NCBI RefSeq assembly: GCF_000260985.4
Contig: NC_017857.3
Coordinates: forward strand, 434,001 to 498,000
Reading direction: 5' to 3'
DNA from: Methylophaga nitratireducenticrescens
Lineage (GTDB): Bacteria; Pseudomonadota; Gammaproteobacteria; Nitrosococcales; Methylophagaceae
Length of the DNA: 64,000 nt
The position numbers and the translations under genes are program-made. Under the pieces are notes generated by a model. The model was not told the origin of the DNA. It searched no databases and saw only the letters and a program-made list of their open reading frames with translations. This document shows positions 1 through 64,000 of this stretch, in pieces (within the stretch, counting starts at the first letter, position 1; every line of letters starts with the position of its first letter).

Positions 1-43
1 ACCAACGGTCTTACTATCATGCTGTTAAAAATAGGTGGAAAGA

Positions 44-313
44 ATGGAAACTTCCGCATATCAGAATCTGAAGCTAACTATTCTTGACGTCCTGGGCCTT
101 TCCAAAGATGCCATTCATATACATGTAGGTTTGCTGGTGTTCTTCCTGGCTGTAGTACTGTGGCGGCGCGGGCGGTTCGATGTATTAGCTTTGTTTCCAG
201 TGTTCTTTGTGGCAATTACAATGGAGATTTTAGATTTACACGACGATTTGGGATCGCTTGGCTATATGCGCTGGTCGGCAAGCCTTCATGATCTAATAAA
301 CACTTTTTTCTAG
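44..313 (+). CDS. Small integral membrane protein, unknown function
   Basis: An 89-residue protein. The ATG at 44 is preferred over an in-frame GTG at 35 because a GGTGGA ribosome-binding site (34-39) sits five bases before it. A hydrophobic stretch (about residues 27-37, VGLLVFFLAVV) is followed by WRRGR, then a second hydrophobic segment (about 45-59). This suggests two membrane helices and an acidic, soluble tail (EILDLHDDLGS). No cofactor motif or signal peptide is visible. I do not recognise the family with certainty. It stands alone, before an insertion-sequence remnant and the opposite-strand nor genes. Confidence 0.55.
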   Translation: METSAYQNLKLTILDVLGLSKDAIHIHVGLLVFFLAVVLWRRGRFDVLALFPVFFVAITMEILDLHDDLGSLGYMRWSASLHDLINTFF

Positions 314-604
314 CCTACACTTGTTGTAATTTTAAGAAAGTGGTTGGGAAGTCGGGAGAACTTATAATAATGCGATACACCCAATACCAAACTTTCACTG
401 TGCTGGAGTTTGTCAACTGAAGTTGCCTTTAGTTATTGTCGGTATCTAATGATGAGTCTATTTGCATTTATCGCTTATGCAATTGATAAATATTTATTGG
501 TTAACTGTTTTGTTGAATTTAGCTGGTTTGTTTTGGCTTCATACAGAAAAAGGAACAAACTTCATGAATAGTGGGGTTTTTTCATTATTCAATGGCTAAC
601 AAAC
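314..604. other. AT-rich intergenic stretch with no recognised gene
   Basis: The stretch between the small membrane gene and the IS982 remnant has no open frame that looks coding and no clear promoter or terminator. It may contain degraded mobile-element flank. Confidence 0.4.
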
Positions 605-846
605 CTGAACTCGGGATAAGAAAATGAACTAAGTGCCTGCTTACGGATCAGATCTTTCGAGCAAGAATAATTTGATCACAAAGGCAAGCAGGCATGGACA
701 AGTTAGTTGAAATTTTCTGTGAAGTCGATGATTTTTGCCAGAAATTTATTCCTGTCTGGCAGCAGGAATTGCTGAAAAACGGAGATAAACGTCGGAATAG
801 GCCAGGTCGCTTATCAGAAAGTGAAGTCATAGTGAAGCTCTGGTTA
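605..846 (+). pseudogene. IS982-family transposase remnant (5' end only)
   Basis: From the ATG at 694 the frame encodes an N-terminus typical of IS982-family transposases (MDKLVEIFCEVDDFCQKF, then a basic GDKRRNRPGRLSESE stretch). After about 48 residues the match ends and the frame runs out at 879 inside the opposite-strand norQ tail. A full IS982 transposase is about 290-300 residues, so more than 80% is missing. The sequence around 605-625 (AACCTGAACTCGGGATAA) may be the old left terminal repeat. An inverted repeat (634-642 with 686-694) lies just before the start codon. The remnant abuts norQ, so a deletion or rearrangement ended here. Confidence 0.75.
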
Positions 847-847
847 T

Positions 848-1621
848 TTAGAAATAATTATCAATTATGCGCGAAATAGTTTTCAGTGTTTCGGCGTCAT
901 CGGATAAAGGTTCTGCCAGGCAGGAATAACAGGCCTGTTTCGGATCCACACCGGATTTAATCATAATTGCACAATAAACCAAGAGACGGGTTGAGGGAGC
1001 TTCTTCCAGATCGTGTTCCTGTAAGCGCCGCAAATCTTGTGCGAGACTAATTAAAAGTGAAGCGGTCTGCTTTTCTATGCCCGTTTCCTGACACAAGATA
1101 ACGATTTCATGATCTGTTTGGGGATAATCAAAGCTTAGAGATACAAATCGTTGTCGGGTACTGGGTTTTAAGCCTTTCATGGCATTCTGATAACCCGGGT
1201 TATAAGACATGACTAACATGAAGTTGGGATGTGCCTGGATTAATTCTCCTGTGCGTTCCAATGGTAGTTCGCGGCGATGATCAGAGAGTGGATGCAGTAC
1301 AACGGTAGTATCTTTACGTGCTTCTACTACTTCATCAAGATAACAAATAGCGCCTTCCCGTACAGCTCTGGTTAGCGGCCCATCCTGCCAATATGTGCCA
1401 CTGCCATCGATCAAGTGACGTCCTACCAGGTCTGTTGCTGACAAGTCATCATGACAGGCGATGGTATATAACGGTCGTTCTAGTTGTTCCGCCATATATT
1501 GAACAAAGCGGGTTTTGCCACAGCCAGTAGGCCCTTTTAATAAAACCGGTAAGCGGTTATTTGCTGCTGCCAGGAAAATCTCGACTTCATTGTTCTGTGA
1601 AATATAATTTAAATTAGCCAT
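848..1621 (-). CDS. norQ: NorQ, MoxR-type AAA+ ATPase for nitric oxide reductase activation
   Basis: A 257-residue protein of the CbbQ/NirQ/NorQ/GpvN group of MoxR AAA+ ATPases. The Walker A motif GPTGCGKT is at residues 30-37. A Walker B-like YLDEV and an arginine-containing STRQRF sensor region follow. It lacks a membrane segment and would be cytoplasmic. With the VWA protein NorD, encoded 18 bases upstream on the same strand, it is thought to remodel or insert metal into NorCB. It is the last gene of norCBDQ and its stop lies two bases from the IS982 remnant, but the protein looks full length. CbbQ is the nearest alternative name; the norCB context favours NorQ. Confidence 0.93.
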   Translation of the reverse strand: MANLNYISQNNEVEIFLAAANNRLPVLLKGPTGCGKTRFVQYMAEQLERPLYTIACHDDLSATDLVGRHLIDGSGTYWQDGPLTRAVREGAICYLDEVVEARKDTTVVLHPLSDHRRELPLERTGELIQAHPNFMLVMSYNPGYQNAMKGLKPSTRQRFVSLSFDYPQTDHEIVILCQETGIEKQTASLLISLAQDLRRLQEHDLEEAPSTRLLVYCAIMIKSGVDPKQACYSCLAEPLSDDAETLKTISRIIDNYF

Positions 1622-1639
1622 AGAAAGGATTCATCCATT

Positions 1640-3463
1640 TTAGTTTTTGGTCAGATTCAGATACAGCCGGGGCAGTAGTATGGGTAAACGTGCTGGATCG
1701 CTGATTAGACAAAAGCCCTGTTCGCCAAAAAGATAGGGCAGGTATTTATTTGCTTCGTGGTCAATAGTGATACAGAAGGGTTTAATCCCTTGCTTTTTTG
1801 CTTCAAGAATTGCCTGGCGCGTATCTTCGATACCGTAACGACCTTCATAGTGATCGATGTCGTTTGGTTTACCATCGGACAAAATCAGCATTAACTTCTG
1901 CTGGGTTTTTTGCTCTTTCAGTATTTCTGTCGACTGGCGGATGGCGGTCCCCATACGGGTATAATATCCAGGCTTTAATGAATGAATTCGCCCATAAACA
2001 CCATCTGACAAGGGTTCATTAAAGTTTTTCAGCAGGTGATAACGGATTTGTTTGTTTTTAACGGATGAAAAACCGTAAAGTGCAAAATGGTCACGACTGG
2101 ATGCCAATGCCGAGGAGAAAATGACTAAGCTGTCCTTGATGACATCAATAACTTTTTGTTCATCGTTAATAGCGGCATCTGTCGACATGGAAATATCTGC
2201 CAGCAAGAGACAGGATAAATCACGGTGATCTTTGGAGAGCCGACGATAACAATCTGGCATATCGACGGATTGTGTCGGGTTGGACAAATGATCTATCCAG
2301 GCATTTAAATCCAGCTCTTCGCCTTGAGACTGTCGGTTTAACCAGCGTCTTTCCGGTATTAACAATTCAAATTGCCGACAAATTTTAGCGGCTAGAGCCC
2401 GCAGATGAACCGGCATTGGCGTGGGGGGGGCTTCATCGGCTAAAAAGGGTTGCAACAGACAAAAGTTGTCTCGCATTTGTTGCTTTTTATAATCCCACTC
2501 AGGCAGCCGAATGCCTTCTCCTAAAGGTAATTCATCATGTATTGGAGAGGGAAGATCCATATCAAAGCGTATTTTAGCTGCTCCGGCTCTGCGCTTTTTC
2601 GACAATGTGATGACATCCAGATCCTCCGCAGCGCTTTTGGCATCCTCATCCATATCTTCTTCTTGAGGTCGATCAACTGGAATATGCTCTGTCCAGCTGA
2701 ATAAGCTCTCAAGCCGAAAAATTAAAAGTCCGTCCGTTTCTTTACTGTCATCTTCACGATTGGCTTGTTTTCGTCCGGCATCAGCTTCTTCAATAGCGTC
2801 TGGTTCGGATGAACTTCCTTCCTCAGTTTCTTCTGCCGCTATGAAGTCTGTGGGCATCCAGGGGGAAGGGTATAGCCATAAGGCAACAGGTAAAGGATGA
2901 AGTTTAGATTCTATCAGCTGTTTAACAGATCCAGGCTCGCTGAGTGCCTGTTGAATTTGTATTTCTTGTTCGTTTATTGCAGATAGCTTTTTCCAATAAC
3001 GCTTGCGTTCATCAGAAACCGCTTCTACTAACTCGTGATATCGGCGCTTTAGTCCCGGTCTTTTTTTGAGTAGTTGTAAGGTGGCAAATTGGTTATCAGT
3101 AAACCAAGAGTTTATATTTGGCATTTGTGCTGCCATAGCCGTAAGCCAAAAATAGATATCTTCATTAAGGCTGGTATCGGTACAAATGGATACTGTTGGA
3201 GGAAGTCGCAAACAACGTTCATCTTGCCAGGCTAGGTAAAAGCGTTGCTGACTACCGGCAACCTTATCGATAAAACGGCGATGGATTTTGACTTTATGGG
3301 TATTGGCTGCCTCTATAGACTTGCCTGGGTCTCCACCCATTGCGCGGTAATAAGTAGCCAATTCACTCTGAAGGTCCGAAAGCGATACAGTGGCTTCTTG
3401 ATGGTTGATATTTGCTTTCTGGCTGATGAGTTTATGCCAGACTGTTCCAACGTACTCTTCCAT
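1640..3463 (-). CDS. norD: NorD, VWA-domain nitric oxide reductase activation protein
   Basis: A 607-residue protein with a long poorly conserved acidic N-terminal half (a low-complexity stretch rich in E, D and S around residues 210-260) and a C-terminal von Willebrand factor A domain. The VWA domain carries the MIDAS motif DISMS and the later SDGKPND. The ATG at 3463 is preceded by GGAAGAG at good spacing. The longer frame begins with a TTG inside a hairpin (3492-3517) and is rejected. NorD works with NorQ in activating NorCB in known denitrifiers. A second member of the family is encoded at 62188-64000. Confidence 0.9.
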   Translation of the reverse strand: MEEYVGTVWHKLISQKANINHQEATVSLSDLQSELATYYRAMGGDPGKSIEAANTHKVKIHRRFIDKVAGSQQRFYLAWQDERCLRLPPTVSICTDTSLNEDIYFWLTAMAAQMPNINSWFTDNQFATLQLLKKRPGLKRRYHELVEAVSDERKRYWKKLSAINEQEIQIQQALSEPGSVKQLIESKLHPLPVALWLYPSPWMPTDFIAAEETEEGSSSEPDAIEEADAGRKQANREDDSKETDGLLIFRLESLFSWTEHIPVDRPQEEDMDEDAKSAAEDLDVITLSKKRRAGAAKIRFDMDLPSPIHDELPLGEGIRLPEWDYKKQQMRDNFCLLQPFLADEAPPTPMPVHLRALAAKICRQFELLIPERRWLNRQSQGEELDLNAWIDHLSNPTQSVDMPDCYRRLSKDHRDLSCLLLADISMSTDAAINDEQKVIDVIKDSLVIFSSALASSRDHFALYGFSSVKNKQIRYHLLKNFNEPLSDGVYGRIHSLKPGYYTRMGTAIRQSTEILKEQKTQQKLMLILSDGKPNDIDHYEGRYGIEDTRQAILEAKKQGIKPFCITIDHEANKYLPYLFGEQGFCLISDPARLPILLPRLYLNLTKN

Positions 3464-3491
3464 ATTTGACTCTTCCCAGACGATAATAAAC

Positions 3492-3517
3492 GGGGTTTTG
3501 GATGACTCCAAAACCCC
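3492..3517 (-). terminator. Perfect 11-bp hairpin between norB and norD
   Basis: GGGGTTTTGGA (3492-3502), a TGAC loop and TCCAAAACCCC (3507-3517) form a perfect stem. On the minus strand it is followed by GTTTATT, not a clean U tract. It sits between the norB stop and the norD ribosome-binding site. It is therefore more likely a partial terminator or mRNA-stabilising stem that raises NorCB relative to NorDQ than a full stop. Confidence 0.45.
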
Positions 3518-3531
3518 TGCTTATCACAACA

Positions 3532-5410
<1,879 letters not shown>

Positions 5411-5498
5411 GGTGTCTCCTCATACCGTTTATCTTGATTGATAAAAACATTTTTTGTTGTTCTCCGACTTAAAATAAGATGCTACCCAGAAAGACCAT

Positions 5499-5514
5499 AG
5501 CCAGAATCATGCCA
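5499..5514 (-). promoter_or_regulatory. Candidate sigma-54 (-24/-12) promoter for norCBDQ
   Basis: Read on the minus strand this is TGGCATGATTCTGGCT. It has the obligatory GG and GC dinucleotides separated by ten bases and fits the TGGCAC-N5-TTGC consensus well apart from two positions. It points to norC and leaves an untranslated leader of about 80 bases. NorR, encoded divergently, is a sigma-54 activator, and NorR-like sites lie 50-185 bases upstream, as expected for enhancer sites. Confidence 0.6.
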
Positions 5515-5559
5515 AATAGTTATGACTGTCTATTGTATAGCGAAACTGCTCGCTAAACG

Positions 5560-5699
5560 AAGTGTTACAAGCACTTTTGTGATTATTCCGGCTTTGGCTG
5601 ATATGATGAAGTTGACGATTTCTAAATAAGCAGCTCAGCATGTTGTGATTTAGACATCACTGATAATGTTGTTAAAATAACAAAAGTTGTGCTTATGAC
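5560..5699. promoter_or_regulatory. Three NorR-like GT-N7-AC sites between norC and norR
   Basis: NorR is known to bind GT-(N7)-AC elements. Matches are at 5564-5574 (inside the inverted repeat AAGTG-N7-CACTT, 5560-5576), 5645-5655 (inside GTGAT-N6-ATCAC, 5645-5660) and 5689-5699 (overlapping the norR start). Three sites are also the arrangement described for E. coli norR-norVW. GT-N7-AC is a loose motif, so the support comes from the palindromes and from position. Confidence 0.5.
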
Positions 5700-7251
5700 A
5701 TCACCCGTTTTTTATAAAGCGCTTATTCGCCTGGTTTCTGATCTTTCCAGCGATCTTCCCGCTGAGGAGCGCTATAGCCGCTTATTACAAGAAGTTGTAA
5801 ATATTTTTCCTTGTGATGCCGCCGCCTTACTCCAATTTGAGAATGGTTATCTAAAACCGTTGGCAGTAAGAGGGTTATCAGTGGATACAATGGGCAGGCG
5901 TTTCAAAGTTGATGAACACCCGCGGCTTCAAAGGCTTTTACATTCCCGTGACCCTGTCCGGTTTGCTGCAGATAGTGAGCTTCCGGATCCATATGATGGT
6001 CTTGTCGAAAATGCTGGACATAAGTTACATGTTCACGATTGCATGGGGGCTTCTTTACATATAAATAACAGGCCCTGGGGAGTTTTGACGCTAGATGCAA
6101 TGGATCCTCGTCGTTTTGATCAAATTGAACCGACGATTCTGAAAACCTTTATTGGTCTAACGGAGGCGACAGTAAAGGCGGCAGGCCGTATTGCGGCATT
6201 AGCCGCCCGCGCTGAACATGAACATCAAGTTGCTGCAACATTGCAAGAACAAAACCAACAGGTAGAAATAGTAGGAAGCAGCCCTGCCATTGAAAAGTTA
6301 TGCAATGAAATAGATGTGGTGGCACGGTCAGATCTGACAGTACTGGTTCTGGGGGAAACCGGTGTCGGTAAAGAATTGGTGGCACGGTCTGTGCATAACA
6401 AATCTCAACGTAATAAAAAATCATTGGTTTATATCAACTGTGCAGCGTTACCTGAAGGCATTGCCGAAAGTGAGTTGTTTGGTCATGTAAAAGGTGCTTT
6501 TTCCGGCGCAACCAGTGATCGTGCCGGTAAGTTTGAAATTGCACATGGTGGAACCTTGTTTCTGGATGAAATTGGTGAATTACCACTGTCTCTTCAAGCG
6601 AAATTATTACGGGTTTTGCAAAGTGGTGAGATACAGCGAGTGGGCAGTGATCGACATAAAGAAGTAGATGTACGAATTGTTGCTGCGACAAACCGTAATC
6701 TGCTTGAAGAAATTGAACGTAAGCAATTTCGGGCCGACTTATATCACCGCTTGTCTGTTTATCCGATTACCGTACCACCGCTACGTGATCGAGAAAACGA
6801 TATATTGTTGCTGGCGGGATATTTTATGGAGGCAAATCAACGTCGGCTGGGTGTGAGGGGGCTTCGGTTATCACAGGCGGCTCAGCAGGCTTTGCTCGCT
6901 TATAACTGGCCCGGAAATGTGCGAGAGCTCGAACATTTAATTAGCCGGGCTGCGTTAAAAGCAATTGCCGGTAAAAAACATCCGGATCCGGTGATATTGC
7001 AGGAAAAGAATTTAGGTTTGCACCTCGTGGATTCTGATACGGATTCTGTTGAGGAAGAATTAATAACGGGGTTAACACCAGAATGGAGCCGGTTTAGTCA
7101 TTTTGACAACGTCCGAGATGCACAGGATGAGTTTCTCAGATATCTGATCCAAGAAAGGTTGGACCAGTTTGATGGTAATCGAAGTGCTGCAGCGCGTTCT
7201 TTGGGGTTAGACAGAGGAAATTTTCATCGTTTGATGAAACGATTAGAGTAA
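5695..7251 (+). CDS. norR: NorR, NO-responsive sigma-54-dependent activator
   Basis: A 518-residue cytoplasmic regulator counted from the ATG at 5695; an in-frame GTG at 5689 is the alternative. An N-terminal GAF domain (about residues 20-165) contains the conserved GRRF, HPRL, RF and [10 protein letters not shown] segments that in E. coli NorR supply ligands to the non-haem iron sensing NO. A central AAA+ domain follows, with Walker A GETGVGKE, Walker B GGTLFLDE and the sigma-54 loop. A C-terminal Fis-type helix-turn-helix ends the protein ([19 protein letters not shown]). The sigma-54 loop reads GAFSGA, not the usual GAFTGA. It is divergent from norC and followed by norEF. Confidence 0.95.
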
Positions 7252-7279
7252 TTAAAAAGTAATTATCGCTGGAGTGTTT

Positions 7280-7855
7280 ATGTATCAGGGTCTCAGTAGC
7301 AGACAAGCAAAAGTTTTGCCGGGTAATGCTGGTGTTTGGTTATTCATTTTTGTAGAGATTACGACGTTTGCGTTATTTTTTCTGACCTACTCCGTTTTGT
7401 ATCGTCTAAATGGCAGTTCGTTTGAGCAGTATAAAGCCGTCCTACATTTAAACTTGGGGGTTATCAACACCATCATGTTATTGACTTCCAGTCTGTTTGT
7501 TGCCTTGGCTGTCAATAAAGCGAAGATACAACAGAATACTCGTGTTGCCGGGTATTTGTTGCTGGCGATGATCTGTGGTTTTGTATATATAGGTACAAAA
7601 TTCTGGGAGTGGCAGCAGCTTTATAGTATTGGCTATACCCTGCATACCAATACCTTTTTTAGTTTTTATTTCTTTCTGACTTTATTCCATTGGTTACACG
7701 TTATTCTGGCATTGATCATTCTGAATAATTTTCGCAGCCGTTATCAAAAAGCGGATCCACCACCAAGTCTGGAAGGGCTTCAGTCTGCGGGCAGCTACTG
7801 GCACATGGTCGACATGTTGTGGATCATTCTGTTTTTACTCATTTATATAGTCTGA
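7280..7855 (+). CDS. norE: NorE, cytochrome oxidase subunit III-like protein
   Basis: A 191-residue protein with about five predicted membrane helices, resembling subunit III of haem-copper oxidases (LPGNAGVWLFIFVEITTF at the start, HWLHVILALIIL and YWHMVDMLWIILFLLIYIV near the end). The ATG at 7280 has GGAG five bases upstream; the GTG at 7274 overlaps that site. NorE is an accessory protein linked to nitric oxide reductase activity in several denitrifiers and is not essential for catalysis. It starts 28 bases after norR and is followed 21 bases later by norF, so the three are probably co-transcribed. Confidence 0.9.
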   Translation: MYQGLSSRQAKVLPGNAGVWLFIFVEITTFALFFLTYSVLYRLNGSSFEQYKAVLHLNLGVINTIMLLTSSLFVALAVNKAKIQQNTRVAGYLLLAMICGFVYIGTKFWEWQQLYSIGYTLHTNTFFSFYFFLTLFHWLHVILALIILNNFRSRYQKADPPPSLEGLQSAGSYWHMVDMLWIILFLLIYIV

Positions 7856-7876
7856 ATTAACAAAGAGTAGTTGATT

Positions 7877-8104
7877 ATGAAATTATGGTTTTATTGGTTA
7901 TTTCTGATAACTGCAACGGGCATGATGGCCGCTTTTAATATTAAAAGTTTTCAATTGCTGATCTTGCTGTTAACAATTGTAAAACTGCTAACTATCTGCG
8001 AAGTCTTCATGGAAATGAATCACGCCCCTACGCTTTGGCGAAGTGCCATGCAACTGTATTCAGTGATGTTACCGGTAACGTGTTTTTTCATCATTAATTT
8101 TTGA
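7877..8104 (+). CDS. norF: NorF, small membrane protein of the nitric oxide reductase cluster
   Basis: A 75-residue protein with three hydrophobic segments and the cytochrome oxidase subunit IV-like signature EVFMEMNHAPTLWR between the second and third. The ATG at 7877 is chosen over a TTG at 7871; AAAGAG lies nine bases before it. It directly follows norE, the usual norEF pairing. Its exact role is unknown in the family, with an effect on full NO reductase activity reported. An inverted repeat AGATCAG/CTGATCT (8118-8152) beyond the stop may mark the transcript end. Confidence 0.8.
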   Translation: MKLWFYWLFLITATGMMAAFNIKSFQLLILLLTIVKLLTICEVFMEMNHAPTLWRSAMQLYSVMLPVTCFFIINF

Positions 8105-8222
8105 TATGGATTGTCCAAGATCAGGGTGCCTTACAATGTAATTTGCTGATCTGGGTGGTCATTATTAAACAAGTATAAAAATGACAAAATCGGATATTTT
8201 TGTTTCATGTGTTTAACGGAAA

Positions 8223-9443
8223 CTAGCCTGCTCGTCCATCAGCTCGAGGGTTCAAGTAGATGGGGGCATATTTGTAGCTCCATACGCCAAAACACAGTAA
8301 CCAGAGCGATCCGGCAGCAAGATACAGCCAACCGGTGAAAAGAGACGATATACCGGGGATATCCGCTGCTATCCTTAAGATGGTGACATACTGAAAAGAC
8401 AAAAAAAGTGCCCAGCTGGCCATGTCAAGTATTAGCGGCCGGCCGGAATGTCCCAGTGTGACTCTGGTTATCATGGCTAACAGCATTGAGCTGAAATAAC
8501 CAATCACGAGTGCGTGCAGTGGCGCTCTGAGTAAAATGTATTCTCCAGTCAAAAGCAGATAAAAGCTCTGAAGAGTATAGAGCGTCATGGCGATACCAAA
8601 CCAGACAAAGCTGATGTGCAACATGGCTAAAAGCGGGTGGGCAAGGCTCTTAAAACTTTGCCATTTGACTGTCAGGTAAAAGCCAATAATGGCCATCGGT
8701 AAGTCAACCAGCCAAAGCCAGGCATAAAGATTACCCATTTCCAAGATCGCATGGATAATGGCAAACAACAGAACGAGTGATAAAGCCCGGTATGGTCGGA
8801 TAATGTCATAATTTGGCAGCACATTGGCGGAAAAAAAAGGAATCATCCGATGACTGACAGCAAAAAATAAAGGAAGCAGAAATAACCAGACACCACCAAT
8901 TTTGGCCAATCGCACCATCTCAAAATGTCCTGAGATGAAACCGGCAATCATCACCCAGGCAATAACCAGCATTACGCTCGTAATGGTTGCGTGGCGTTTG
9001 TCGGGATGTTTAGCTCGCAGATAAACCTGCAACAAAGCATATAGTCCGAAAGACCATCCTATAAGAAAGATCACCAAAGCAATTGTTAGTATAAACGTGT
9101 TGCTGATGAGCCCGATATAAAACAATAAGATACCTGCATTCAGCAAAGAGAATGCTGGGATATACAGTTTTCTATCAACTTCTTCGCCCTGCATCCATCG
9201 AGGGTAAGTAGTCATTAGAAAGCCAAAAATGAAAAAAGCAAAAAAACCATAAATCATCAAGAAAGCGTGCGCATCATTAGCCGGAATTACCCAGTTAACC
9301 GGCATGTCAAAGTCGGTAAAGCGACCGCTTAAATCACTAAACCACCACAGCATGGCTAATAGTGCTTGCATGGTACCTGTAAAAAAGAACAGACGATGTG
9401 GTGCGGATGAAAATATCTGCCAACGTTTATTCAGCTTTTGCAT
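8223..9443 (-). CDS. nnrS: NnrS, haem- and copper-containing membrane protein for NO stress
   Basis: A 406-residue protein with about twelve membrane helices and the NnrS-family pattern of histidines and short loops (PHRLFFFTGTMQALLAMLWWF at the start; HAFLMIYGFFAFFIFGFLMTTYPRWM; RAPLHALVIGYFSSMLLAMITRVTLGHSGRP). Family members bind haem and copper and protect cells against NO, including damage to iron-sulfur clusters. It is preceded by a possible 30-residue membrane peptide gene, two bases before its ATG. It lies between the nor genes and moaA in a unit read leftwards. Confidence 0.9.
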   Translation of the reverse strand: MQKLNKRWQIFSSAPHRLFFFTGTMQALLAMLWWFSDLSGRFTDFDMPVNWVIPANDAHAFLMIYGFFAFFIFGFLMTTYPRWMQGEEVDRKLYIPAFSLLNAGILLFYIGLISNTFILTIALVIFLIGWSFGLYALLQVYLRAKHPDKRHATITSVMLVIAWVMIAGFISGHFEMVRLAKIGGVWLFLLPLFFAVSHRMIPFFSANVLPNYDIIRPYRALSLVLLFAIIHAILEMGNLYAWLWLVDLPMAIIGFYLTVKWQSFKSLAHPLLAMLHISFVWFGIAMTLYTLQSFYLLLTGEYILLRAPLHALVIGYFSSMLLAMITRVTLGHSGRPLILDMASWALFLSFQYVTILRIAADIPGISSLFTGWLYLAAGSLWLLCFGVWSYKYAPIYLNPRADGRAG

Positions 9444-9445
9444 AA

Positions 9446-9538
9446 TTAAATTCCGGTTATCTGTCGGCCCTGGAAAGCCGTAAACAGTATGGTTATCACA
9501 AAAAAGACTATTGCAAGAACATTCAAAAATCTACCCAT
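9446..9538 (-). CDS. Possible 30-residue single-helix membrane peptide upstream of nnrS
   Basis: On the minus strand an ATG at 9538 opens a 30-codon frame ending in TAA at 9446, only two bases before the nnrS ATG. The product starts MGRFLNVL, continues with a hydrophobic segment long enough for one membrane helix (residues 4-22) and ends in a short polar tail, GRQITGI. A weak AAGG lies upstream. The tight junction suggests translational coupling to nnrS. Composition alone cannot exclude chance. Confidence 0.45.
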   Translation of the reverse strand: MGRFLNVLAIVFFVITILFTAFQGRQITGI

Positions 9539-9936
9539 ACGCCTTAATGAGAAAACGACAGCCTAGTCGTCATATTTACGTATCAATAATGACAAATCTG
9601 AATGCGTAACTTTGGATTGTTTCAGTAATACCTCTACACACCATTTATCTGTCGAGACGTGATGGTAAACCTTTTTAGTAGCGAATGATGCGATGAGCAT
9701 TTATTTTCTGAAGCGTTTGTCGTTCAATGAAGAACTTTACAGTGATCAGGTTAATCGAAAATCCGTAGTTCTTCTACTTTATCCTTAAAAAAACAGGACA
9801 ACTTTGATAATGGCTAGCGGTTTATTAAGGCCGATAGAGAGCCGATATAGACTAAGATAAACAAGATAAAACGGTAATCGAAAGAATAACCGATGCTAAG
9901 AATCCCACCGTTCCAGTAAGCGGAAGCGAAGGATAG
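9539..9936. other. Intergenic region between moaA and the nnrS unit
   Basis: About 400 bases with no convincing gene. It should contain the nnrS promoter, reading leftwards. A TTGAT half-site is present (minus strand, around 9585) without a good second half, so I do not call an FNR box here. Confidence 0.4.
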
Positions 9937-10944
9937 TTAACCTCCCGTCATATTCATAAAACGAATTACTTTTGCAGGGCCTTCGATAGAAAAATTATGT
10001 TGTGCCGGCTTGACTTGCAAGGCATTAAGCAGGGCTTTCTGTATCGGTGCGTCTGTTGTTGGATAACGCCGGATCAGTGAACGCATATCCAGAGAGTTTT
10101 CCTCTCCCAGACATAACAATAACCGACCTTCAGCCGTCAGGCGAAGGCGGTTGCAGGTGGCACAGAAACTGTTTGAATGAGGAGAAATAAAACCAATGCG
10201 ACTTTGTGAGTAACCTTTAACCCGAACATAGCGTGCCGGGCCACCGCTGTTTTCAGTGCTGTCGATCAGAAAGTGCTTTTGACTGATAATCGAGCGGACT
10301 TCTTCACTGGAGCAAAATGTCTCACCTCGTGAATGGCCGACATTTCCCAAGGGTATTTCCTCAATAAAGCTGATATCCAGTCCCCGATCCAGAATGAAGT
10401 CAATCAGATCCGGTACTTCATCGGCATTGCGTCCTTTCATCACCACCACATTCAGTTTGATATGCTCAAACCCAGCCTGACTTGCAGCATCGATACCCGC
10501 CAGAACCTGAGACAAGCTACCGGTTCGGGTAATAGCGTTGAATTTTTCCGCATTCAGGCTATCCAGACTGATGTTCAAACGTTTTACACCAGCCTCAGCC
10601 AACGGTTTGGCCAGATTGGTTAGCTGCGAACCATTAGTGGTCATTACCAGTTCTCGAAGGCCAGGTAATTCACTTATTTTGGCACAGAGTTTAACAATGC
10701 CTTTTCGTACCAGTGGTTCGCCACCCGTCAAGCGAATTTTCTTCACTCCCTGACTAACAAAAAATGCGGCTAAACGCTCAACTTCTTCAAGACTGAGTAT
10801 TTGTTGCCGAGGAAGAAAAGTCATCTTCTCTGACATGCAGTAAACACAGCGGAAATCACATCGATCGGTTACTGATATCCGCAAATAATCAATCTGTCGT
10901 CCCAGCCCATCTACCAGTCCTGCATGCTTCTGAATGTCAGCCAT
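9937..10944 (-). CDS. moaA: MoaA, GTP 3',8-cyclase of molybdenum cofactor synthesis
   Basis: A 335-residue radical-SAM enzyme that, with MoaC, converts GTP to cyclic pyranopterin phosphate, the first step of molybdopterin synthesis. The N-terminal cluster motif CDFRCVYC supplies C29, C33 and C36. The C-terminal second cluster is [18 protein letters not shown], and the protein ends in the conserved, functionally important GG. It provides cofactor for the two nitrate reductases encoded in the window. It lies downstream of the DGC-domain gene on the same strand (113-base gap) and may be co-transcribed with it. Confidence 0.95.
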
Positions 10945-11057
10945 GGTTAGTTTCTCGTTGTTATCTTGGTGAGAGGGGAGCTGTTATTGTCTGCAGTAAT
11001 CCCCCCATCGCTGCAGCGTCCAGCAGCCATATGTCAGAGATAGTCCTTATCTTTTTT

Positions 11058-11447
11058 TCAAACGCTTTCAGTAACAGTTGTATTTTGCAGGAGTTCCAGC
11101 TTTTGTTTTATCTCTGCTTCGAGGCTATCCGCTTGCTCTAGATTACAGTCTTCACCGTAACGCTTACGTAAACCGAAATCGCTTAGCGTCAAATGTAAAT
11201 CAGGTTCTACATCAATATTATCAAGACAGGCCAGCGTGCAATGCATTTTGCAACCATCGATGGCCACAATCCGTCGTCCGGAACGAGCAGTACGAACCAT
11301 TTTTGGCACTTTACCGCCCACACCGGCAATACAGGACATTTCTGCAGCACCAGAACGATCCAGTCGTAGCGCTAGAGTATTCGCCAACTGAGCTACATTT
11401 GAGCAGCCGGAACACGAGTACACAATAGGCAATTGGTTGGAAGACAT
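11058..11447 (-). CDS. DGC-domain putative metal-binding protein
   Basis: A 129-residue soluble protein with the cysteine pattern of the DGC family of putative zinc-binding proteins: CSGCSNVAQLAN near the start, CIAGVGG in the middle and DGCKMHC in the second half. An AGGAG site precedes the ATG. The function of the family is not established. Members often sit near anaerobic respiration genes, and here it lies just upstream of moaA on the same strand. A half-conserved FNR-like site (TTGTA-TCAG-ATCAA, 11568-11581) is about 120 bases upstream. Confidence 0.75.
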   Translation of the reverse strand: MSSNQLPIVYSCSGCSNVAQLANTLALRLDRSGAAEMSCIAGVGGKVPKMVRTARSGRRIVAIDGCKMHCTLACLDNIDVEPDLHLTLSDFGLRKRYGEDCNLEQADSLEAEIKQKLELLQNTTVTESV

Positions 11448-12134
11448 GCAACCCTCCTGTTTACATTAAAAAATAAATACTTTGGTCTGTTCGGCAAGTC
11501 AGCAAAATGACAGCTGTTTTTTTGTAACCAGCTTCGGGCTCAATCAATTATCCTAAGATAATTACACTTGTATCAGATCAAAAGTAGTCTACTTATCTGT
11601 TTTTCAGTAAGATTTAACGGAGCAAAAAAGCTCTCACTTCAAAACCCAGTTTAAACAGCTTCCTTGCATTAATATCGTGTTGCTTCTCGCGCTTGATTAT
11701 CTGTTCGCACCTCCACCGTTGAAAAATTAAACTGGTCTGATAAGGCGAAAAAGGTGCGGTGTTGATATTCTAACGTAAACCTTATTAAGGCTGAGGCCCT
11801 GGAGAGAGGTTGAAAAGTCACCTCCGGGCGTGAGCAGAAGCTTTGCTCGTCATCTGCAAAGAACAATTACAAAACGACCGCGCAAACAATCCATCCATGG
11901 TAATAAACGCTGTTGAGTGTAAATCCTAAAAAAGGAGAGATACGTTGATATATCTCACAATCGGTATTTCTCAATCACTGCTTCAGCTCTTTCCAGTCAT
12001 AAGCGGCAGTGATGTATGTTCAACCTTTCCAAAGGCCAGAAAGCTTAGCGGGATACGGTTCTTTAGAGCCTTTCTTTTCGAAAAACAATAACGATGACAA
12101 ACAGTAATCCTACTATAGACGTTTCTTTCCATCA
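11448..12134. other. Long divergent intergenic region, no supported gene
   Basis: The region separates the leftward DGC gene from rightward narX. A 65-codon minus-strand frame at 11669-11866 has no recognisable content and is not called. The weak FNR-like site at 11568-11581 and the clear FNR box at 12135 are the only regulatory signals I can support. Confidence 0.4.
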
Positions 12135-12148
12135 TTGATCAGGATCAA
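12135..12148 (+). promoter_or_regulatory. Perfect FNR box upstream of narXL
   Basis: TTGATCAGGATCAA matches the FNR/Anr consensus TTGAT-N4-ATCAA at all ten positions. It ends 92 bases before the narX start. If it works at -41.5 the transcript would start near 12183. Confidence 0.85.
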
Positions 12149-12240
12149 TAACCGGCCTGGTTCCCTACACTGTTGGCTGCTAATTTTATGCGAAGAGGTG
12201 TAAGCTAAACCGGTTATAGTATTTTCCATGAGGAACCTCA

Positions 12241-14163
12241 GTGTTGAAACTGAAAATCCGCGAAAAAATCACTGGTCTGTTAGTGTTTTATTTTTTATGT
12301 GCCCTGATTGCCATAAGTTCTACCCTTTACGTTTCATGGAAACTTGAAGGTGGTGCTGCTGCGATCAATGACGCAGGCAGAGAACGGATGCGCTCATACC
12401 GTATCGCCTATCTATTGGGGCAACAGGTACATTATCCGTCTCCTGATCTGGAGCATGCTCTCACTCAAGAAATGGTCTTTTTTGAAAACACATTGGTCGA
12501 ATTGCAAAACGGAAACCCACAAAGACCACTATTTGTTCCAGAAGATGCCATTATAAAGGAGCAGATGAACCAGTTGCGTAGCAGTTGGTACAATACGATG
12601 AAACCGGGCATCCAAAAGATTCTTGATACCCCGGCAACACTGCAGAAAGACACGCTTCTGACGAATTATCGCCCCATGATGGAAAGTTTTGTCAAAGAGC
12701 TTGATGAACTGGTCTTTTTAATGGAAAAAAATTCTGCGCACTATACAACCATGCTACGTTACATACAGATTGCATTAATGGTTGTCGCCTTACTGGGAAC
12801 TATTTTTTTAGATTACATCTTTTCATTGCTACTGGTACGGCCGGTGCAAAGAATTAACCAGGGATTACAGAGCATGGGAAAGGCCGACTTCGGTGTGCGT
12901 CTGCCAGCATCTACTAATGATGAATTAGGAGAAGTGGCTCAGGGCTTTAATCAGATGGCAGAAAAGCTTCAGAATCTTTATACCACTCTGGAGCAGCGGG
13001 TAGCTCAGAAAACAGACAGTATTAAAGTGAAGAATCGTGAACTTGGCGCACTGTATAAAGTGGCTGCTTTTCTAAGCTCAAGCACCTCTGCAGAGCCTCT
13101 GTGTGAAAGTGTATTAAAGCAGATGATGGATCTGACCGGAGCTCGTGGTGGTATCGTACGGCTAACGGATCCCAAGGGTGAACAGTTACACGTTGTAGCC
13201 GCCGAGGGAGTCAGTAAAGCATTTGTGGAAAATGAAAACTATCTATCGGTGGGCTCCTGTATTTGCGGCGAAGTTGCCCAAAATGGTATTGCCGTTAGTT
13301 CAGATTTGAAGACTTCCAGACAGCAATCTTGTAACAAGGAAAAATTCCGCGCCGTTTCGGCGATTCCAATTCGCTCGAATCAGCGCCTTATTGGTTCCCT
13401 CAATTTATTATTCAATGTGGAACGGATTCTGCCGCCTGCAGAGATAAAGCTGCTTGAATCAGTAGGCTTACACCTTGGCGTTGCTATTGAAAATCAGCGC
13501 TTGGTTGCTCGTGAACGAGAAATGGCCGTGTCAGAAGAACGTAATTTACTTGCACAGGAACTGCATGACAGCATTGCCCAGTCGCTTGCTTTTTTGAACA
13601 TACAAGTGCAGTTGTTACAAAATGATCTGAATAATGAAAATATTGCTGAAGCCCTACAAGTGGTTGACCAAATTCGAGAAGGTGTGCAAGAAAGTTACGA
13701 TGATGTACGGGAATTACTGGTACATTTCCGTACCCGGTTAAAACATGCTGATCTGGAAGGTGCTATCGCTAACGCATTGAATAAATTCGAAGGACAAGTG
13801 GGAATCAGTACGTCTTTTGAATATTCTGGTCCCACCATGGACTTGCCTCCAGAACATGCGTTGCAAATTTTACATATCGTACATGAATCGCTTTCTAACA
13901 TCCGTAAACATTCCACTGCCACACAGGTAAGTGTAGAACTTCGCACGGAAGGTGAAAGCCGTCTTACCATTAAAGACAATGGTAAGGGTTTTAATATCGA
14001 TGAAAAAAATGATGATACCCATGTTGGTATCTATATTATGCGAGAACGTGCCCATCGTTTCGGTGGTGAACTCTCCATTTCTTCTGCAACCAATCAAGGA
14101 ACCGTCGTTAGCCTCTCCTGGCAGCCTGTTTCGATAATCACGGAGCAACGTATTACAGCATGA
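12241..14163 (+). CDS. narX: NarX, nitrate/nitrite sensor histidine kinase
   Basis: A 640-residue inner-membrane sensor. A first helix (about residues 12-30) is followed by a periplasmic domain with a P-box-like ligand motif (INDAGRERMRSYRIAYLL). A second helix (about 175-197) leads to a HAMP domain and a GAF-like region containing a CIC cysteine pair (GSCICGEV). The HisKA_3-type dimerisation domain has ELHDSIAQSLAFLNIQ, with phospho-acceptor His near residue 442, and a HATPase domain (NGKGF) ends the protein. The GTG start follows AGGAA. It overlaps narL by four bases, the classic coupled pair, and has an FNR box upstream. Confidence 0.95.
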   Translation: MLKLKIREKITGLLVFYFLCALIAISSTLYVSWKLEGGAAAINDAGRERMRSYRIAYLLGQQVHYPSPDLEHALTQEMVFFENTLVELQNGNPQRPLFVPEDAIIKEQMNQLRSSWYNTMKPGIQKILDTPATLQKDTLLTNYRPMMESFVKELDELVFLMEKNSAHYTTMLRYIQIALMVVALLGTIFLDYIFSLLLVRPVQRINQGLQSMGKADFGVRLPASTNDELGEVAQGFNQMAEKLQNLYTTLEQRVAQKTDSIKVKNRELGALYKVAAFLSSSTSAEPLCESVLKQMMDLTGARGGIVRLTDPKGEQLHVVAAEGVSKAFVENENYLSVGSCICGEVAQNGIAVSSDLKTSRQQSCNKEKFRAVSAIPIRSNQRLIGSLNLLFNVERILPPAEIKLLESVGLHLGVAIENQRLVAREREMAVSEERNLLAQELHDSIAQSLAFLNIQVQLLQNDLNNENIAEALQVVDQIREGVQESYDDVRELLVHFRTRLKHADLEGAIANALNKFEGQVGISTSFEYSGPTMDLPPEHALQILHIVHESLSNIRKHSTATQVSVELRTEGESRLTIKDNGKGFNIDEKNDDTHVGIYIMRERAHRFGGELSISSATNQGTVVSLSWQPVSIITEQRITA

Positions 14164-14822
14164 AACCGATACGCATCCTTATTATTGATGACCACTCCCT
14201 GTTTCGTAGTGGTATCAAGTTACTGTTACAACGTCAAAAGGGTTTTGAAGTTGTCGGGGAAGCAGGCAATGGTCTGGAAGGGGTTAAATTGGCGAAGCGT
14301 CTGTCTCCGGATGTAGTTTTGCTTGACCTGCATATGCCGGGAATAGGAGGAGTGGAAACTATTCCTCTGATAAAAGAGGAGGCCCCTGAAGCCCAGGTAG
14401 TCATGCTAACGGTTTCTGAAGATGCAGAAGACTTGTTGGATGCCCTGCATAATGGTGCCCGCGGTTATTTACTGAAGAATATCGACACCGATTACCTGCT
14501 GGACTCAATCCGTCGCGCTAATAACGGTGATTCGGTAATGTCTGTTGAAATGGCCAATAGAATGGCAGATGCCATGCGTGCTTTATCCGATGGAAGCAAT
14601 AAAAAAATAATCATGGATACCAATAAGCTCTCACCCAGAGAGCGGGATGTGATTGTCATGTTGGCACAAGGTGCCAGCAATAAAGAAATTGCTCGCAACC
14701 TGAGCTTAGCTGAGTCAACCGTTAAAATTCATGTACAAGGAATATTACGTAAGCTCAACCTAACCAGCAGGGTGCAAGCTGCCGTATATGCGGTAGAAAA
14801 CGGTTTGGTGGATAAATCATAA
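14160..14822 (+). CDS. narL: NarL, nitrate/nitrite response regulator
   Basis: A 220-residue response regulator with an N-terminal receiver (DD near the start, phospho-acceptor Asp56 in LLDLHMPG, conserved T and K) and a C-terminal LuxR/GerE helix-turn-helix (LSPRERDVIVMLAQGASNK, then VKIHVQGILRKL). Phosphorylated by NarX, it would activate nar genes and tune other respiratory operons. It overlaps narX by ATGA. narK1 of the nar1 operon starts about 660 bases downstream. Confidence 0.95.
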   Translation: MKPIRILIIDDHSLFRSGIKLLLQRQKGFEVVGEAGNGLEGVKLAKRLSPDVVLLDLHMPGIGGVETIPLIKEEAPEAQVVMLTVSEDAEDLLDALHNGARGYLLKNIDTDYLLDSIRRANNGDSVMSVEMANRMADAMRALSDGSNKKIIMDTNKLSPRERDVIVMLAQGASNKEIARNLSLAESTVKIHVQGILRKLNLTSRVQAAVYAVENGLVDKS

Positions 14823-15379
14823 TCTGTTTTTCAATCCGATATATTAGTTCTATATGGGAACGAGAGGGCATTTTTATAAATCCGCAGATTACGCATATGT
14901 GCACGAATTAAGAATAAGTCTTTTAGTTACACTCTCCCGACACTAAAGCTGATGGACCGGGCTTTTGCAACCTAATGTTCGAGATAGTTGAGAACTAAGC
15001 CGCTGTTGAACCAGACGATAGATGATTGGGAATGAATCGTTATTGCCGTGCCGATAATGGCATAGGTTTGTTCATCTCTTGGAATAATCTGCATCCAGCT
15101 GCTTGATCTGTGGATGTATGGATTCCTGCGGCCTCCCCTCCGCCTTCGCAATGAAGTCCTTTTGTACGTTATGAATGTTTGCGGCGCCCCGCAGGGCGGT
15201 GATAACCCGTCGGAAAGTCTTTGGAGTCCGAGGGGCTCCATTATGTTCAAAGCGCTGTCTCACCAAGTGAAATAGCCGCTTGCCTGTGGATGAATATTTT
15301 AGGACCTATCCGGCATATATTGTTTTTGTCTGCGTTACAGCCATGTTTTATTTTACCGATTTTCAGGCAGTCCTAGTTC
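14823..15379. other. Intergenic region before nar1 with a GC-rich repeat-like block
   Basis: No gene is supported. Two overlapping minus-strand frames (14972-15266) have low-complexity translations rich in Arg, Gly and Pro. They cover a GC-richer block (about 15110-15240) whose text (CCTTCGCAATGAAG, GCGGCGCCCCGCAGGGCGG) resembles dispersed intergenic repeats more than a coding region. The nar1 promoter must lie downstream of this block. I see no perfect FNR box here. Confidence 0.4.
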
Positions 15380-15397
15380 AAAAGAACTAGTTCTTTT
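15380..15397. promoter_or_regulatory. 18-base perfect palindrome upstream of narK1
   Basis: AAAAGAACTAGTTCTTTT is its own reverse complement and lies 86 bases before the narK1 start. It could be a regulator operator or part of a transcript hairpin. I cannot assign it to FNR or NarL. Confidence 0.4.
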
Positions 15398-15483
15398 AAT
15401 TGCTAAACCTATGCTTCTGAGGAATATGCTCGATGCATGCATAAGCCTAAGATTGCACCATGTTCTAATCGTGGTGGTCTGTG

Positions 15484-16749
15484 ATGATGAATCAACAATA
15501 CAAAGCATGGTCAGTTGTTATTGCAAGCACGCTTTCTTTTACAGTGTGCTTCATGATCTGGATGATGTTTGCTGTTATAGGGATCCCTATTAAAGAAACC
15601 CTCGGACTTAATGAAACCGAGTTTGGCATATTGATTGCCACGCCGGTATTAACCGGGTCATTAATGCGGCTACCACTTGGCATGCTCACGGACAAGTTTG
15701 GTGGACGCATTGTTTTTTTCCTATTGATGCTCTCCACGGTCATACCCATCTGGTTGATCTCCTACTGCGCACAGTTTTGGCAATATTTGATTGTCGGTCT
15801 CTTTGTTGGCATGGCTGGTGGATCATTTACGGTAGGGATTGCTTACTGTGCTCATTGGTTTCCAAAGAATAAACAAGGATTGGCAATGGGGATTTTTGGC
15901 GCTGGTAATACGGGCGCTGCAGTCACCAAACTGGTTGCACCACTTATTGTCGTGGCATACGGCTGGATGATGGTGCCAAAGGTTTACGCAATTCTCATGT
16001 TGGTAACGGCCATCCTATTCTGGATTTTTACCTTTTCTGACCCTGAACATAAGGTCGCCAAAGCAATCACTATTCGAGAACAGTTAGCGGTACTCAAAGA
16101 CCCTAGAGTCTGGAGATACAGTCAGTATTACTCAATCGTTTTTGGTGGCTATGTCGCCTTGGCATTGTGGATGACTAAATATTACATCACGGAATATGGT
16201 TTTGATTTAAAAACGGCTGCGTTGATGGCCGCCGCGTTCAGTATCCCGGGGGGGATTCTTAGAGCCTTGGGAGGGTATTTTTCAGATAAATTTGGTGCGC
16301 ATACTGTGACCTGGTGGGTATTGTGGGTTTCGCTGGTATGCCTGTTCTTTCTGTCCTATCCACAAACTGAAATCAGCATTCTTACGGTAGATGGTTCAAA
16401 AAGTTTCCATCTCGGACTGAACGTACTCTTCTTCACCATCATCATGTTCACTTTGGGCATTGCTTTCGCCATAGGCAAGGCATCGGTATTCAAGTACATC
16501 TCTGACGATTATCCAGGCAATATCGGTGTGGTATCAGGTGTTGTTGGTCTTATGGGCGGCATGGGAGGCTTCCTACTTCCCGTCATGTTTGGCGCATTAG
16601 TCGACCTGACTGGTATCCGTTCATCCGTTTTTATGTTGATGTTCGGCATCATCTGGGTGTCATTGCTGTGGATGTACTGGACCGAGGTTCGCCCCACCAA
16701 ACTTGGCAGCAATCAGCTGCCAAGCCAACCATTAAAAAGTCAATATTAA
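15484..16749 (+). CDS. narK1: NarK1-type nitrate/proton symporter
   Basis: A major-facilitator nitrate/nitrite porter of about 421 residues with 12 helices. GTG (15481), ATG (15484) and ATG (15487) are all possible starts; GGTGG at 15473-15477 favours one of the ATGs. Signature segments include TPVLTGSLMRLPLGMLTDKFGGR and GAGNTGAAVTKLVAPL. The sequence corresponds to the first half of the fused transporter at 51683-54334, which supports the NarK1 assignment. It is the first gene of narK1-narK2-narGHJI. By analogy with Paracoccus and Pseudomonas, NarK1 brings in nitrate with protons. Confidence 0.88.
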   Translation: MMNQQYKAWSVVIASTLSFTVCFMIWMMFAVIGIPIKETLGLNETEFGILIATPVLTGSLMRLPLGMLTDKFGGRIVFFLLMLSTVIPIWLISYCAQFWQYLIVGLFVGMAGGSFTVGIAYCAHWFPKNKQGLAMGIFGAGNTGAAVTKLVAPLIVVAYGWMMVPKVYAILMLVTAILFWIFTFSDPEHKVAKAITIREQLAVLKDPRVWRYSQYYSIVFGGYVALALWMTKYYITEYGFDLKTAALMAAAFSIPGGILRALGGYFSDKFGAHTVTWWVLWVSLVCLFFLSYPQTEISILTVDGSKSFHLGLNVLFFTIIMFTLGIAFAIGKASVFKYISDDYPGNIGVVSGVVGLMGGMGGFLLPVMFGALVDLTGIRSSVFMLMFGIIWVSLLWMYWTEVRPTKLGSNQLPSQPLKSQY

Positions 16750-16761
16750 GGAGCCCATAAA

Positions 16762-18372
16762 GTGACTATCAATATTAAAAAGTGGGACGTTGAGGACCCG
16801 GAATTCTGGGAATCAACGGGTAAACGCGTCGCCTACCGTAACTTGTGGATTTCAATACCCTGTCTGTTATGTGGTTTTGCGGTATGGCTGATGTGGGGCA
16901 TGATCAGTGTTCAGATGTTGAACCTTGGTTTCCCGTTCAGCAAAGAAGAATTATTCTCGTTGACGGCCATTTCCGGCCTGGCGGGGGCGACAATGCGCAT
17001 TCCGTCTTCCTTTTTCATCCGTTTGGCCGGTGGACGGAATACGATTTTCCTGACAACAGCAATGCTGATTACCCCAGCCGTTGGTACAGGGATTGCCCTG
17101 CAGCATCCAGAATGGCCGCTGTGGGTGTTTCAGTTGCTGGCATTATGGTCAGGTGTCGGCGGTGGCAACTTTGCCAGTTCAATGAGTAACATCAGTACCT
17201 TCTTTCCTAAGCGTTTACAGGGAACTGCCCTGGGATTAAATGCTGGGCTCGGTAACTTTGGTGTAACAACCATGCAAATCCTGATCCCCCTGGTGATGAC
17301 TGCCGGCGTTTTTGGGGCTATGGGTGGTGATCCGGTGGCGCTGGTCAAAGACAGTGGCTGGATTCTGGGCAAGATTGAAGCGGGCACCCCAACGTTTATT
17401 CAAAATGCTGGTTATGTGTGGCTTTTATTGCTGATCCCACTGGCAATTGCTAGCTGGTTTGGAATGAATAATCTGCTTTCAATTTCCTCTGATATTGGTG
17501 GTACGCTAGTTGCTTTTATCAAAATCACCTGGCTTTATACTCTGACCTTTATACCGACTATTGTCGGTCTGTACTTCTATCTGCCTGCACCGACGGGACT
17601 GGGTATTTTGAATATGTGGGTTGCTTTGCCATTGATCATGGTGAGTACGCTGCTGATGATGAAGCTGGCTGCCTTTGGCACCATGAAGGAAAACATCCAA
17701 AAACAGTTTGCGATCTTCAGTAATAAACATACATGGTCGATGACGGTTCTTTATGTACTGACTTTTGGTTCTTTCATCGGCTTTTCGATGGCATTGCCAT
17801 TGTCGATCACCATCATCTTTGGTGAAAAGCATATCTATGATGTTGCCACCCAAACGTGGCTTCACGTCAGGAATCCGAATGCACCCTCTGCACTTACTTA
17901 TGCCTGGATCGGGCCTTTTGTCGGAGCGTTGATTCGCCCGGTTGGTGGCTGGATCTCCGATAAGGTAGGCGGTTCCATTGTTACTCAGATGATCTCTGCA
18001 ATCATGGTGCTGGCCTCAGCCTACGCAGGATTTGTAATGATGCAGGCGTATCAGTCGGCCACCCCTGAAATTTACTTTACTCAATTCCTGGTGGTGTTTG
18101 TCATCTTGTTCGCTGCAAGTGGCATAGGTAACGGTTCAACTTTCCGTAGTGTAGGGATGGTTTTTGATCGGGTACAAGCAGGACCAGTACTGGGTTGGAC
18201 ATCAGCAGTTGCTGCTTATGGTGCCTTTATCGCCCCGGCAATCATTAATCAACAGATCCAGGCCGGCACGCCACAAATTGCCATGTATGGTTTCGCGGGA
18301 TTCTATGCATTGTGTTTGGTATTGAACTGGTGGTTCTATCTGCGCCCCGGCGCTGAAATAAAGAACCCTTAA
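16762..18372 (+). CDS. narK2: NarK2-type nitrate/nitrite antiporter
   Basis: A major-facilitator transporter of 536 residues. The GTG start at 16762 has a strong AAGGAG eight bases upstream. The N-terminus WDVEDPEFWESTGKRVAYRN matches the start of the second half of the fused NarK at 51683. Nitrate-signature stretches (GVGGGNFASSMSNISTFFPK and GLNAGLGNFGV) are clear. NarK2 proteins exchange external nitrate for internal nitrite. It lies 12 bases after narK1 and 40 bases before narG1. Confidence 0.9.
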   Translation: MTINIKKWDVEDPEFWESTGKRVAYRNLWISIPCLLCGFAVWLMWGMISVQMLNLGFPFSKEELFSLTAISGLAGATMRIPSSFFIRLAGGRNTIFLTTAMLITPAVGTGIALQHPEWPLWVFQLLALWSGVGGGNFASSMSNISTFFPKRLQGTALGLNAGLGNFGVTTMQILIPLVMTAGVFGAMGGDPVALVKDSGWILGKIEAGTPTFIQNAGYVWLLLLIPLAIASWFGMNNLLSISSDIGGTLVAFIKITWLYTLTFIPTIVGLYFYLPAPTGLGILNMWVALPLIMVSTLLMMKLAAFGTMKENIQKQFAIFSNKHTWSMTVLYVLTFGSFIGFSMALPLSITIIFGEKHIYDVATQTWLHVRNPNAPSALTYAWIGPFVGALIRPVGGWISDKVGGSIVTQMISAIMVLASAYAGFVMMQAYQSATPEIYFTQFLVVFVILFAASGIGNGSTFRSVGMVFDRVQAGPVLGWTSAVAAYGAFIAPAIINQQIQAGTPQIAMYGFAGFYALCLVLNWWFYLRPGAEIKNP

Positions 18373-18412
18373 AAGCCACCCTGAAATAACGATTTTAATT
18401 GGAGCAAACAAT

Positions 18413-21400
18413 ATGAGTCATTTTCTAGACCGCTTGAATTTCTTCGACAAGGTCAAAGAGACCTTCTCCAACGGCCATGGCATCGTCACTAACGAAGATC
18501 GCCAATGGGAAAGCGCTTATCGCCATCGTTGGCAACATGACAAGATCGTGCGTTCTACGCACGGTGTTAACTGTACAGGAGGCTGTAGCTGGAAGATTTT
18601 CGTTAAAAACGGCTTGGTGTCATTCGAAATGCAGCAGACCGATTATCCACGGACCCGAGAAGATCTACCTGATCATGAACCACGTGGTTGCCAACGTGGC
18701 GCTTCCTTCTCGTGGTATCTCTATAGCCCACATCGTATCAAGCATCCGATGATTCGTGGCCGTTTACTTGATTTGTATCGGGCTGAACGTAAAACAGGTA
18801 AAGATCCGGTAGAAGCCTGGGCTGCGATTCAAGCTGATGAACAGAAACGCAAGCAATATACTGCGGTGCGTGGGTTAGGCGGTTTTGTCCGTACTGATTG
18901 GGATGAAATCACAGAAATCGTCGCGGCTGCTAACGTCTACACCATCAAGAAATGGGGACCAGACCGTATTTACGGTTTTTCTCCTATCCCTGCCATGTCG
19001 ATGATTTCTTATGCTGCCGGCGCACGTTACCTGTCAATGATTGGTGCCGCATGTGGCTCATTTTATGACTGGTATTGCGATTTGCCTGCTGCTTCTCCAC
19101 AAACGTGGGGTGAACAAACTGACGTACCGGAATCGGCTGATTGGTATAACTCAACTTATATCATCATCACCGGTGCCAACTTACCAATGACCCGTACACC
19201 GGATGCGCATTTTGCTTCTGAAGTTCGTTATAAAGGGGCCAAAATTGTAGCCATGGCACCTGACTATGCCGAATTCTGTAAGTTCTCAGACTTGTGGATG
19301 CCGATCCGTCAGGGTACTGATTCCGCGGCATTTCTGGCAATGGGCCATGTGGCGTTAAAAGAGTACTACATCGATAAGCAGGATCCTTATTTCCAAGAAT
19401 ACGCTCAGAAATATACCGATCTGCCAATGCAAGTCATGCTTCGCAAGCACGGCGATGCGTATGTTTCAGATCGCTTCCTGCGTGCCTCCGATTTCGATAA
19501 TGCTTTAGGAGAGACAAATAATCCGGATTGGAAAACCATCGTTTATGATGAAGTCAAAAAAGCGTTTGTTGCTCCTAACGGTTCTATCGGTTTCCGCTGG
19601 GGTGAGGACGGTAAATGGAACCTGTTAGCGAAGAATGCCGCAACTCAGGAAGACATTGTTGCCGAACTGAGCTGCATCGATAACTTGGATAGTGTGGTTT
19701 CGGTTGGCTTTCCGCATTTCAACCTGGGAGAAGATGAACTGCTGTTTCGCAATGTGCCAGTACGCAAGGTTAAGCTTGCCAACGGCGAGGAAGCATTAGT
19801 TACTTCTGTTTTCGATATGCAGGTGGCGCAGTACGGTATTGACCGGAAACTGGGTGGCGGTAATGTTGCTCAATCTTATTCTGACGCTAATGTAGCCTAT
19901 ACCCCGGCATGGGCTGAAAAGGTAACTGGTGTCAAAGCGGCTGATATCGAGCGTACAGGGCGTGAATTTGCCTATAACGCTTCCAAAACCAAAGGTAAAT
20001 CCATGGTTATCATGGGAGCTGCCATTAATCACTGGTACCACAATGACCTGGCTTATCGTTCGATCATGAATCTGCTGCACATGTGTGGTTGTGTCGGTCA
20101 GTCAGGTGGTGGCTGGGCTCACTACGTAGGTCAGGAAAAACTGCGTCCGCAAGCTGGTTGGGCACCGATCGCCTTCGGAACGGATTGGAGCCGTCCTCCA
20201 CGTCATATGAATTCTACCTCGTACTGGTATTTCCATACTGATCAATGGCGTTATGAAACGGTAAAAGCTGATGACTTGCTGTCTCCTGCTGGTAAAGGTA
20301 AGTACAAAGGTTATTCATTGGCCGACTATAACGTTGCCGCCTCACGTATGGGCTGGTTGCCAACTGCACCACACTGGAACGCGAATCCTCTTAAGTTAGT
20401 TGCAGATGCTGAAAAAGCCGGTGCAAAAGATGAAGCTGGAATCACTCAGCATATCGTTGACAGGCTTAAAACAGGTGAGCTGGATGTTTCGTTTGCCGAT
20501 GTGGACAATCCGGTCAACTGGCCTCGTAACTTGATTGTCTGGCGTGGCAACCTTATCGGATCTTCCGCCAAAGGGCATGAGTATTTTCTTAAACATTTGC
20601 TTGGCGCACAGAATGGTGTGTTGCAGGAATCCGGTGCCGGTCGTGATAACAAAGAAGTGAAATGGCATGAAGAGGCTCCTACCGGTAAGCTGGATTTGAT
20701 GGTGGACATAAACTTCCGCCTGAACTCTACCGGTGCGCATTCCGATATTATTCTGCCGACAGCGACCTGGTATGAAAAGAATGACCTCAACACGACGGAC
20801 ATGCATCCGTTTATTCACCCACTGTCAGAAGCGGTAAGTCCGGGCTGGCAATCAAAATCTGACTGGCAGATTTTTAAATCTATCGCCAAAACGTTCTCAG
20901 CACTGGCAGAAAAGCATTTGGGAACGGTCAAGGATATTGTCGCTCTGCCAATGCAACATGACTCCGCTGCTGAAATGGCTCAACCATTCGGTTATGTATC
21001 TGACTGGAAGAAAGAGGGACTGGAGCCTATCCCAGGTAAAACCATGCCAATTCTTAAAGTGGTAGAGCGTGACTATGCCAATACCTACCGGAAGTATATT
21101 GCTCTTGGTCCGTTAATGACCAAACTTGGAAACAATGTTAAAGGGATTGACTGGAACACTGATCAGGAATACGAAGAGTTAAAACAATACAACAAAACGG
21201 TTAAAGAACCGGGTATTTCCTTTGGGATGCCATCACTGGAAGAGGATATCTATGTCTGCGATGCGGTAATGCGCATGGCACCAGAAACAAACGGTGAAGT
21301 GGCACATAAATCCTGGTCTGCCTTGTCTGTTAAAACCGGTATTGACCATCACCATCTGTATGTTGGTCGTCATGAAGACAAGATTACCTTCAAAGATATT

Positions 21401-22168
21401 CAGTCTCAGCCGCGTAAGATTATTACGGCACCAACCTGGTCCGGCATTGAGTCAGAAACGGTATCTTACACCGCTGGTTACACCAATATTCATGAGCATA
21501 TTCCGTTCCGGACCTTAACTGGCCGTGCTCATTTTTATCAGGATCATGAGTGGATGCTTGATTTCGGTGAAGGCTTCTGCGCTTATCGTGGACCGTTAGA
21601 TATGAAGGCTCAGGAGGTTCTCCCAGATGCGGTCAGAGCCAAGCCTCACCTGGTGCTCTCATGGATCACGCCACATTCCAAATGGGGGATTCACTCCACC
21701 TATCAGGATAATCTGCGCATGCTGACGTTATTCAGAGGCGGACCATACGTTTGGGTATCAGAGACTGATGCACAGTCAATCGGGCTCGAAGACAATGACT
21801 GGGTTGAAGCGGTTAACGGCAACGGCGCCACGATGGCTCGTGTCGTAGTATCGCAGCGTGTCCCCCGTGGTATGGCGATGATGTATCACGCTCAGGAAAA
21901 GAACGTCAACGTACCGGGATCATCTTCCACTGGTAAACGCGGCGGTATCCTGAACTCCGTCACCCGCGTCATTATTAAACCAACCAATATGATCGGTGGT
22001 TATGCACAGCTCTCGTACAGCTTTAATTATTACGGGACAGTGGGTTGCCAGCGTGATGAACAGGTGGTTCTGCATAAGATTGCGGATAAAGATATTGACT
22101 GGTTAGAACGTCCGCTGACAGCGGAGCGGGAAGAACAACGTAACCCAATAGGGGTCGGTAAACGCTAA
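18413..22168 (+). CDS. narG: NarG1, molybdenum catalytic subunit of nitrate reductase 1
   Basis: A 1251-residue subunit, full length for the family, that reduces nitrate to nitrite at a bis-MGD molybdenum centre on the cytoplasmic face. The N-terminal FS0 cluster motif is STHGVNCTGGCSWKI (His plus cysteines) with the further Cys in PRGCQRGASF. The region YCDLPAASPQTWGEQTDVPE contains the Asp that ligates molybdenum in E. coli NarG. A moderate site (TTGGAGC) precedes the ATG. It is the first reductase gene of nar1. Confidence 0.97.
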   Translation: MSHFLDRLNFFDKVKETFSNGHGIVTNEDRQWESAYRHRWQHDKIVRSTHGVNCTGGCSWKIFVKNGLVSFEMQQTDYPRTREDLPDHEPRGCQRGASFSWYLYSPHRIKHPMIRGRLLDLYRAERKTGKDPVEAWAAIQADEQKRKQYTAVRGLGGFVRTDWDEITEIVAAANVYTIKKWGPDRIYGFSPIPAMSMISYAAGARYLSMIGAACGSFYDWYCDLPAASPQTWGEQTDVPESADWYNSTYIIITGANLPMTRTPDAHFASEVRYKGAKIVAMAPDYAEFCKFSDLWMPIRQGTDSAAFLAMGHVALKEYYIDKQDPYFQEYAQKYTDLPMQVMLRKHGDAYVSDRFLRASDFDNALGETNNPDWKTIVYDEVKKAFVAPNGSIGFRWGEDGKWNLLAKNAATQEDIVAELSCIDNLDSVVSVGFPHFNLGEDELLFRNVPVRKVKLANGEEALVTSVFDMQVAQYGIDRKLGGGNVAQSYSDANVAYTPAWAEKVTGVKAADIERTGREFAYNASKTKGKSMVIMGAAINHWYHNDLAYRSIMNLLHMCGCVGQSGGGWAHYVGQEKLRPQAGWAPIAFGTDWSRPPRHMNSTSYWYFHTDQWRYETVKADDLLSPAGKGKYKGYSLADYNVAASRMGWLPTAPHWNANPLKLVADAEKAGAKDEAGITQHIVDRLKTGELDVSFADVDNPVNWPRNLIVWRGNLIGSSAKGHEYFLKHLLGAQNGVLQESGAGRDNKEVKWHEEAPTGKLDLMVDINFRLNSTGAHSDIILPTATWYEKNDLNTTDMHPFIHPLSEAVSPGWQSKSDWQIFKSIAKTFSALAEKHLGTVKDIVALPMQHDSAAEMAQPFGYVSDWKKEGLEPIPGKTMPILKVVERDYANTYRKYIALGPLMTKLGNNVKGIDWNTDQEYEELKQYNKTVKEPGISFGMPSLEEDIYVCDAVMRMAPETNGEVAHKSWSALSVKTGIDHHHLYVGRHEDKITFKDIQSQPRKIITAPTWSGIESETVSYTAGYTNIHEHIPFRTLTGRAHFYQDHEWMLDFGEGFCAYRGPLDMKAQEVLPDAVRAKPHLVLSWITPHSKWGIHSTYQDNLRMLTLFRGGPYVWVSETDAQSIGLEDNDWVEAVNGNGATMARVVVSQRVPRGMAMMYHAQEKNVNVPGSSSTGKRGGILNSVTRVIIKPTNMIGGYAQLSYSFNYYGTVGCQRDEQVVLHKIADKDIDWLERPLTAEREEQRNPIGVGKR

Positions 22169-22199
22169 GCGTTCCGGTCAGAATTATTAGGAGAATCAC

Positions 22200-23744
22200 A
22201 TGAAAGTACGCGCACAATTCGCTTTTGTTTTTAACTTGGACAAATGCATTGGTTGCCATACCTGCTCAGTAACCTGCAAGAATGTCTGGACCAATCGTAA
22301 AGGTGTTGAATATGCCTGGTTTAATAACGTTGAATCCAAACCAGGTATTGGTTATCCCAAGCAATGGGAAGATCAAGGAAAATGGAAAGGTGGCTGGGAG
22401 CTTAAAAAAGGCAAGCTGGAGCTTAAATCTGGTACCCGCGCATCCAAGCTTAAGAATATTTTTGCTAACCCTGATTTGCCCGAAATTGATGACTACTATG
22501 AGCCATTCAGTTTTGACTATGCACATCTGAAAAATGCTCCCCTGTCTGAGGCTGCGCCGACCGCACGACCTATCTCACAGATAACGGGCAAGTCGATGGA
22601 AAAAATCACTTGGGGACCAAACTGGGAAGACGATCTGGCCGGCGAGTATGCCAAGCGCAGCGAAGATCAGAACATGAATAACATCCAAAAAGAGATGTAT
22701 GGACAGTTTGAAAATACGTTCCACATGTATCTGCCACGTATTTGTAATCACTGTCTTAATCCGGCCTGCGTTGCCTCATGCCCTTCCGGTTCGATGTACA
22801 AACGGGAAGAGGATGGCATCGTTCTGGTAGATCAGGACAAATGTCGCGGATGGCGGATGTGTGTCAGTTCGTGTCCGTATAAAAAAGTGTTTTACAACTG
22901 GGAATCAGGAAAAGCGGAAAAATGTGTCGGTTGTTACCCACGCGTAGAATCTGGAATGCCGACAATTTGTTCCGAATCCTGTGTCGGTCGTATCCGTTAC
23001 AACGGCATCATGCTCTACGATGCTGACCGCATTGAAGAGTTGGCAAGCGTAACGGATGAAGAAGATTTGTATGAAGCACAATGTCGCATCTTCCTCGATC
23101 CGAACGACCCAGAAGTCATTGCAGCAGCACGTGCAGAAGGCATTAACGAGGATTGGATAGAAGCTGCACGTAAATCACCAATCTGGAAAATGGCCATGGA
23201 TTGGAAGATCGCTTTCCCTATCCATCCGGAATTCCGTACGCTGCCGATGGTTTGGTATGTACCACCATTGTCACCAGTACAGTCACAGCTTGATCAGGGA
23301 AATCTGCCTGTCGGGCCTGACGGTGCCATTCCACTAGCAGGTTCTATGCGCTTGCCAGTTCAATATCTGGCTAATCTGCTCACCGCAGGTAAAACAGAGC
23401 CAGTCGAAAGTTCGCTCAATCGTCTTATTGCGATGCGTCGTTATCATCGTTCAGTTCATGTGGAAGGTGAAGCAGATACCCGGGCGTTGGAAGCGGCTGG
23501 TATTACCGAAGAAACGGCGAAAGAAATGTACCGTTATCTGGCGATTGCCAATTACGAAGACCGTTTCGTTATTCCTACTGGCCATACAGAAGAAACGCTG
23601 GATGATGCTTTTGGCTTCCAGGGACAGAATGGCTTTACTTTCGGCAATGATACTTCCGCCGGTGTCAGCAAGATCACGTTGTTTCCACGTCGTCGTAAAG
23701 AAACAGTGGAATCCAAAGAGCTGGCACCTCCAGCGGATGAGTAA
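22200..23744 (+). CDS. narH: NarH1, iron-sulfur subunit of nitrate reductase 1
   Basis: A 514-residue electron-transfer subunit carrying four clusters. Motifs in order are CIGCHTCSVTCKN, CNHCLNPACVASCPSG, CRGWRMCVSSCPYKK and CVGCYPRVESGMPTICSESC. The W in CRGWRMC replaces a cysteine, as usual for the [3Fe-4S] centre of NarH. It links NarI haems to NarG. AGGAG precedes the ATG and the gene follows narG1 after 31 bases. Confidence 0.97.
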   Translation: MKVRAQFAFVFNLDKCIGCHTCSVTCKNVWTNRKGVEYAWFNNVESKPGIGYPKQWEDQGKWKGGWELKKGKLELKSGTRASKLKNIFANPDLPEIDDYYEPFSFDYAHLKNAPLSEAAPTARPISQITGKSMEKITWGPNWEDDLAGEYAKRSEDQNMNNIQKEMYGQFENTFHMYLPRICNHCLNPACVASCPSGSMYKREEDGIVLVDQDKCRGWRMCVSSCPYKKVFYNWESGKAEKCVGCYPRVESGMPTICSESCVGRIRYNGIMLYDADRIEELASVTDEEDLYEAQCRIFLDPNDPEVIAAARAEGINEDWIEAARKSPIWKMAMDWKIAFPIHPEFRTLPMVWYVPPLSPVQSQLDQGNLPVGPDGAIPLAGSMRLPVQYLANLLTAGKTEPVESSLNRLIAMRRYHRSVHVEGEADTRALEAAGITEETAKEMYRYLAIANYEDRFVIPTGHTEETLDDAFGFQGQNGFTFGNDTSAGVSKITLFPRRRKETVESKELAPPADE

Positions 23745-23753
23745 CAGGAGAAT

Positions 23754-24287
23754 ATGATGCAAATATATAAATTACTGTCGGTACTGCTGGAATATCCAAG
23801 CCAGGAATTGATCGATAACTTACCGGAAATAAAACAACGACTGGAGCAGAGTGACGATCTCGAAGATGATGAACTTGAGAAACTGCACGGGTTTAATGAC
23901 TATCTTGCCAGTAAGTCATTGACTGAACTGCAAGAAGATTACGTGCAAACATTTGATATGACGGCAGAACATAGTCTTCATCTATCACATCATCTATTTG
24001 GCGATGACAAAAACCGTGGGCCGGCACTGATCGACTTGGGTGAGTTGTACAAAGATTATGGCGTGGAAGTTGTGACCAATGAATTGCCTGATTATCTGCC
24101 ACTCACTCTGGAGTTTGCTGCCCAACTGGAAGATAACGAAGCGATGGTCTTCCTGTCGGATGCTAAAAAAATACTGACGATCTTGACCGAAAATTTGGAA
24201 AAAGCCAGTAGCCCATACGCGGCACTACTATCCATAGTGGGAAGTCGCGCCACTTTAACGCGCTTAACTGCCCAAGGAGTATCATAA
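23754..24287 (+). CDS. narJ: NarJ1, nitrate reductase assembly chaperone
   Basis: A 177-residue TorD/DmsD-like all-helical chaperone. LLEYPSQELIDNLPEIKQRL at the start and TAEHSLHLSHHLFGDDKNRGPALIDL and NELPDYLPLTLEFAA in the middle are typical of NarJ. It holds NarGH until molybdenum cofactor is inserted and NarI is bound. At 177 residues it is shorter than NarJ2 of this window (232), which has an extra acidic C-terminal tail. It overlaps narI1 by one base. Confidence 0.93.
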   Translation: MMQIYKLLSVLLEYPSQELIDNLPEIKQRLEQSDDLEDDELEKLHGFNDYLASKSLTELQEDYVQTFDMTAEHSLHLSHHLFGDDKNRGPALIDLGELYKDYGVEVVTNELPDYLPLTLEFAAQLEDNEAMVFLSDAKKILTILTENLEKASSPYAALLSIVGSRATLTRLTAQGVS

Positions 24288-24982
24288 TGAGTCTGCACAA
24301 TTTTCTCTATGGAGTTTATCCGTATATTGCTTTGAGTTTGTTTTTGTTCGGTAGTCTTATGCGGTTTGACCGTGAGCAATACACATGGAAAAGTGATTCC
24401 AGCCAATTGTTATCAAAGAAAAATCTGCGACTAGGCAGTAATTTATTCCATATCGGCATTATTGCCATTTTCTTTGGACATGCGGTCGGGTTGTTAACAC
24501 CACATAGTGTTTTCACGGCAATCGGAGTCTCCGATATGGCCCATCAGATGATTGCAATCTGGGCCGGATCAATTTTTGGGACTTTATGTTTGATTGGTGG
24601 TGCAATGCTGTGGATCCGCCGTATGTTTAATCCACGTGTCTCAGCTGCAAGCCGTGGCTCAGATAAGTTTGTGCTGAGCTGGATCATGGTTACCCTGATC
24701 ATTGGAATGTCAACTATTCCAGTATCGATTGGTCATGCTAATGCTGGCGATCCGGGCGTGATGATTGCTCTGGCTGAATGGGTGCAAAGTATCGTTTATT
24801 TGCGACCTGAACCAGCTTTACTGATGGGTGTGGACACCATTTTCAAAGTACACCTGTTTTTCGGTATGACAGTATTTCTGGTGTTCCCGTTTACCCGTTT
24901 GGTACATATCTGGAGTGCGCCAATTGGTTACTTAGCAAGACCGTATCAAATTGTTCGCAGTAAACGTAAGTTTAAGTCTTGA
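24287..24982 (+). CDS. narI: NarI1, cytochrome b subunit of nitrate reductase 1
   Basis: A 231-residue membrane subunit with five helices that oxidises quinol and binds two b haems. Histidines in NLFHIGIIAIFFGHAVGLL and in KVHLFFGMTVFLVFPFTRLVHIWS correspond to the four haem ligands of E. coli NarI. It anchors NarGH at the cytoplasmic face. The start overlaps the narJ1 stop. Confidence 0.96.
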   Translation: MSLHNFLYGVYPYIALSLFLFGSLMRFDREQYTWKSDSSQLLSKKNLRLGSNLFHIGIIAIFFGHAVGLLTPHSVFTAIGVSDMAHQMIAIWAGSIFGTLCLIGGAMLWIRRMFNPRVSAASRGSDKFVLSWIMVTLIIGMSTIPVSIGHANAGDPGVMIALAEWVQSIVYLRPEPALLMGVDTIFKVHLFFGMTVFLVFPFTRLVHIWSAPIGYLARPYQIVRSKRKFKS

Positions 24983-24998
24983 TATAAAAGGCAGTCAT

Positions 24999-25685
24999 AT
25001 GCGAGATGTTGGAAAGTTTCTTCAGGGATTTAGACGGTTCCAGCAACATTATCTGGGAGAGCAGCACGCACTGTTTGATCAACTGCTTACAGAAGGTCAA
25101 CGTCCGCGAGCTCTGATGATTGCTTGTTGTGATTCTCGCTGTGATCCGGCATTGCTTACGGATTGTGAGCCTGGTGATATGTTTGTGGTACGGAATGTCG
25201 CCAATCTGGTGCCTCCCTATGATCAGGCCAGATTGTTTGCCGCTACAAGTTCTGCCATTGCTTTTGCCGTTAGCAGTCTTGAAGTAGAGCATGTCATCAT
25301 TATGGGACATGCGCATTGTGGTGGTATTCAGGCATTAATGACACACAAAACGCCTGAGAATGATGAATCGAAATTGATTTCACAGTGGATTGGAATTGCC
25401 GAATCAGCTCGTGAGCAGGTGTTGCAACAATTGCCCAATAAAACGCCTGAGGTTCAGGCGCATGCCTGCGAGCAGGCCTCAATACTGATCTCGCTGGAAA
25501 ATCTCCGGTCGTACCCATGGATTAGCAAACGTGTAGAGCTGGGCAAACTGGCTTTACACGGTTGGTATTTCGATATGGATAAAGGTGAATTACTTCAGTA
25601 TCAGCAAGAGAGTGGCAAGTTTGAAGTGCTTGTGGCAAATGGCGACAAAAGACCGATAAGCCCTTTTTCTAGCTCCAAAAGATAG
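24999..25685 (+). CDS. can: Beta-class carbonic anhydrase
   Basis: A 228-residue enzyme interconverting CO2 and bicarbonate. The zinc motif CCDSR (C43, D45) and the downstream GHAHCGG (His and Cys ligands) are intact. The ATG at 24999, with AAAAGG before it, is used in place of a longer frame that runs into narI1. It starts 17 bases after narI1, so it is probably part of the nar1 transcript, an uncommon addition to a nar operon. It may balance CO2 and bicarbonate during respiration on one-carbon compounds; that is inference. Confidence 0.9.
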   Translation: MRDVGKFLQGFRRFQQHYLGEQHALFDQLLTEGQRPRALMIACCDSRCDPALLTDCEPGDMFVVRNVANLVPPYDQARLFAATSSAIAFAVSSLEVEHVIIMGHAHCGGIQALMTHKTPENDESKLISQWIGIAESAREQVLQQLPNKTPEVQAHACEQASILISLENLRSYPWISKRVELGKLALHGWYFDMDKGELLQYQQESGKFEVLVANGDKRPISPFSSSKR

Positions 25686-25753
25686 CCCTTTATAGCAGCA
25701 AATACATGGGGGCAGGCCTTAACGTTGAAAATTCTTAAAGTAAGGATATCATC

Positions 25754-27013
25754 ATGAACATACACTCCCGCCCATCGGCAATAACAATGCTGGCAAGTCT
25801 AATCAGTGTTTTATTTGTACCGCAGGCACAGGCAGAACAAGACAATCTTCTTGAAGCGATAACGGAAGGTAACGTCAGCTTTTCAGCACGTATGCGTTAT
25901 GAGTCAGTAGAGCAGGACAATGCTTTGAAAGATGCCGATGCGCTGACGTTACGCACTACCTTGGGTTATAAAACAGGGGCTTTCCACGGTTTCAGTGGCT
26001 TTATTGAGTTTGAGGACGTGTCTGAAATTGGTTCAGACAATTTTAACAGTACAACCAATGACGAAACAGAGTATTCGGTTGTGGCCGATCCGGATAGTAC
26101 CGAAGTTAATCAGGCTTATCTGTCATATAACGGTTTTGATACGGAAGTAAAAATTGGTCGCCAGGAAATCACCTATCGTGATGCACCTTTTCATCGTTTT
26201 ATTGGTAACGTGCTATGGCGTCAAAATCATCAATCATTTGATGCTTTGAGCTTCAGTAATACCTCGCTGCCTGATACCAAAATCAGCTACGCTTACCTCA
26301 ATAAAGTCCATACCATCTTTGGTCATGACCGTGATGCTGCCGCAATCTTTGTTAAAGATGGCGATGTCGATATGAACAGTCATTTGTTTAATATTCAATA
26401 CAGTGGTCTGCCGATCGGCAGCCTGGAAGGTTATAGCTATCTACTGGATTATTCTGATGCACCAGATGACAATAAGTTTTCAACCGAAACCTACGGGTTA
26501 CGGTTAAGTGGTGTGCAGGCTGTTAATGAAACAACAAAACTGATTTATAGCGCTGAATACGCAACCCAAGACGATTTTGCTGATGGTGAAATGGATCGGC
26601 AAGATTACTATCTGTTTGAACTGGGCGGTAAATATAAGGGCTGGCTGGCCAAAGTGTCTTATGAAATGCTGGAAGGTGATGGTACAGACAGCTTTCAAAC
26701 ACGTCTGGGCACCAACCACGCTTTCCAGGGCTGGGCTGATCAATTTTTGGCTACGCCCGATGTAGGCCTGGAAGATCTATTCTTTACGGTTACCGGCAGT
26801 GTTTTTGGTGCCAAATTGGTTGTGGTTTATCATGATTTTGAAACCGATAAAGGCAGTTTGGATGCCGGTAATGAACTCGACATTCTGTTAGAAAAAACCT
26901 TTAAAGAGCATTACACTTTAGGTGTGAAATATGCCGACTACAATGCCGATAAAGAATATGCATCATTGGTGGACACCGAAAAGTTCTGGGTTTATGGACA
27001 AGTTAAATTCTAA
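25754..27013 (+). CDS. Outer-membrane beta-barrel porin
   Basis: A 419-residue protein with a signal peptide (cleavage likely after AQA near residue 27). The mature part alternates hydrophobic and polar residues in strand-length blocks (for example RMRYESVEQDN, TLRTTLGYKTGAFHGFSGFIEFED, NQAYLSYNGFDTEVKIGRQE) and ends in aromatic VYGQVKF, the usual barrel C-terminus. It resembles alginate-export or OprD-like specific porins in general shape only. AAGGA precedes the ATG. As the last gene of the nar1 unit (68-base gap) it could let nitrate cross the outer membrane; the substrate is not shown by the sequence. Confidence 0.75.
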   Translation: MNIHSRPSAITMLASLISVLFVPQAQAEQDNLLEAITEGNVSFSARMRYESVEQDNALKDADALTLRTTLGYKTGAFHGFSGFIEFEDVSEIGSDNFNSTTNDETEYSVVADPDSTEVNQAYLSYNGFDTEVKIGRQEITYRDAPFHRFIGNVLWRQNHQSFDALSFSNTSLPDTKISYAYLNKVHTIFGHDRDAAAIFVKDGDVDMNSHLFNIQYSGLPIGSLEGYSYLLDYSDAPDDNKFSTETYGLRLSGVQAVNETTKLIYSAEYATQDDFADGEMDRQDYYLFELGGKYKGWLAKVSYEMLEGDGTDSFQTRLGTNHAFQGWADQFLATPDVGLEDLFFTVTGSVFGAKLVVVYHDFETDKGSLDAGNELDILLEKTFKEHYTLGVKYADYNADKEYASLVDTEKFWVYGQVKF

Positions 27014-27070
27014 TTTCTGTGCGGCGTAATTATAAAGTTGTAATGCATCTTGATTATAAAACGAGGGATT

Positions 27071-27096
27071 GTGGATCTTTTTAGATCCGCCTTTGT
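27071..27096 (+). terminator. Likely terminator after the porin gene
   Basis: GTGGATCT (27071-27078), a TTTT loop and AGATCCGC (27083-27090) form an 8-bp stem with one G-T pair, followed by CTTTGTT. It would end the nar1-can-porin transcript. Confidence 0.55.
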
Positions 27097-27620
27097 TATG
27101 GATAAAAAGGCACCACAGAGGCAGGAGGGGGCCATTTGCGAGTTACCTCCGTGTATTTCGCATCATCGGGATTTATGATCAAAACGTTTATTGCCATGGC
27201 TGGGTGGTCGCTCCTGTGTGGGCTTGAGCCCACAGCCCAGCCTTACACATCGTCAGAAAAGTTAAACACTGGAACAGTGTATGACCTGACGCTCCTGTAG
27301 TTACTCAACGAAATCACCGAACAAGGAGCTTACACATCCAGTTCACATCTGGATCTAGAGTAACAACTTCCACTCACAGTACAACGCCTAAACCGGCTCT
27401 GGGTAGACGCAACACTCTTCAGTGACATTGTTTTAAAAAATGGGTGGATAGGTCAGATTTGCCGATCCTTGTATTAGGGTACGTCTGCCCCAGATATTTT
27501 CAAGGTATCCGTCTTTTTGATGGCAAAAAAAGTCAACACTTTCTGTCGCTTTAAAGTCCTCCTATTTCAGTACATCAACCCCTGAAAAATGAAACTATCA
27601 ATAGCACACCACAAACAATC
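27097..27620. other. Intergenic region with nested inverted repeats
   Basis: No gene is supported. A strong nested palindrome lies at 27198-27242: outer arms GGCTGGG and CCCAGCC, and inner TGTGGGCT/AGCCCACA at 27217-27234. It may be a second terminator or a dispersed repeat. The remaining bases are AT-rich and unassigned. Confidence 0.4.
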
Positions 27621-27634
27621 TTGATCCAGATCAA
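27621..27634 (+). promoter_or_regulatory. Perfect FNR box upstream of the pqqA-pqqD-pqqE cluster
   Basis: TTGATCCAGATCAA fits TTGAT-N4-ATCAA at all ten positions. The nearest gene in either direction is pqqA, 111 bases downstream; the upstream porin gene ends about 600 bases away and reads towards the box. This implies anaerobic induction of the cluster. Confidence 0.8.
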
Positions 27635-27745
27635 TTTTTATTTGGCTTAAGGAAAATCCTGAGGAAGAGCCTTATGACAACAGAGTATGGTTAACTCCAC
27701 TGGCTGAATCGTCAGGCAGTAATTACTTAAATGAGGAGATTTACT

Positions 27746-27820
27746 ATGCAATGGAAAGATCCAGCATATTGTGATTTACGCTTAGGCTTTGAAGTTACAG
27801 CGTATGTTTTTGTTCGTTAA
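27746..27820 (+). CDS. pqqA: PqqA-like 24-residue precursor peptide
   Basis: A 24-codon gene with a good GAGGAG site at 27733-27738. The product keeps the PqqA core: LRLGFEVTAY at residues 11-20, with Glu16 and Tyr20 spaced exactly as the two residues that PqqE cross-links in PQQ synthesis. It begins MQWKDPAYCD, where known PqqAs have a similar WxxPAxxD start, and has an unusual Cys9 and a YVFVR end. It stands alone before a hairpin, then pqqD and pqqE. The gene is short enough to be missed by automatic annotation. Confidence 0.88.
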   Translation: MQWKDPAYCDLRLGFEVTAYVFVR

Positions 27821-27826
27821 TTAAAC

Positions 27827-27874
27827 TTATAAACAGTGAGAGAGTGGAAACAATCACTCTCTCTCTGTTTATAA
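27827..27874 (+). promoter_or_regulatory. 20-bp hairpin between pqqA and pqqD
   Basis: Arms at 27827-27846 and 27855-27874 pair over 20 positions with a single T-T mismatch and an 8-base loop (GAAACAAT). It starts seven bases after the pqqA stop. There is no U tract, so a transcript-stabilising or processing stem that keeps precursor mRNA above enzyme mRNA is more likely than a simple terminator. Confidence 0.65.
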
Positions 27875-27912
27875 CAAATCATATATTGAAATATATAAAT
27901 TGGATTTGTTAC

Positions 27913-28191
27913 ATGGTTAAAAATATAACGCCGGAAAATATTGTTGAATTAGCACCACTCTACCTGTTTCGATGGGAAGAACCACAGCAGGCCCATATCC
28001 TGCTCTATCCTGAGGGTGTGGTAAAGCTCAATGAAACGGGGGCGGCAATAATAAAGCATTGTGATGGCACCCATACGGTTAAAGAAATCAGCACACTGTT
28101 AAGTGATCTCTATACCACTGATGTCAGTGAAAGTGTTCAAAAATTTTTGGAGGTGTCCTATGCCAAAGGATGGATCAGAATCAAGTCTTGA
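27913..28191 (+). CDS. pqqD: PqqD, peptide chaperone (RiPP recognition element)
   Basis: A 92-residue protein of the PqqD family, which binds the PqqA peptide and presents it to PqqE. The sequence from LAPLYLFRWEEPQQAHILLYPEG through VKLNETGAAIIKHCDGTHTV to the C-terminal helices follows the family. The ATG at 27913 is used; an earlier GTG at 27844 lies within the hairpin loop region and would add an unrelated hydrophobic leader. It overlaps the pqqE start by 32 bases. Confidence 0.88.
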   Translation: MVKNITPENIVELAPLYLFRWEEPQQAHILLYPEGVVKLNETGAAIIKHCDGTHTVKEISTLLSDLYTTDVSESVQKFLEVSYAKGWIRIKS

Positions 28192-29320
28192 TCATTCAGA
28201 ATTAACGCTGGATGGTTTAGGGATACCGATGTGGCTCACGCTAGAGCTGACCTATCGCTGTCCTTTACATTGCCCTTGGTGCAGCAACCCTTTGAATTTC
28301 GATAAATTCAAAAATGAGCTTTCAACAGAAGAGTGGAAAAAAGTTCTACGTGACGGCCGAAAAATGGGGGCATTACAGCTGGGATTTACCGGTGGTGAGC
28401 CTATGCTGCGAGATGATATTGAAGAACTCGTTAGAGAAGCAGATGGGCTCGGGTATTACACTAACTTGATTACCTCAGGCGTTGGTTTGACGCCCGAACG
28501 TTTGAAGGCATTGAAAGCCGGCGGACTCAAGCAGATACAGCTTAGCGTGCAATCCAGTGATCGCGAGTTATCACACCAATTAGTTGGTGTTGATGTTTTC
28601 GATCAAAAAATGGCGGTAGCAGAAAATATTAAAGCCGAAGGGTTCCCTATGGTTTTAAATATCCCTATCTGTAAACAAAACATTGATCAAACACGCGCTA
28701 TGCTGGAAATGGCCGAAAGGCTTGAGGTTGAATATATCGAATTTGCCAATATTCAATATTACAACTGGGCATTATTGAATCGCGATGAGTTTCTGCCTTC
28801 TCTCGACCAGTTAAAAGCTGCCGAAGCTGTTGTTGCAGAATATCGCGAACGGCTTGGCAACAAAATGCAAATTTATTTTGTTATTCCCGATTACTTTGAT
28901 GATCGTCCAAAAGCCTGTATGAATGGTTGGGGAAATATTCATTTGACCATCGGACCGGATGGTGCTGCTCTTCCCTGTCAGGAAGCGCGCGTAATCAAAG
29001 GACTTGAATTCCCCAATGTCCGGGATGAGTCTTTGGATTGGATCTGGAATAACTCTCCAGTATTTAATGCTTATCGTGGCGATGACTGGATGAAAGATCC
29101 GTGTAAAAGCTGTGATGAAAAAGAACAGGATCATGGTGGTTGCCGATGCCAGGCTTTTCTGCTGACAGGTGATGCTGCTAACACAGATCCTGTGTGTTCT
29201 AAATCACCGATGCACGATGTTGTTGGATCTTGTGTAGCCAACTCCACCAATCCCCATAGAGTTGAAAAACCACTGGTTTTCCGTAAAAAGGGTGCAATCT
29301 CAACCGATTTTCTTCGATAA
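28160..29320 (+). CDS. pqqE: PqqE, radical-SAM enzyme cross-linking Glu and Tyr of PqqA
   Basis: A 386-residue radical-SAM/SPASM enzyme. The SAM cluster motif is CPLHCPWC (C34, C38, C41) and TGGEPMLRDD follows. The C-terminal auxiliary-cluster region contains CMNGWG, CQEARVI, CKSCDEKEQDHGGCRCQAF and a late Cys, as in PqqE. The ATG at 28160 has GGAGG six bases upstream and lies inside the end of pqqD. The usual neighbours pqqB and pqqC are absent. The enzyme would form the carbon-carbon bond between Glu16 and Tyr20 of PqqA. Confidence 0.92.
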   Translation: MPKDGSESSLDHSELTLDGLGIPMWLTLELTYRCPLHCPWCSNPLNFDKFKNELSTEEWKKVLRDGRKMGALQLGFTGGEPMLRDDIEELVREADGLGYYTNLITSGVGLTPERLKALKAGGLKQIQLSVQSSDRELSHQLVGVDVFDQKMAVAENIKAEGFPMVLNIPICKQNIDQTRAMLEMAERLEVEYIEFANIQYYNWALLNRDEFLPSLDQLKAAEAVVAEYRERLGNKMQIYFVIPDYFDDRPKACMNGWGNIHLTIGPDGAALPCQEARVIKGLEFPNVRDESLDWIWNNSPVFNAYRGDDWMKDPCKSCDEKEQDHGGCRCQAFLLTGDAANTDPVCSKSPMHDVVGSCVANSTNPHRVEKPLVFRKKGAISTDFLR

Positions 29321-29438
29321 AAGCTTATGCCGGGCTCATAACTGATTGATGGTCGCATCATGTTGTTATGGGCCTATCACGATACTTTTTTGTTTACCGA
29401 AACGATTACGGTAATAATTTTTGACGCATGGAGTTCTG

Positions 29439-29933
29439 ATGACACTTACTGCATCTATAGATCTTTTCGCCAGATGGCTACATCTGATGGGCATACTTGT
29501 ATGGATGGGCCATAATTATGCCAATGTGATCCAAAATCCTCGGTTTAAACCGGCACAACCCAGCGACCCTGGATCAATGCTGGCCGCAATGCAACGCGAA
29601 CACGGCACTTTCCGTTATGCCTCACTGGTAGTCTTGGCTACAGGCGTTTATATGCTGTGGTATAGAGGCTTATTAATGGATGCTTTAACGCTATCAGATT
29701 CAGCTTTATACATTGGCATAGGGGTCTGGTTGGGAATTATCATGGTTCTCAATTTATGGTTTGTTCTTTGGCCACATCAGAAAAAAGTTCTTGGTTTTGT
29801 TCCTGCTGAGGATAATGAGCGTATTCGTTGTTCTCGCATCACTTTTCTATCCTCTAGAACAAACTCTGTCCTTTCAGTGTTCACCTTGTTTTTCATGATT
29901 GCCGGTGCTCACGGATTAATTTTGTTTTCCTAA
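29439..29933 (+). CDS. Integral membrane protein resembling the PuuD (urate oxidase N-terminal) membrane domain
   Basis: A 164-residue protein with about four helices. The ATG at 29439 has GGAG five bases before it. The start FARWLHLMGILVWMGHNYANVIQNP and the middle REHGTFRYASLVVLATGVYMLW resemble the membrane domain of PuuD-like proteins, which are usually fused to a cytochrome c domain that is missing here. Membrane histidines (H in WLHLMG, H in WMGHNY, H in REHG) could bind haem. Position between pqqE and the aminotransferase suggests an electron-transfer role for the pathway; that is inference. Confidence 0.6.
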   Translation: MTLTASIDLFARWLHLMGILVWMGHNYANVIQNPRFKPAQPSDPGSMLAAMQREHGTFRYASLVVLATGVYMLWYRGLLMDALTLSDSALYIGIGVWLGIIMVLNLWFVLWPHQKKVLGFVPAEDNERIRCSRITFLSSRTNSVLSVFTLFFMIAGAHGLILFS

Positions 29934-29949
29934 GCAGAGCTATCTCACT

Positions 29950-31050
29950 ATGTATAATTTTTCTGCTGGCCCGGCTCAGCTTCCCAAAGAAATATTAAAT
30001 AAGGCTAAAGAAGATCTGCTGGATTGGCATGGCTCTGGTATGTCAGTAATGGAGATGCCCTTTACCTCGGATGAATATAAAGCTATCAGTGAGAGAGCCC
30101 ACAACGATCTGCGTAAATTGATAAACCTGCCGGATGATTATCATATTTTGTTTCTACAAGGTGGGGCTTATGCCCATTTTGCCCTTGTCGCTATGAATTT
30201 ATTGGGTCAGAAACAAACCGCTGATTACATACAGACGGGTCATTGGTCGACACGAGCGTTGAATGAAGCCAGACGGTATGGCGATATCAATATAGCCGCC
30301 AGTTCTGTGTCTTCAGGTTTTAACCGCATTCCTCCCTATGAGCAGTGGCAACTGAACCCGGAGGCGGCATATTGTCATATCACCACCAATGAGACCGCTA
30401 ACGGGGTTCAGTTTCATGATATTCCCAAGCTACCCATCCCTCTGGTGGCAGATGTCACTTCTGATTTTTTGACCCGCCAATTGGACGTTTCACAATTTGG
30501 TCTTATCTATGCCAGTGCTCAGAAAAATATTGGACCAACGGGATTAACGATCGTCATTATCCACAACACGCTATTGAATCAAGCAATGGAAATGGTGCCG
30601 ACAGTCTTTAACTATGGCCGTCAGGCAAGCAACAACGGGCGAGTTAATACTCCACCGACTTACAGCGTCTATATCGCCGGATTGATGTTCTCATGGCTGC
30701 TAGAGCAAGGTGGAATAAAAGCAATAGAACAAGCCAATCAGCATAAAGCTCAGCGACTTTACGAATTCATCGACAATAACAGTTTTTATCAATGCTCTGT
30801 TGATCCATCTGCACGCTCTATCGTCAATGTTTGTTTTGAATTAACCGATATGAGCCGGACAGAAGACTTTCTCAGTGAGGCGAGTAAAAAAGGCTTTGTT
30901 AACCTAAAAGGGCATGGCATTCGAGGCGGAGTTCGGGTCAGCCTTTATAATGCAATGCCCATTGAGGGTGTTGATGCTTTGGTTGCTTTTATGAAAACTT
31001 ATTCGGCCAGCCAATCCCAAACACGGTTGAAAAAATCTTTCCATGGATAA
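29950..31050 (+). CDS. SerC-like class V aminotransferase with altered substrate site
   Basis: A 366-residue PLP enzyme clearly of the phosphoserine aminotransferase family, from YNFSAGPAQLPKEIL to RVSLYNAMPIEGV. The PLP lysine is K192 in SAQKNIGPTG. Against my recollection of E. coli SerC, the substrate-phosphate motif SHRGKEF is replaced by PFTSDEY (residues 37-43), the Arg in GGGRGQF by Tyr74 in GGAYAHF, and the HR pair in KGHRVVGG by HG. The carboxylate-binding Arg in GGVRVS remains. An amino acid or keto acid without a phosphate group is therefore the likelier substrate. It follows the membrane protein after 16 bases. Confidence 0.8.
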   Translation: MYNFSAGPAQLPKEILNKAKEDLLDWHGSGMSVMEMPFTSDEYKAISERAHNDLRKLINLPDDYHILFLQGGAYAHFALVAMNLLGQKQTADYIQTGHWSTRALNEARRYGDINIAASSVSSGFNRIPPYEQWQLNPEAAYCHITTNETANGVQFHDIPKLPIPLVADVTSDFLTRQLDVSQFGLIYASAQKNIGPTGLTIVIIHNTLLNQAMEMVPTVFNYGRQASNNGRVNTPPTYSVYIAGLMFSWLLEQGGIKAIEQANQHKAQRLYEFIDNNSFYQCSVDPSARSIVNVCFELTDMSRTEDFLSEASKKGFVNLKGHGIRGGVRVSLYNAMPIEGVDALVAFMKTYSASQSQTRLKKSFHG

Positions 31051-31065
31051 CAGATCATAGATCAG

Positions 31066-31938
31066 ATGGCGGCGAACTATACAAGTTATCAATACAAACG
31101 AGCCTATTTAATCGCACATATACTTAGCCGGATAAACAGGTTTTTTCCACATTCACCGCTATCGTCCGCAACTGTAGAAATAATGGGGATACGTTTTCCT
31201 AATTCGGTGGGACTTGCCGCTGGCTTTGACCGGTATGCCAGATTTTTGCCTTATACTCAACGGGTAGGCTTTGGCTTTATTGAAATTGGCACTATTAATG
31301 TAAATGCGTCAAAAACGCCTGACAGTGCCGTCCTGGCAACATTAGATAACCTGAAAAAAGCTACGAAGTACTCCAAAAACAGTGTGCAACGCCGGGGAAT
31401 CAGTCTGGGCAGTCTTCACGATGGATTAACGAAACAAACGGAAGCCGACTTTGCAAACGGCATGATGTTATTTTGGCCGTACGCGGATTACCTTGTCATT
31501 AATTTGAGCCGACCGAATAGCCCCACACGAAATCCTTCTCTTGAACCCAAAGCGTTAACGTCATTTTTAACTAATATCAAGCGCGATCACAGCCAATTTG
31601 CTTCGGAATTTCGCCGTTACGTGCCGATCGTGGCAAAAGTTGCTATCGACCACGAGTGTAATGAGCATATTCCTGAAATCCTGTTATCGTTAAAAGCGCA
31701 GCAGTTTGATGGTGCAGTAATTGCTTTTGAGAATTGGCCAGATATCAGTCGGGTAGCAGACTATGTGAGTCAATTAAAATCGACGAATGAAGATTTTCCA
31801 TTAATTGTCGTTGGAGGCATACGATCTTGCGATGATATTGAGCAATTGATGGCAGCTGGCGCATCCCTGGTCCAGGTTTTTAGTAGCTTGATAACGCAAG
31901 GTCCATTACGAATGCAAAAAATGATTTCAAATTATTGA
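31066..31938 (+). CDS. Dihydroorotate dehydrogenase-fold flavoprotein with altered active site
   Basis: A 290-residue protein with the class 2 dihydroorotate dehydrogenase fold, shorter than the usual about 336. FMN-site segments remain: SVGLAAGFDRYARF, GFIEIGTINV, VAKVAID, IVVGGIRS and GASLVQVFSSLITQGP. The catalytic Ser of NxSSPN is Arg149 (NLSRPNSP), the orotate-binding Asn of the NRMGFNN loop has no counterpart, and the Asn-Thr pair after VIA is Phe221-Glu222. It should not make orotate. The N-terminal 40 residues still look like the membrane-associating helices of the quinone-linked class. It is the last gene of the pqq-linked run, ahead of the IS5 element. Confidence 0.75.
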   Translation: MAANYTSYQYKRAYLIAHILSRINRFFPHSPLSSATVEIMGIRFPNSVGLAAGFDRYARFLPYTQRVGFGFIEIGTINVNASKTPDSAVLATLDNLKKATKYSKNSVQRRGISLGSLHDGLTKQTEADFANGMMLFWPYADYLVINLSRPNSPTRNPSLEPKALTSFLTNIKRDHSQFASEFRRYVPIVAKVAIDHECNEHIPEILLSLKAQQFDGAVIAFENWPDISRVADYVSQLKSTNEDFPLIVVGGIRSCDDIEQLMAAGASLVQVFSSLITQGPLRMQKMISNY

Positions 31939-31959
31939 ACAAAACCATGAATAACCTTA

Positions 31960-32840
31960 GGGCTTGTTGATCTTTGATGGTTATTTTTTGAGCAGCATGG
32001 TGACTCGGTATAATGCGTTTCACAACAAACAAAAATTACACCAAATCACCATGCCAAGACTTATGTTAACCGACCAACGGTGGCAAACGCTATCCAGACT
32101 GATGTATCAAAGTGGCCGTATCTACAACAAACCCGAGCACAGAATGACGCTCGAAGGGATCTTGTACCGAATGCGAACCGGCTGCCCTTGGCGGGATTTA
32201 CCCCGAGAGTTTGGGCAATGGAGTACCGTTTTCCGACGATTTAACTTATGGTCGAAGAAAGGTCTATTGGAAAGGCTATTTAAAGCATTATCGCGCAGCA
32301 CGGACATGGAATGGTTGTTCATTGATGGCAGTATCGTCAAAGCCCACCAACATAGCTCTGGCGCAGCCTCTCCCAAAGGTGAAGCGATAGGTCAAAGCCG
32401 GGGCGACCATTCCACCAAAATCCATTTGGCGGTGGGGAGTTATGGTCTGCCAGTCCATGTCGAGTTATCAGGCGGTCAGGTCAATGATATCGTCCATGCT
32501 CAAAGCCTGATGGATGCCGTTTGCGCCGCTGACAAGGTGATTGCTGACAAAGGCTATGATAGTGAAGTCTTCAGGAATGAAATCGAAAGGCAAGGCGTAA
32601 AACCAGTCATTCCTCGACGTAAACATAGCCGTGTTGGCAATGAAAACATGGACTGGAGTTTGTATCGGTATCGACATCTGGTTGAGAATGCCTTTGCCAG
32701 AATCAAGCATTTCCGGGCGATTGCAACGCGTTACGAGAAGCTCGAACGGAATTATTACAGCATGCTCATGCTGGCGTTTACTATGATGTGGCTGCCAATG
32801 TGGGTTGATTAATTTTTGTACAGCAAAGATCAATAGCGGC
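31960..32840 (+). mobile_element. IS5-family insertion sequence
   Basis: The element of about 0.88 kb has imperfect terminal inverted repeats: TTGATCTTTG at 31967-31976 and its complement CAAAGATCAA at 32824-32833, each preceded by a less conserved GGC-rich end. The outer limits are approximate and I cannot fix the target duplication. It separates the pqq-linked gene run from nosR and probably inserted there recently, since its transposase is intact. Confidence 0.7.
32051..32812 (+). CDS. IS5-family DDE transposase
   Basis: A 253-residue transposase. The ATG at 32051 (MPRLMLTDQRWQ) is preferred; the frame is open from a TTG at 31964 in the terminal repeat. DDE residues are visible as FIDGSIVKAH, VIADKGYDSE and HLVENAFARIKHFR. 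The N-terminal YRMRTGCPWRDLPREFG is typical of the family. No frameshift or stop is present, so it may be active. Confidence 0.9.
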   Translation: MPRLMLTDQRWQTLSRLMYQSGRIYNKPEHRMTLEGILYRMRTGCPWRDLPREFGQWSTVFRRFNLWSKKGLLERLFKALSRSTDMEWLFIDGSIVKAHQHSSGAASPKGEAIGQSRGDHSTKIHLAVGSYGLPVHVELSGGQVNDIVHAQSLMDAVCAADKVIADKGYDSEVFRNEIERQGVKPVIPRRKHSRVGNENMDWSLYRYRHLVENAFARIKHFRAIATRYEKLERNYYSMLMLAFTMMWLPMWVD

Positions 32841-33073
32841 TAGTAAAATAATCCTCCATGGATTCCTGACTTTTAACGCTGTGTTCACAAAATGTTCAGG
32901 TATCAAAATTTATTCAACCAATCGCTTTACTAACCGTATGTTTATTGCAGCTGGATTTAGCGAATTGATATAAGGAATACACTTTACTTTGATTTTTATC
33001 TTCATCAAACAATCAGGAGGGTAAAAGTGTTTTTTTGTGTAATTTTGTCGAAGAAAACGAGTAGAATAGCGCT

Positions 33074-35236
33074 ATGCTGAAAAAGATTTTTTTATGGTCG
33101 AATCGTAACTTTTTGCAACGGGTTCTGTTGTTATTACTGATCTTCCCCAGTTTTGCTTATTCGATGGTCCCGGTCAATTTTGATGAGCAGACAGCAACCC
33201 TCAAAGAAGCTTTTCCATCAGCAACAAAAATCAGCGATAAAATCCCTTTCGCACATAAACAGCCCGAAATAAGAACCATTTATCAAGGTGAAGAAATTAT
33301 AGGTTATGCCTTTGAAACTGTTGATGTGGTGGATGTGGCTGCTTACTCCGGTAAGCCAGTTAATCTACTGGTGGCCATAGATACCAAAGGCGAAATCAAA
33401 GTTGCTCGGGTGCTTGAGCATCATGAGCCAATTCTGCTGATAGGTATACCCGAGCAGCAGCTTTTTGACTTTGCCGATCAACTAGTTGGTATGGATGTCA
33501 AGGACCATGTCATTGTTGGTCGTTCCGGTATAGAGAATGCTCACAGCATAGATTCCATCTCTGGAGCAACGGTCACGGTGATGGTGGTCAATGAAGTTGT
33601 CATGCGTTCAGCCCGAAAAGTTGCCAGTCTGCTCAATATCGGTGGCATAACTGATAAAGTAACAAAGCAAGCGGCCTCTATTAACGAGGATGTTTTTAAT
33701 GAAGCCGACTGGCCCCAATTAACCGGTGATGGTTCTATACGGCGTCTTCAGCTGAGTTATGGTGATATCGATAAGGCCTTTGAAGGCACCAGAGCGGCTT
33801 TCAAAGGTAAAGCAAATGCAGCTGAACGGGAGCAAAAAAACTTTATAGACCTGTATTACACCCTTTTGGACATTCCGACCGTAGGCAGAAACGTGCTGGG
33901 TGAGGATCAATATAATTGGCTAGTCAGTGAACTTAACCCCGGAGACCATGCCATTGCTGTTTTTGGCAAAGGGGATTATTCATTCAAGGGAACCGGTTAC
34001 GTTAGAGGCGGTATTTTTGACCGGATTCAACTCCAGCAGGATGATAAATCCATTATGTTTCGCGATAGCGATTTTTACCGGCTCAGTGATGTTTATTTGC
34101 AAGGGATGCCGAGTTTTTCCGAAATGGCTATTTTTATTATCCGTGATTCTTATGAGTTTGAACTCAGCCAAAACTGGCAACTCGAATTACTGGTTCGCCG
34201 TCAGGTAGGTGCGCTGGACGGCGTTTTTACTCGTTTTTCCGGTGATTATAGCGTCCCTGAAAAATATCTTGAAAAACCACCAATGGAAATAACTGAAGCC
34301 CAGGATGAAGCTTTATGGGTGTCTGTCTGGCGTAATAAGGTTTTTCAGATAACCGTGCTTGGTATCAGCTTATTCATGTTGTTCAGTGTGATCGTGATGC
34401 AGGATGTTTTGGTCAAGTATCCTCGATTTTTCCGCTGGTTCCGTCTGAGTTTTCTGGTGTATACCCTGTTTTTTATCGGTTGGTACACACTGGGGCAGTT
34501 GTCGATTGTCAATGTGTTCACTTTCGTTCATTCCCTGGTGAATGGTTTCAAATGGGATACTTTTCTGCTTGATCCGATCATGTTTATTTTATGGAGCTTT
34601 GTCGCCGTCACATTGTTGTTATGGGGGCGTGGAATTTTTTGTGGCTGGCTCTGTCCGTTTGGTGCATTACAGGAACTCATAAGTGAAATAGCACGTAAAT
34701 TGCGGGTGCGTCAGTTTGAATTACCTTTTGCCGTCCACGAGCGGTTATGGGCACTGAAATATCTGATCTTGTTGCTTTTGTTTGCCATTTCGCTGGAATC
34801 GATGAGCGATGCCGAGCGCTATGCTGAAGTTGAGCCCTTTAAAACCGTAATTATGCTCAAATTTCAACGTGAATGGGCTTACGTTTTCTATGCGGCAGTT
34901 TTACTAATCATCTCAGCGTTCACTCATAAAGCCTACTGTCGTTATATTTGTCCTTTGGGGGCGGCATTAGCTATTCCTTCACGGTTTCGTCTGTTTGATT
35001 GGCTTAAACGTCGCAAGGAGTGTGGTACTCAGTGTCAAATCTGTGCAAACGAGTGTGAAATTCAAGCGATCCATCCCAGCGGTAAAATTAATGCCAATGA
35101 ATGTCATTGGTGTCTGGATTGTCAGGTCACTTATCACAACGAAACAAAATGCCCTCCTTTAATTAAGCGATATAACAAACGCCACAAAATGGAAAAAGGG
35201 TTTATCCCTATTACTATTGCAGCAGAAAAGAAATAA
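33074..35236 (+). CDS. nosR: NosR, FMN- and iron-sulfur-containing membrane protein for N2O reduction
   Basis: A 720-residue polytopic protein. A signal or anchor segment (about residues 12-30) precedes a periplasmic FMN-binding domain whose SISGATVTVMVV motif carries the flavinylated Thr in this family. Five or so helices follow, then cytoplasmic CGWLCPFGALQEL and CRYICPLGAALAIP motifs and C-terminal ferredoxin-like CGTQCQICANECEIQAI and CHWCLDCQ. NosR supports nosZ expression and electron supply to NosZ. The upstream 230 bases hold its promoter, beside the IS5 element. No perfect FNR box is seen there, only TTTGAT-N10-ATCAAA. Confidence 0.95.
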   Translation: MLKKIFLWSNRNFLQRVLLLLLIFPSFAYSMVPVNFDEQTATLKEAFPSATKISDKIPFAHKQPEIRTIYQGEEIIGYAFETVDVVDVAAYSGKPVNLLVAIDTKGEIKVARVLEHHEPILLIGIPEQQLFDFADQLVGMDVKDHVIVGRSGIENAHSIDSISGATVTVMVVNEVVMRSARKVASLLNIGGITDKVTKQAASINEDVFNEADWPQLTGDGSIRRLQLSYGDIDKAFEGTRAAFKGKANAAEREQKNFIDLYYTLLDIPTVGRNVLGEDQYNWLVSELNPGDHAIAVFGKGDYSFKGTGYVRGGIFDRIQLQQDDKSIMFRDSDFYRLSDVYLQGMPSFSEMAIFIIRDSYEFELSQNWQLELLVRRQVGALDGVFTRFSGDYSVPEKYLEKPPMEITEAQDEALWVSVWRNKVFQITVLGISLFMLFSVIVMQDVLVKYPRFFRWFRLSFLVYTLFFIGWYTLGQLSIVNVFTFVHSLVNGFKWDTFLLDPIMFILWSFVAVTLLLWGRGIFCGWLCPFGALQELISEIARKLRVRQFELPFAVHERLWALKYLILLLLFAISLESMSDAERYAEVEPFKTVIMLKFQREWAYVFYAAVLLIISAFTHKAYCRYICPLGAALAIPSRFRLFDWLKRRKECGTQCQICANECEIQAIHPSGKINANECHWCLDCQVTYHNETKCPPLIKRYNKRHKMEKGFIPITIAAEKK

Positions 35237-35278
35237 ACTGAAGTCAATAAACTTGTATACCTGATCAGGAGTAGAAAG

Positions 35279-37195
35279 ATGATAGACAAAAAAGATAACA
35301 ATCTTCCGAAGATTGATACGGAAGATAGTCATGCCAGTGAGCATGTCAAAATGAGTCGAAGGTTATTTCTTGGATCCTCTACTGCAGTAGCAGGTGCTGT
35401 AGGTGCATTGGGAGCTGGCATCGGTTCAGTGTTCTCAGGTTCTACAATGGCTGATACACAAAATAATGGTGCTGGACATCATACCATTGGCCCTGGTGAG
35501 CTGGATGAATACTACGGTTTCTGGAGTGGTGGTCATCAGGGCGAGGTTCGGGTGCTTGGGGTTCCCTCAATGCGTGAACTGATGCGGATACCAGTGTTCA
35601 ACATAGATTCAGCGACTGGTTGGGGGTTAACTAATGAGAGTAAAGAGATACTGGGTGATCAACTGTATCAAAATGGCGATTGTCATCATCCACATATTTC
35701 CCTAACGGACGGTCGTTATGACGGTAAGTATCTTTTCATTAATGATAAGGCAAATACCCGGGTAGCCAGAATCCGTCTGGATATTATGAAAACGGACCGT
35801 ATTGTTCACGTTCCAAATGTCCAGGCTATTCATGGCTTGAGACTGCAGAAAGTACCCCATACAAAATATGTATTTTGTAATGCTGAGTTTCTAATTCCAC
35901 ATCCTAACGATGGTAGCGAATTTACACTGGAAAATAGCTATACGATGTTCAACGCCATTGACGCTGAAACCATGGAGGTAGCATGGCAAGTTATAGTTGA
36001 TGGTAATCTGGATAATATGGATGCAGACTATACTGGAAAATATGCCGCATCGACCTGTTATAACTCCGAAAAAGCCCTGGATTTAGCTGGCACAATGCGT
36101 AATGAGCGTGACTGGGTAGTCGTCTTTAATATCGAACGGATCGAAGCTGCTGTCAACGCAGGTAATTTCAAAACTATCGGAGATTCAAAAGTGCCAGTTG
36201 TGGATGGTCGCAAAGGGAGCGAGTTGACACGCTATATTCCGGTGCCAAAAAATCCGCATGGTCTCAACACTTCGCCTGATGGTAAATATTTTATTGCAAA
36301 TGGTAAATTGTCTCCGACCTGTTCAATTATTGCGACTGACAGATTGGACGATTTGTTCGATGATAAAATTTCTGAGCGTGATCCGATTATTGGTGAACCA
36401 GAGCTTGGACTTGGCCCGCTACATACTACGTTTGATGGACGGGGTAATGCTTACACCACGCTGTTTATTGATAGCCAAGTTGTGAAATGGAACATCGAAG
36501 ACGCAATCAAACATTATCAAGGCGAAGATGTTAGCTATATCCGTCAGAAGTTGGATGTACACTATCAGCCCGGACATAACCATGCTTCATTGACCGAATC
36601 ACGTGATGCAGACGGAAAATGGATGGTGGTTTTATCCAAATTCTCCAAAGACCGTTTTCTGCCAGTCGGGCCGTTACATCCAGAAAATGATCAGTTGATT
36701 GATATTTCTGGCGATGAAATGAAGCTTGTACATGATGGTCCTACATACGCTGAACCACATGACTGCATTCTGGTACGCCGGGATCAAATCAAGACAAAAA
36801 AAATCTGGGATCCACAAGATCCATTTTTTGCCAGCGCACGCAAACAAGCTGAGAAAGATGGCGTCGAACTTGAATTTGATAATACGGTTATCCGTGATGG
36901 AAACAAGGTACGTGTTTATATGACATCTGTTGCTCCAGTGTTTGGGCTGAATGAATTCAAGGTTAAGCAGGGAGATGAAGTAACGGTTTATGTCAGCAAT
37001 CGTGAGATGGTTGAAGATGTTACGCATGGTTTTTGTATGGTGAACCATGGCGTAAATATGGAGATCAGTCCGCAACAGACCTCTTCAATAACCTTTATTG
37101 CGTCAAAACCAGGGGTTCATTGGTACTATTGTTCATGGTTCTGCCATGCCATGCATATGGAAATGACTGGACGCATGATCGTCGAAAAGGTTTAA
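35279..37195 (+). CDS. nosZ: NosZ, nitrous oxide reductase
   Basis: A 638-residue periplasmic copper enzyme reducing N2O to N2. A twin-arginine signal ([14 protein letters not shown], residues 26-39) shows export in folded form, marking the clade I (Tat-dependent) type. The seven-bladed propeller with CuZ histidines includes [16 protein letters not shown] and GHNHAS. The C-terminal cupredoxin CuA site is [20 protein letters not shown] precedes the ATG. It lies 42 bases after nosR. Confidence 0.97.
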
Positions 37196-37276
37196 GAAAA
37201 CCGTGGACGGAAAGTTATTTCCGTCCACTCTTTGCTCAATTAGCTACTGGTATACGAATATAACAAGAGGATCTTT

Positions 37277-38566
37277 GTGGTTAATTTAAAGCGGCGACAT
37301 TTCAAGGGATGCCAAAGCTTTCATTATTTATTAGCGGCACTTTGTTTTTTTGTTTCCTTCGACTCAAATGCTGAGTTGCAGACAAACTTGGATCAGATCG
37401 AACCGGGAGGAACCATTACCTTGCCTGCGGGAGAAATATCCTCTATGGTTCTGCGCGTTCCGAATGTGACGGTATCATGTGATAAAAATACGGTTATTGA
37501 TGCAGAAGGTCAGGGCCATGCTGTTGAAATTCTCGCTGCTGGAATTTCGTTCAGTGATTGTCAAATTCGCAATTGGGGGCAGGATCTCACCAAGTTAGAC
37601 GCGGGAATTTTTGTATCCCGTCAAGCGACAGGATCAGTTATTCATAATAATCGTCTGACAGGGCCAGCTTTTGGAATCTGGGTGGATGCAACGGCTGACG
37701 TGGTTGTGCGAAACAATTATATTCAGGGAGATGCCGGGATACGCTCTCAAGATCGGGGAAATGGTATTCATCTTTTTAATACTTCCGGCGCTCTCATTGA
37801 AGAAAACAAAATCATCCAGACCCGGGATGGCATTTATATTGAAGCTGCAAACAACAACACTATACGCAACAACCTGATGACATCATTACGCTATGGTATT
37901 CATTACATGTATTCCATGGATAATTTATTGGAAAATAATATCACTCGAAATACTCGTACGGGCTATGCCTTGATGCAAAGTAAACGGCTGAGGGTTATCG
38001 GGAACCGCTCTGAGAATGATGAGAATTACGGTATTTTGCTGAATTTTATCACCGACTCAATTTTTCTTAACAACGTGGTTGAAGGTGTTTCTCAAGGGCA
38101 GACCGCTGGATTGGATATTTCCGGTGCAGAAGGTAAGGGACTATTTGTTTATAACTCTTTGTATAACCGCTTCGAAAGCAATTTTTTTGTCGACAACAAT
38201 ATTGGAATCCATCTGACAGCTGGATCGGAAGATAATAAATTCAAAAATAACGCTTTTATCAATAACACTAATCAAGTGAAATATGTCTCTAATCGGCTGC
38301 AGGAGTGGTCAACAGATGGTGTTGGTAACTATTGGAGTGATTATCTTGGCTGGGATTTAAATAAAGATGATATTGGCGATACGGCATATGAACCCAATGA
38401 CGGTATTGATCGTTTGTTATGGAAATATCCTGACGCCAAATTACTGATCAACAGCCCATCGGTTATGTTGTTGCGCTGGGTGCAAAAACAGTTTCCGATA
38501 TTGAAATCTCCCGGTGTCAAAGATAGTCATCCATTAATGACTTTACCCGCTGAGCTCACGCCATGA
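37277..38566 (+). CDS. nosD: NosD, periplasmic beta-helix copper-site maturation protein
   Basis: A 429-residue protein with a signal peptide (cleavage after about residue 32, SNA) and a right-handed parallel beta-helix built of repeated IxxNxI-type turns (for example NNRLTGPAFGIWVDATADVV, NNTIRNNLMTSLRYGIHY, NLLENNITRNTRTGYAL). It works with the ABC transporter NosFY in assembling the CuZ centre of NosZ. The GTG start follows AAGAGGA. It overlaps nosF by four bases. Confidence 0.93.
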   Translation: MVNLKRRHFKGCQSFHYLLAALCFFVSFDSNAELQTNLDQIEPGGTITLPAGEISSMVLRVPNVTVSCDKNTVIDAEGQGHAVEILAAGISFSDCQIRNWGQDLTKLDAGIFVSRQATGSVIHNNRLTGPAFGIWVDATADVVVRNNYIQGDAGIRSQDRGNGIHLFNTSGALIEENKIIQTRDGIYIEAANNNTIRNNLMTSLRYGIHYMYSMDNLLENNITRNTRTGYALMQSKRLRVIGNRSENDENYGILLNFITDSIFLNNVVEGVSQGQTAGLDISGAEGKGLFVYNSLYNRFESNFFVDNNIGIHLTAGSEDNKFKNNAFINNTNQVKYVSNRLQEWSTDGVGNYWSDYLGWDLNKDDIGDTAYEPNDGIDRLLWKYPDAKLLINSPSVMLLRWVQKQFPILKSPGVKDSHPLMTLPAELTP

Positions 38567-39462
38567 TTATTGTTGATTTATCACAAGTGGAAAAACATTA
38601 CCGTGGTGTACACGCTCTGCAACAACTTGATTTGCAGATCCAGCAGGGCGAAATATTAGGCCTTTTCGGTCATAACGGTGCTGGTAAAACGACAACCATT
38701 AAATTGATCTTAGGCCTGATCAAACCTAGCCAGGGTGAAGTACGGGTATTTGATAAAAATCCCGCTGGCAGTCACGCCTATCAGATACGCCGTCAACTCG
38801 GTTTTTTGCAGGAAAATGTCAGTTTTTATCAGCAAATGACTGGATTGGAAGTGCTGAATTATTTTGCAAAATTAAAAGGTTGCACAGCGAGACAGCCCCG
38901 TGATTTGTTGGCACAAGTTGGGCTGGAACAGGCAGCAGATCGCCGAGTAAAAACCTACTCAAAAGGTATGTGTCAGCGTTTAGGGCTTGCACAAGCCTTG
39001 CTGGGTGCACCAAAACTATTATTATTAGATGAACCTACGGTTGGACTGGATCCGCTCGCCACACGCGATTTTTACAGCAGTATTGACGCTTTAAAACAAG
39101 CGGGTAGCACCATTGTGCTATGTTCACACCTGTTGGCTGGAGTTGAGAAGGTCATTGATCGGGCTTTGATTTTAAAACAAGGACGCGCATTGGCTGCCGG
39201 CAGCCTAAGTGAACTACGCCAACAGGCTGATTTACCAGTAAATATTGAACTCCAGGGTCAAGGTCTGCAACTTCCACAAAATCTATTCGCTGACTTTCAT
39301 CGTACTGAAAAGGGGATTGAATGCCAGATCAGTCAGCAACAGAAAATGCATTTATTACCACAACTGCTTTCGCTGCCAGGACTAGAAAACATCGAGATCC
39401 ATATGCCTTCTCTGGATGATGTGTACGCGCATTTTAATCAACCTTCTTCTGGAACCGTCTGA
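38563..39462 (+). CDS. nosF: NosF, ABC transporter ATPase for NosZ maturation
   Basis: A 299-residue cytoplasmic ATPase with Walker A GHNGAGKTT, a signature region YSKGMCQRLGLAQALLG and Walker B LLLLDEPTVGLDPLA. Beyond about residue 220 the C-terminal part is family-specific. It energises NosY and, with NosD, provides the sulfur species or copper handling needed for CuZ. Its start overlaps the nosD stop (ATGA) and its stop overlaps nosY. Confidence 0.95.
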   Translation: MIIVDLSQVEKHYRGVHALQQLDLQIQQGEILGLFGHNGAGKTTTIKLILGLIKPSQGEVRVFDKNPAGSHAYQIRRQLGFLQENVSFYQQMTGLEVLNYFAKLKGCTARQPRDLLAQVGLEQAADRRVKTYSKGMCQRLGLAQALLGAPKLLLLDEPTVGLDPLATRDFYSSIDALKQAGSTIVLCSHLLAGVEKVIDRALILKQGRALAAGSLSELRQQADLPVNIELQGQGLQLPQNLFADFHRTEKGIECQISQQQKMHLLPQLLSLPGLENIEIHMPSLDDVYAHFNQPSSGTV

Positions 39463-40292
39463 TGTCAAACGTATTGTTAACCGTTGCAGGCAAGGAGTTT
39501 CGTGATGGCCTTCGCAATCGCTGGGTGGTATCCATTAGCCTTATTTTTGCCATTCTTGCCACGGGATTGGCTTATTTTGGCTCCGCAGCCTCTGGGCAGG
39601 CCGGATTTTCTTCGCTTTCTGCCACTTTGGTCAGTCTCGCCACCCTTGCAGTGTTTCTTATCCCATTAATTGCTCTCATGCTTGCGTATGACAGTGTCGT
39701 TGGCGAAGATGAACAAGGCACCTTATTATTGTTAATGACTTATCCGATGAAACGCTGGCAGTTTATTGCGGGTAAAATGCTTGGACACGGAATGATCCTG
39801 GCATGTGCCAGCATTACAGGGTTTGGTTTGTCAGCGTTAGTGACAGGACTTTTTTCCGATAACACCTCTTGGTCAGAGTTGTTTGATGCCTATGTTTTTT
39901 TTATTCTTTTTTCGGTCTTGTTGGGATGGATATTTATTGCATTTGCTTATGTTATTAGTGTGACGGTTACTGAAAAATCGAAAGCTGCGGGGCTCGCATT
40001 AATCGTCTGGTTTAGTGTCGTCTTGATGTTTGATTTGATGTTACTGGGGTTGCTGGTGACGACCGAAGGCAATGTCAATGCGGAGATGTTTCCCTATCTA
40101 TTGCTACTCAATCCAACTGATATCTATCGCTTAGCAATTATTCAGTATTTTGCCGACCAACAGCTAAGCGGACTGATGGCCGTGGCACAACAGGCGCAAT
40201 TCACTACCCGCATATTGTTTTGCGGAATGGTGGTTTGGCTGTTGATTCCGTTACTGTATACCTTGTTCAAGTTTAATAAGAGAACATTATGA
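39462..40292 (+). CDS. nosY: NosY, ABC transporter membrane subunit for NosZ maturation
   Basis: A 276-residue membrane protein with about six helices and the ABC-2 permease pattern (GKEFRDGLRNRWVVSISLIF at the start, SVVGEDEQGTLLLLMTYPMKRWQF in the middle). It is the partner of NosF and NosD. It overlaps nosF by one base and nosL by four. Confidence 0.93.
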   Translation: MSNVLLTVAGKEFRDGLRNRWVVSISLIFAILATGLAYFGSAASGQAGFSSLSATLVSLATLAVFLIPLIALMLAYDSVVGEDEQGTLLLLMTYPMKRWQFIAGKMLGHGMILACASITGFGLSALVTGLFSDNTSWSELFDAYVFFILFSVLLGWIFIAFAYVISVTVTEKSKAAGLALIVWFSVVLMFDLMLLGLLVTTEGNVNAEMFPYLLLLNPTDIYRLAIIQYFADQQLSGLMAVAQQAQFTTRILFCGMVVWLLIPLLYTLFKFNKRTL

Positions 40293-40801
40293 CGCTAAGC
40301 AAAAAAATACGACCGTTAATGGTGGCGATAGTTTTGATTATCACTGCCTGTGGTGAATCACCTTCAGAACTTACATTGGTTCAGCACGCTGTCAAAGTCG
40401 AAAGCGGTGATGAGTGTCATCAATGTGGCATGATTATCAAGCACTTCCCTGGACCAAAAGGACAGTTGTATCAGCGCGGCACTGAGCAAGTGCTGAAGTT
40501 TTGCTCTACTCGCGATATGTTTGCCTATTTACTGGATCCGGAACATCAGCACGCCATACAAACAGTATATGTTCATGATATGGCTCAAACATCATGGGAT
40601 GCCCCAGATGATGAGTTCTATATTGATGCCCGCCAAGCGTGGTTTGTTATTGGTCATCGTCAACAAGGGGCAATGGGGCCGACCTTGGCCAGTTTTGCGG
40701 AAAAAGAAATTGCCAACAGGTTTGCTAAAGAATACGGCGGCACAGTGCTGGCTTTCGAGGCGATAACACAAGCAAAAATATCTGGTCGAGAGACCAAATA
40801 G
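40289..40801 (+). CDS. nosL: NosL, copper-binding lipoprotein chaperone
   Basis: A 170-residue lipoprotein. The lipobox IITAC puts the lipid on Cys21. The copper motif CHQCGMII follows about residue 44, with the family pattern of FCSTRDMFAYLLDPEHQ. NosL carries Cu(I) to apo-NosZ in known systems. It ends the nosRZDFYL operon; no nosX/apbE flavin transferase gene is present in the window, so NosR flavinylation must depend on a gene elsewhere. Confidence 0.92.
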   Translation: MTLSKKIRPLMVAIVLIITACGESPSELTLVQHAVKVESGDECHQCGMIIKHFPGPKGQLYQRGTEQVLKFCSTRDMFAYLLDPEHQHAIQTVYVHDMAQTSWDAPDDEFYIDARQAWFVIGHRQQGAMGPTLASFAEKEIANRFAKEYGGTVLAFEAITQAKISGRETK

Positions 40802-41412
40802 AGAAAAAATGAAGAAAGTGTAAGAACAGATTAACGCTCTTTCCACAGGGGATTAAATTAATAACAGTTGATGTTCTGTTTTTTTAGCCTATATCGGGAT
40901 TGTTTATCTTTCATATCCTCCAACGCTGCTGACGGCTATTTTTGTGTTTGATGAGGCGCTAAGCAGGAAGTTTAGCCTTCAGTCTGGAACTCGTTTGAAC
41001 GATTTATAAATACAGAGATGTGTTTCATCAACGCAGTGGGTTGCGAAAACAGTCTCAACTTTACAGGATGTGATTGAAACCCAACCAAATCAGCAAACAG
41101 AGAGAAAAGATGGCGAGCTGTCTTAGGGGTTCTCTATCCATGGGGCTTATGCCTGAAAATATTTAGTTGCAGACTGCAAAGGCTATTTACTGACGTTTTT
41201 GTAATCATTCTAAACAAGTTAATACCTTAACCACATGGAACCCCAGTAAAAAACCTCGATAGCACTGAGAGCAACCCTTGGAATGGTTTGTAGACCGACC
41301 AATATGAACAATAATTGACATTTTTTTGCTCTTGCTCAGAGTCTGATGTTTCTTTTATATGGTGTACTCGAACTGACCTAAGTACATCATCCAGCTTAAG
41401 TTTTGCCAAAAC
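40802..41412. other. Intergenic region between nosL and the nrd promoter
   Basis: No gene is supported. A minus-strand frame at 41227-41463 overlaps the FNR and NrdR sites and is not called. No strong terminator for the nos operon is visible; the sequence just after nosL is purine-rich. Confidence 0.4.
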
Positions 41413-41426
41413 TTGATCCAGATCAA
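41413..41426 (+). promoter_or_regulatory. Perfect FNR box upstream of nrdD
   Basis: TTGATCCAGATCAA, the same 14 bases as the box before pqqA. It ends two bases before the first NrdR box and 188 bases before the nrdD start, so activation by anoxia and repression by NrdR would meet on adjoining DNA. Confidence 0.85.
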
Positions 41427-41428
41427 TT

Positions 41429-41444
41429 ACACAACATGTTGTGC
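41429..41444. promoter_or_regulatory. NrdR box 1
   Basis: ACACAACATGTTGTGC contains the perfect 14-base palindrome CACAACATGTTGTG and fits the NrdR consensus acaCwaTATawGtgt apart from its centre. It lies one helical phase (31 bases) from box 2, the normal NrdR spacing. Confidence 0.8.
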
Positions 41445-41458
41445 TTTTATTTTTAATA

Positions 41459-41476
41459 AACACAATATATTGTGTT
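41459..41476. promoter_or_regulatory. NrdR box 2
   Basis: AACACAATATATTGTGTT is an 18-base perfect palindrome and an almost exact NrdR consensus. The pair of boxes identifies nrdD as a NrdR target; nrdR itself is not in the window. Confidence 0.85.
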
Positions 41477-41614
41477 TTATGTCTTTTTGATTAACCGAGT
41501 GTGCTGCGTTAAATAAAGACTAAAGAGGTAGAAATGAGATGACATCTTGTCGCTGTTCGGTGCTGAGTTGCTGACGTTTCTCAACAGAGAAAATGAATTA
41601 GGAAGGGGATAAAA

Positions 41615-43663
41615 ATGTACACAGACATAGCCACTGCCACAGACGAGTTATCGGTAGGCAAACTGCCTGACATGGTGATCAAGCGTGACGGCAGACAGGC
41701 CCGGTTTGATGCTGAAAAAATCCTTTCGGCGATTCATCATGCAGGAATGGCCACTGAAGAATTTTCTATAGAAGAAGCGCGCCAGTTAACTCTGCAGGTA
41801 TTAAAAGTGCTGCATCATCGTTACGCAGAAAGCTTGCCCGAGATAGAGCAAATTCAGGACGTGGTTGAACAGGTTTTGATTTCTTCTGATTATTTCCGTA
41901 CCGCACGTGCTTATATTGTTTACCGAGAACAGCACGGTAAATTACGGCATGATCAAACCACGATAATCAACGTCGAAACCTCAATGAATGAATACCTGCA
42001 GCAACTCGACTGGCGGGTCAATGCCAATGCCAACCAGGGTTATTCTCTGGGCGGTTTGATTTTGAACACTGCAGGCAAAGTTACTGCTAACTACTGGCTC
42101 AATCATGTTTATCCTGCGGAGGCAGGTTTAGCACACCGTGAAGGCGATCTTCATATTCATGATCTTGATATGTTGGCGGGTTATTGCGCCGGCTGGTCTT
42201 TGCGTAACTTGTTAACGGAAGGCTTCAATGGGGTGCCTGGCAAGGTTGAAGCCGGACCGCCTAAGCGTTTTTCCAGTGCCTTGGGCCAAATGGTTAACTT
42301 TCTTGGAGCACTGCAGAATGAATGGGCCGGAGCTCAGGCGTTCAGCTCATTTGATACTTATCTGGCGCCTTATGTTCGCAATGAAAATTTAACCTATGAT
42401 GTGGTGCGTCAAGGGATACAAGAATTTATCTATAACCTTAACGTACCTTCACGTTGGGGAACGCAAACACCTTTTACTAACCTGACTTTTGACTGGGTGT
42501 GTCCCGAAGATCTGCGGGAGCAGATTCCGGTAATTGCTGGTAAAGAAATGCCATTTTTTTATGGTGATCTGCAGACAGAAATGGACATGATTAATCAGGC
42601 TTATATTGAGGTCATGATTGCCGGTGATGAAAAAGGACGTGTTTTCACCTTCCCTATTCCTACATATAACATTACAAAAGACTTTCCCTGGGAAAGTGAT
42701 AACGCTGAACGGTTATTTGATATGACCGCCAAATACGGCTTACCTTATTTTCAGAATTTTATTAATTCCGATATGGAACCGGGCCAGGTTCGCTCAATGT
42801 GTTGCCGACTGCAACTGGATCTAAGAGAGTTGTTAAAACGAGGTAATGGTTTATTCGGTTCTGCTGAACAAACAGGGTCTATTGGTGTGGTTACAATCAA
42901 TTGTGCTCGGCTTGGCTACCTTTACAAAAATGATGAACCAGCCTTAATTAAGAGCCTTGACCGGCTGATGGAGCTGGCCAAGAACAGTCTGGAAGTCAAA
43001 CGCAAGATGATTCAGCGCTATATGGATGGTGGCCTATATCCTTATACCAAACGTTATCTGGGAACCTTGAGAAATCATTTTTCCACTATTGGAGTGAACG
43101 GAATTAACGAGATGATCCGTAACTTCAGTGATGATGCCCATGATGTCAGCGATGAGTGGGGCCAGCAATTTGCATTAAGACTACTCACGCATGTTCGAGA
43201 AAAATTGATTGTTTTTCAGGATGAAACCGGGCATATGTATAACCTTGAAGCCACTCCTGCCGAGGGTACGACCTATCGTTTTGCCAAAGAAGATCGCAAG
43301 CGTTTTGCAGATATTATTCAAGCCGGTACTGAAGCTGCACCTTATTACACCAACTCATCACAGCTGCCAGTGGGGCTGACAGATGATCCCTTTGAAGCTT
43401 TATCGCTGCAGGATGAGCTGCAGACACAATATACAGGCGGTACGGTTCTTCACCTTTATATGAATGAACGGATCTCGGATTCACTCGCCTGTAGCACATT
43501 GGTCCGACGTGTGCTGGAACGTTTCCGACTTCCTTATATCACGATTACGCCGACATTCTCCATTTGTCCCAAGCATGGTTATCTTGCTGGGGAACACGAG
43601 TTTTGTCCGCATTGTGATCAGGAACTACTCGCGGAAAAACACAACGAACAAGTTGTGGCTTAA
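41615..43663 (+). CDS. nrdD: NrdD, class III ribonucleotide reductase large part, lacking the glycyl-radical end
   Basis: A 682-residue anaerobic ribonucleoside-triphosphate reductase. An N-terminal ATP-cone (about residues 20-110, VIKRDGRQARFDAEKILSAI) controls activity. The barrel body includes HREGDLHIHDLDMLAGYCAGWSL and a C-terminal zinc site CPKH...CPHC. The protein stops 19 residues after the CPHC start, before the glycyl-radical segment that normally ends NrdD. That segment is encoded by the next gene (43689-43859), which has its own ribosome-binding site. AGGAAGGGG precedes the ATG. Confidence 0.93.
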   Translation: MYTDIATATDELSVGKLPDMVIKRDGRQARFDAEKILSAIHHAGMATEEFSIEEARQLTLQVLKVLHHRYAESLPEIEQIQDVVEQVLISSDYFRTARAYIVYREQHGKLRHDQTTIINVETSMNEYLQQLDWRVNANANQGYSLGGLILNTAGKVTANYWLNHVYPAEAGLAHREGDLHIHDLDMLAGYCAGWSLRNLLTEGFNGVPGKVEAGPPKRFSSALGQMVNFLGALQNEWAGAQAFSSFDTYLAPYVRNENLTYDVVRQGIQEFIYNLNVPSRWGTQTPFTNLTFDWVCPEDLREQIPVIAGKEMPFFYGDLQTEMDMINQAYIEVMIAGDEKGRVFTFPIPTYNITKDFPWESDNAERLFDMTAKYGLPYFQNFINSDMEPGQVRSMCCRLQLDLRELLKRGNGLFGSAEQTGSIGVVTINCARLGYLYKNDEPALIKSLDRLMELAKNSLEVKRKMIQRYMDGGLYPYTKRYLGTLRNHFSTIGVNGINEMIRNFSDDAHDVSDEWGQQFALRLLTHVREKLIVFQDETGHMYNLEATPAEGTTYRFAKEDRKRFADIIQAGTEAAPYYTNSSQLPVGLTDDPFEALSLQDELQTQYTGGTVLHLYMNERISDSLACSTLVRRVLERFRLPYITITPTFSICPKHGYLAGEHEFCPHCDQELLAEKHNEQVVA

Positions 43664-43688
43664 TCATTTATCAACAAGGAGTAATGAC

Positions 43689-43859
43689 ATGACAACTAAC
43701 AATCTTATGACAATAGAGCTGCGTGAAGAAGAACGTCAACGCTGTGAAATCTGGACCCGGGTAATGGGATATCATCGTCCGTTGACGTCATTCAACCCAG
43801 GCAAACAAAGCGAGCATGCAGAACGTCGGCATTTCATTGAATCTTCGGCCAATAGCTGA
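43689..43859 (+). CDS. Separate glycyl-radical domain of class III ribonucleotide reductase
   Basis: A 56-residue protein containing RCEIWTRVMGYHRPL, whose RVMGY has the Gly that would carry the radical, then FNPGKQSEHAERRHF, as at the C-terminus of many single-chain NrdDs. An AAGGAG site (43676-43681) and a separate ATG show that it is an independent gene: the nrdD stop lies 25 bases upstream and the two are not the result of a single-base shift. NrdG, encoded 21 bases downstream, would install the radical. It recalls the spare-part role of YfiD/GrcA for pyruvate formate-lyase. Confidence 0.85.
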   Translation: MTTNNLMTIELREEERQRCEIWTRVMGYHRPLTSFNPGKQSEHAERRHFIESSANS

Positions 43860-43880
43860 TTGTAAAGGAGACGCCATTTA

Positions 43881-44561
43881 ATGGGACTAAAGATTGGTGG
43901 GCTGACTTCGTTTACGACCATCGATTTTCCAGGCCATTTGGCTGCAGTCGTTTTTTTTCAAGGCTGTGCTTGGCGTTGTCCCTATTGCCATAATCCGCAC
44001 CTGCTTGAGGTTGATAAGCAAGGTGATGATTGGGAGAAGTTGCGAGCATTTTTGCAACCAAGACGGGGGTTTCTTGACGGGGTTGTTCTGAGCGGTGGTG
44101 AACCGCTACTGCAAACCGGATTAGCAGATGCCATTAACGGCATCAAAGCTATGGGGTTTAAAGTGGCACTTCATACCGCCGGAGCCAACCCTCAAAGGCT
44201 TGAAAAATACCTGTCAATGCTTGACTGGGTTGGCCTGGATATCAAAACGACCTTTACAGAGTATTCCCAAATTACCGGAATAAAAGGAAGTGGTGAACAA
44301 GTTCAGCAAAGTCTAAAGTCGATTCTGGCCAGTGGTATTGCCTATGAAGTGCGAACTACGGTTGATCCGAATTTCTTTACCCACAAAACAGTTATTGAGT
44401 TGGCTGAGAGCCTGGCAGCAGAAGGTGTTACGCACTATGCTTTGCAGGAATGCAGACCAGTTGCAGGCTATCAGATGCAAAAAGCATCTTTATTTCATGA
44501 CGGTTCACTGGCAGCACAACTTGAAAAGATGTTTTCCCATTTTACGTTACGCTATGGCTAA
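43881..44561 (+). CDS. nrdG: NrdG, radical-SAM activase of anaerobic ribonucleotide reductase
   Basis: A 226-residue activase with CAWRCPYCHNPHL (CxxxCxxC cluster motif) and VVLSGGEPLLQ. It uses SAM and an iron-sulfur cluster to make the glycyl radical. An AAAGGAG site precedes the ATG. The third gene of nrdD - glycyl-radical domain - nrdG. Confidence 0.93.
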   Translation: MGLKIGGLTSFTTIDFPGHLAAVVFFQGCAWRCPYCHNPHLLEVDKQGDDWEKLRAFLQPRRGFLDGVVLSGGEPLLQTGLADAINGIKAMGFKVALHTAGANPQRLEKYLSMLDWVGLDIKTTFTEYSQITGIKGSGEQVQQSLKSILASGIAYEVRTTVDPNFFTHKTVIELAESLAAEGVTHYALQECRPVAGYQMQKASLFHDGSLAAQLEKMFSHFTLRYG

Positions 44562-44710
44562 TATTGAATGATGTAATTATCTGATTTTTATATTAAAATG
44601 TTTCGCTGTAGTTTTTTCAGTAACGACGTGATCAGCACAGAAATTATTAGAAAAGAAGCTTATTTTTGTTCCGGCCGGTGACGGTACGGTTATTTTTCGG
44701 AGGTTTGACA

Positions 44711-45598
44711 GTGGCACAAAAGACCACATCTTTTTCAGTAAAAACAGGATTGGCCGAAATGCTTAGAGGTGGCGTGATTATGGATGTCACCAATCCACAA
44801 CAGGCAAAGATTGCCGAAGATGCCGGAGCTGTTGCGGTCATGGCTCTGGAAAGAATCCCTTCTGACATCAGAAAGGATGGTGGCATTGCGCGGATGAGTG
44901 ATCCGGAGATGATTCGGGAAATTCAGGAAACTGTCACCATTCCAGTGATGGCAAAATGTCGGATTGGTCATTTTGTTGAAGCCCAGATATTACAGGCGCT
45001 GGAAATTGATTTTATTGATGAAAGTGAAGTACTGACACCCGCAGATGAAACCAATCATATTTGGAAGCATGAATTTAATGTACCTTTTGTGTGTGGTTGT
45101 CGGAACCTGGGTGAAGCGTTACGGCGTATCGGTGAAGGGGCTGCTATGATCCGTACCAAAGGTGAAGCTGGCAGTGGCAACATTGTCGAAGCCGTTCGTC
45201 ATATGCGTCAGATTCAAAACGACATGAAAAACCTCATGGGGTTACGAACCGAGGAATTAATGGCACAAGCTAAAATATTGGGCGCACCTTTCGATTTGGT
45301 TCGTCTGGTAGCTGAAACTGGGAAATTACCCGTACCTAACTTTGCCGCAGGTGGAGTTGCTACTCCTGCTGATGCTGCTCTTATGATGCAATTAGGGGCC
45401 GAGACAGTGTTTGTCGGATCGGGTATTTTCATGAGTGAAGACCCACAACGACGTGCCAAAGCCATTGTGGAGGCCGTAACCTATTTCGAAGATGCACAAA
45501 AGCTGGCTGAAATATCGGCTGGTTTAAAAAGTGCCATGAAAGGCCTTGATATTGCAGAAATACCAGCTGAGCAAAGGTTACAGGAGCGGGGTTGGTAA
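44711..45598 (+). CDS. pdxS: PdxS, pyridoxal 5'-phosphate synthase lyase subunit
   Basis: A 295-residue TIM-barrel enzyme that makes PLP from ribose 5-phosphate, glyceraldehyde 3-phosphate and ammonia. The GTG at 44711 is chosen for GGAGG seven bases upstream and for length. Key lysines are in [12 protein letters not shown] and [23 protein letters not shown] starts the barrel. PdxST does not need O2, unlike the PdxH oxidase step of the pathway common in gammaproteobacteria. It abuts pdxT. Confidence 0.95.
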
Positions 45599-46165
45599 GT
45601 GAAAATCGGTCTGCTGGCATTACAGGGTGATTATGAAAAACATAGTCAGATTTTATCCCGCCTGGATCTGCAAACTGTTCTGGTTCGTTACCCACAACAA
45701 TTGAACGATGTGGCAGGACTGGTTATTCCTGGTGGAGAGTCGACGACTATGAGCAAACTGATCAATGCGAATGGATTCTGCCAGCCGTTGGTTTCATTCG
45801 CACAGCAATTTCCGATATTGGGCACCTGTGCTGGTTTGATAATGATGGGCAGGCTGCAACAGCCTGACCCACGTATTGAGACATTAGACCTGATAGATGT
45901 TACGGTAACGCGTAATGCTTATGGACGACAATTGGCCTCTTTTGTTGATGATTTGACGGTGGAGGTGGCGGATCACCAGCAAACCGTTCCTGGTTGCTTT
46001 ATCCGGGCGCCCAAGATTAATACCATTGGGTCCAATGTTGAAGTGCTGGCACGATACAACAATGACCCCGTTGCTGTTCGTCAAGATCGCCATATCGGCC
46101 TGACGTTTCATCCAGAACTAAATAATGTCACTCTATTTCATCAATTAGCTTTTCGTGGCGGCTGA
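45599..46165 (+). CDS. pdxT: PdxT, glutaminase subunit of PLP synthase
   Basis: A 188-residue glutamine amidotransferase. The GGESTTM oxyanion motif, nucleophile Cys in GTCAGL and HPE of the triad (FHPELNN) are intact. It supplies ammonia to PdxS. The GTG start follows the pdxS stop directly, with no space between the genes. Confidence 0.94.
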   Translation: MKIGLLALQGDYEKHSQILSRLDLQTVLVRYPQQLNDVAGLVIPGGESTTMSKLINANGFCQPLVSFAQQFPILGTCAGLIMMGRLQQPDPRIETLDLIDVTVTRNAYGRQLASFVDDLTVEVADHQQTVPGCFIRAPKINTIGSNVEVLARYNNDPVAVRQDRHIGLTFHPELNNVTLFHQLAFRGG

Positions 46166-46183
46166 AATGAATGGTAGTAAGTT

Positions 46184-46720
46184 ATGACGATAAAAAAAGC
46201 AAAAATCGGTATTGTGACGGTCAGTGATCGGGCTAGCAAAGGTGTTTATGATGATCTTTCCGGGCAGGTCATTATGGCGACATTGGATGAATTTCTGACA
46301 TCACCCTGGCAACCGGTTTATGAAGTGATTCCAGATGAAAAAGACGTGATTTGTGCAACGCTGATTAAAATGGCTGATGAATTGGGTTGTTGTCTGATCG
46401 TGACGACTGGCGGTACCGGACCTGCAAAACGTGATGTTACGCCAGAGGCGACCGAAGCCGTATGCGATCGCATGATGCCCGGATTTGGTGAATTAATGCG
46501 GGCTGAATCGTTGAAGTTTGTTGCTACTGCCATTTTATCCCGCCAGACAGCGGGGTTAAGAGGATCAAGTCTTATCGTCAACCTTCCCGGTAAACCGAAA
46601 GCAATCCGAGAATGCCTTGATGCTGTTTTTCCAGCAGTACCTTACTGTATCGATCTGATGGAAGGGCCCTACCTAGAATGTGACGAAACAGTTATTAAAC
46701 CATTTCGACCCAAAAACTAG
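46184..46720 (+). CDS. mog: Mog, molybdopterin adenylyltransferase
   Basis: A 178-residue MoaB/Mog-family protein that activates molybdopterin with ATP before molybdate insertion. The substrate loop TTGGTGPAKRDVTPEAT and the SDRASKGVYDDLSG start fit Mog better than MoaB. It provides cofactor for NarG1 and NarG2. It follows pdxT after 18 bases and may be co-transcribed. Confidence 0.9.
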   Translation: MTIKKAKIGIVTVSDRASKGVYDDLSGQVIMATLDEFLTSPWQPVYEVIPDEKDVICATLIKMADELGCCLIVTTGGTGPAKRDVTPEATEAVCDRMMPGFGELMRAESLKFVATAILSRQTAGLRGSSLIVNLPGKPKAIRECLDAVFPAVPYCIDLMEGPYLECDETVIKPFRPKN

Positions 46721-46741
46721 GAGTCTGTTGCTTCTAAAAAA

Positions 46742-47257
46742 CTACTGTGGAAAAGCCTCAACAACGTCAGCCATCAAAGTTAGCGCATGATTAAAAATGG
46801 ATGGTAATTCATCCATATCAACACTATCAATTAAATTCTTAATCTGTAGACCCAATTCGGTATTGCCCTCAATAGACAAGCGTCGTTGAAAAAACAGTGT
46901 GTCCGGGTCTTCACGGCGACCAGCTAACAACAGAAAATCTTTACTGTTGCCGGAAAAAGTAGTGTCAGCACGGTCGCTGCCAGAACTGAATGATAAACGA
47001 TTTTGCTTTAACGTCACCTGCCAATCATAAGCCAGATCTTTTATTTGTATTCGTAACAGCGTATTTTCCAGAAAGCTTAACTCACCTTCGAGCAGCTGTT
47101 GTTTGAATATAACATTGGACACTTTTTCCACAACGATGAACTGTGCGGCTTGCGGCAACAGTCTAAACGGTATCCGCCAGGGCAGGTATTGAATGCCAGG
47201 CAATAAAGCCAATTTTTCCGGTATGGATGAAACAAGTTTTGTTGGCATCGAAACCAT
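46742..47257 (-). CDS. ubiT: UbiT, SCP2-domain protein of O2-independent ubiquinone synthesis
   Basis: A 171-residue protein with one SCP2 (sterol-carrier) domain, here about residues 35-130. The ATG at 47257 follows AGGAA; a longer frame to 47365 starts in the promoter region. UbiT acts with UbiU and UbiV to hydroxylate ubiquinone precursors without O2. The gene is divergent from ubiUV, the same layout as in E. coli. It converges with mog. Confidence 0.88.
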   Translation of the reverse strand: MVSMPTKLVSSIPEKLALLPGIQYLPWRIPFRLLPQAAQFIVVEKVSNVIFKQQLLEGELSFLENTLLRIQIKDLAYDWQVTLKQNRLSFSSGSDRADTTFSGNSKDFLLLAGRREDPDTLFFQRRLSIEGNTELGLQIKNLIDSVDMDELPSIFNHALTLMADVVEAFPQ

Positions 47258-47329
47258 AGTCAGTTGTTCCTGAAGAGCCTGATATGTAAATGAAATGACT
47301 ATGATGATGGTTTTACGAGGTAAATAACC

Positions 47330-47343
47330 ATGACCTAGATCAA
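47330..47343. promoter_or_regulatory. Degenerate FNR-like box between ubiT and ubiU
   Basis: ATGAC-CTAG-ATCAA (minus strand TTGAT-CTAG-GTCAT) matches one FNR half perfectly and three of five in the other. It is equidistant (about 73 bases) from the ubiT and ubiU starts and could serve both. E. coli ubiUVT is also under Fnr. Confidence 0.55.
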
Positions 47344-47415
47344 TAGATGGGCAACTAGCCATCATTTACGCATTAGAAACTTATATTATGTTGTTACAAA
47401 AATATGGAGGAAAAA

Positions 47416-48411
47416 ATGGAGCTGGTCTGTCCTGCGGGGAATATCTCAATGTTAAAAGCCGCAGCCGAGCATGGTGCTGACGCAATCTATATCGGTTTCA
47501 AAGATGACACTAATGCCAGGCATTTTGCCGGCTTGAATTTTCAAGATGGTGCCGCACAGAAAGCCGTTAACTATGCACATGATCACGGTAGCCAGGTCTA
47601 TGTCGCTATTAATACCTATCCACAACCGACCGGTTGGTCGAGATGGCAAAAAGCAGTTGATGTCGCAGCAGATATAGGTGTTGATGCTTTAATTGTTGCT
47701 GATATTGGTGTGCTGGCCTATGCGGCAGAAAAATATCCGCATCTGGCGTTGCATTTGTCGGTACAGGGTTCAGCTACCAACGCTGAGGCATTACGATTTT
47801 ATCAGCAACAGTTTGCTATTCGCCGTGCCGTCATACCGCGTGTATTGTCGATGGCGCAGGTAAAACGATTGGCCGAAGACAGTCCTGTTAAGCTTGAAGT
47901 ATTCGGTTTTGGCAGCTTATGCGTCATGGTGGAAGGGCGTTGTTTATTATCGTCTTATGCAACCGGTGAATCCCCAAATACTTGCGGTGCCTGCAGTCCG
48001 GCGAAAGCTGTGCGCTGGGTGGAAACGCCGGCAGGCACAGAGAGCCGATTAAATGAGGTATTGATTGACCGTTTTGCAGTGGGTGAAAAAGCCGGCTATC
48101 CGGTGGTCTGTAAAGGACGGTTTAATGTTGACGGCCATACCTATCATGCCTTGGAAGAGCCCACCAGTTTAAATACGTTGGCATTATTGCCTGAGCTGTT
48201 GGCAGCAGGGGTCAGTGCCATAAAAATAGAAGGTCGTCAGCGCAGTACCGCATACATTACCAAGGTGGTCAAAGTCTGGCGGGAAGCGATAGATAGTTGT
48301 CAGTCAAACCCGCAGTCGTATGCGGCAAAAGCACAGTGGATGCAGGCGCTTGCTGATGTATCTGAAGGTACACAAACCACTCTGGGCGCTTACAACCGCC
48401 CCTGGCAATAA
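47416..48411 (+). CDS. ubiU: UbiU, U32-family iron-sulfur protein of O2-independent ubiquinone synthesis
   Basis: A 331-residue protein of the U32 family, exactly the length I recall for E. coli UbiU. The ATG at 47416 has GGAGG seven bases before it; the ATG at 47404 contains that site and is rejected. MELVCPAGNISMLKAA at the start and the cluster cysteines (VEGRC, SPNTCGAC, VVCKGRF) are intact. With UbiV it binds [4Fe-4S] clusters and supports anaerobic ring hydroxylation. First gene of ubiUV. Confidence 0.93.
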   Translation: MELVCPAGNISMLKAAAEHGADAIYIGFKDDTNARHFAGLNFQDGAAQKAVNYAHDHGSQVYVAINTYPQPTGWSRWQKAVDVAADIGVDALIVADIGVLAYAAEKYPHLALHLSVQGSATNAEALRFYQQQFAIRRAVIPRVLSMAQVKRLAEDSPVKLEVFGFGSLCVMVEGRCLLSSYATGESPNTCGACSPAKAVRWVETPAGTESRLNEVLIDRFAVGEKAGYPVVCKGRFNVDGHTYHALEEPTSLNTLALLPELLAAGVSAIKIEGRQRSTAYITKVVKVWREAIDSCQSNPQSYAAKAQWMQALADVSEGTQTTLGAYNRPWQ

Positions 48412-48448
48412 ATAAAGTCAGGTCAAGCACAAGACTTTTGGAGTTTTC

Positions 48449-49354
48449 ATGCGTTTATCATTAGGAGCAATTCAGTATCTGTGGCCTCGGCAAACAGTGG
48501 AGGATTTTTATCAATTACAGCTGAAGAGTCCAGTTGATATTATTTATCTGGGTGAAACTGTGTGTGCCAAAAGAAGGTTTCTGAAAACAGCAGAATGGAT
48601 TGAACTGGCGAAGCAACTGGCACAATCAGGAAAGCAAATCGTGCTGTCTACACTGACTTTGATTGAAGCCAGATCCGATATGGCAAGCGTCAAACGTTTA
48701 TGTAACAACGGTGACTTATTGGTAGAAGCGAATGACATTGGTGCTGTGCAATTAATGGCCGAGCAGACGCTTCCTTTTGTCGGCGGGCCCAGTTTAAATA
48801 TCTACAATGCCCATACACTTAAACAGTTATATAAGCAGGGTTTAATCCGCTGGGTCATGCCGGTTGAACTGGATGCGGAAACACTGAAAGCGATATTGGC
48901 TGATGCGGAATCCTTGGGTCTGGGTGGAAAGATTGAAACTGAAGTTTTCTCATTTGGTCGCATGCCGCTGGCTTATTCAGCCCGTTGTTTTACCGCCCGT
49001 TATCGTCAGCTGCCCAAGGATGACTGTCAACTTGTGTGTCAGGATTATGCTGAAGGCTTGCCAATGGATAGTCAGGAAGGTCAAGCGTTTTTCACCATTA
49101 ACGGTATTCAGACACAATCAGGCCGCATTCAGCATTTATTGCCGCATTGGCAACAAATGCAACAGATTGGTGTAGACATTATGCGGCTTAGTCCTCAGCC
49201 CCACGATATGAATGAGATAGTTCAGCGCTATGCCCAGGTCCTAAATGGTGAATCAAAGAATACGGAGGTTGAATCCTGGCTGAACGCTCCTGCATGTGAC
49301 GGTTATTGGAGTGGTCAATCCGGGATGGACTATATTGCAGTTGTTGCTGAATAA
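48449..49354 (+). CDS. ubiV: UbiV, U32-family partner of UbiU
   Basis: A 301-residue U32-family protein. The start MRLSLGAIQYLWPRQTVEDFY and cysteines in GETVCAKRRF, SARCFTARYRQ and DDCQLVCQDY fit UbiV. It forms the UbiUV complex for O2-independent hydroxylation of the ubiquinone ring. It follows ubiU after 37 bases. Beyond its stop an 8-bp stem (TTCTTGCG 49415-49422 with CGCAAGAA 49437-49444) lies between the convergent ubiV and cytochrome c genes. Confidence 0.92.
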   Translation: MRLSLGAIQYLWPRQTVEDFYQLQLKSPVDIIYLGETVCAKRRFLKTAEWIELAKQLAQSGKQIVLSTLTLIEARSDMASVKRLCNNGDLLVEANDIGAVQLMAEQTLPFVGGPSLNIYNAHTLKQLYKQGLIRWVMPVELDAETLKAILADAESLGLGGKIETEVFSFGRMPLAYSARCFTARYRQLPKDDCQLVCQDYAEGLPMDSQEGQAFFTINGIQTQSGRIQHLLPHWQQMQQIGVDIMRLSPQPHDMNEIVQRYAQVLNGESKNTEVESWLNAPACDGYWSGQSGMDYIAVVAE

Positions 49355-49471
49355 AGAACCTAAGCTCCGGGGTGTTTATTCTGATGAATAACAGGATGTG
49401 GTTGATTAGGTTTTTTCTTGCGCCTTGGTCCGTGGTCGCAAGAAATCAGCCGAAGTATTTATAGCTTACCC

Positions 49472-49885
49472 TCAGTTCCCTTCACGTAGCTGTGTGACTT
49501 CATCAACAGTGACTAATTCACCTTGATTGCCCCAGGCATTCATTACATAGGTCATGATATGGGCGATCTCATTATCTTTGAGACTGGTGAAAGCAGGCAT
49601 GACACTATTGTACTTTTCGCCATTAACGATGATTTCTCCTTGTAAACCATTGAGGATAACGCCAATAGCGCGTTGTTTGTCTGCCATCAGATAATCGGAG
49701 CCTGCGAGCGGTGGGAAAACACCTTTCATTCCTTGGCCATTAGCTTGATGACACGCAAGACAGTTACTTTCATAGAGCTTTTTGCCTTCAATAAAACTTT
49801 CTGAATTTTCGATGGCGAAACTTTGTGAAGAGATACAGAACGATATGGATGTTATCGTCAGGCTCAAGAAGGGTTTGATTTTCAT
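49472..49885 (-). CDS. Small periplasmic class I cytochrome c
   Basis: A 137-residue protein with a signal peptide (cleavage near SFA, residue 24) and one haem c motif CLACH (C42, C45, H46). GQGMKGVFPPLAGSDYL and SVMPAF, with the likely axial Met, follow the pattern of cytochromes that serve copper nitrite reductases or oxidases. An FNR box 104 bases upstream suggests anaerobic use. It may carry electrons to NorCB, NosZ or a nitrite reductase outside the window; the partner is not shown by the sequence. Confidence 0.85.
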   Translation of the reverse strand: MKIKPFLSLTITSISFCISSQSFAIENSESFIEGKKLYESNCLACHQANGQGMKGVFPPLAGSDYLMADKQRAIGVILNGLQGEIIVNGEKYNSVMPAFTSLKDNEIAHIMTYVMNAWGNQGELVTVDEVTQLREGN

Positions 49886-49989
49886 TTCTTACTCCGCTAT
49901 TCGAGATAAATAGTTTCACTGTTAAAACCTAAAAGCACGTTTGTGGCATTAAGCTTGAAGACTATAATATAGCGGGTTAACAAGTATGC

Positions 49990-50003
49990 TTGATCTGGAT
50001 CAA
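49990..50003 (-). promoter_or_regulatory. Perfect FNR box upstream of the cytochrome c gene
   Basis: TTGATCTGGATCAA, ten of ten consensus positions, 104 bases before the leftward cytochrome c start. The rightward gene at 50471 is much further away. Confidence 0.8.
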
Positions 50004-50470
50004 TAGTCGGTAATATAGCAAACACAACTCTCTTTTATTTTCAATAGTTCATCCCGTATTTTGTATACTGAAGCAGCGTAATGTAGCTATCTAAAGACAT
50101 AAGTCATTATACGGTGCTGGATGATTCTCCCTTTTTACCAAATCAGACGCTCTTCAGTGTCTTTTGTTGATCACTGTTATGTCGGGCATTGGCGTTTCAG
50201 CCTGTGTGATGATGCACTGCCAGACATTAATCCGGAGTATGATGACAAAAATCCTTGCTGACAAAATGATTAGCTTAAAACGGCCTGCCAGCAGGTTTTT
50301 TGTGTCGTTATCTACGTCAAAATATGAAAAGTTACGGATCAGCATGGCATAGACTGTTATCCTGATTTGGTTTTTTCTTTTCAATATAGGCCAGACCAAT
50401 ACTGAGTCGTCCACGAACAGATAAACAGACCTGAGCCAGTTTCCACTTTGAATGAGGAAATACTATTACT
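50004..50470. other. Intergenic region with no supported gene
   Basis: Two short frames, one on each strand (50164-50352 and 50154-50414), have no recognisable content. A short CCTGC-CA-GCAGG element followed by TTTTTTG (about 50283-50302) could be a weak rightward terminator, but no rightward gene lies before it. Confidence 0.35.
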
Positions 50471-51202
50471 ATGAGACCAAAAAGTTTATTAAAGTTGGAG
50501 TGGGATGCCATTGCGGGGATTATTGCCGCTATCGTTGCTATAGTCTTACATTTTCTACACATCGCTCAAGCTGACTTGTTATTGCCAATTTTGCTTGCTC
50601 TTATTGGGCTTTTGTTTATTAATTTCCTGCGACATTCAAAAAACAATGAAATAACGGCGGAAACAATAGAAAAGATCCATAAGCAGATTGATTTGGTGCA
50701 GAATTCGCTCAAAGAATCAGATATAGAACTCATCGGCCCACGTAAATTACGTTCAGAAAATGACCGTTTTCTAAAAGAAATCAGCGGAGATGTTGTTTTT
50801 TATAATATTTGTCTCAAAATGTATTCTGCTGAAGCAATGTTTAATGGGTTGCTGCGACCTGTTTTCGATAATCCTGGTGTTAGCTCCGTCTGTTTCATAC
50901 TTGATGTTGGACAACAAGCCAACTGGGAAAGAACCATTACCTCGAGACTCTCAGGACATCCACGGCGTGGCATTTTACGCGAACCAAAATGGTGCTCTTT
51001 AGCGGCGAGTTTATCTTTTATTATGGCGGAACAATCTGAAAGTAAATGTGTGGAAGCGTTATTGAGCTTTTGGGGTGAGCCGTTTATGACGAATCAAACA
51101 GGAATTGATACTCCACGTTATATTTTTCGGCTCAAGAAGCATAATGAACTACTGCCACATCTTGAATCATTGATACAAAATCAACGCTTGCAAAGCAATT
51201 AA
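50471..51202 (+). CDS. Hypothetical membrane-anchored protein
   Basis: A 243-residue protein of unknown function. Two adjacent hydrophobic segments (about residues 12-30 and 34-53) are followed by a charged linker with coiled-coil character (ITAETIEKIHKQIDLVQNSL) and a soluble C-terminal domain of about 150 residues. I recognise no motif. Its upstream region starts poorly (no clear ribosome-binding site except GAGGAAA), and the gene converges with the copD-like gene five bases away. Confidence 0.55.
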   Translation: MRPKSLLKLEWDAIAGIIAAIVAIVLHFLHIAQADLLLPILLALIGLLFINFLRHSKNNEITAETIEKIHKQIDLVQNSLKESDIELIGPRKLRSENDRFLKEISGDVVFYNICLKMYSAEAMFNGLLRPVFDNPGVSSVCFILDVGQQANWERTITSRLSGHPRRGILREPKWCSLAASLSFIMAEQSESKCVEALLSFWGEPFMTNQTGIDTPRYIFRLKKHNELLPHLESLIQNQRLQSN

Positions 51203-51207
51203 TTTGT

Positions 51208-51651
51208 TTAATAGAGCCATCCAGTTCGAAATGAGACCCCGACAACTACAAAAAGTATAGAGAGAGTTGTCACGGCGACAATATGCCATGCCATCACTAC
51301 AAGATTATTTTCAGAAAGGGCAGGAATCACCCGTAATCGTGCATGTGCCGCAATACTAATCGTTAGCAGCAAAAGAATGAGCTTTGCCATTATGGGGTGT
51401 GTTAATGGATTGGTATAATCAAACCACTGAAAGACATCCGGAATCATGTGATATACAAGCCATAGCCCTGTTATGACTTGTATAAGCAGTGCTGGCATAC
51501 CAATTTTTTCATAAACTGACTCAAATTCCAGTAGCCTTGTCGGTGAGCGGTCGCGGAGTACTTTGGGCAAAATGACCACAACAAGGACAATGTGGCCGCC
51601 AGTCCAGATGGTCGCACCAAGCACATGCAACAATAGTATTATTGCATCCAT
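51208..51651 (-). CDS. CopD-like integral membrane protein
   Basis: A 147-residue protein with four helices and histidines near the membrane face (LLLHVLGATIWTGGHIVLVVV, AWHIVAVTT). The general form is that of the CopD/DUF2269 type of membrane proteins, some of which bind copper or haem. It is the last gene of the nar2 strand run, 31 bases after narK12f. Role unknown. Confidence 0.6.
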   Translation of the reverse strand: MDAIILLLHVLGATIWTGGHIVLVVVILPKVLRDRSPTRLLEFESVYEKIGMPALLIQVITGLWLVYHMIPDVFQWFDYTNPLTHPIMAKLILLLLTISIAAHARLRVIPALSENNLVVMAWHIVAVTTLSILFVVVGVSFRTGWLY

Positions 51652-51682
51652 AAAATATTCAACCTTATGTTAAGAGGGATGA

Positions 51683-54334
51683 TTAGCATTTAACACGCGC
51701 CTTTTTGCCCATGTAAAAATAGGCTGTGAGGAAGATACAGATGAGATAAAAAAGGATAAAGCCGAAAAAGGCCGCTCTGACATCTCCGGATATCGACAAT
51801 GCAGTTCCGTAAGCTTTTGGAATAAAAAATCCACCATATGCAGCAATTGCCGATATAAAACCCAGAATGGCTGCAGATTCACGATTTGCTTCAATTATTG
51901 CTTGTTCTTGCTTATCCTTCCCTAAAGCTTTAGATCGTAGTGTAAGGCAGATCACAGGCACCATCCTAAATGTTGAACCATTCCCTGCTCCACTGGCCAG
52001 AAAGAGTAAAAGAAACATCGTGAAAAATCCGCCAAAATGACCCTGGGAGTTAGCGGATGGCAAAAAGGTCATAACCCCAACAACGCCAACAACCATCACA
52101 ATAAATAACCAGAACGTGATGACCGCACCACTAAACTTGTCGGCTAATAGCCCCCCTAAAGGCCTTGCTAAAGCGCCAATTAATGGGCCGATAAATGCAT
52201 ATTTCATGGCATCTATTTCCGGGAAAAGTTTGCCACTCAATAATGGGAATCCTGCTGCAAATCCTATAAAGCTGCCAAAGGTACCGAGATACAATATACA
52301 CATTGTCCAGTTATCAAGTCGTTTAAATATAATTGCTTGATCAGAAAATGATGATTTTGTGGAAGAAATATCATTCATACCAAACCATGCAACAATCGCT
52401 GCAACGGCAATAAAAGGTACCCAGATCAATGCCGCATTATGCAACCAGATGGGCTTATCAATTTGCGAGCCTTGCATCACAATTAAAGGCTCCCCACCAA
52501 GAAGACTGCTGGAGATAATAATGGGCGCAATCAATTGCATTGCGGAGACCCCTAGATTCCCTAGCCCAGCATTCAGTCCAAGTGCAGTACCTTTCTCCTT
52601 TTTAGGAAAGAAAAAACTGATATTGGCCATGCTGGAAGAAAAATTGCCACCGCCAAAACCACACAACAATGCCAGTATCATCATCGTTATGTAGGGAGTA
52701 TCAGGATTCTGCAGTGCAAGGCTTAACCAGATACAGGGTATCAAAAGGCTTGCCGTCGACAAAGCTGTCCAGCGCCGCCCACCAAATACAGGTACCATAA
52801 AGCCATAAAATAAACGTAAGGTTGCACCTGACAGTGCTGGTAAAGCGGCCAGCCAAAACAACTGGTTGGCACTGTAAGCAAAACCTAAGTCTGGCATTTT
52901 AACGACCAGAATGCTCCAAATGGTCCAGACTGCAAAAGCAAGAAACAGGCAGGGAATTGAGATCCATAAGTTGCGCCTAGCAATGCTTTTACCCGTTTGT
53001 TGCCAAAATCTTTGATCTTCTGGTCGCCAATCTTCTAATATAAAAACAGACGGTGTAGAGAGTTCGGGCAGATCAGAAACGCTTTGTCCTAAACTCCATT
53101 CAATGCGCTCTGCACGACGGATGGTGAAATGCATCCATAGCATTGAGGTGCCCGCCATGAAACACAGCAAAATAAAACTGATTTGCCATACTCCGACAAC
53201 ATCACTAATGAGCCCAAAAGTTAAGGGTAATAAAAAGCCTCCCAGCCCACCGATCATGGCGATCGTACCAACAACAATACCAATATGATTGGGGAAATAA
53301 TCTGGAATGTGTTTAAACACGGCCACATTCCCCAGAGAAAGAAAACACCCCAAAACACAAATTAATACTATGAAGCTTACAATATTGATTGAAAAAGCAA
53401 ATTGATAGCTGGCTGTCACGCCATGAACTACGTAGGTTGTCGGTGGGTAGCTGAGTAAAAAAGTACTCACCATAACCATGCCAAAGCTAAGGTACATTGA
53501 CCGTCTGGCGCCGATCCTGCTGACTAATTTCATAGCGGGCAGTCGCATTAACGATGTCACTACAATAAATATTGCTGTCACTGCTCCCGCTTGGATTAAT
53601 CCTAAACGATAGACTTCGATGAGGTAAACTGGCAACCATAAAACCAGTGCAATCAAGCCACCGAAAAGCAAAAAGTAGTAAAATGCAAATCGCCAAACCG
53701 CTGGTTCGGTAATGGGTGTGAGTCGTGAAAGTAATTGTTTACGTAACTCGCTACGGACCGGTTCTGGGTGAGCCAAAAGCTGGAAGCCAATCGCAACAAC
53801 AACCAATGTTAAGGCAGTAAGTTGAATCATTTGCTGCCAGCTCAGATACTGAAGCAGCAGGGCGGTGCCAAAAGATGTCATCGCCATGCCCATCGTAGCA
53901 GAACCTAAAATAACTAATGCTTTGGCCTGATCTGACTGGCTAAACCAAGACGATGTGTATCCGGCTCCAACAACAAAACTTCCTCCCAGCAGACCAAAAC
54001 CGGCAGATGACAAGAGCATCATGCCGTAACTTTCACTTAGACTGAATAACCACAAAAAAGCCGCAGGAATAAGCATCAGTAAAGTGAAAACCCGTCTGCC
54101 ACCAAGATAATCTGACAGCACACCAAAAACCAGTCTGCAGAGCGCGCCAGTTAGAACAGGCATGGCCATCAAAAGTGCAAGCTGCGTGTTTAAAAAACCC
54201 ATCTCGTCACGAATTTTGATGCCAACGACAGATAAAACCGTCCAGGCAGCAAAACAAAACATCAGCGAGATACTGACTAACCACAGGGTACGTTTTTGGG
54301 CGAATTCTGTTGGTGGGAAAGATTTACTGATCAT
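51683..54334 (-). CDS. narK12f: NarK12f, fused NarK1-NarK2 nitrate/nitrite transporter
   Basis: An 883-residue fusion of two major-facilitator transporters, about 24 helices. The first half (about residues 1-430) matches the separate NarK1 of this window (MPVLTGALCRLVFGVLSDYL; ATMGMAMTSFG). A linker then leads into the second half, which starts EDWRPEDQRFWQQTGKSIAR as separate NarK2 does and has CGFGGGNFSSSMANISFFFP. Fusions of this type are known in Paracoccus and other denitrifiers. It lies downstream of narGHJI-2 and the PPIase gene. Confidence 0.92.
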   Translation of the reverse strand: MISKSFPPTEFAQKRTLWLVSISLMFCFAAWTVLSVVGIKIRDEMGFLNTQLALLMAMPVLTGALCRLVFGVLSDYLGGRRVFTLLMLIPAAFLWLFSLSESYGMMLLSSAGFGLLGGSFVVGAGYTSSWFSQSDQAKALVILGSATMGMAMTSFGTALLLQYLSWQQMIQLTALTLVVVAIGFQLLAHPEPVRSELRKQLLSRLTPITEPAVWRFAFYYFLLFGGLIALVLWLPVYLIEVYRLGLIQAGAVTAIFIVVTSLMRLPAMKLVSRIGARRSMYLSFGMVMVSTFLLSYPPTTYVVHGVTASYQFAFSINIVSFIVLICVLGCFLSLGNVAVFKHIPDYFPNHIGIVVGTIAMIGGLGGFLLPLTFGLISDVVGVWQISFILLCFMAGTSMLWMHFTIRRAERIEWSLGQSVSDLPELSTPSVFILEDWRPEDQRFWQQTGKSIARRNLWISIPCLFLAFAVWTIWSILVVKMPDLGFAYSANQLFWLAALPALSGATLRLFYGFMVPVFGGRRWTALSTASLLIPCIWLSLALQNPDTPYITMMILALLCGFGGGNFSSSMANISFFFPKKEKGTALGLNAGLGNLGVSAMQLIAPIIISSSLLGGEPLIVMQGSQIDKPIWLHNAALIWVPFIAVAAIVAWFGMNDISSTKSSFSDQAIIFKRLDNWTMCILYLGTFGSFIGFAAGFPLLSGKLFPEIDAMKYAFIGPLIGALARPLGGLLADKFSGAVITFWLFIVMVVGVVGVMTFLPSANSQGHFGGFFTMFLLLFLASGAGNGSTFRMVPVICLTLRSKALGKDKQEQAIIEANRESAAILGFISAIAAYGGFFIPKAYGTALSISGDVRAAFFGFILFYLICIFLTAYFYMGKKARVKC

Positions 54335-54352
54335 GATTCAGCAATCTGTCAT

Positions 54353-55117
54353 CTATTGCATTAAGGGAGAGCCGGAAACGTCAATTTCAATACCCTCTAT
54401 CTCGGCCTCAGATAATAGGTACTCTATATATTGTGCATACGCTTTATGTTGTACTCGATTATCGAGATACTCAGAAATTTGCTTGACAACATGCTCATAA
54501 GGTAGCAACTCACCATCAATATGCTGATCAACCCAAACCACATGAAAACCGAAACGAGTTTCGACTGGACGAGGTATTAGCCCTAATGGTGCAGCAAATA
54601 CTTGCCGTTCAAACTCGCTTACGGTTTGTCCACGACTCAACTGCCCCAGCTGACCATCGTGTTTCGCTGAATCACAATGAGAATACTGTTTTGCCAGATC
54701 ACCAAAACTTTCGGGATGAAGCGTTATTTTATTTATCAATGATTCAGAAAGATTTAATGCTTCTTCCCTTGCTTGGGGATCTTCGGGGTGTGCAGCAATT
54801 AAAATATGCCGAGCAGCTATCAATGGCGAAGTACAGAATTTATCAGGGTTGGCCTGGTAATATTGATAGCATTCATCTTGGCTTGCCTGTGGCACTTCAA
54901 CTTCTATATCAATCAATTCATCTATATAGTCTGTGCCTTGATAGTCCTCTGTACTGATCCCACATGCTATGGCCTGCTGACGCATCACTTCAGCAATAAC
55001 CAAGCATTGAGCCGCTTTGTGAAATGCAGCATCATGAGACGCTGCCGGATGGTACTGCATTTCAGCTAAGACGGCTGAATCTGAAATCTCAACATTGTTG
55101 ACTTTTATCATCCCCAT
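54353..55117 (-). CDS. Parvulin-type peptidyl-prolyl isomerase of the nar2 operon
   Basis: A 254-residue protein with a PpiC/parvulin domain at about residues 95-200 (ARHILIAAHPEDPQAREEA, DLAKQYSHCDSAKHDGQLGQLSRGQ, VETRFGFHVVWVD). No signal peptide is evident, so it is probably cytoplasmic, like the NifM-type isomerase placed after narI in Pseudomonas nar operons. It probably helps nitrate reductase folding. It starts 11 bases after narI2. ATG codons at 55117 and 55111 are both possible starts. Confidence 0.85.
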   Translation of the reverse strand: MGMIKVNNVEISDSAVLAEMQYHPAASHDAAFHKAAQCLVIAEVMRQQAIACGISTEDYQGTDYIDELIDIEVEVPQASQDECYQYYQANPDKFCTSPLIAARHILIAAHPEDPQAREEALNLSESLINKITLHPESFGDLAKQYSHCDSAKHDGQLGQLSRGQTVSEFERQVFAAPLGLIPRPVETRFGFHVVWVDQHIDGELLPYEHVVKQISEYLDNRVQHKAYAQYIEYLLSEAEIEGIEIDVSGSPLMQ

Positions 55118-55128
55118 TTATCCCTTGA

Positions 55129-55818
55129 CTAATTGCCGCCACGCGTTCTGACTACTTGATAGTTTCTGAATAAGTACTTTACTGGCACGCTTATCATGTG
55201 AACGAGACGGCTAAAAGGAAAGATTGCAAAAATAATAAGACCTAATGTCACATGCATTTTGAAAATCCAATGGGCTTCTGAAATTATCGGAGCCGCTGTT
55301 TGGGGGTTCAAAATCAGAATATTCTGGGCCCATCCCATTAATCTAAGCATCTCGCTGCCATCAAGATGGCCCACTGAAACAAAAATACTCCCCAGTCCAA
55401 GCAAAAGCTGACCGAGAAGTAAAAACAGAATGAGAATATCCATGTTAGTACTCGATGCTCTAACAGCTGGGTGCGTCAGTCTTCGATGCATTAAAATTAA
55501 TAAACCATAAAGACATAGCAAGCCAAATATGCCACCAGCCACAATCGCAACAATCTGCTTGACTCCGGGAGAGATTCCCAATGCATGCCAAACCACATTT
55601 GGTGTCAGTAGACCAACAAAGTGACCAATAAATATACCTATGATGCCGATATGAAAAGGGATGCTGCCGCGTCGGAGCTGTTTCTTCTCAAGTAACTGGC
55701 TAGAACTTGCCTTCCAGGTATATTGCTCGCGCTCATATCGTATTAACGAGCCCAGAAGCAAAATAGCTAATGCAATATACGGAAAAACACCAAATAACAA
55801 GAAATTTAGGTATGCCAT
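55129..55818 (-). CDS. narI: NarI2, cytochrome b subunit of nitrate reductase 2
   Basis: A 229-residue five-helix membrane subunit. Haem-ligand histidines are in IPFHIGIIGIFIGHFVGLL and KMHVTLGLIIFAIFPFSRLVHMIS. It is clearly distinct from NarI1, not a recent copy, though motifs are the same. The gene lies 35 bases after narJ2. Confidence 0.95.
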   Translation of the reverse strand: MAYLNFLLFGVFPYIALAILLLGSLIRYEREQYTWKASSSQLLEKKQLRRGSIPFHIGIIGIFIGHFVGLLTPNVVWHALGISPGVKQIVAIVAGGIFGLLCLYGLLILMHRRLTHPAVRASSTNMDILILFLLLGQLLLGLGSIFVSVGHLDGSEMLRLMGWAQNILILNPQTAAPIISEAHWIFKMHVTLGLIIFAIFPFSRLVHMISVPVKYLFRNYQVVRTRGGN

Positions 55819-55853
55819 ATCTCACCCTCTCATATTTGCTTATATGTTAAGTG

Positions 55854-56552
55854 TCACGGTGCCTTATTAAAATCCATCCAGGTAACAGGCACCTCACTGA
55901 CAACTTTATTATCGGTTGTTTGTGAGTTACAACCATTCTCCATGTCTGGGCCAAAGGTTACGGCCTCTTCTTCCCACTCTTTATCGAGTGCTTCGGCAGT
56001 GTCATCACGCTTTTCAGTTGCCAGTTGCTGACGAATTACGTCAAGGTCTACCTCAGTGTCAGCTAATTCCAGTAATAATGAAAACAATACAGCATAGTCG
56101 CTTTCACGTTGTTGCAATCGGCACATCAATAGCGCCAAAATGTGCTCCACTTGTCTTAACCACTCACGCGCATTCTCATCACCTTGCGTGACCAGAAACT
56201 CAAGAAATAAAGGAATATAATCCGGCAGCTCATGCTGATTAATATCCAGACCTGCTTCACGATAATTCGACAACAGGTCAACCATAGCCTGACCCCGATC
56301 ACGGCTTTCGCCGTGCACATGTTCAAAAAGCCAAAGCCCAAGACTCCTGCCCCGTTCAAACAATTCGTCGTATTGCGCTTGCCAGTTCATTAATTCCATT
56401 GCCAAATGCTTTTTGATAAAACGTCGCAATTGGCTTTTAGCTGTCGGGCTCAGGTTGCTGTTGTCAATCAGTTCATGAAAGAGTACTTCTTCCTGTGACA
56501 GACTCGTGGTTGGATAGTCCAGTAAGCGAGAAAATACAAATAAGACGTCCAT
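55854..56552 (-). CDS. narJ: NarJ2, nitrate reductase assembly chaperone
   Basis: A 232-residue NarJ with the FEHVHGESRDRGQAMVDLL and HELPDYIPLFLEFL motifs. It carries an extra 50-residue acidic tail (KEWEEEAVTFGPDMENGC) absent from NarJ1. It starts two bases after the narH2 stop. Confidence 0.9.
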   Translation of the reverse strand: MDVLFVFSRLLDYPTTSLSQEEVLFHELIDNSNLSPTAKSQLRRFIKKHLAMELMNWQAQYDELFERGRSLGLWLFEHVHGESRDRGQAMVDLLSNYREAGLDINQHELPDYIPLFLEFLVTQGDENAREWLRQVEHILALLMCRLQQRESDYAVLFSLLLELADTEVDLDVIRQQLATEKRDDTAEALDKEWEEEAVTFGPDMENGCNSQTTDNKVVSEVPVTWMDFNKAP

Positions 56553-56554
56553 AA

Positions 56555-58093
56555 TTATTTACTGATTGTGATGGGAATGACTTTGACTTTCCGTTGTGTC
56601 GTCTTGGTCTGTCCAAACAAATTAGCCTCACTGTTGCCATCACTACAGCCATTACCAAAACTGAAACCACAACTACTTTTCATGTCATAGGCATTTTCAG
56701 CATAGGCAGCATGGCTCGTGGGAATAACAAAACGATCTTCATAATTAGCAATAGCCATATACCGATACATCTCTTCAATTTGTTCAGCCGTTATTCCTAC
56801 TTGCTCAGGTATGGAATGGTTTTCGACACCATCCACTTGCTGTTCACGTTTGTAGGCCCTCATGGCAATCATACGTTTTAATGCACGAATAACCGGTTTT
56901 TCATCTCCGGCAGTCAGCAGGTTGGCAAGGTATCGTACAGGTATCCTTAGTGACTCAAGCTCTGGAATCACTCCATTCATCGATACATGGCCAGCTTCCG
57001 CAGCAGATTGGATTGGAGATAATGGCGGTATATACCAAACCATAGGCAACGTCCGGTATTCCGGATGAAGAGGTAAAGCGACCTGCCAATCAATCGCCAT
57101 TTTATATACGGGTGACTGGCGAGCAGCTTCGAGCCAACTGTCAGGAATATTTTCTTTTTGAGCAGCAGCAATCACTTCTGGATCACTGGGATCTAAAAAG
57201 ATATCAAGCTGTGCCGGATAAAGGTCCTGTTCATCTGCGACAGCTGCCGCTTCTTCTATACGATCGGCGTCATAAAGCAGAACACCAAGATAGCGGATAC
57301 GCCCAACACATGTTTCAGAACAAACGGTAGGTTGACCTGCCTCGATACGTGGATAACAAAAAATACATTTTTCAGATTTGCCACTTTTCCAGTTGTAATA
57401 AATTTTCTTGTAGGGACAACCTGATACACACATGCGCCAGCCACGGCATTTATCCTGATCAATAAGAACTATGCCATCTTCTTCTCTTTTATAAATTGCA
57501 CCCGAAGGACAGCTTGCTACACAGGTTGGATTAAGACAGTGTTCACAAAGACGAGGCAAATACATCATGAACGTCTGTTCAAACTGCCCGTATATATCTT
57601 TTTGAATTTGATCAAAGTTTTTATCGCGTTTACGTTTTTCAAACTCTGTGCCGAGTATTTCCTCCCAATTCGGGCCCCAGTTAATTTTTTCCATACGTTT
57701 ACCACTGATAAGTGATCGTGGTCTGGCTATCGGTTGATGTTTGCTGTCTTTTGCCGTATGTAAATGTTGATAATCAAAATCAAAGGGTTCGTAGTAGTCA
57801 TTAATTTCAGGTAGATCAGGATTGGCAAAAATATTAGCTAGGATCCGTAATTTACCCCCTTGTTTTGGGACTAACTTGCCATTTTTTTTGCGTGTCCAGC
57901 CGCCGTTGTATTTTTCCTGATTTTCCCACTCTTTGGGATAGCCAATGCCGGGTTTGGTTTCCACATTATTGAACCACGCATATTCCATACCCTCACGGCT
58001 GGTCCAGACGTTTTTGCAGGTCACGGAACAGGTATGGCAGCCAATACATTTATCGAGGTTAAGCACCATGCCGATTTGTGCACGTACTTTCAT
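56555..58093 (-). CDS. narH: NarH2, iron-sulfur subunit of nitrate reductase 2
   Basis: A 512-residue subunit with the four cluster motifs CIGCHTCSVTCKN, CEHCLNPTCVASCPSG, CRGWRMCVSGCPYKK and CIFCYPRIEAGQPTVCSETC. The C-terminus is longer and cysteine-bearing (CGFSFGNGCSDGN) compared with NarH1. It overlaps the narG2 stop by four bases. Confidence 0.96.
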   Translation of the reverse strand: MKVRAQIGMVLNLDKCIGCHTCSVTCKNVWTSREGMEYAWFNNVETKPGIGYPKEWENQEKYNGGWTRKKNGKLVPKQGGKLRILANIFANPDLPEINDYYEPFDFDYQHLHTAKDSKHQPIARPRSLISGKRMEKINWGPNWEEILGTEFEKRKRDKNFDQIQKDIYGQFEQTFMMYLPRLCEHCLNPTCVASCPSGAIYKREEDGIVLIDQDKCRGWRMCVSGCPYKKIYYNWKSGKSEKCIFCYPRIEAGQPTVCSETCVGRIRYLGVLLYDADRIEEAAAVADEQDLYPAQLDIFLDPSDPEVIAAAQKENIPDSWLEAARQSPVYKMAIDWQVALPLHPEYRTLPMVWYIPPLSPIQSAAEAGHVSMNGVIPELESLRIPVRYLANLLTAGDEKPVIRALKRMIAMRAYKREQQVDGVENHSIPEQVGITAEQIEEMYRYMAIANYEDRFVIPTSHAAYAENAYDMKSSCGFSFGNGCSDGNSEANLFGQTKTTQRKVKVIPITISK

Positions 58094-61000
58094 AATCTCT
58101 CCTCCTGCTCATCGTCAAGCCAATCGACTTTGTTCATTTTTCTAACAATGACAAACTCATCACGGTTAGAGCCAACAGTACCGTAGTAATTGAAACCATA
58201 AGAGAACTGCGCATAGCCACCAATCATATGCGTTGGTTTCATCACGATACGAGTCACAGAGTTATGGATTCCACCACGACCCCCCGTTATTTCTGAGCCC
58301 GGAATATTTACTATTCTCTCCTGTGCGTGATACATCATGCTCATACCTTGAGGAACACGTTGAGAAACAACAGCACGGCATGTGAGTGCGCCATTCACAT
58401 TGAAAACTTCAATCCAATCGTTGTCTTCAATACCTGCATTTTTTGCATCAATTTCACTCATCCACACGATTGGGCCACCCCGACTCAATGTCAGCATTAA
58501 CAAGTTATCTGAATAGGTTGAGTGAATGCCCCATTTCTGATGCGGGGTTATCCAATTCAGCACAATTTCCTTATGACCATTGGGATTGATGTTAAGAATC
58601 GGAGTTGTCGTTTTGAGGTTCATCGGTGGCTTGTACAAAACGAATTGTTCACCAAAATCACGCATCCATGGATGATCCTGATAAAATTGCTGTCGACCAG
58701 TCAAAGTACGCCAGGGGATTAGTTCATGTACATTGGTATAGCCAGCATTGTAGGAAACATGTTCATCTTCAAGTCCAGACCAGGTAGGCGAACTGATGAT
58801 CTTACGAGGCTGCGCCTGAATATCCCGAAACCGGATCTTTTCCTCTGCTTTGTTTTTGGCAAGGTGGGTGTGATCAATTCCGGTGAACTCAGATAATGCT
58901 GCCCAAGCTTTTACTGCCACCTGGCCGTTGGTTTCGGGAGCCAGGCCTAAAATGATTTCGGTAGCATCGATTGCACTCTCGATTCTTGGCCGCCCTTTGT
59001 TGATTCCTGGTGCCTGGTGAACATAATTGAGCTTACCGAGAAAGTTAACTTCATCTTTGGTGTCCCAACTGATGCCTTTGCCGCCATTACCCAACTTTTC
59101 AAGCAGTGGTCCAAGTGAAACAAAACGCTGGTAGGTGTTTGGATAATCGCGTTCAACAACAACCATACTCGGTGCCGTTACTCCGGGTATTAGTTCACAT
59201 TCATTCTTCCACCACATCTTGACACCGTCGGCCTGTGCAATTTCAGCAGGTGTATCATGTTGCAGCGGCTGAGTAACCAAATCTTTCTCAACGCCTAAAT
59301 GTCCAACACACGCTGCTGAAAAAGCCTTCGCAATGCCTTTAAAAATATCCCAGTCACTTTTTGATTGCCATACCGGATCCACGGCTTTAGATAATGGGTG
59401 TATAAAGGGATGCATATCTGAGGTATTGAGGTCATCTTTTTCGTACCAGGTTGCTGTTGGCAGCACAATATCAGAATACAAACATGTCGTAGACATACGA
59501 AAATCAAGTGTTACCAACAGATCAACTTTTCCCTCAACAGCTTCATCCTGCCAATGAACATCTACTGGTTTAGCTTGACCAGATTCACCGAGATCTTTGC
59601 CCTGTAGACCATGGCGCGTACCCAGCAGGTGTCGCAACATGTATTCATGACCTTTACCCGAAGACCCCAACAGGTTGGATCGCCAAATAAATAAATTCCG
59701 AGGAAAGTTCTCAGGACTGTCTGGTTCAAGACAAGCAAAATTGAGCTTGCCTGTACGCAATTGGTCAACCACATAATCCTGGGGATCTCTTCCTGCTGCT
59801 TCCGCCTCACGGGTAAGTTTCAGGGGGTTGCGACCTAATTGAGGTGCCGATGGTAACCACCCCATTCTCTCGGCACGGGTATTGAAATCAATTATCGACC
59901 CTTGCCAGCGGGACTCATCTGCCAAAGGCGACAACATTTCATTGATAGACAGTTTTTCATAACGCCACTGATTCGAGTGAGTATAAAAGAATGAAGTGCC
60001 GTTCATATGGCGTGGTGGACGGCTCCAATCAAGCCCAAATGCGAGAGGTAGCCAGCCTGTTTGTGGTCGTAGCTTTTCCTGCCCAACATAATGTGCCCAA
60101 CCTCCGCCAGATTGACCAACACACCCGCATAAAATAAGCATATTGATAAGGCCACGATAGTTCATATCCATGTTGAACCAATGGTTCAAACCCGCACCAA
60201 CAATAATCATGCTTCGACCGTTGGTTTTGGCAGCAGTCTCTGCAAATTCACGCGCAATTTGAACCACACGATCGGCAGGAACTCCCGTAATCTGTTGCTG
60301 CCAGGCTGGCGTGTACGGAATATTATCCTCATAGCTGCGAGCCGTATTCTGATCATTGAGCTCATTGTCGACACCATAATGTGCCAGCATCAGATCAAAT
60401 ACCGTAGCAACCTGGAGAGTGCTGCCATCCTTTAACGTGATATTTTTAACCGGTACTTTTCGCTGTTGGAGCTCTTTATGATCGGTATGCTGAAAATAAC
60501 CGAGATCGTGTACCTTTGATCCGAAATATGGAAACAGCACTTCGGCGACATCATCAGCTGATTCTTTCTGGCTCAATAATAGCTGACATGGCTTACTATC
60601 AGCGCCAAAATTTTGCTGCAGGTTCCATTTTCCTTTCTCCCCCCAGCGATAACCGATACTGCCATTTGGTGATACCAGCTGAGCCGTTTGTTCATCAATA
60701 CCTACCATTTTCCATTGCGGATTATTCTCCTCGCCTAAGTTATCTATCAGATCGCTGGCGCGTAAGAATGATCCTTGAACGAAGCTTCCCGAGTCGTGAG
60801 GTTCCAGCTTTACTAATAAAGGTAAGTCGGTATAACGACGCGCATAATCGATAAAGTAATCGACCTGTTTATCTACATAAAACTCTTTAAGAATGACATG
60901 GCCAAAAGCCATCGCCAGGGCCGCATCAGTACCTTGTTTTGGAGATAGCCAAATATCGGATAACTTCGCACATTCTGAGTAATCTGAAGCAATAGCAACT

Positions 61001-61833
61001 GTTTTCGTGCCTTTGTAACGGACCTCAGTGAAAAAATGTGCGTCAGGAGTACGCGTTTGCGGAACATTAGAACCCCAGGCGATTAGGTAAGCTGAATTGA
61101 ACCAGTCAGCTGACTCGGGTACATCGGTCTGTTCACCCCAAGTCTGAGGTGATGAGGGTGGTAAATCGCAATACCAATCATAAAAGCTAAGACAGTTCGC
61201 GCCAATTAGAGAAAGATAACGTGATCCTGCAGCGTAACTGACCATACTCATCGCTGGAATAGGTGAAAACCCCGAAATTCGATCTGGACCGAAAGTTTTT
61301 GCGGTGTAAACATTGCTCGCAGCAATAATTTCGTTGACTTCATCCCAATCAGCTCGAACAAAGCCACCCATACCTCGGCGAGTTTTGTAGCTGTTCGTTT
61401 TTGTACTGTCCTCTACGATAGATTGCCAGGCATCGACTGGATCGGCATGAATCTGCTTGGCTTCTCTCCATAAAGACAAGAGTGTCTGCCGTACTTTTGG
61501 GTATTTGAGCCGATTGGCACTGTATATGTACCAGGAGAAGCTTGCGCCACGAGGGCATCCTCGCGGTTCATGATTAGGTAGATCTGGGCGGGTACGAGGG
61601 TAGTCCGTTTGCTGGGTTTCCCATGTTATCAAGCCATCTTTAACATAAATTTTCCAACTGCATGATCCAGTACAGTTCACTCCATGGGTTGATCTGACAA
61701 TCTTGTCATGTTGCCAACGCTGCCTGTAACCTTTTTCCCATTCACGGTTCTCATCAGTTGTAACACCATGATCCGCTGAAAAAGTTTCTGACCGCTGTTT
61801 AAAAAAACGAAGTTTATCTAGCAAGTGACTCAT
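58090..61833 (-). CDS. narG: NarG2, molybdenum catalytic subunit of nitrate reductase 2
   Basis: A 1247-residue catalytic subunit. The ATG at 61833 has AGGAG upstream; a frame open to 61917 is rejected. FS0 is STHGVNCTGSCSWKIY with PRGCPRGASF, and YCDLPPSSPQTWGEQTDVPE carries the molybdenum-ligand Asp. It is collinear with NarG1 but diverged throughout, so the two operons are old paralogues or were acquired separately. First gene of nar2 (narGHJI-PPIase-narK12f). Confidence 0.96.
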   Translation of the reverse strand: MSHLLDKLRFFKQRSETFSADHGVTTDENREWEKGYRQRWQHDKIVRSTHGVNCTGSCSWKIYVKDGLITWETQQTDYPRTRPDLPNHEPRGCPRGASFSWYIYSANRLKYPKVRQTLLSLWREAKQIHADPVDAWQSIVEDSTKTNSYKTRRGMGGFVRADWDEVNEIIAASNVYTAKTFGPDRISGFSPIPAMSMVSYAAGSRYLSLIGANCLSFYDWYCDLPPSSPQTWGEQTDVPESADWFNSAYLIAWGSNVPQTRTPDAHFFTEVRYKGTKTVAIASDYSECAKLSDIWLSPKQGTDAALAMAFGHVILKEFYVDKQVDYFIDYARRYTDLPLLVKLEPHDSGSFVQGSFLRASDLIDNLGEENNPQWKMVGIDEQTAQLVSPNGSIGYRWGEKGKWNLQQNFGADSKPCQLLLSQKESADDVAEVLFPYFGSKVHDLGYFQHTDHKELQQRKVPVKNITLKDGSTLQVATVFDLMLAHYGVDNELNDQNTARSYEDNIPYTPAWQQQITGVPADRVVQIAREFAETAAKTNGRSMIIVGAGLNHWFNMDMNYRGLINMLILCGCVGQSGGGWAHYVGQEKLRPQTGWLPLAFGLDWSRPPRHMNGTSFFYTHSNQWRYEKLSINEMLSPLADESRWQGSIIDFNTRAERMGWLPSAPQLGRNPLKLTREAEAAGRDPQDYVVDQLRTGKLNFACLEPDSPENFPRNLFIWRSNLLGSSGKGHEYMLRHLLGTRHGLQGKDLGESGQAKPVDVHWQDEAVEGKVDLLVTLDFRMSTTCLYSDIVLPTATWYEKDDLNTSDMHPFIHPLSKAVDPVWQSKSDWDIFKGIAKAFSAACVGHLGVEKDLVTQPLQHDTPAEIAQADGVKMWWKNECELIPGVTAPSMVVVERDYPNTYQRFVSLGPLLEKLGNGGKGISWDTKDEVNFLGKLNYVHQAPGINKGRPRIESAIDATEIILGLAPETNGQVAVKAWAALSEFTGIDHTHLAKNKAEEKIRFRDIQAQPRKIISSPTWSGLEDEHVSYNAGYTNVHELIPWRTLTGRQQFYQDHPWMRDFGEQFVLYKPPMNLKTTTPILNINPNGHKEIVLNWITPHQKWGIHSTYSDNLLMLTLSRGGPIVWMSEIDAKNAGIEDNDWIEVFNVNGALTCRAVVSQRVPQGMSMMYHAQERIVNIPGSEITGGRGGIHNSVTRIVMKPTHMIGGYAQFSYGFNYYGTVGSNRDEFVIVRKMNKVDWLDDEQEERL

Positions 61834-62187
61834 GTCTTGGTCTCCTACAGTTTTTAGCGTTTGATGTAACGGTAACACACAAATTAGAGTAACTTCATAA
61901 CAAAAAGTGAAACGCATATAACGAACACTGCTAAGGCATGGTTTCTGGCAACAAAACGTAAAAACTGTAATGCTGTCACTTATTCAGGGCTGGTTTAACT
62001 TTCTTCTCGGGCGCTGTTGTGAACTAAAAAACGCCATTCTGCCAAGTCTACGAGGAGGTCAGAAGGCTGAGTAGAATGCGGAAGCTTTGTTCGTCGCTTG
62101 GTTAAAATGTCTGCGAAAATGCCGGAAAGCCAGGTTTCCGACATAAATTTTGTGTAAACACGTTTGATGAAACAACACCAAGGTCAC
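61834..62187. other. Intergenic region upstream of narG2
   Basis: It should contain the nar2 promoter, since narG2 reads leftwards from 61833. No perfect FNR box is visible. The NorD-like gene stop lies at its right end. Confidence 0.4.
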
Positions 62188-64000
62188 TTAAGCACTCACC
62201 AGTCGCCTCATCCAATCTAACAAGGCTGTCGATAATAATTCGGGTTTGGTCAAGAGCGCATATCCACCAGACCCAAAAATACGAGGAAGGTAGTTCGCCG
62301 CCTGACGATCGATGGTCAAACAGAAGCAATGAATGCCTTGCAACTTTGATTCAGTGACTGATTGACGCATATCCTCTACACCATAACGACCTTCATAATC
62401 GTCTTTGTCACTAGGTTTACCATCGGAAATCAATAATAGCAGTCTGTGAGCTGCAGGCTGATGCATAAGGCCTGATGTCGCATGACGTATGGCGGCTCCA
62501 GTACGAGTATAGTGCTGTGGCTCTAAGGCACTAATTTTAAGGGCAATATCATTGTTATAGCGCTCATCAAAGTCTTTGATTTGTCGAATAGTAACTGCAT
62601 TGGGGCCTTCACCGGAAAAGGCCTGAACGGAATATGGTTCGCCCAGGCCCTCAAGAGCAACGCAAACCAGAAGAAGCGCTTCTCTTTCTACATCAATTAC
62701 TCGTCGGTTCGCTGAAACCCAACTGTCGGTGGAGCCACTGATGTCAATAAGGAGAGTGATAGCCATGTTACGATCAGTATAACGTCGTGTTTGGTACAAA
62801 GCCTCGGCCAAATATTTACCGGCACGAAAATCCGCATAACTGTCTGTGTAAGCATTAAGATCAATATCATCCCCGTCAAGCTGTTTACGACGCGTTACTC
62901 GGCGTGCCTGTAGCATTTCGAAGCGTTTGCGTATTGACTGAAGCATGGATTCATGGGCGGCCAGGGTATTGTCGACCCAGTTTTGTGAGCCCTCCTGAGA
63001 AGAAAGTACTCGAATAGTCGCTCCTGGTTCACGGTAAATTTGCTCGCGATAGTCCCATTCTGGATAGCTGAAACCTTTACCTTCAACTATTGCCGCTTTA
63101 AGTTCCTTTCGTGCACGAGCATCTGGAGGATCGTCTGATAGAAGCACTTCCTTTGGCCGACCTGGTGTAGAAACCAGGCGTGCATTAGCGAGCTCGGAAA
63201 CCATTTCACCAAATTCATCGGCGCTGGTGTCCCGATCTCGATCTGTTGGTCGTTGAAGTCCAAAGGGATCTTCTGCATGTGGATGTGACTCATCGGCCTG
63301 AACCATCCAGATCCCCGATTCTGGGTTCTCGTTTTGTTCCTCTTTTGTGGCTTCGCGTTCATCGGGGCGGCGGGAAAGCCTTGCTGATCTCGGCGTACTG
63401 TTTAGATCTTCGCCATTATCTTGTTCCATTGCTGTCGGAATAACGTCATGTTGTGGGGAGGGAGGCCGGAGTTCACCTGTCCACCAATCCTTCACTAATG
63501 GAGAGGGACCAAGATAACGTTCATCAACACCGGTTGGCAATAGTTGAAAAGTTCGTATAACTTCCGAGACATTGTTCAAAGAACCATCTGGTGTGATGGT
63601 AAGAGGAATATCCTTATCTGGATGACCACATTGCGTTTTTAAAAGTCTACGCAGGAATAGTTCGAGCGGTTTCCGCGCATCAGAAAACGTTGCTAAAGCG
63701 GGTCTTTTTTTAAGAGCTTTCCCGCGTAACTTGTTTACTGTTTCCGTGATGCCGGGTAATAGCGTTACCAATTCCTCGTCGGCGGCATAGGCCTCAAGCA
63801 AAAGATAGACATCATTTTGCAAAGCGCTCCTCTCAATATTTGCATATGCTGCTCCACCCCGATGAGCTCTAATCGCCTGTTGAAGGACCATAGCACGATA
63901 AATTTCTGTAGCTTGGGTTGAATCTGCGATTTCTAAGTCCGGTGGTAACCAGATAGATGAGCCATTAGTTGCGGGTATTGGATCTTGTCGACGGGGCTCT
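62188..64000 (-). CDS. Second NorD/CbbO-family VWA protein, 5' end outside the window
   Basis: A VWA protein of at least 604 residues. The frame is open to the window edge: codons upstream of the ATG at 63891 contain no stop and encode a sensible sequence (SSIWLPPDLEIADSTQATEI), so the true start is beyond 64000. A long acidic, low-complexity middle is followed by a C-terminal VWA domain with the MIDAS motif DISGSTDSW and SDGKPSDKDDYEGRYG. It resembles NorD, encoded at 1640-3463, but could be a CbbO-type Rubisco activation protein. No partner ATPase is adjacent within the window. Confidence 0.85.
   Translation of the reverse strand, partial: EPRRQDPIPATNGSSIWLPPDLEIADSTQATEIYRAMVLQQAIRAHRGGAAYANIERSALQNDVYLLLEAYAADEELVTLLPGITETVNKLRGKALKKRPALATFSDARKPLELFLRRLLKTQCGHPDKDIPLTITPDGSLNNVSEVIRTFQLLPTGVDERYLGPSPLVKDWWTGELRPPSPQHDVIPTAMEQDNGEDLNSTPRSARLSRRPDEREATKEEQNENPESGIWMVQADESHPHAEDPFGLQRPTDRDRDTSADEFGEMVSELANARLVSTPGRPKEVLLSDDPPDARARKELKAAIVEGKGFSYPEWDYREQIYREPGATIRVLSSQEGSQNWVDNTLAAHESMLQSIRKRFEMLQARRVTRRKQLDGDDIDLNAYTDSYADFRAGKYLAEALYQTRRYTDRNMAITLLIDISGSTDSWVSANRRVIDVEREALLLVCVALEGLGEPYSVQAFSGEGPNAVTIRQIKDFDERYNNDIALKISALEPQHYTRTGAAIRHATSGLMHQPAAHRLLLLISDGKPSDKDDYEGRYGVEDMRQSVTESKLQGIHCFCLTIDRQAANYLPRIFGSGGYALLTKPELLSTALLDWMRRLVSA

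Follow-up and report, generated by a model that had tools for sequence, protein, structure and literature searches.

A conserved pqqADE cluster with three added genes in Methylophaga nitratireducenticrescens probably encodes a PQQ pathway for low oxygen

We found, in a window of 64,000 nucleotides from the nitrate-respiring methylotroph Methylophaga nitratireducenticrescens, a six-gene cluster that probably encodes a variant of PQQ synthesis for low-oxygen conditions. It lies on the plus strand behind a perfect FNR-type box and runs, in order, pqqA, pqqD, pqqE, MemU, SerCL, and DhoL. The box (TTGATCCAGATCAA, 27621-27634) starts 125 bp 5' of the start of pqqA (27746-27820), whose 24-residue, cluster-type product, MQWKDPAYCDLRLGFEVTAYVFVR, contains Cys9, Glu16, and Tyr20 and ends in GFEVTAYVFVR. 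The Glu-x3-Tyr PqqA (TIGR02107, 32.1 bits, cut-off 20), PqqD (27913-28191; TIGR03859, 76 bits, cut-off 46), and PqqE, a radical SAM/SPASM enzyme (28160-29320; TIGR02109, 505 bits, cut-off 381), all score above these curated cut-offs; against a second model, NF002535, PqqD scores 85 bits, under the cut-off of 101. pqqD and pqqE share 32 nt, which is an ordinary overlap, and a frameshift at the junction was rejected. The three genes that follow (the trio) encode MemU, a predicted membrane protein (29439-29933) with a partial match to PF06181 (Urate_ox_N, the PuuD membrane domain); SerCL, a phosphoserine-aminotransferase-like PLP enzyme (29950-31050; PF00266; TIGR01364, 460 bits, cut-off 443.6); and DhoL, a class-2-DHODH-like FMN protein (31066-31938; PF01180). 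These profile matches and coordinates bear out the original prediction of an FNR box, a 24-residue PqqA with Glu16 and Tyr20, PqqD, PqqE, and three co-directional genes. Neither pqqB nor pqqC is present inside the cluster.

The trio is linked to pqqADE in many other proteobacterial genomes as well. Using the PqqE of the window as the query, we took the loci of the best 80 of 95 relatives and scored gene linkage by profile search of six-frame segments. After pqqE, in the same order and on the same strand, we found MemU in 78/80, SerCL in 76/80, and DhoL in 72/80 loci, counts that ignore kinship and include near-copies (the PqqE proteins of L052 and L053 are identical). The linkage on which the proposal had been staked thus holds in nearly all 80 loci. 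In a whole-class sample, cluster-type MemU (>250 bits) occurred in 4/274 genomes, too few for statistics, and the other 91 genomes with a MemU match scored at most 157 bits. Two alphaproteobacterial plasmids carry the cluster too, one of them with narHJI (nitrate reductase) and a Crp/Fnr gene nearby. The plasmid records annotate the trio as serC, urate hydroxylase PuuD, and dihydroorotate oxidase. These annotations, and the score of SerCL above the TIGR01364 cut-off, would suit a reading in which the trio are housekeeping-like passengers (a phosphoserine aminotransferase, a dihydroorotate dehydrogenase, and a urate-oxidase-like protein) that contribute nothing to the pathway. We regard this as very improbable and rejected it, largely by the conserved linkage: the order is fixed across large distances, and residues for phosphoserine binding, orotate binding, and catalysis are lost in most or all members.

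The active sites are remodeled as follows. SerCL keeps the PLP lysine (K192) and the PLP-stacking tryptophan (W99) in 76/76 members. In SerC, phosphoserine is bound by two His-Arg pairs (PMC10049462). At the equivalent E. coli positions, H41 is Phe in 76/76 SerCL, R42 is never Arg (mostly Thr or Ser), and R329 is Arg in 9/76, while H328 is kept in 75/76; SerCL passes the TIGR01364 cut-off despite these changes. Judging from these residues, SerCL, with PLP and carboxylate Arg kept, should not hold the phosphate, and we rejected serine supply as its role. For DhoL, none of the 25 NCBIfam matches listed was above its cut-off, and the predicted fold is an FMN barrel (Foldseek E 4.9e-18 to 1f76). 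Equivalents of the E. coli FMN-site residues Asn172, Lys217, Gly296, and Gly297 are present in 71/71 DhoL, so FMN binding is predicted. In E. coli class 2 DHODH we take Ser175 to be catalytic and Asn111, Asn177, and Asn246 to be orotate-binding. The position of Ser175 is Ser in 3/71 DhoL (Arg149 in the window), those of Arg102 and Asn111 are gapped in 71/71, Asn177 is kept in 2/71, and Asn is not among the seven commonest residues at the position of Asn246.

MemU is 164 aa long with four predicted helices. Its PF06181 match is above the gathering score, the best stretch covering only profile positions 160-240 of 295; neither a cytochrome c domain nor any other Pfam match was found in the 164 aa, nor was any NCBIfam match. 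His25 and His55 are present in 78/78 cluster MemU and in 0/29 paralogues, and His15, Arg59, Trp107, Trp111, and Arg140 are common to 29/29 paralogues and His158 to 25/29. The two His pairs that these positions form could hold haem or act on a substrate. MemU had no PDB match in a fold search (E<=0.001) or a sequence search (E<=1), so it is the histidine positions from which the haem idea derives.

The region upstream of the cluster points to anaerobic control. The window contains four perfect FNR boxes, compared with a mean of 0.15 in 100 shuffles (largest 2), and a perfect box lies within 300 bp upstream of 19/48 pqqA-first clusters, where 0.5 was expected; this count skipped one of 81 loci (L063) because its upstream stretch was short. 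As a same-genome control, we compared the cluster with the canonical pqqA in the genome of the window and in 20 of the 28 genomes that had two or more pqqE matches (three of these 21 clusters being pqqE-first), and found a perfect box 5' of the cluster in 12/21 and 5' of canonical pqqA in 0/21 (p=5e-5; in this and the other Fisher tests, genomes are treated as independent and kinship is ignored). This comparison supports the predicted FNR link. pqqE-first clusters, a group that takes in three loci whose contig starts inside or just before pqqD (L011, L023, L039) and loci with pqqA further away, had a box at one mismatch or fewer in 0/32 and at two mismatches in 2/32 (3.1 expected). Clusters of single-pqqE genomes had a box in 0/18, and the Methylovirgula plasmid copy had none within 400 bp. 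In Hyphomicrobium regulator mutants, the pqq genes of the second copy are reported to drop together with denitrification genes (PMC12423496), and the main text of PMC11526790 makes no mention of pqq. In an Rfam search, neither the window nor L009 had anything above the gathering score, and no plausible match lay near either pqqA; a c-di-GMP riboswitch is listed beside a pqqA of strain GP59 in PMC12530212.

Denitrification genes were counted in two family samples, which we labeled Methylophagaceae and Rhodocyclaceae (labels assigned in this analysis). Among 57 genomes of the window's family, narG was found in 5/7 with the cluster versus 4/50 without (p=6e-4), a tally that counts fragments (narG in 9/57 genomes); restricted to matches above the cut-off (7 genomes), the values were 4/7 and 3/50. 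Two of the seven cluster genomes have no narG, and one of these (G339, 88% complete) also has no nosZ. In the Thauera family sample, nosZ did not discriminate (15/17 versus 28/35, p=0.70).

That pqqB and pqqC are missing, as originally described, is true of the cluster and not of the genome, because both lie at ~879-881 kb with a second pqqA, pqqD, and pqqE, forming the complete canonical pqqABCDE set whose existence had been raised as a check. The window PqqE shares 53% identity with its canonical counterpart in that genome, and a 100/100 branch of the PqqE tree separates cluster PqqE from the other PqqE of the same genomes; cluster PqqE and cluster PqqA each form a separate type. A genome-wide search covering 50 of the 80 locus genomes found pqqC above the cut-off in 48/50, and pqqC co-occurs with the cluster in one family sample (13/17 versus 35/163, p=9e-6). 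Thus, the trio is usually an addition and rarely if ever stands alone. The anatomy of the cluster is compatible with the proposal that the trio may stand in for the O2-dependent steps, but the proposal must accommodate this presence of pqqC in nearly all carriers tested.

Many genomes use one pqqE with pqqBC and the trio. The cluster pqqE is the sole match at E<=1e-90 in 18/46 cluster genomes, indicating that the trio lies on the pathway to PQQ, and pqqC was also found in 15 of these 18. One gene run, pqqB-C-A-D-E-MemU-SerCL, occurs in L035, L038, L060, and L077, and in some single-pqqE loci the cluster-type PqqA adjoins pqqBC, so that there it must also be the PQQ precursor. These genomes weaken the alternative, part of the original prediction, that the trio converts cross-linked Glu-Tyr into some other redox cofactor, or into a derivative of PQQ, for use at low oxygen, and the same is true of PQQ-alcohol dehydrogenases, which were above the cut-off in 14/14 genomes tested. 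In favor of such a cofactor are the separate PqqA type and PqqE clade and the presence of three additional enzymes, one of them PLP-dependent: both PQQ nitrogens come from Glu and Tyr, so PQQ itself has no obvious need of an aminotransferase, a point that also counts against the low-oxygen PQQ reading. On balance we consider a different product unlikely.

A further alternative is that the trio is accessory to the PqqB/PqqC pathway (in precursor release, electron disposal, by-product repair, or export) and that O2 is still needed. The frequency of pqqC among carriers, the gene runs joining pqqBC and the trio, and the single-pqqE clusters without an FNR box all favor it. However, in the 20 genomes that combine two or more pqqE matches with a pqqA-first cluster, neither pqqB nor pqqC accompanies the trio on the fetched stretch, and it is that copy which tends to have the FNR box. 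Eight multi-pqqE genomes misfit this counter-argument, since their cluster is pqqE-first and two of them (L053, L065) carry pqqBC on the fetched stretch. Also against an accessory role are four cluster genomes with PQQ dehydrogenases in which pqqB and pqqC were undetected, all drafts or MAGs, three of them with a fetched stretch that also has no pqqA or pqqD; as cases of the trio standing alone, they are suggestive only. We judge a purely accessory role to be improbable.

Returning to the low-oxygen PQQ pathway, we infer the chemistry after PqqE, and the product, along the following lines. An FNR-family regulator, to judge from the box, would turn the operon on; PqqD and PqqE, as known for their families, would cross-link Glu16 and Tyr20 of the dedicated PqqA; and a protease would release the cross-linked Glu-Tyr. 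The trio would then perform without O2 the work of PqqB and PqqC: SerCL may work on the alpha-amino-acid part of the intermediate, DhoL may take electrons from the ring via FMN, MemU may hand them to the respiratory chain, and water would supply the missing oxygen atom. The PQQ so formed would serve methanol and other alcohol dehydrogenases during denitrification. A bolder version, which we advance tentatively and with some doubt, is a complete second, O2-independent finish to PQQ that draws its oxygen from water, can be plasmid-borne, and is the sole route in some bacteria (the L056 genome, of a Rhodocyclales lineage, being a candidate). It would be built from three repurposed proteins: a PLP enzyme descended from phosphoserine aminotransferase, an FMN dehydrogenase descended from dihydroorotate dehydrogenase, and MemU, whose two His pairs may make it a dihaem electron carrier.

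Overall, the interpretation in the original prediction is partly supported. It treated the gene set as one with no known description as a unit, but such a description exists: PMC12423496 (2025) describes a pqqAED-puuD-serC-pyrD unit in Hyphomicrobium denitrificans and others, speculates on O2-independent PQQ synthesis, and lists M. nitratireducenticrescens JAM1, very probably the genome of the window, with pqqE Q7A_453 and Q7A_868. A Methylophaga pqqE named there is very probably the window pqqE. Section 2.9 of that paper covers six species and contains no residue analysis, FNR-box count, PqqE tree, or pqqB/pqqC census, all of which are supplied here along with the linkage counts. The literature surveyed contained no biochemistry or mutants of the trio. 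The accepted view, restated in PMC11102522, is that making PQQ requires O2, a limit on methanol dehydrogenase under anoxia. Yet methanol with nitrate supports growth of H. denitrificans (PMC12423496), implying either PQQ carry-over or an O2-free route. The cluster supplies named genes and diagnostic residues for the question of O2-free PQQ and, if the reading is true, would revise the reach of PQQ-dependent alcohol oxidation in anoxic habitats.

Set against known systems, the unit of PMC12423496 is the same as the window cluster. MemU matches in part the membrane domain of PuuD, a cytochrome c urate oxidase, without a detected cytochrome c domain. SerCL keeps the equivalents of E. coli SerC Lys198, Trp102, Thr153, Asp174, Gln197, His328, and Arg335 but is changed at three of the four His/Arg positions that bind phosphoserine in SerC. 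DhoL likewise shares the predicted fold and FMN-site residues of the class 2 dihydroorotate dehydrogenase PyrD, whereas the catalytic Ser and orotate-site Asn are lost in most members. With canonical pqqABCDE the cluster has in common the Glu-x3-Tyr PqqA, PqqD, and PqqE; it differs in the absence of PqqB and PqqC from the unit, in the separate side of the tree on which its PqqE falls, and in the C-terminus of PqqA, TAYVx[VT]R in the cluster and TMYxxxR or K in the canonical type.

The cluster runs on the + strand throughout, from the start of its FNR box to the end of the last gene (27621-31938), in the arrangement of the original prediction: a perfect FNR box before pqqA (27621), then pqqA, pqqD and pqqE, followed by a trio of genes for a predicted membrane protein (MemU), a SerC-like PLP enzyme (SerCL) and a DHODH-like flavoprotein (DhoL). 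PqqA has Glu16 and Tyr20 in 24 residues. The genome is a single contig of 3,135,000 bases, of which the window is 434001-498000, and the check for a complete pqqABCDE elsewhere found a canonical pqqA-B-C-D-E set at ~877-882 kb, adjoining a PQQ alcohol dehydrogenase. Thus, the stated absence of pqqB and pqqC is true of the cluster only and fails for the genome. A c-di-GMP riboswitch is listed beside a pqqA of strain GP59 in PMC12530212; upstream of the canonical pqqA of the present genome (L009:4300-5000), we found no match even at E ≤ 1.

Within the window, the cluster is flanked by nar1 and nos genes, nosZ among them. Gene content and the published map (PMC11526790), on which a denitrification island of 66.6 kb has two nar operons, make this very probably the genome of M. 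nitratireducenticrescens JAM1 or of a close strain. A carbonic anhydrase gene (PF00484) and a gene weakly matching Opr porin lie between the nar1 operon and the cluster (24951-27013). Directly 3' of DhoL and 5' of nosR is a transposase-like ORF (IS5 type, by eye; 31964-32812), which had no match in 80 related loci at E ≤ 1e-20. Relatives of the nosR-like gene (named by eye) were in the fetched stretch of 6 of these 80 loci, and relatives of the ubiU/ubiV-like genes (also named by eye; 47404-49354) in that of 11, perhaps a repeated neighborhood of O2-independent cofactor genes.

The gene set has been described as a unit before: both the unit and the O2-independent hypothesis are already published, the latter as speculation. 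PMC12423496 (Mol Microbiol 2025) describes "pqqAED-puuD-serC-pyrD" clusters in six species (H. denitrificans, H. nitrativorans, Halomonas sulfidovorans, Stutzerimonas stutzeri, Azoarcus sp. DN11, and M. nitratireducenticrescens JAM1, with genes Q7A_453 and Q7A_868), notes that they accompany canonical clusters in denitrifiers, and offers the speculation that their products carry out the last steps to PQQ without O2. The same paper reports lower transcription of the second-copy pqq genes of Hyphomicrobium in two regulator mutants, and that Klebsiella and Pseudomonas aeruginosa have canonical genes only and no anaerobic PQQ. Judged by title, abstract, or opened passages, no further paper listed in searches of open-licence PMC articles describes the unit.

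The predicted linkage of the last three genes to pqq genes held in other genomes. Using the PqqE of the window as query, with one genome per species, we took the best 80 of 95 relatives; in profile searches, MemU followed pqqE in 78/80 loci, SerCL in 76/80, and DhoL in 72/80, in fixed order and strand. Five of the eight loci without DhoL stop too early (L014, L023, L030, L040, and L061), one lacks it though sequence remains (L035), and two lack the whole trio (L083 and L086). The lowest identities to the window are ~48% for MemU, ~34% for SerCL, and ~24% for DhoL, and therefore the shared order is not from recent copying. Apart from one Rhodospirillales MAG, the hosts are beta- and gammaproteobacteria. 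Many of them come from genera known to denitrify or to reduce perchlorate (Thauera, Dechloromonas, Denitromonas, Azoarcus) or from methylotrophic ones (Methylotenera, Methyloversatilis, Methylobacillus). A plasmid tblastn with MemU returned two records, both bearing the cluster with a DhoL-like frame: Methylovirgula sp. HY1 pHY1, where the cluster is ~16 kb from narHJI and adjoins a Crp/Fnr gene, and a mobilizable plasmid of Acidibrevibacterium fodinaquatile, where an M48 metalloprotease follows. The Methylovirgula plasmid also carries a CbpA/CbpB modified-peptide and radical-SAM pair near the cluster (L136:14971-16550).

The FNR box is not peculiar to this genome. The window holds four perfect boxes versus 0.15 expected; apart from that before pqqA, they are at 12135 before a kinase-like gene, at 41413 before an nrdD-like gene (both named by eye), and at 49990, near 50 kb. 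Scanning ≤300 bp upstream, with random windows drawn from the loci giving the expected values, we found in the 48 loci that open with pqqA (window included) a perfect box in 19 versus 0.5 expected, one at ≤1 mismatch in 26 versus 1.5, and one at ≤2 mismatches in 38 versus 7.7. The 32 loci that open with pqqE had none at ≤1 mismatch versus 0.45 expected, and a box at two mismatches in 2 versus 3.1. The cleanest control is the 21 genomes with both versions: a perfect box precedes the cluster in 12/21 and the canonical pqqA in 0/21 (p = 5e-5), and at two mismatches the counts are 18/21 and 4/21, with the cluster values taken over from the preceding scan. By hand count, a box at ≤1 mismatch occurs in 13/28 genomes with multiple pqqE matches versus 0/18 with one. 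The Acidibrevibacterium plasmid cluster has a perfect box at -108, and the Methylovirgula one has none within 400 bp.

Association with denitrification genes was seen for narG. Among 57 genomes of the window's family, cluster-type MemU (≥262 bits) is in 7, with narG in 5/7 versus 4/50 others (p = 6e-4); of the two without narG, nosZ is in G335 and not in G339. In a second sample of 180 genomes, from the family of Thauera sp. 2A1 (G024), the cluster is present in 17, and 9/17 of these carry narG versus 7/35 cluster-less genomes with pqqC (p = 0.025), and nosZ did not differ (15/17 versus 28/35, p = 0.70).

The cluster has its own type of PqqE. Our tree comprised 44 cluster PqqE (42 of 79 cluster rows and two from plasmids), two from the trio-less loci, and 21 others (20 from cluster-bearing genomes and the canonical PqqE of the window genome); all 21 others fall on one side of a branch with support of 100/100. 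The trio-less PqqE nest within the cluster side, which reads, from the tree, as two losses of the trio; in both loci pqqB and pqqC directly follow pqqE, and the L086 branch is long. PqqA of the GFEVTAYVx[VT]R type is in 67/81 loci, and canonical PqqA from 21 genomes reads GFE[VI]TMYxxxR or K. The genome of L012 encodes two canonical-type PqqA peptides ~280 bp apart (L158:2444-2800).

The cluster is linked to PQQ through pqqC, which was over cut-off in 48/50 cluster genomes searched (of the other two, G002 has only a fragment, cut by the edge of a contig, and G039 lacks it) and, in the 180-genome sample, in 13/17 cluster genomes versus 35/163 others (p = 9e-6). A pqqE search at E ≤ 1e-90 covered 48 genomes, 46 with the cluster; in 18/46 the single match was inside the cluster, and G009 (L018) is a nineteenth near-case, its second match partial and under cut-off. 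For 15 of these 18, pqqC is in the genome or locus (G558 was outside the search); it was not found in G039 and G481. Moreover, pqqB-C-A-D-E, MemU, and SerCL form one gene run in L035, L038, L060, and L077, joined by DhoL in all but L035. In such genomes, therefore, one PqqA-PqqE pair serves PqqBC and is placed with the trio, an argument for a trio that works on the PQQ precursor; a rival reading is that it makes a different cofactor. PQQ-alcohol dehydrogenases were over cut-off in 14/14 genomes searched. A pqqB search of 14 genomes found the gene in 9 (two as fragments); besides the four genomes named below, it was missing in G009, where pqqC is present and the canonical set may be undergoing decay or be misassembled.

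Within the 180-genome sample, four of the 17 genomes that carry the cluster, G478 (L061, Thauera aminoaromatica S2), G452 (L076), G481 (L080), and G039 (L056), have PQQ dehydrogenases, with no pqqC at E ≤ 1e-30 (in G039, none at E ≤ 1e-3 either) and no pqqB at E ≤ 1e-10. This absence is suggestive only, these being drafts or MAGs that may be incomplete. The whole set of pqqA, pqqD, pqqE, and trio is found together only in G039 among them, where genes for a TonB receptor and a kinase separate it from the PQQ dehydrogenase.

We conclude that the cluster is real and clearly non-random. Its best reading, which we hold to be probable, is a low-O2 operon that finishes PQQ without O2. The trio could instead be an accessory beside PqqBC; in genomes with several pqqE it is sometimes together with pqqBC, and because it is not always apart from them we weighted the O2-free reading down and this alternative up, to a level that we still regard as unlikely. 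Under the O2-free reading, the operon would supply its own PqqA, PqqD, and PqqE, and a dehydrogenation that feeds the respiratory chain would stand in for O2 in finishing PQQ: DhoL would accept a hydride from the ring system, MemU would pass electrons on to quinone or cytochrome, SerCL would oxidize or activate an alpha-carbon through PLP, and the new oxygen atom would come from water. Our evidence raises the likelihood of an anaerobic PQQ role and makes it cleanly testable, though it falls short of proof.

By counts from our own alignments, the trio proteins depart from their relatives at specific residues. AlphaFold models DhoL with a pLDDT of 92.4, in a fold that matches E. coli DHODH (E 4.9e-18), and across 70 loci and the window the equivalents of Asn172, Lys217, and Gly296-297 are kept in 71/71. 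Ser175, catalytic in E. coli DHODH, is Ser in 3/71; of the orotate-binding residues, Asn111 falls in a gap in 71/71, and Asn177 is kept in 2/71, the window among the two. The MemU model (pLDDT 91.6) has six helices, four of them long and two short, and its alignment (77 loci and the window) has His15, His25, and His55 in 78/78 and His158 in 77/78 (one gap). In 29 paralogues from other genomes, His15 is present in 29 and His158 in 25, whereas neither His25 nor His55 is in any of the 29. For SerCL (75 loci and the window), the equivalents of E. coli Lys198, Trp102, Thr153, Asp174, and Gln197 are in 76/76, and that of Arg335 in 74/76 (two gaps). The E. coli pairs His41-Arg42 and His328-Arg329 correspond to His45-Arg46 and His361-Arg362 of the yeast enzyme, which are reported in PMC10049462 to bind phosphoserine; SerCL keeps His328 (75/76) with Arg329 as Arg in 9/76, and has lost the other pair, His41 being Phe in 76/76 and Arg42 being Arg in 0/76.
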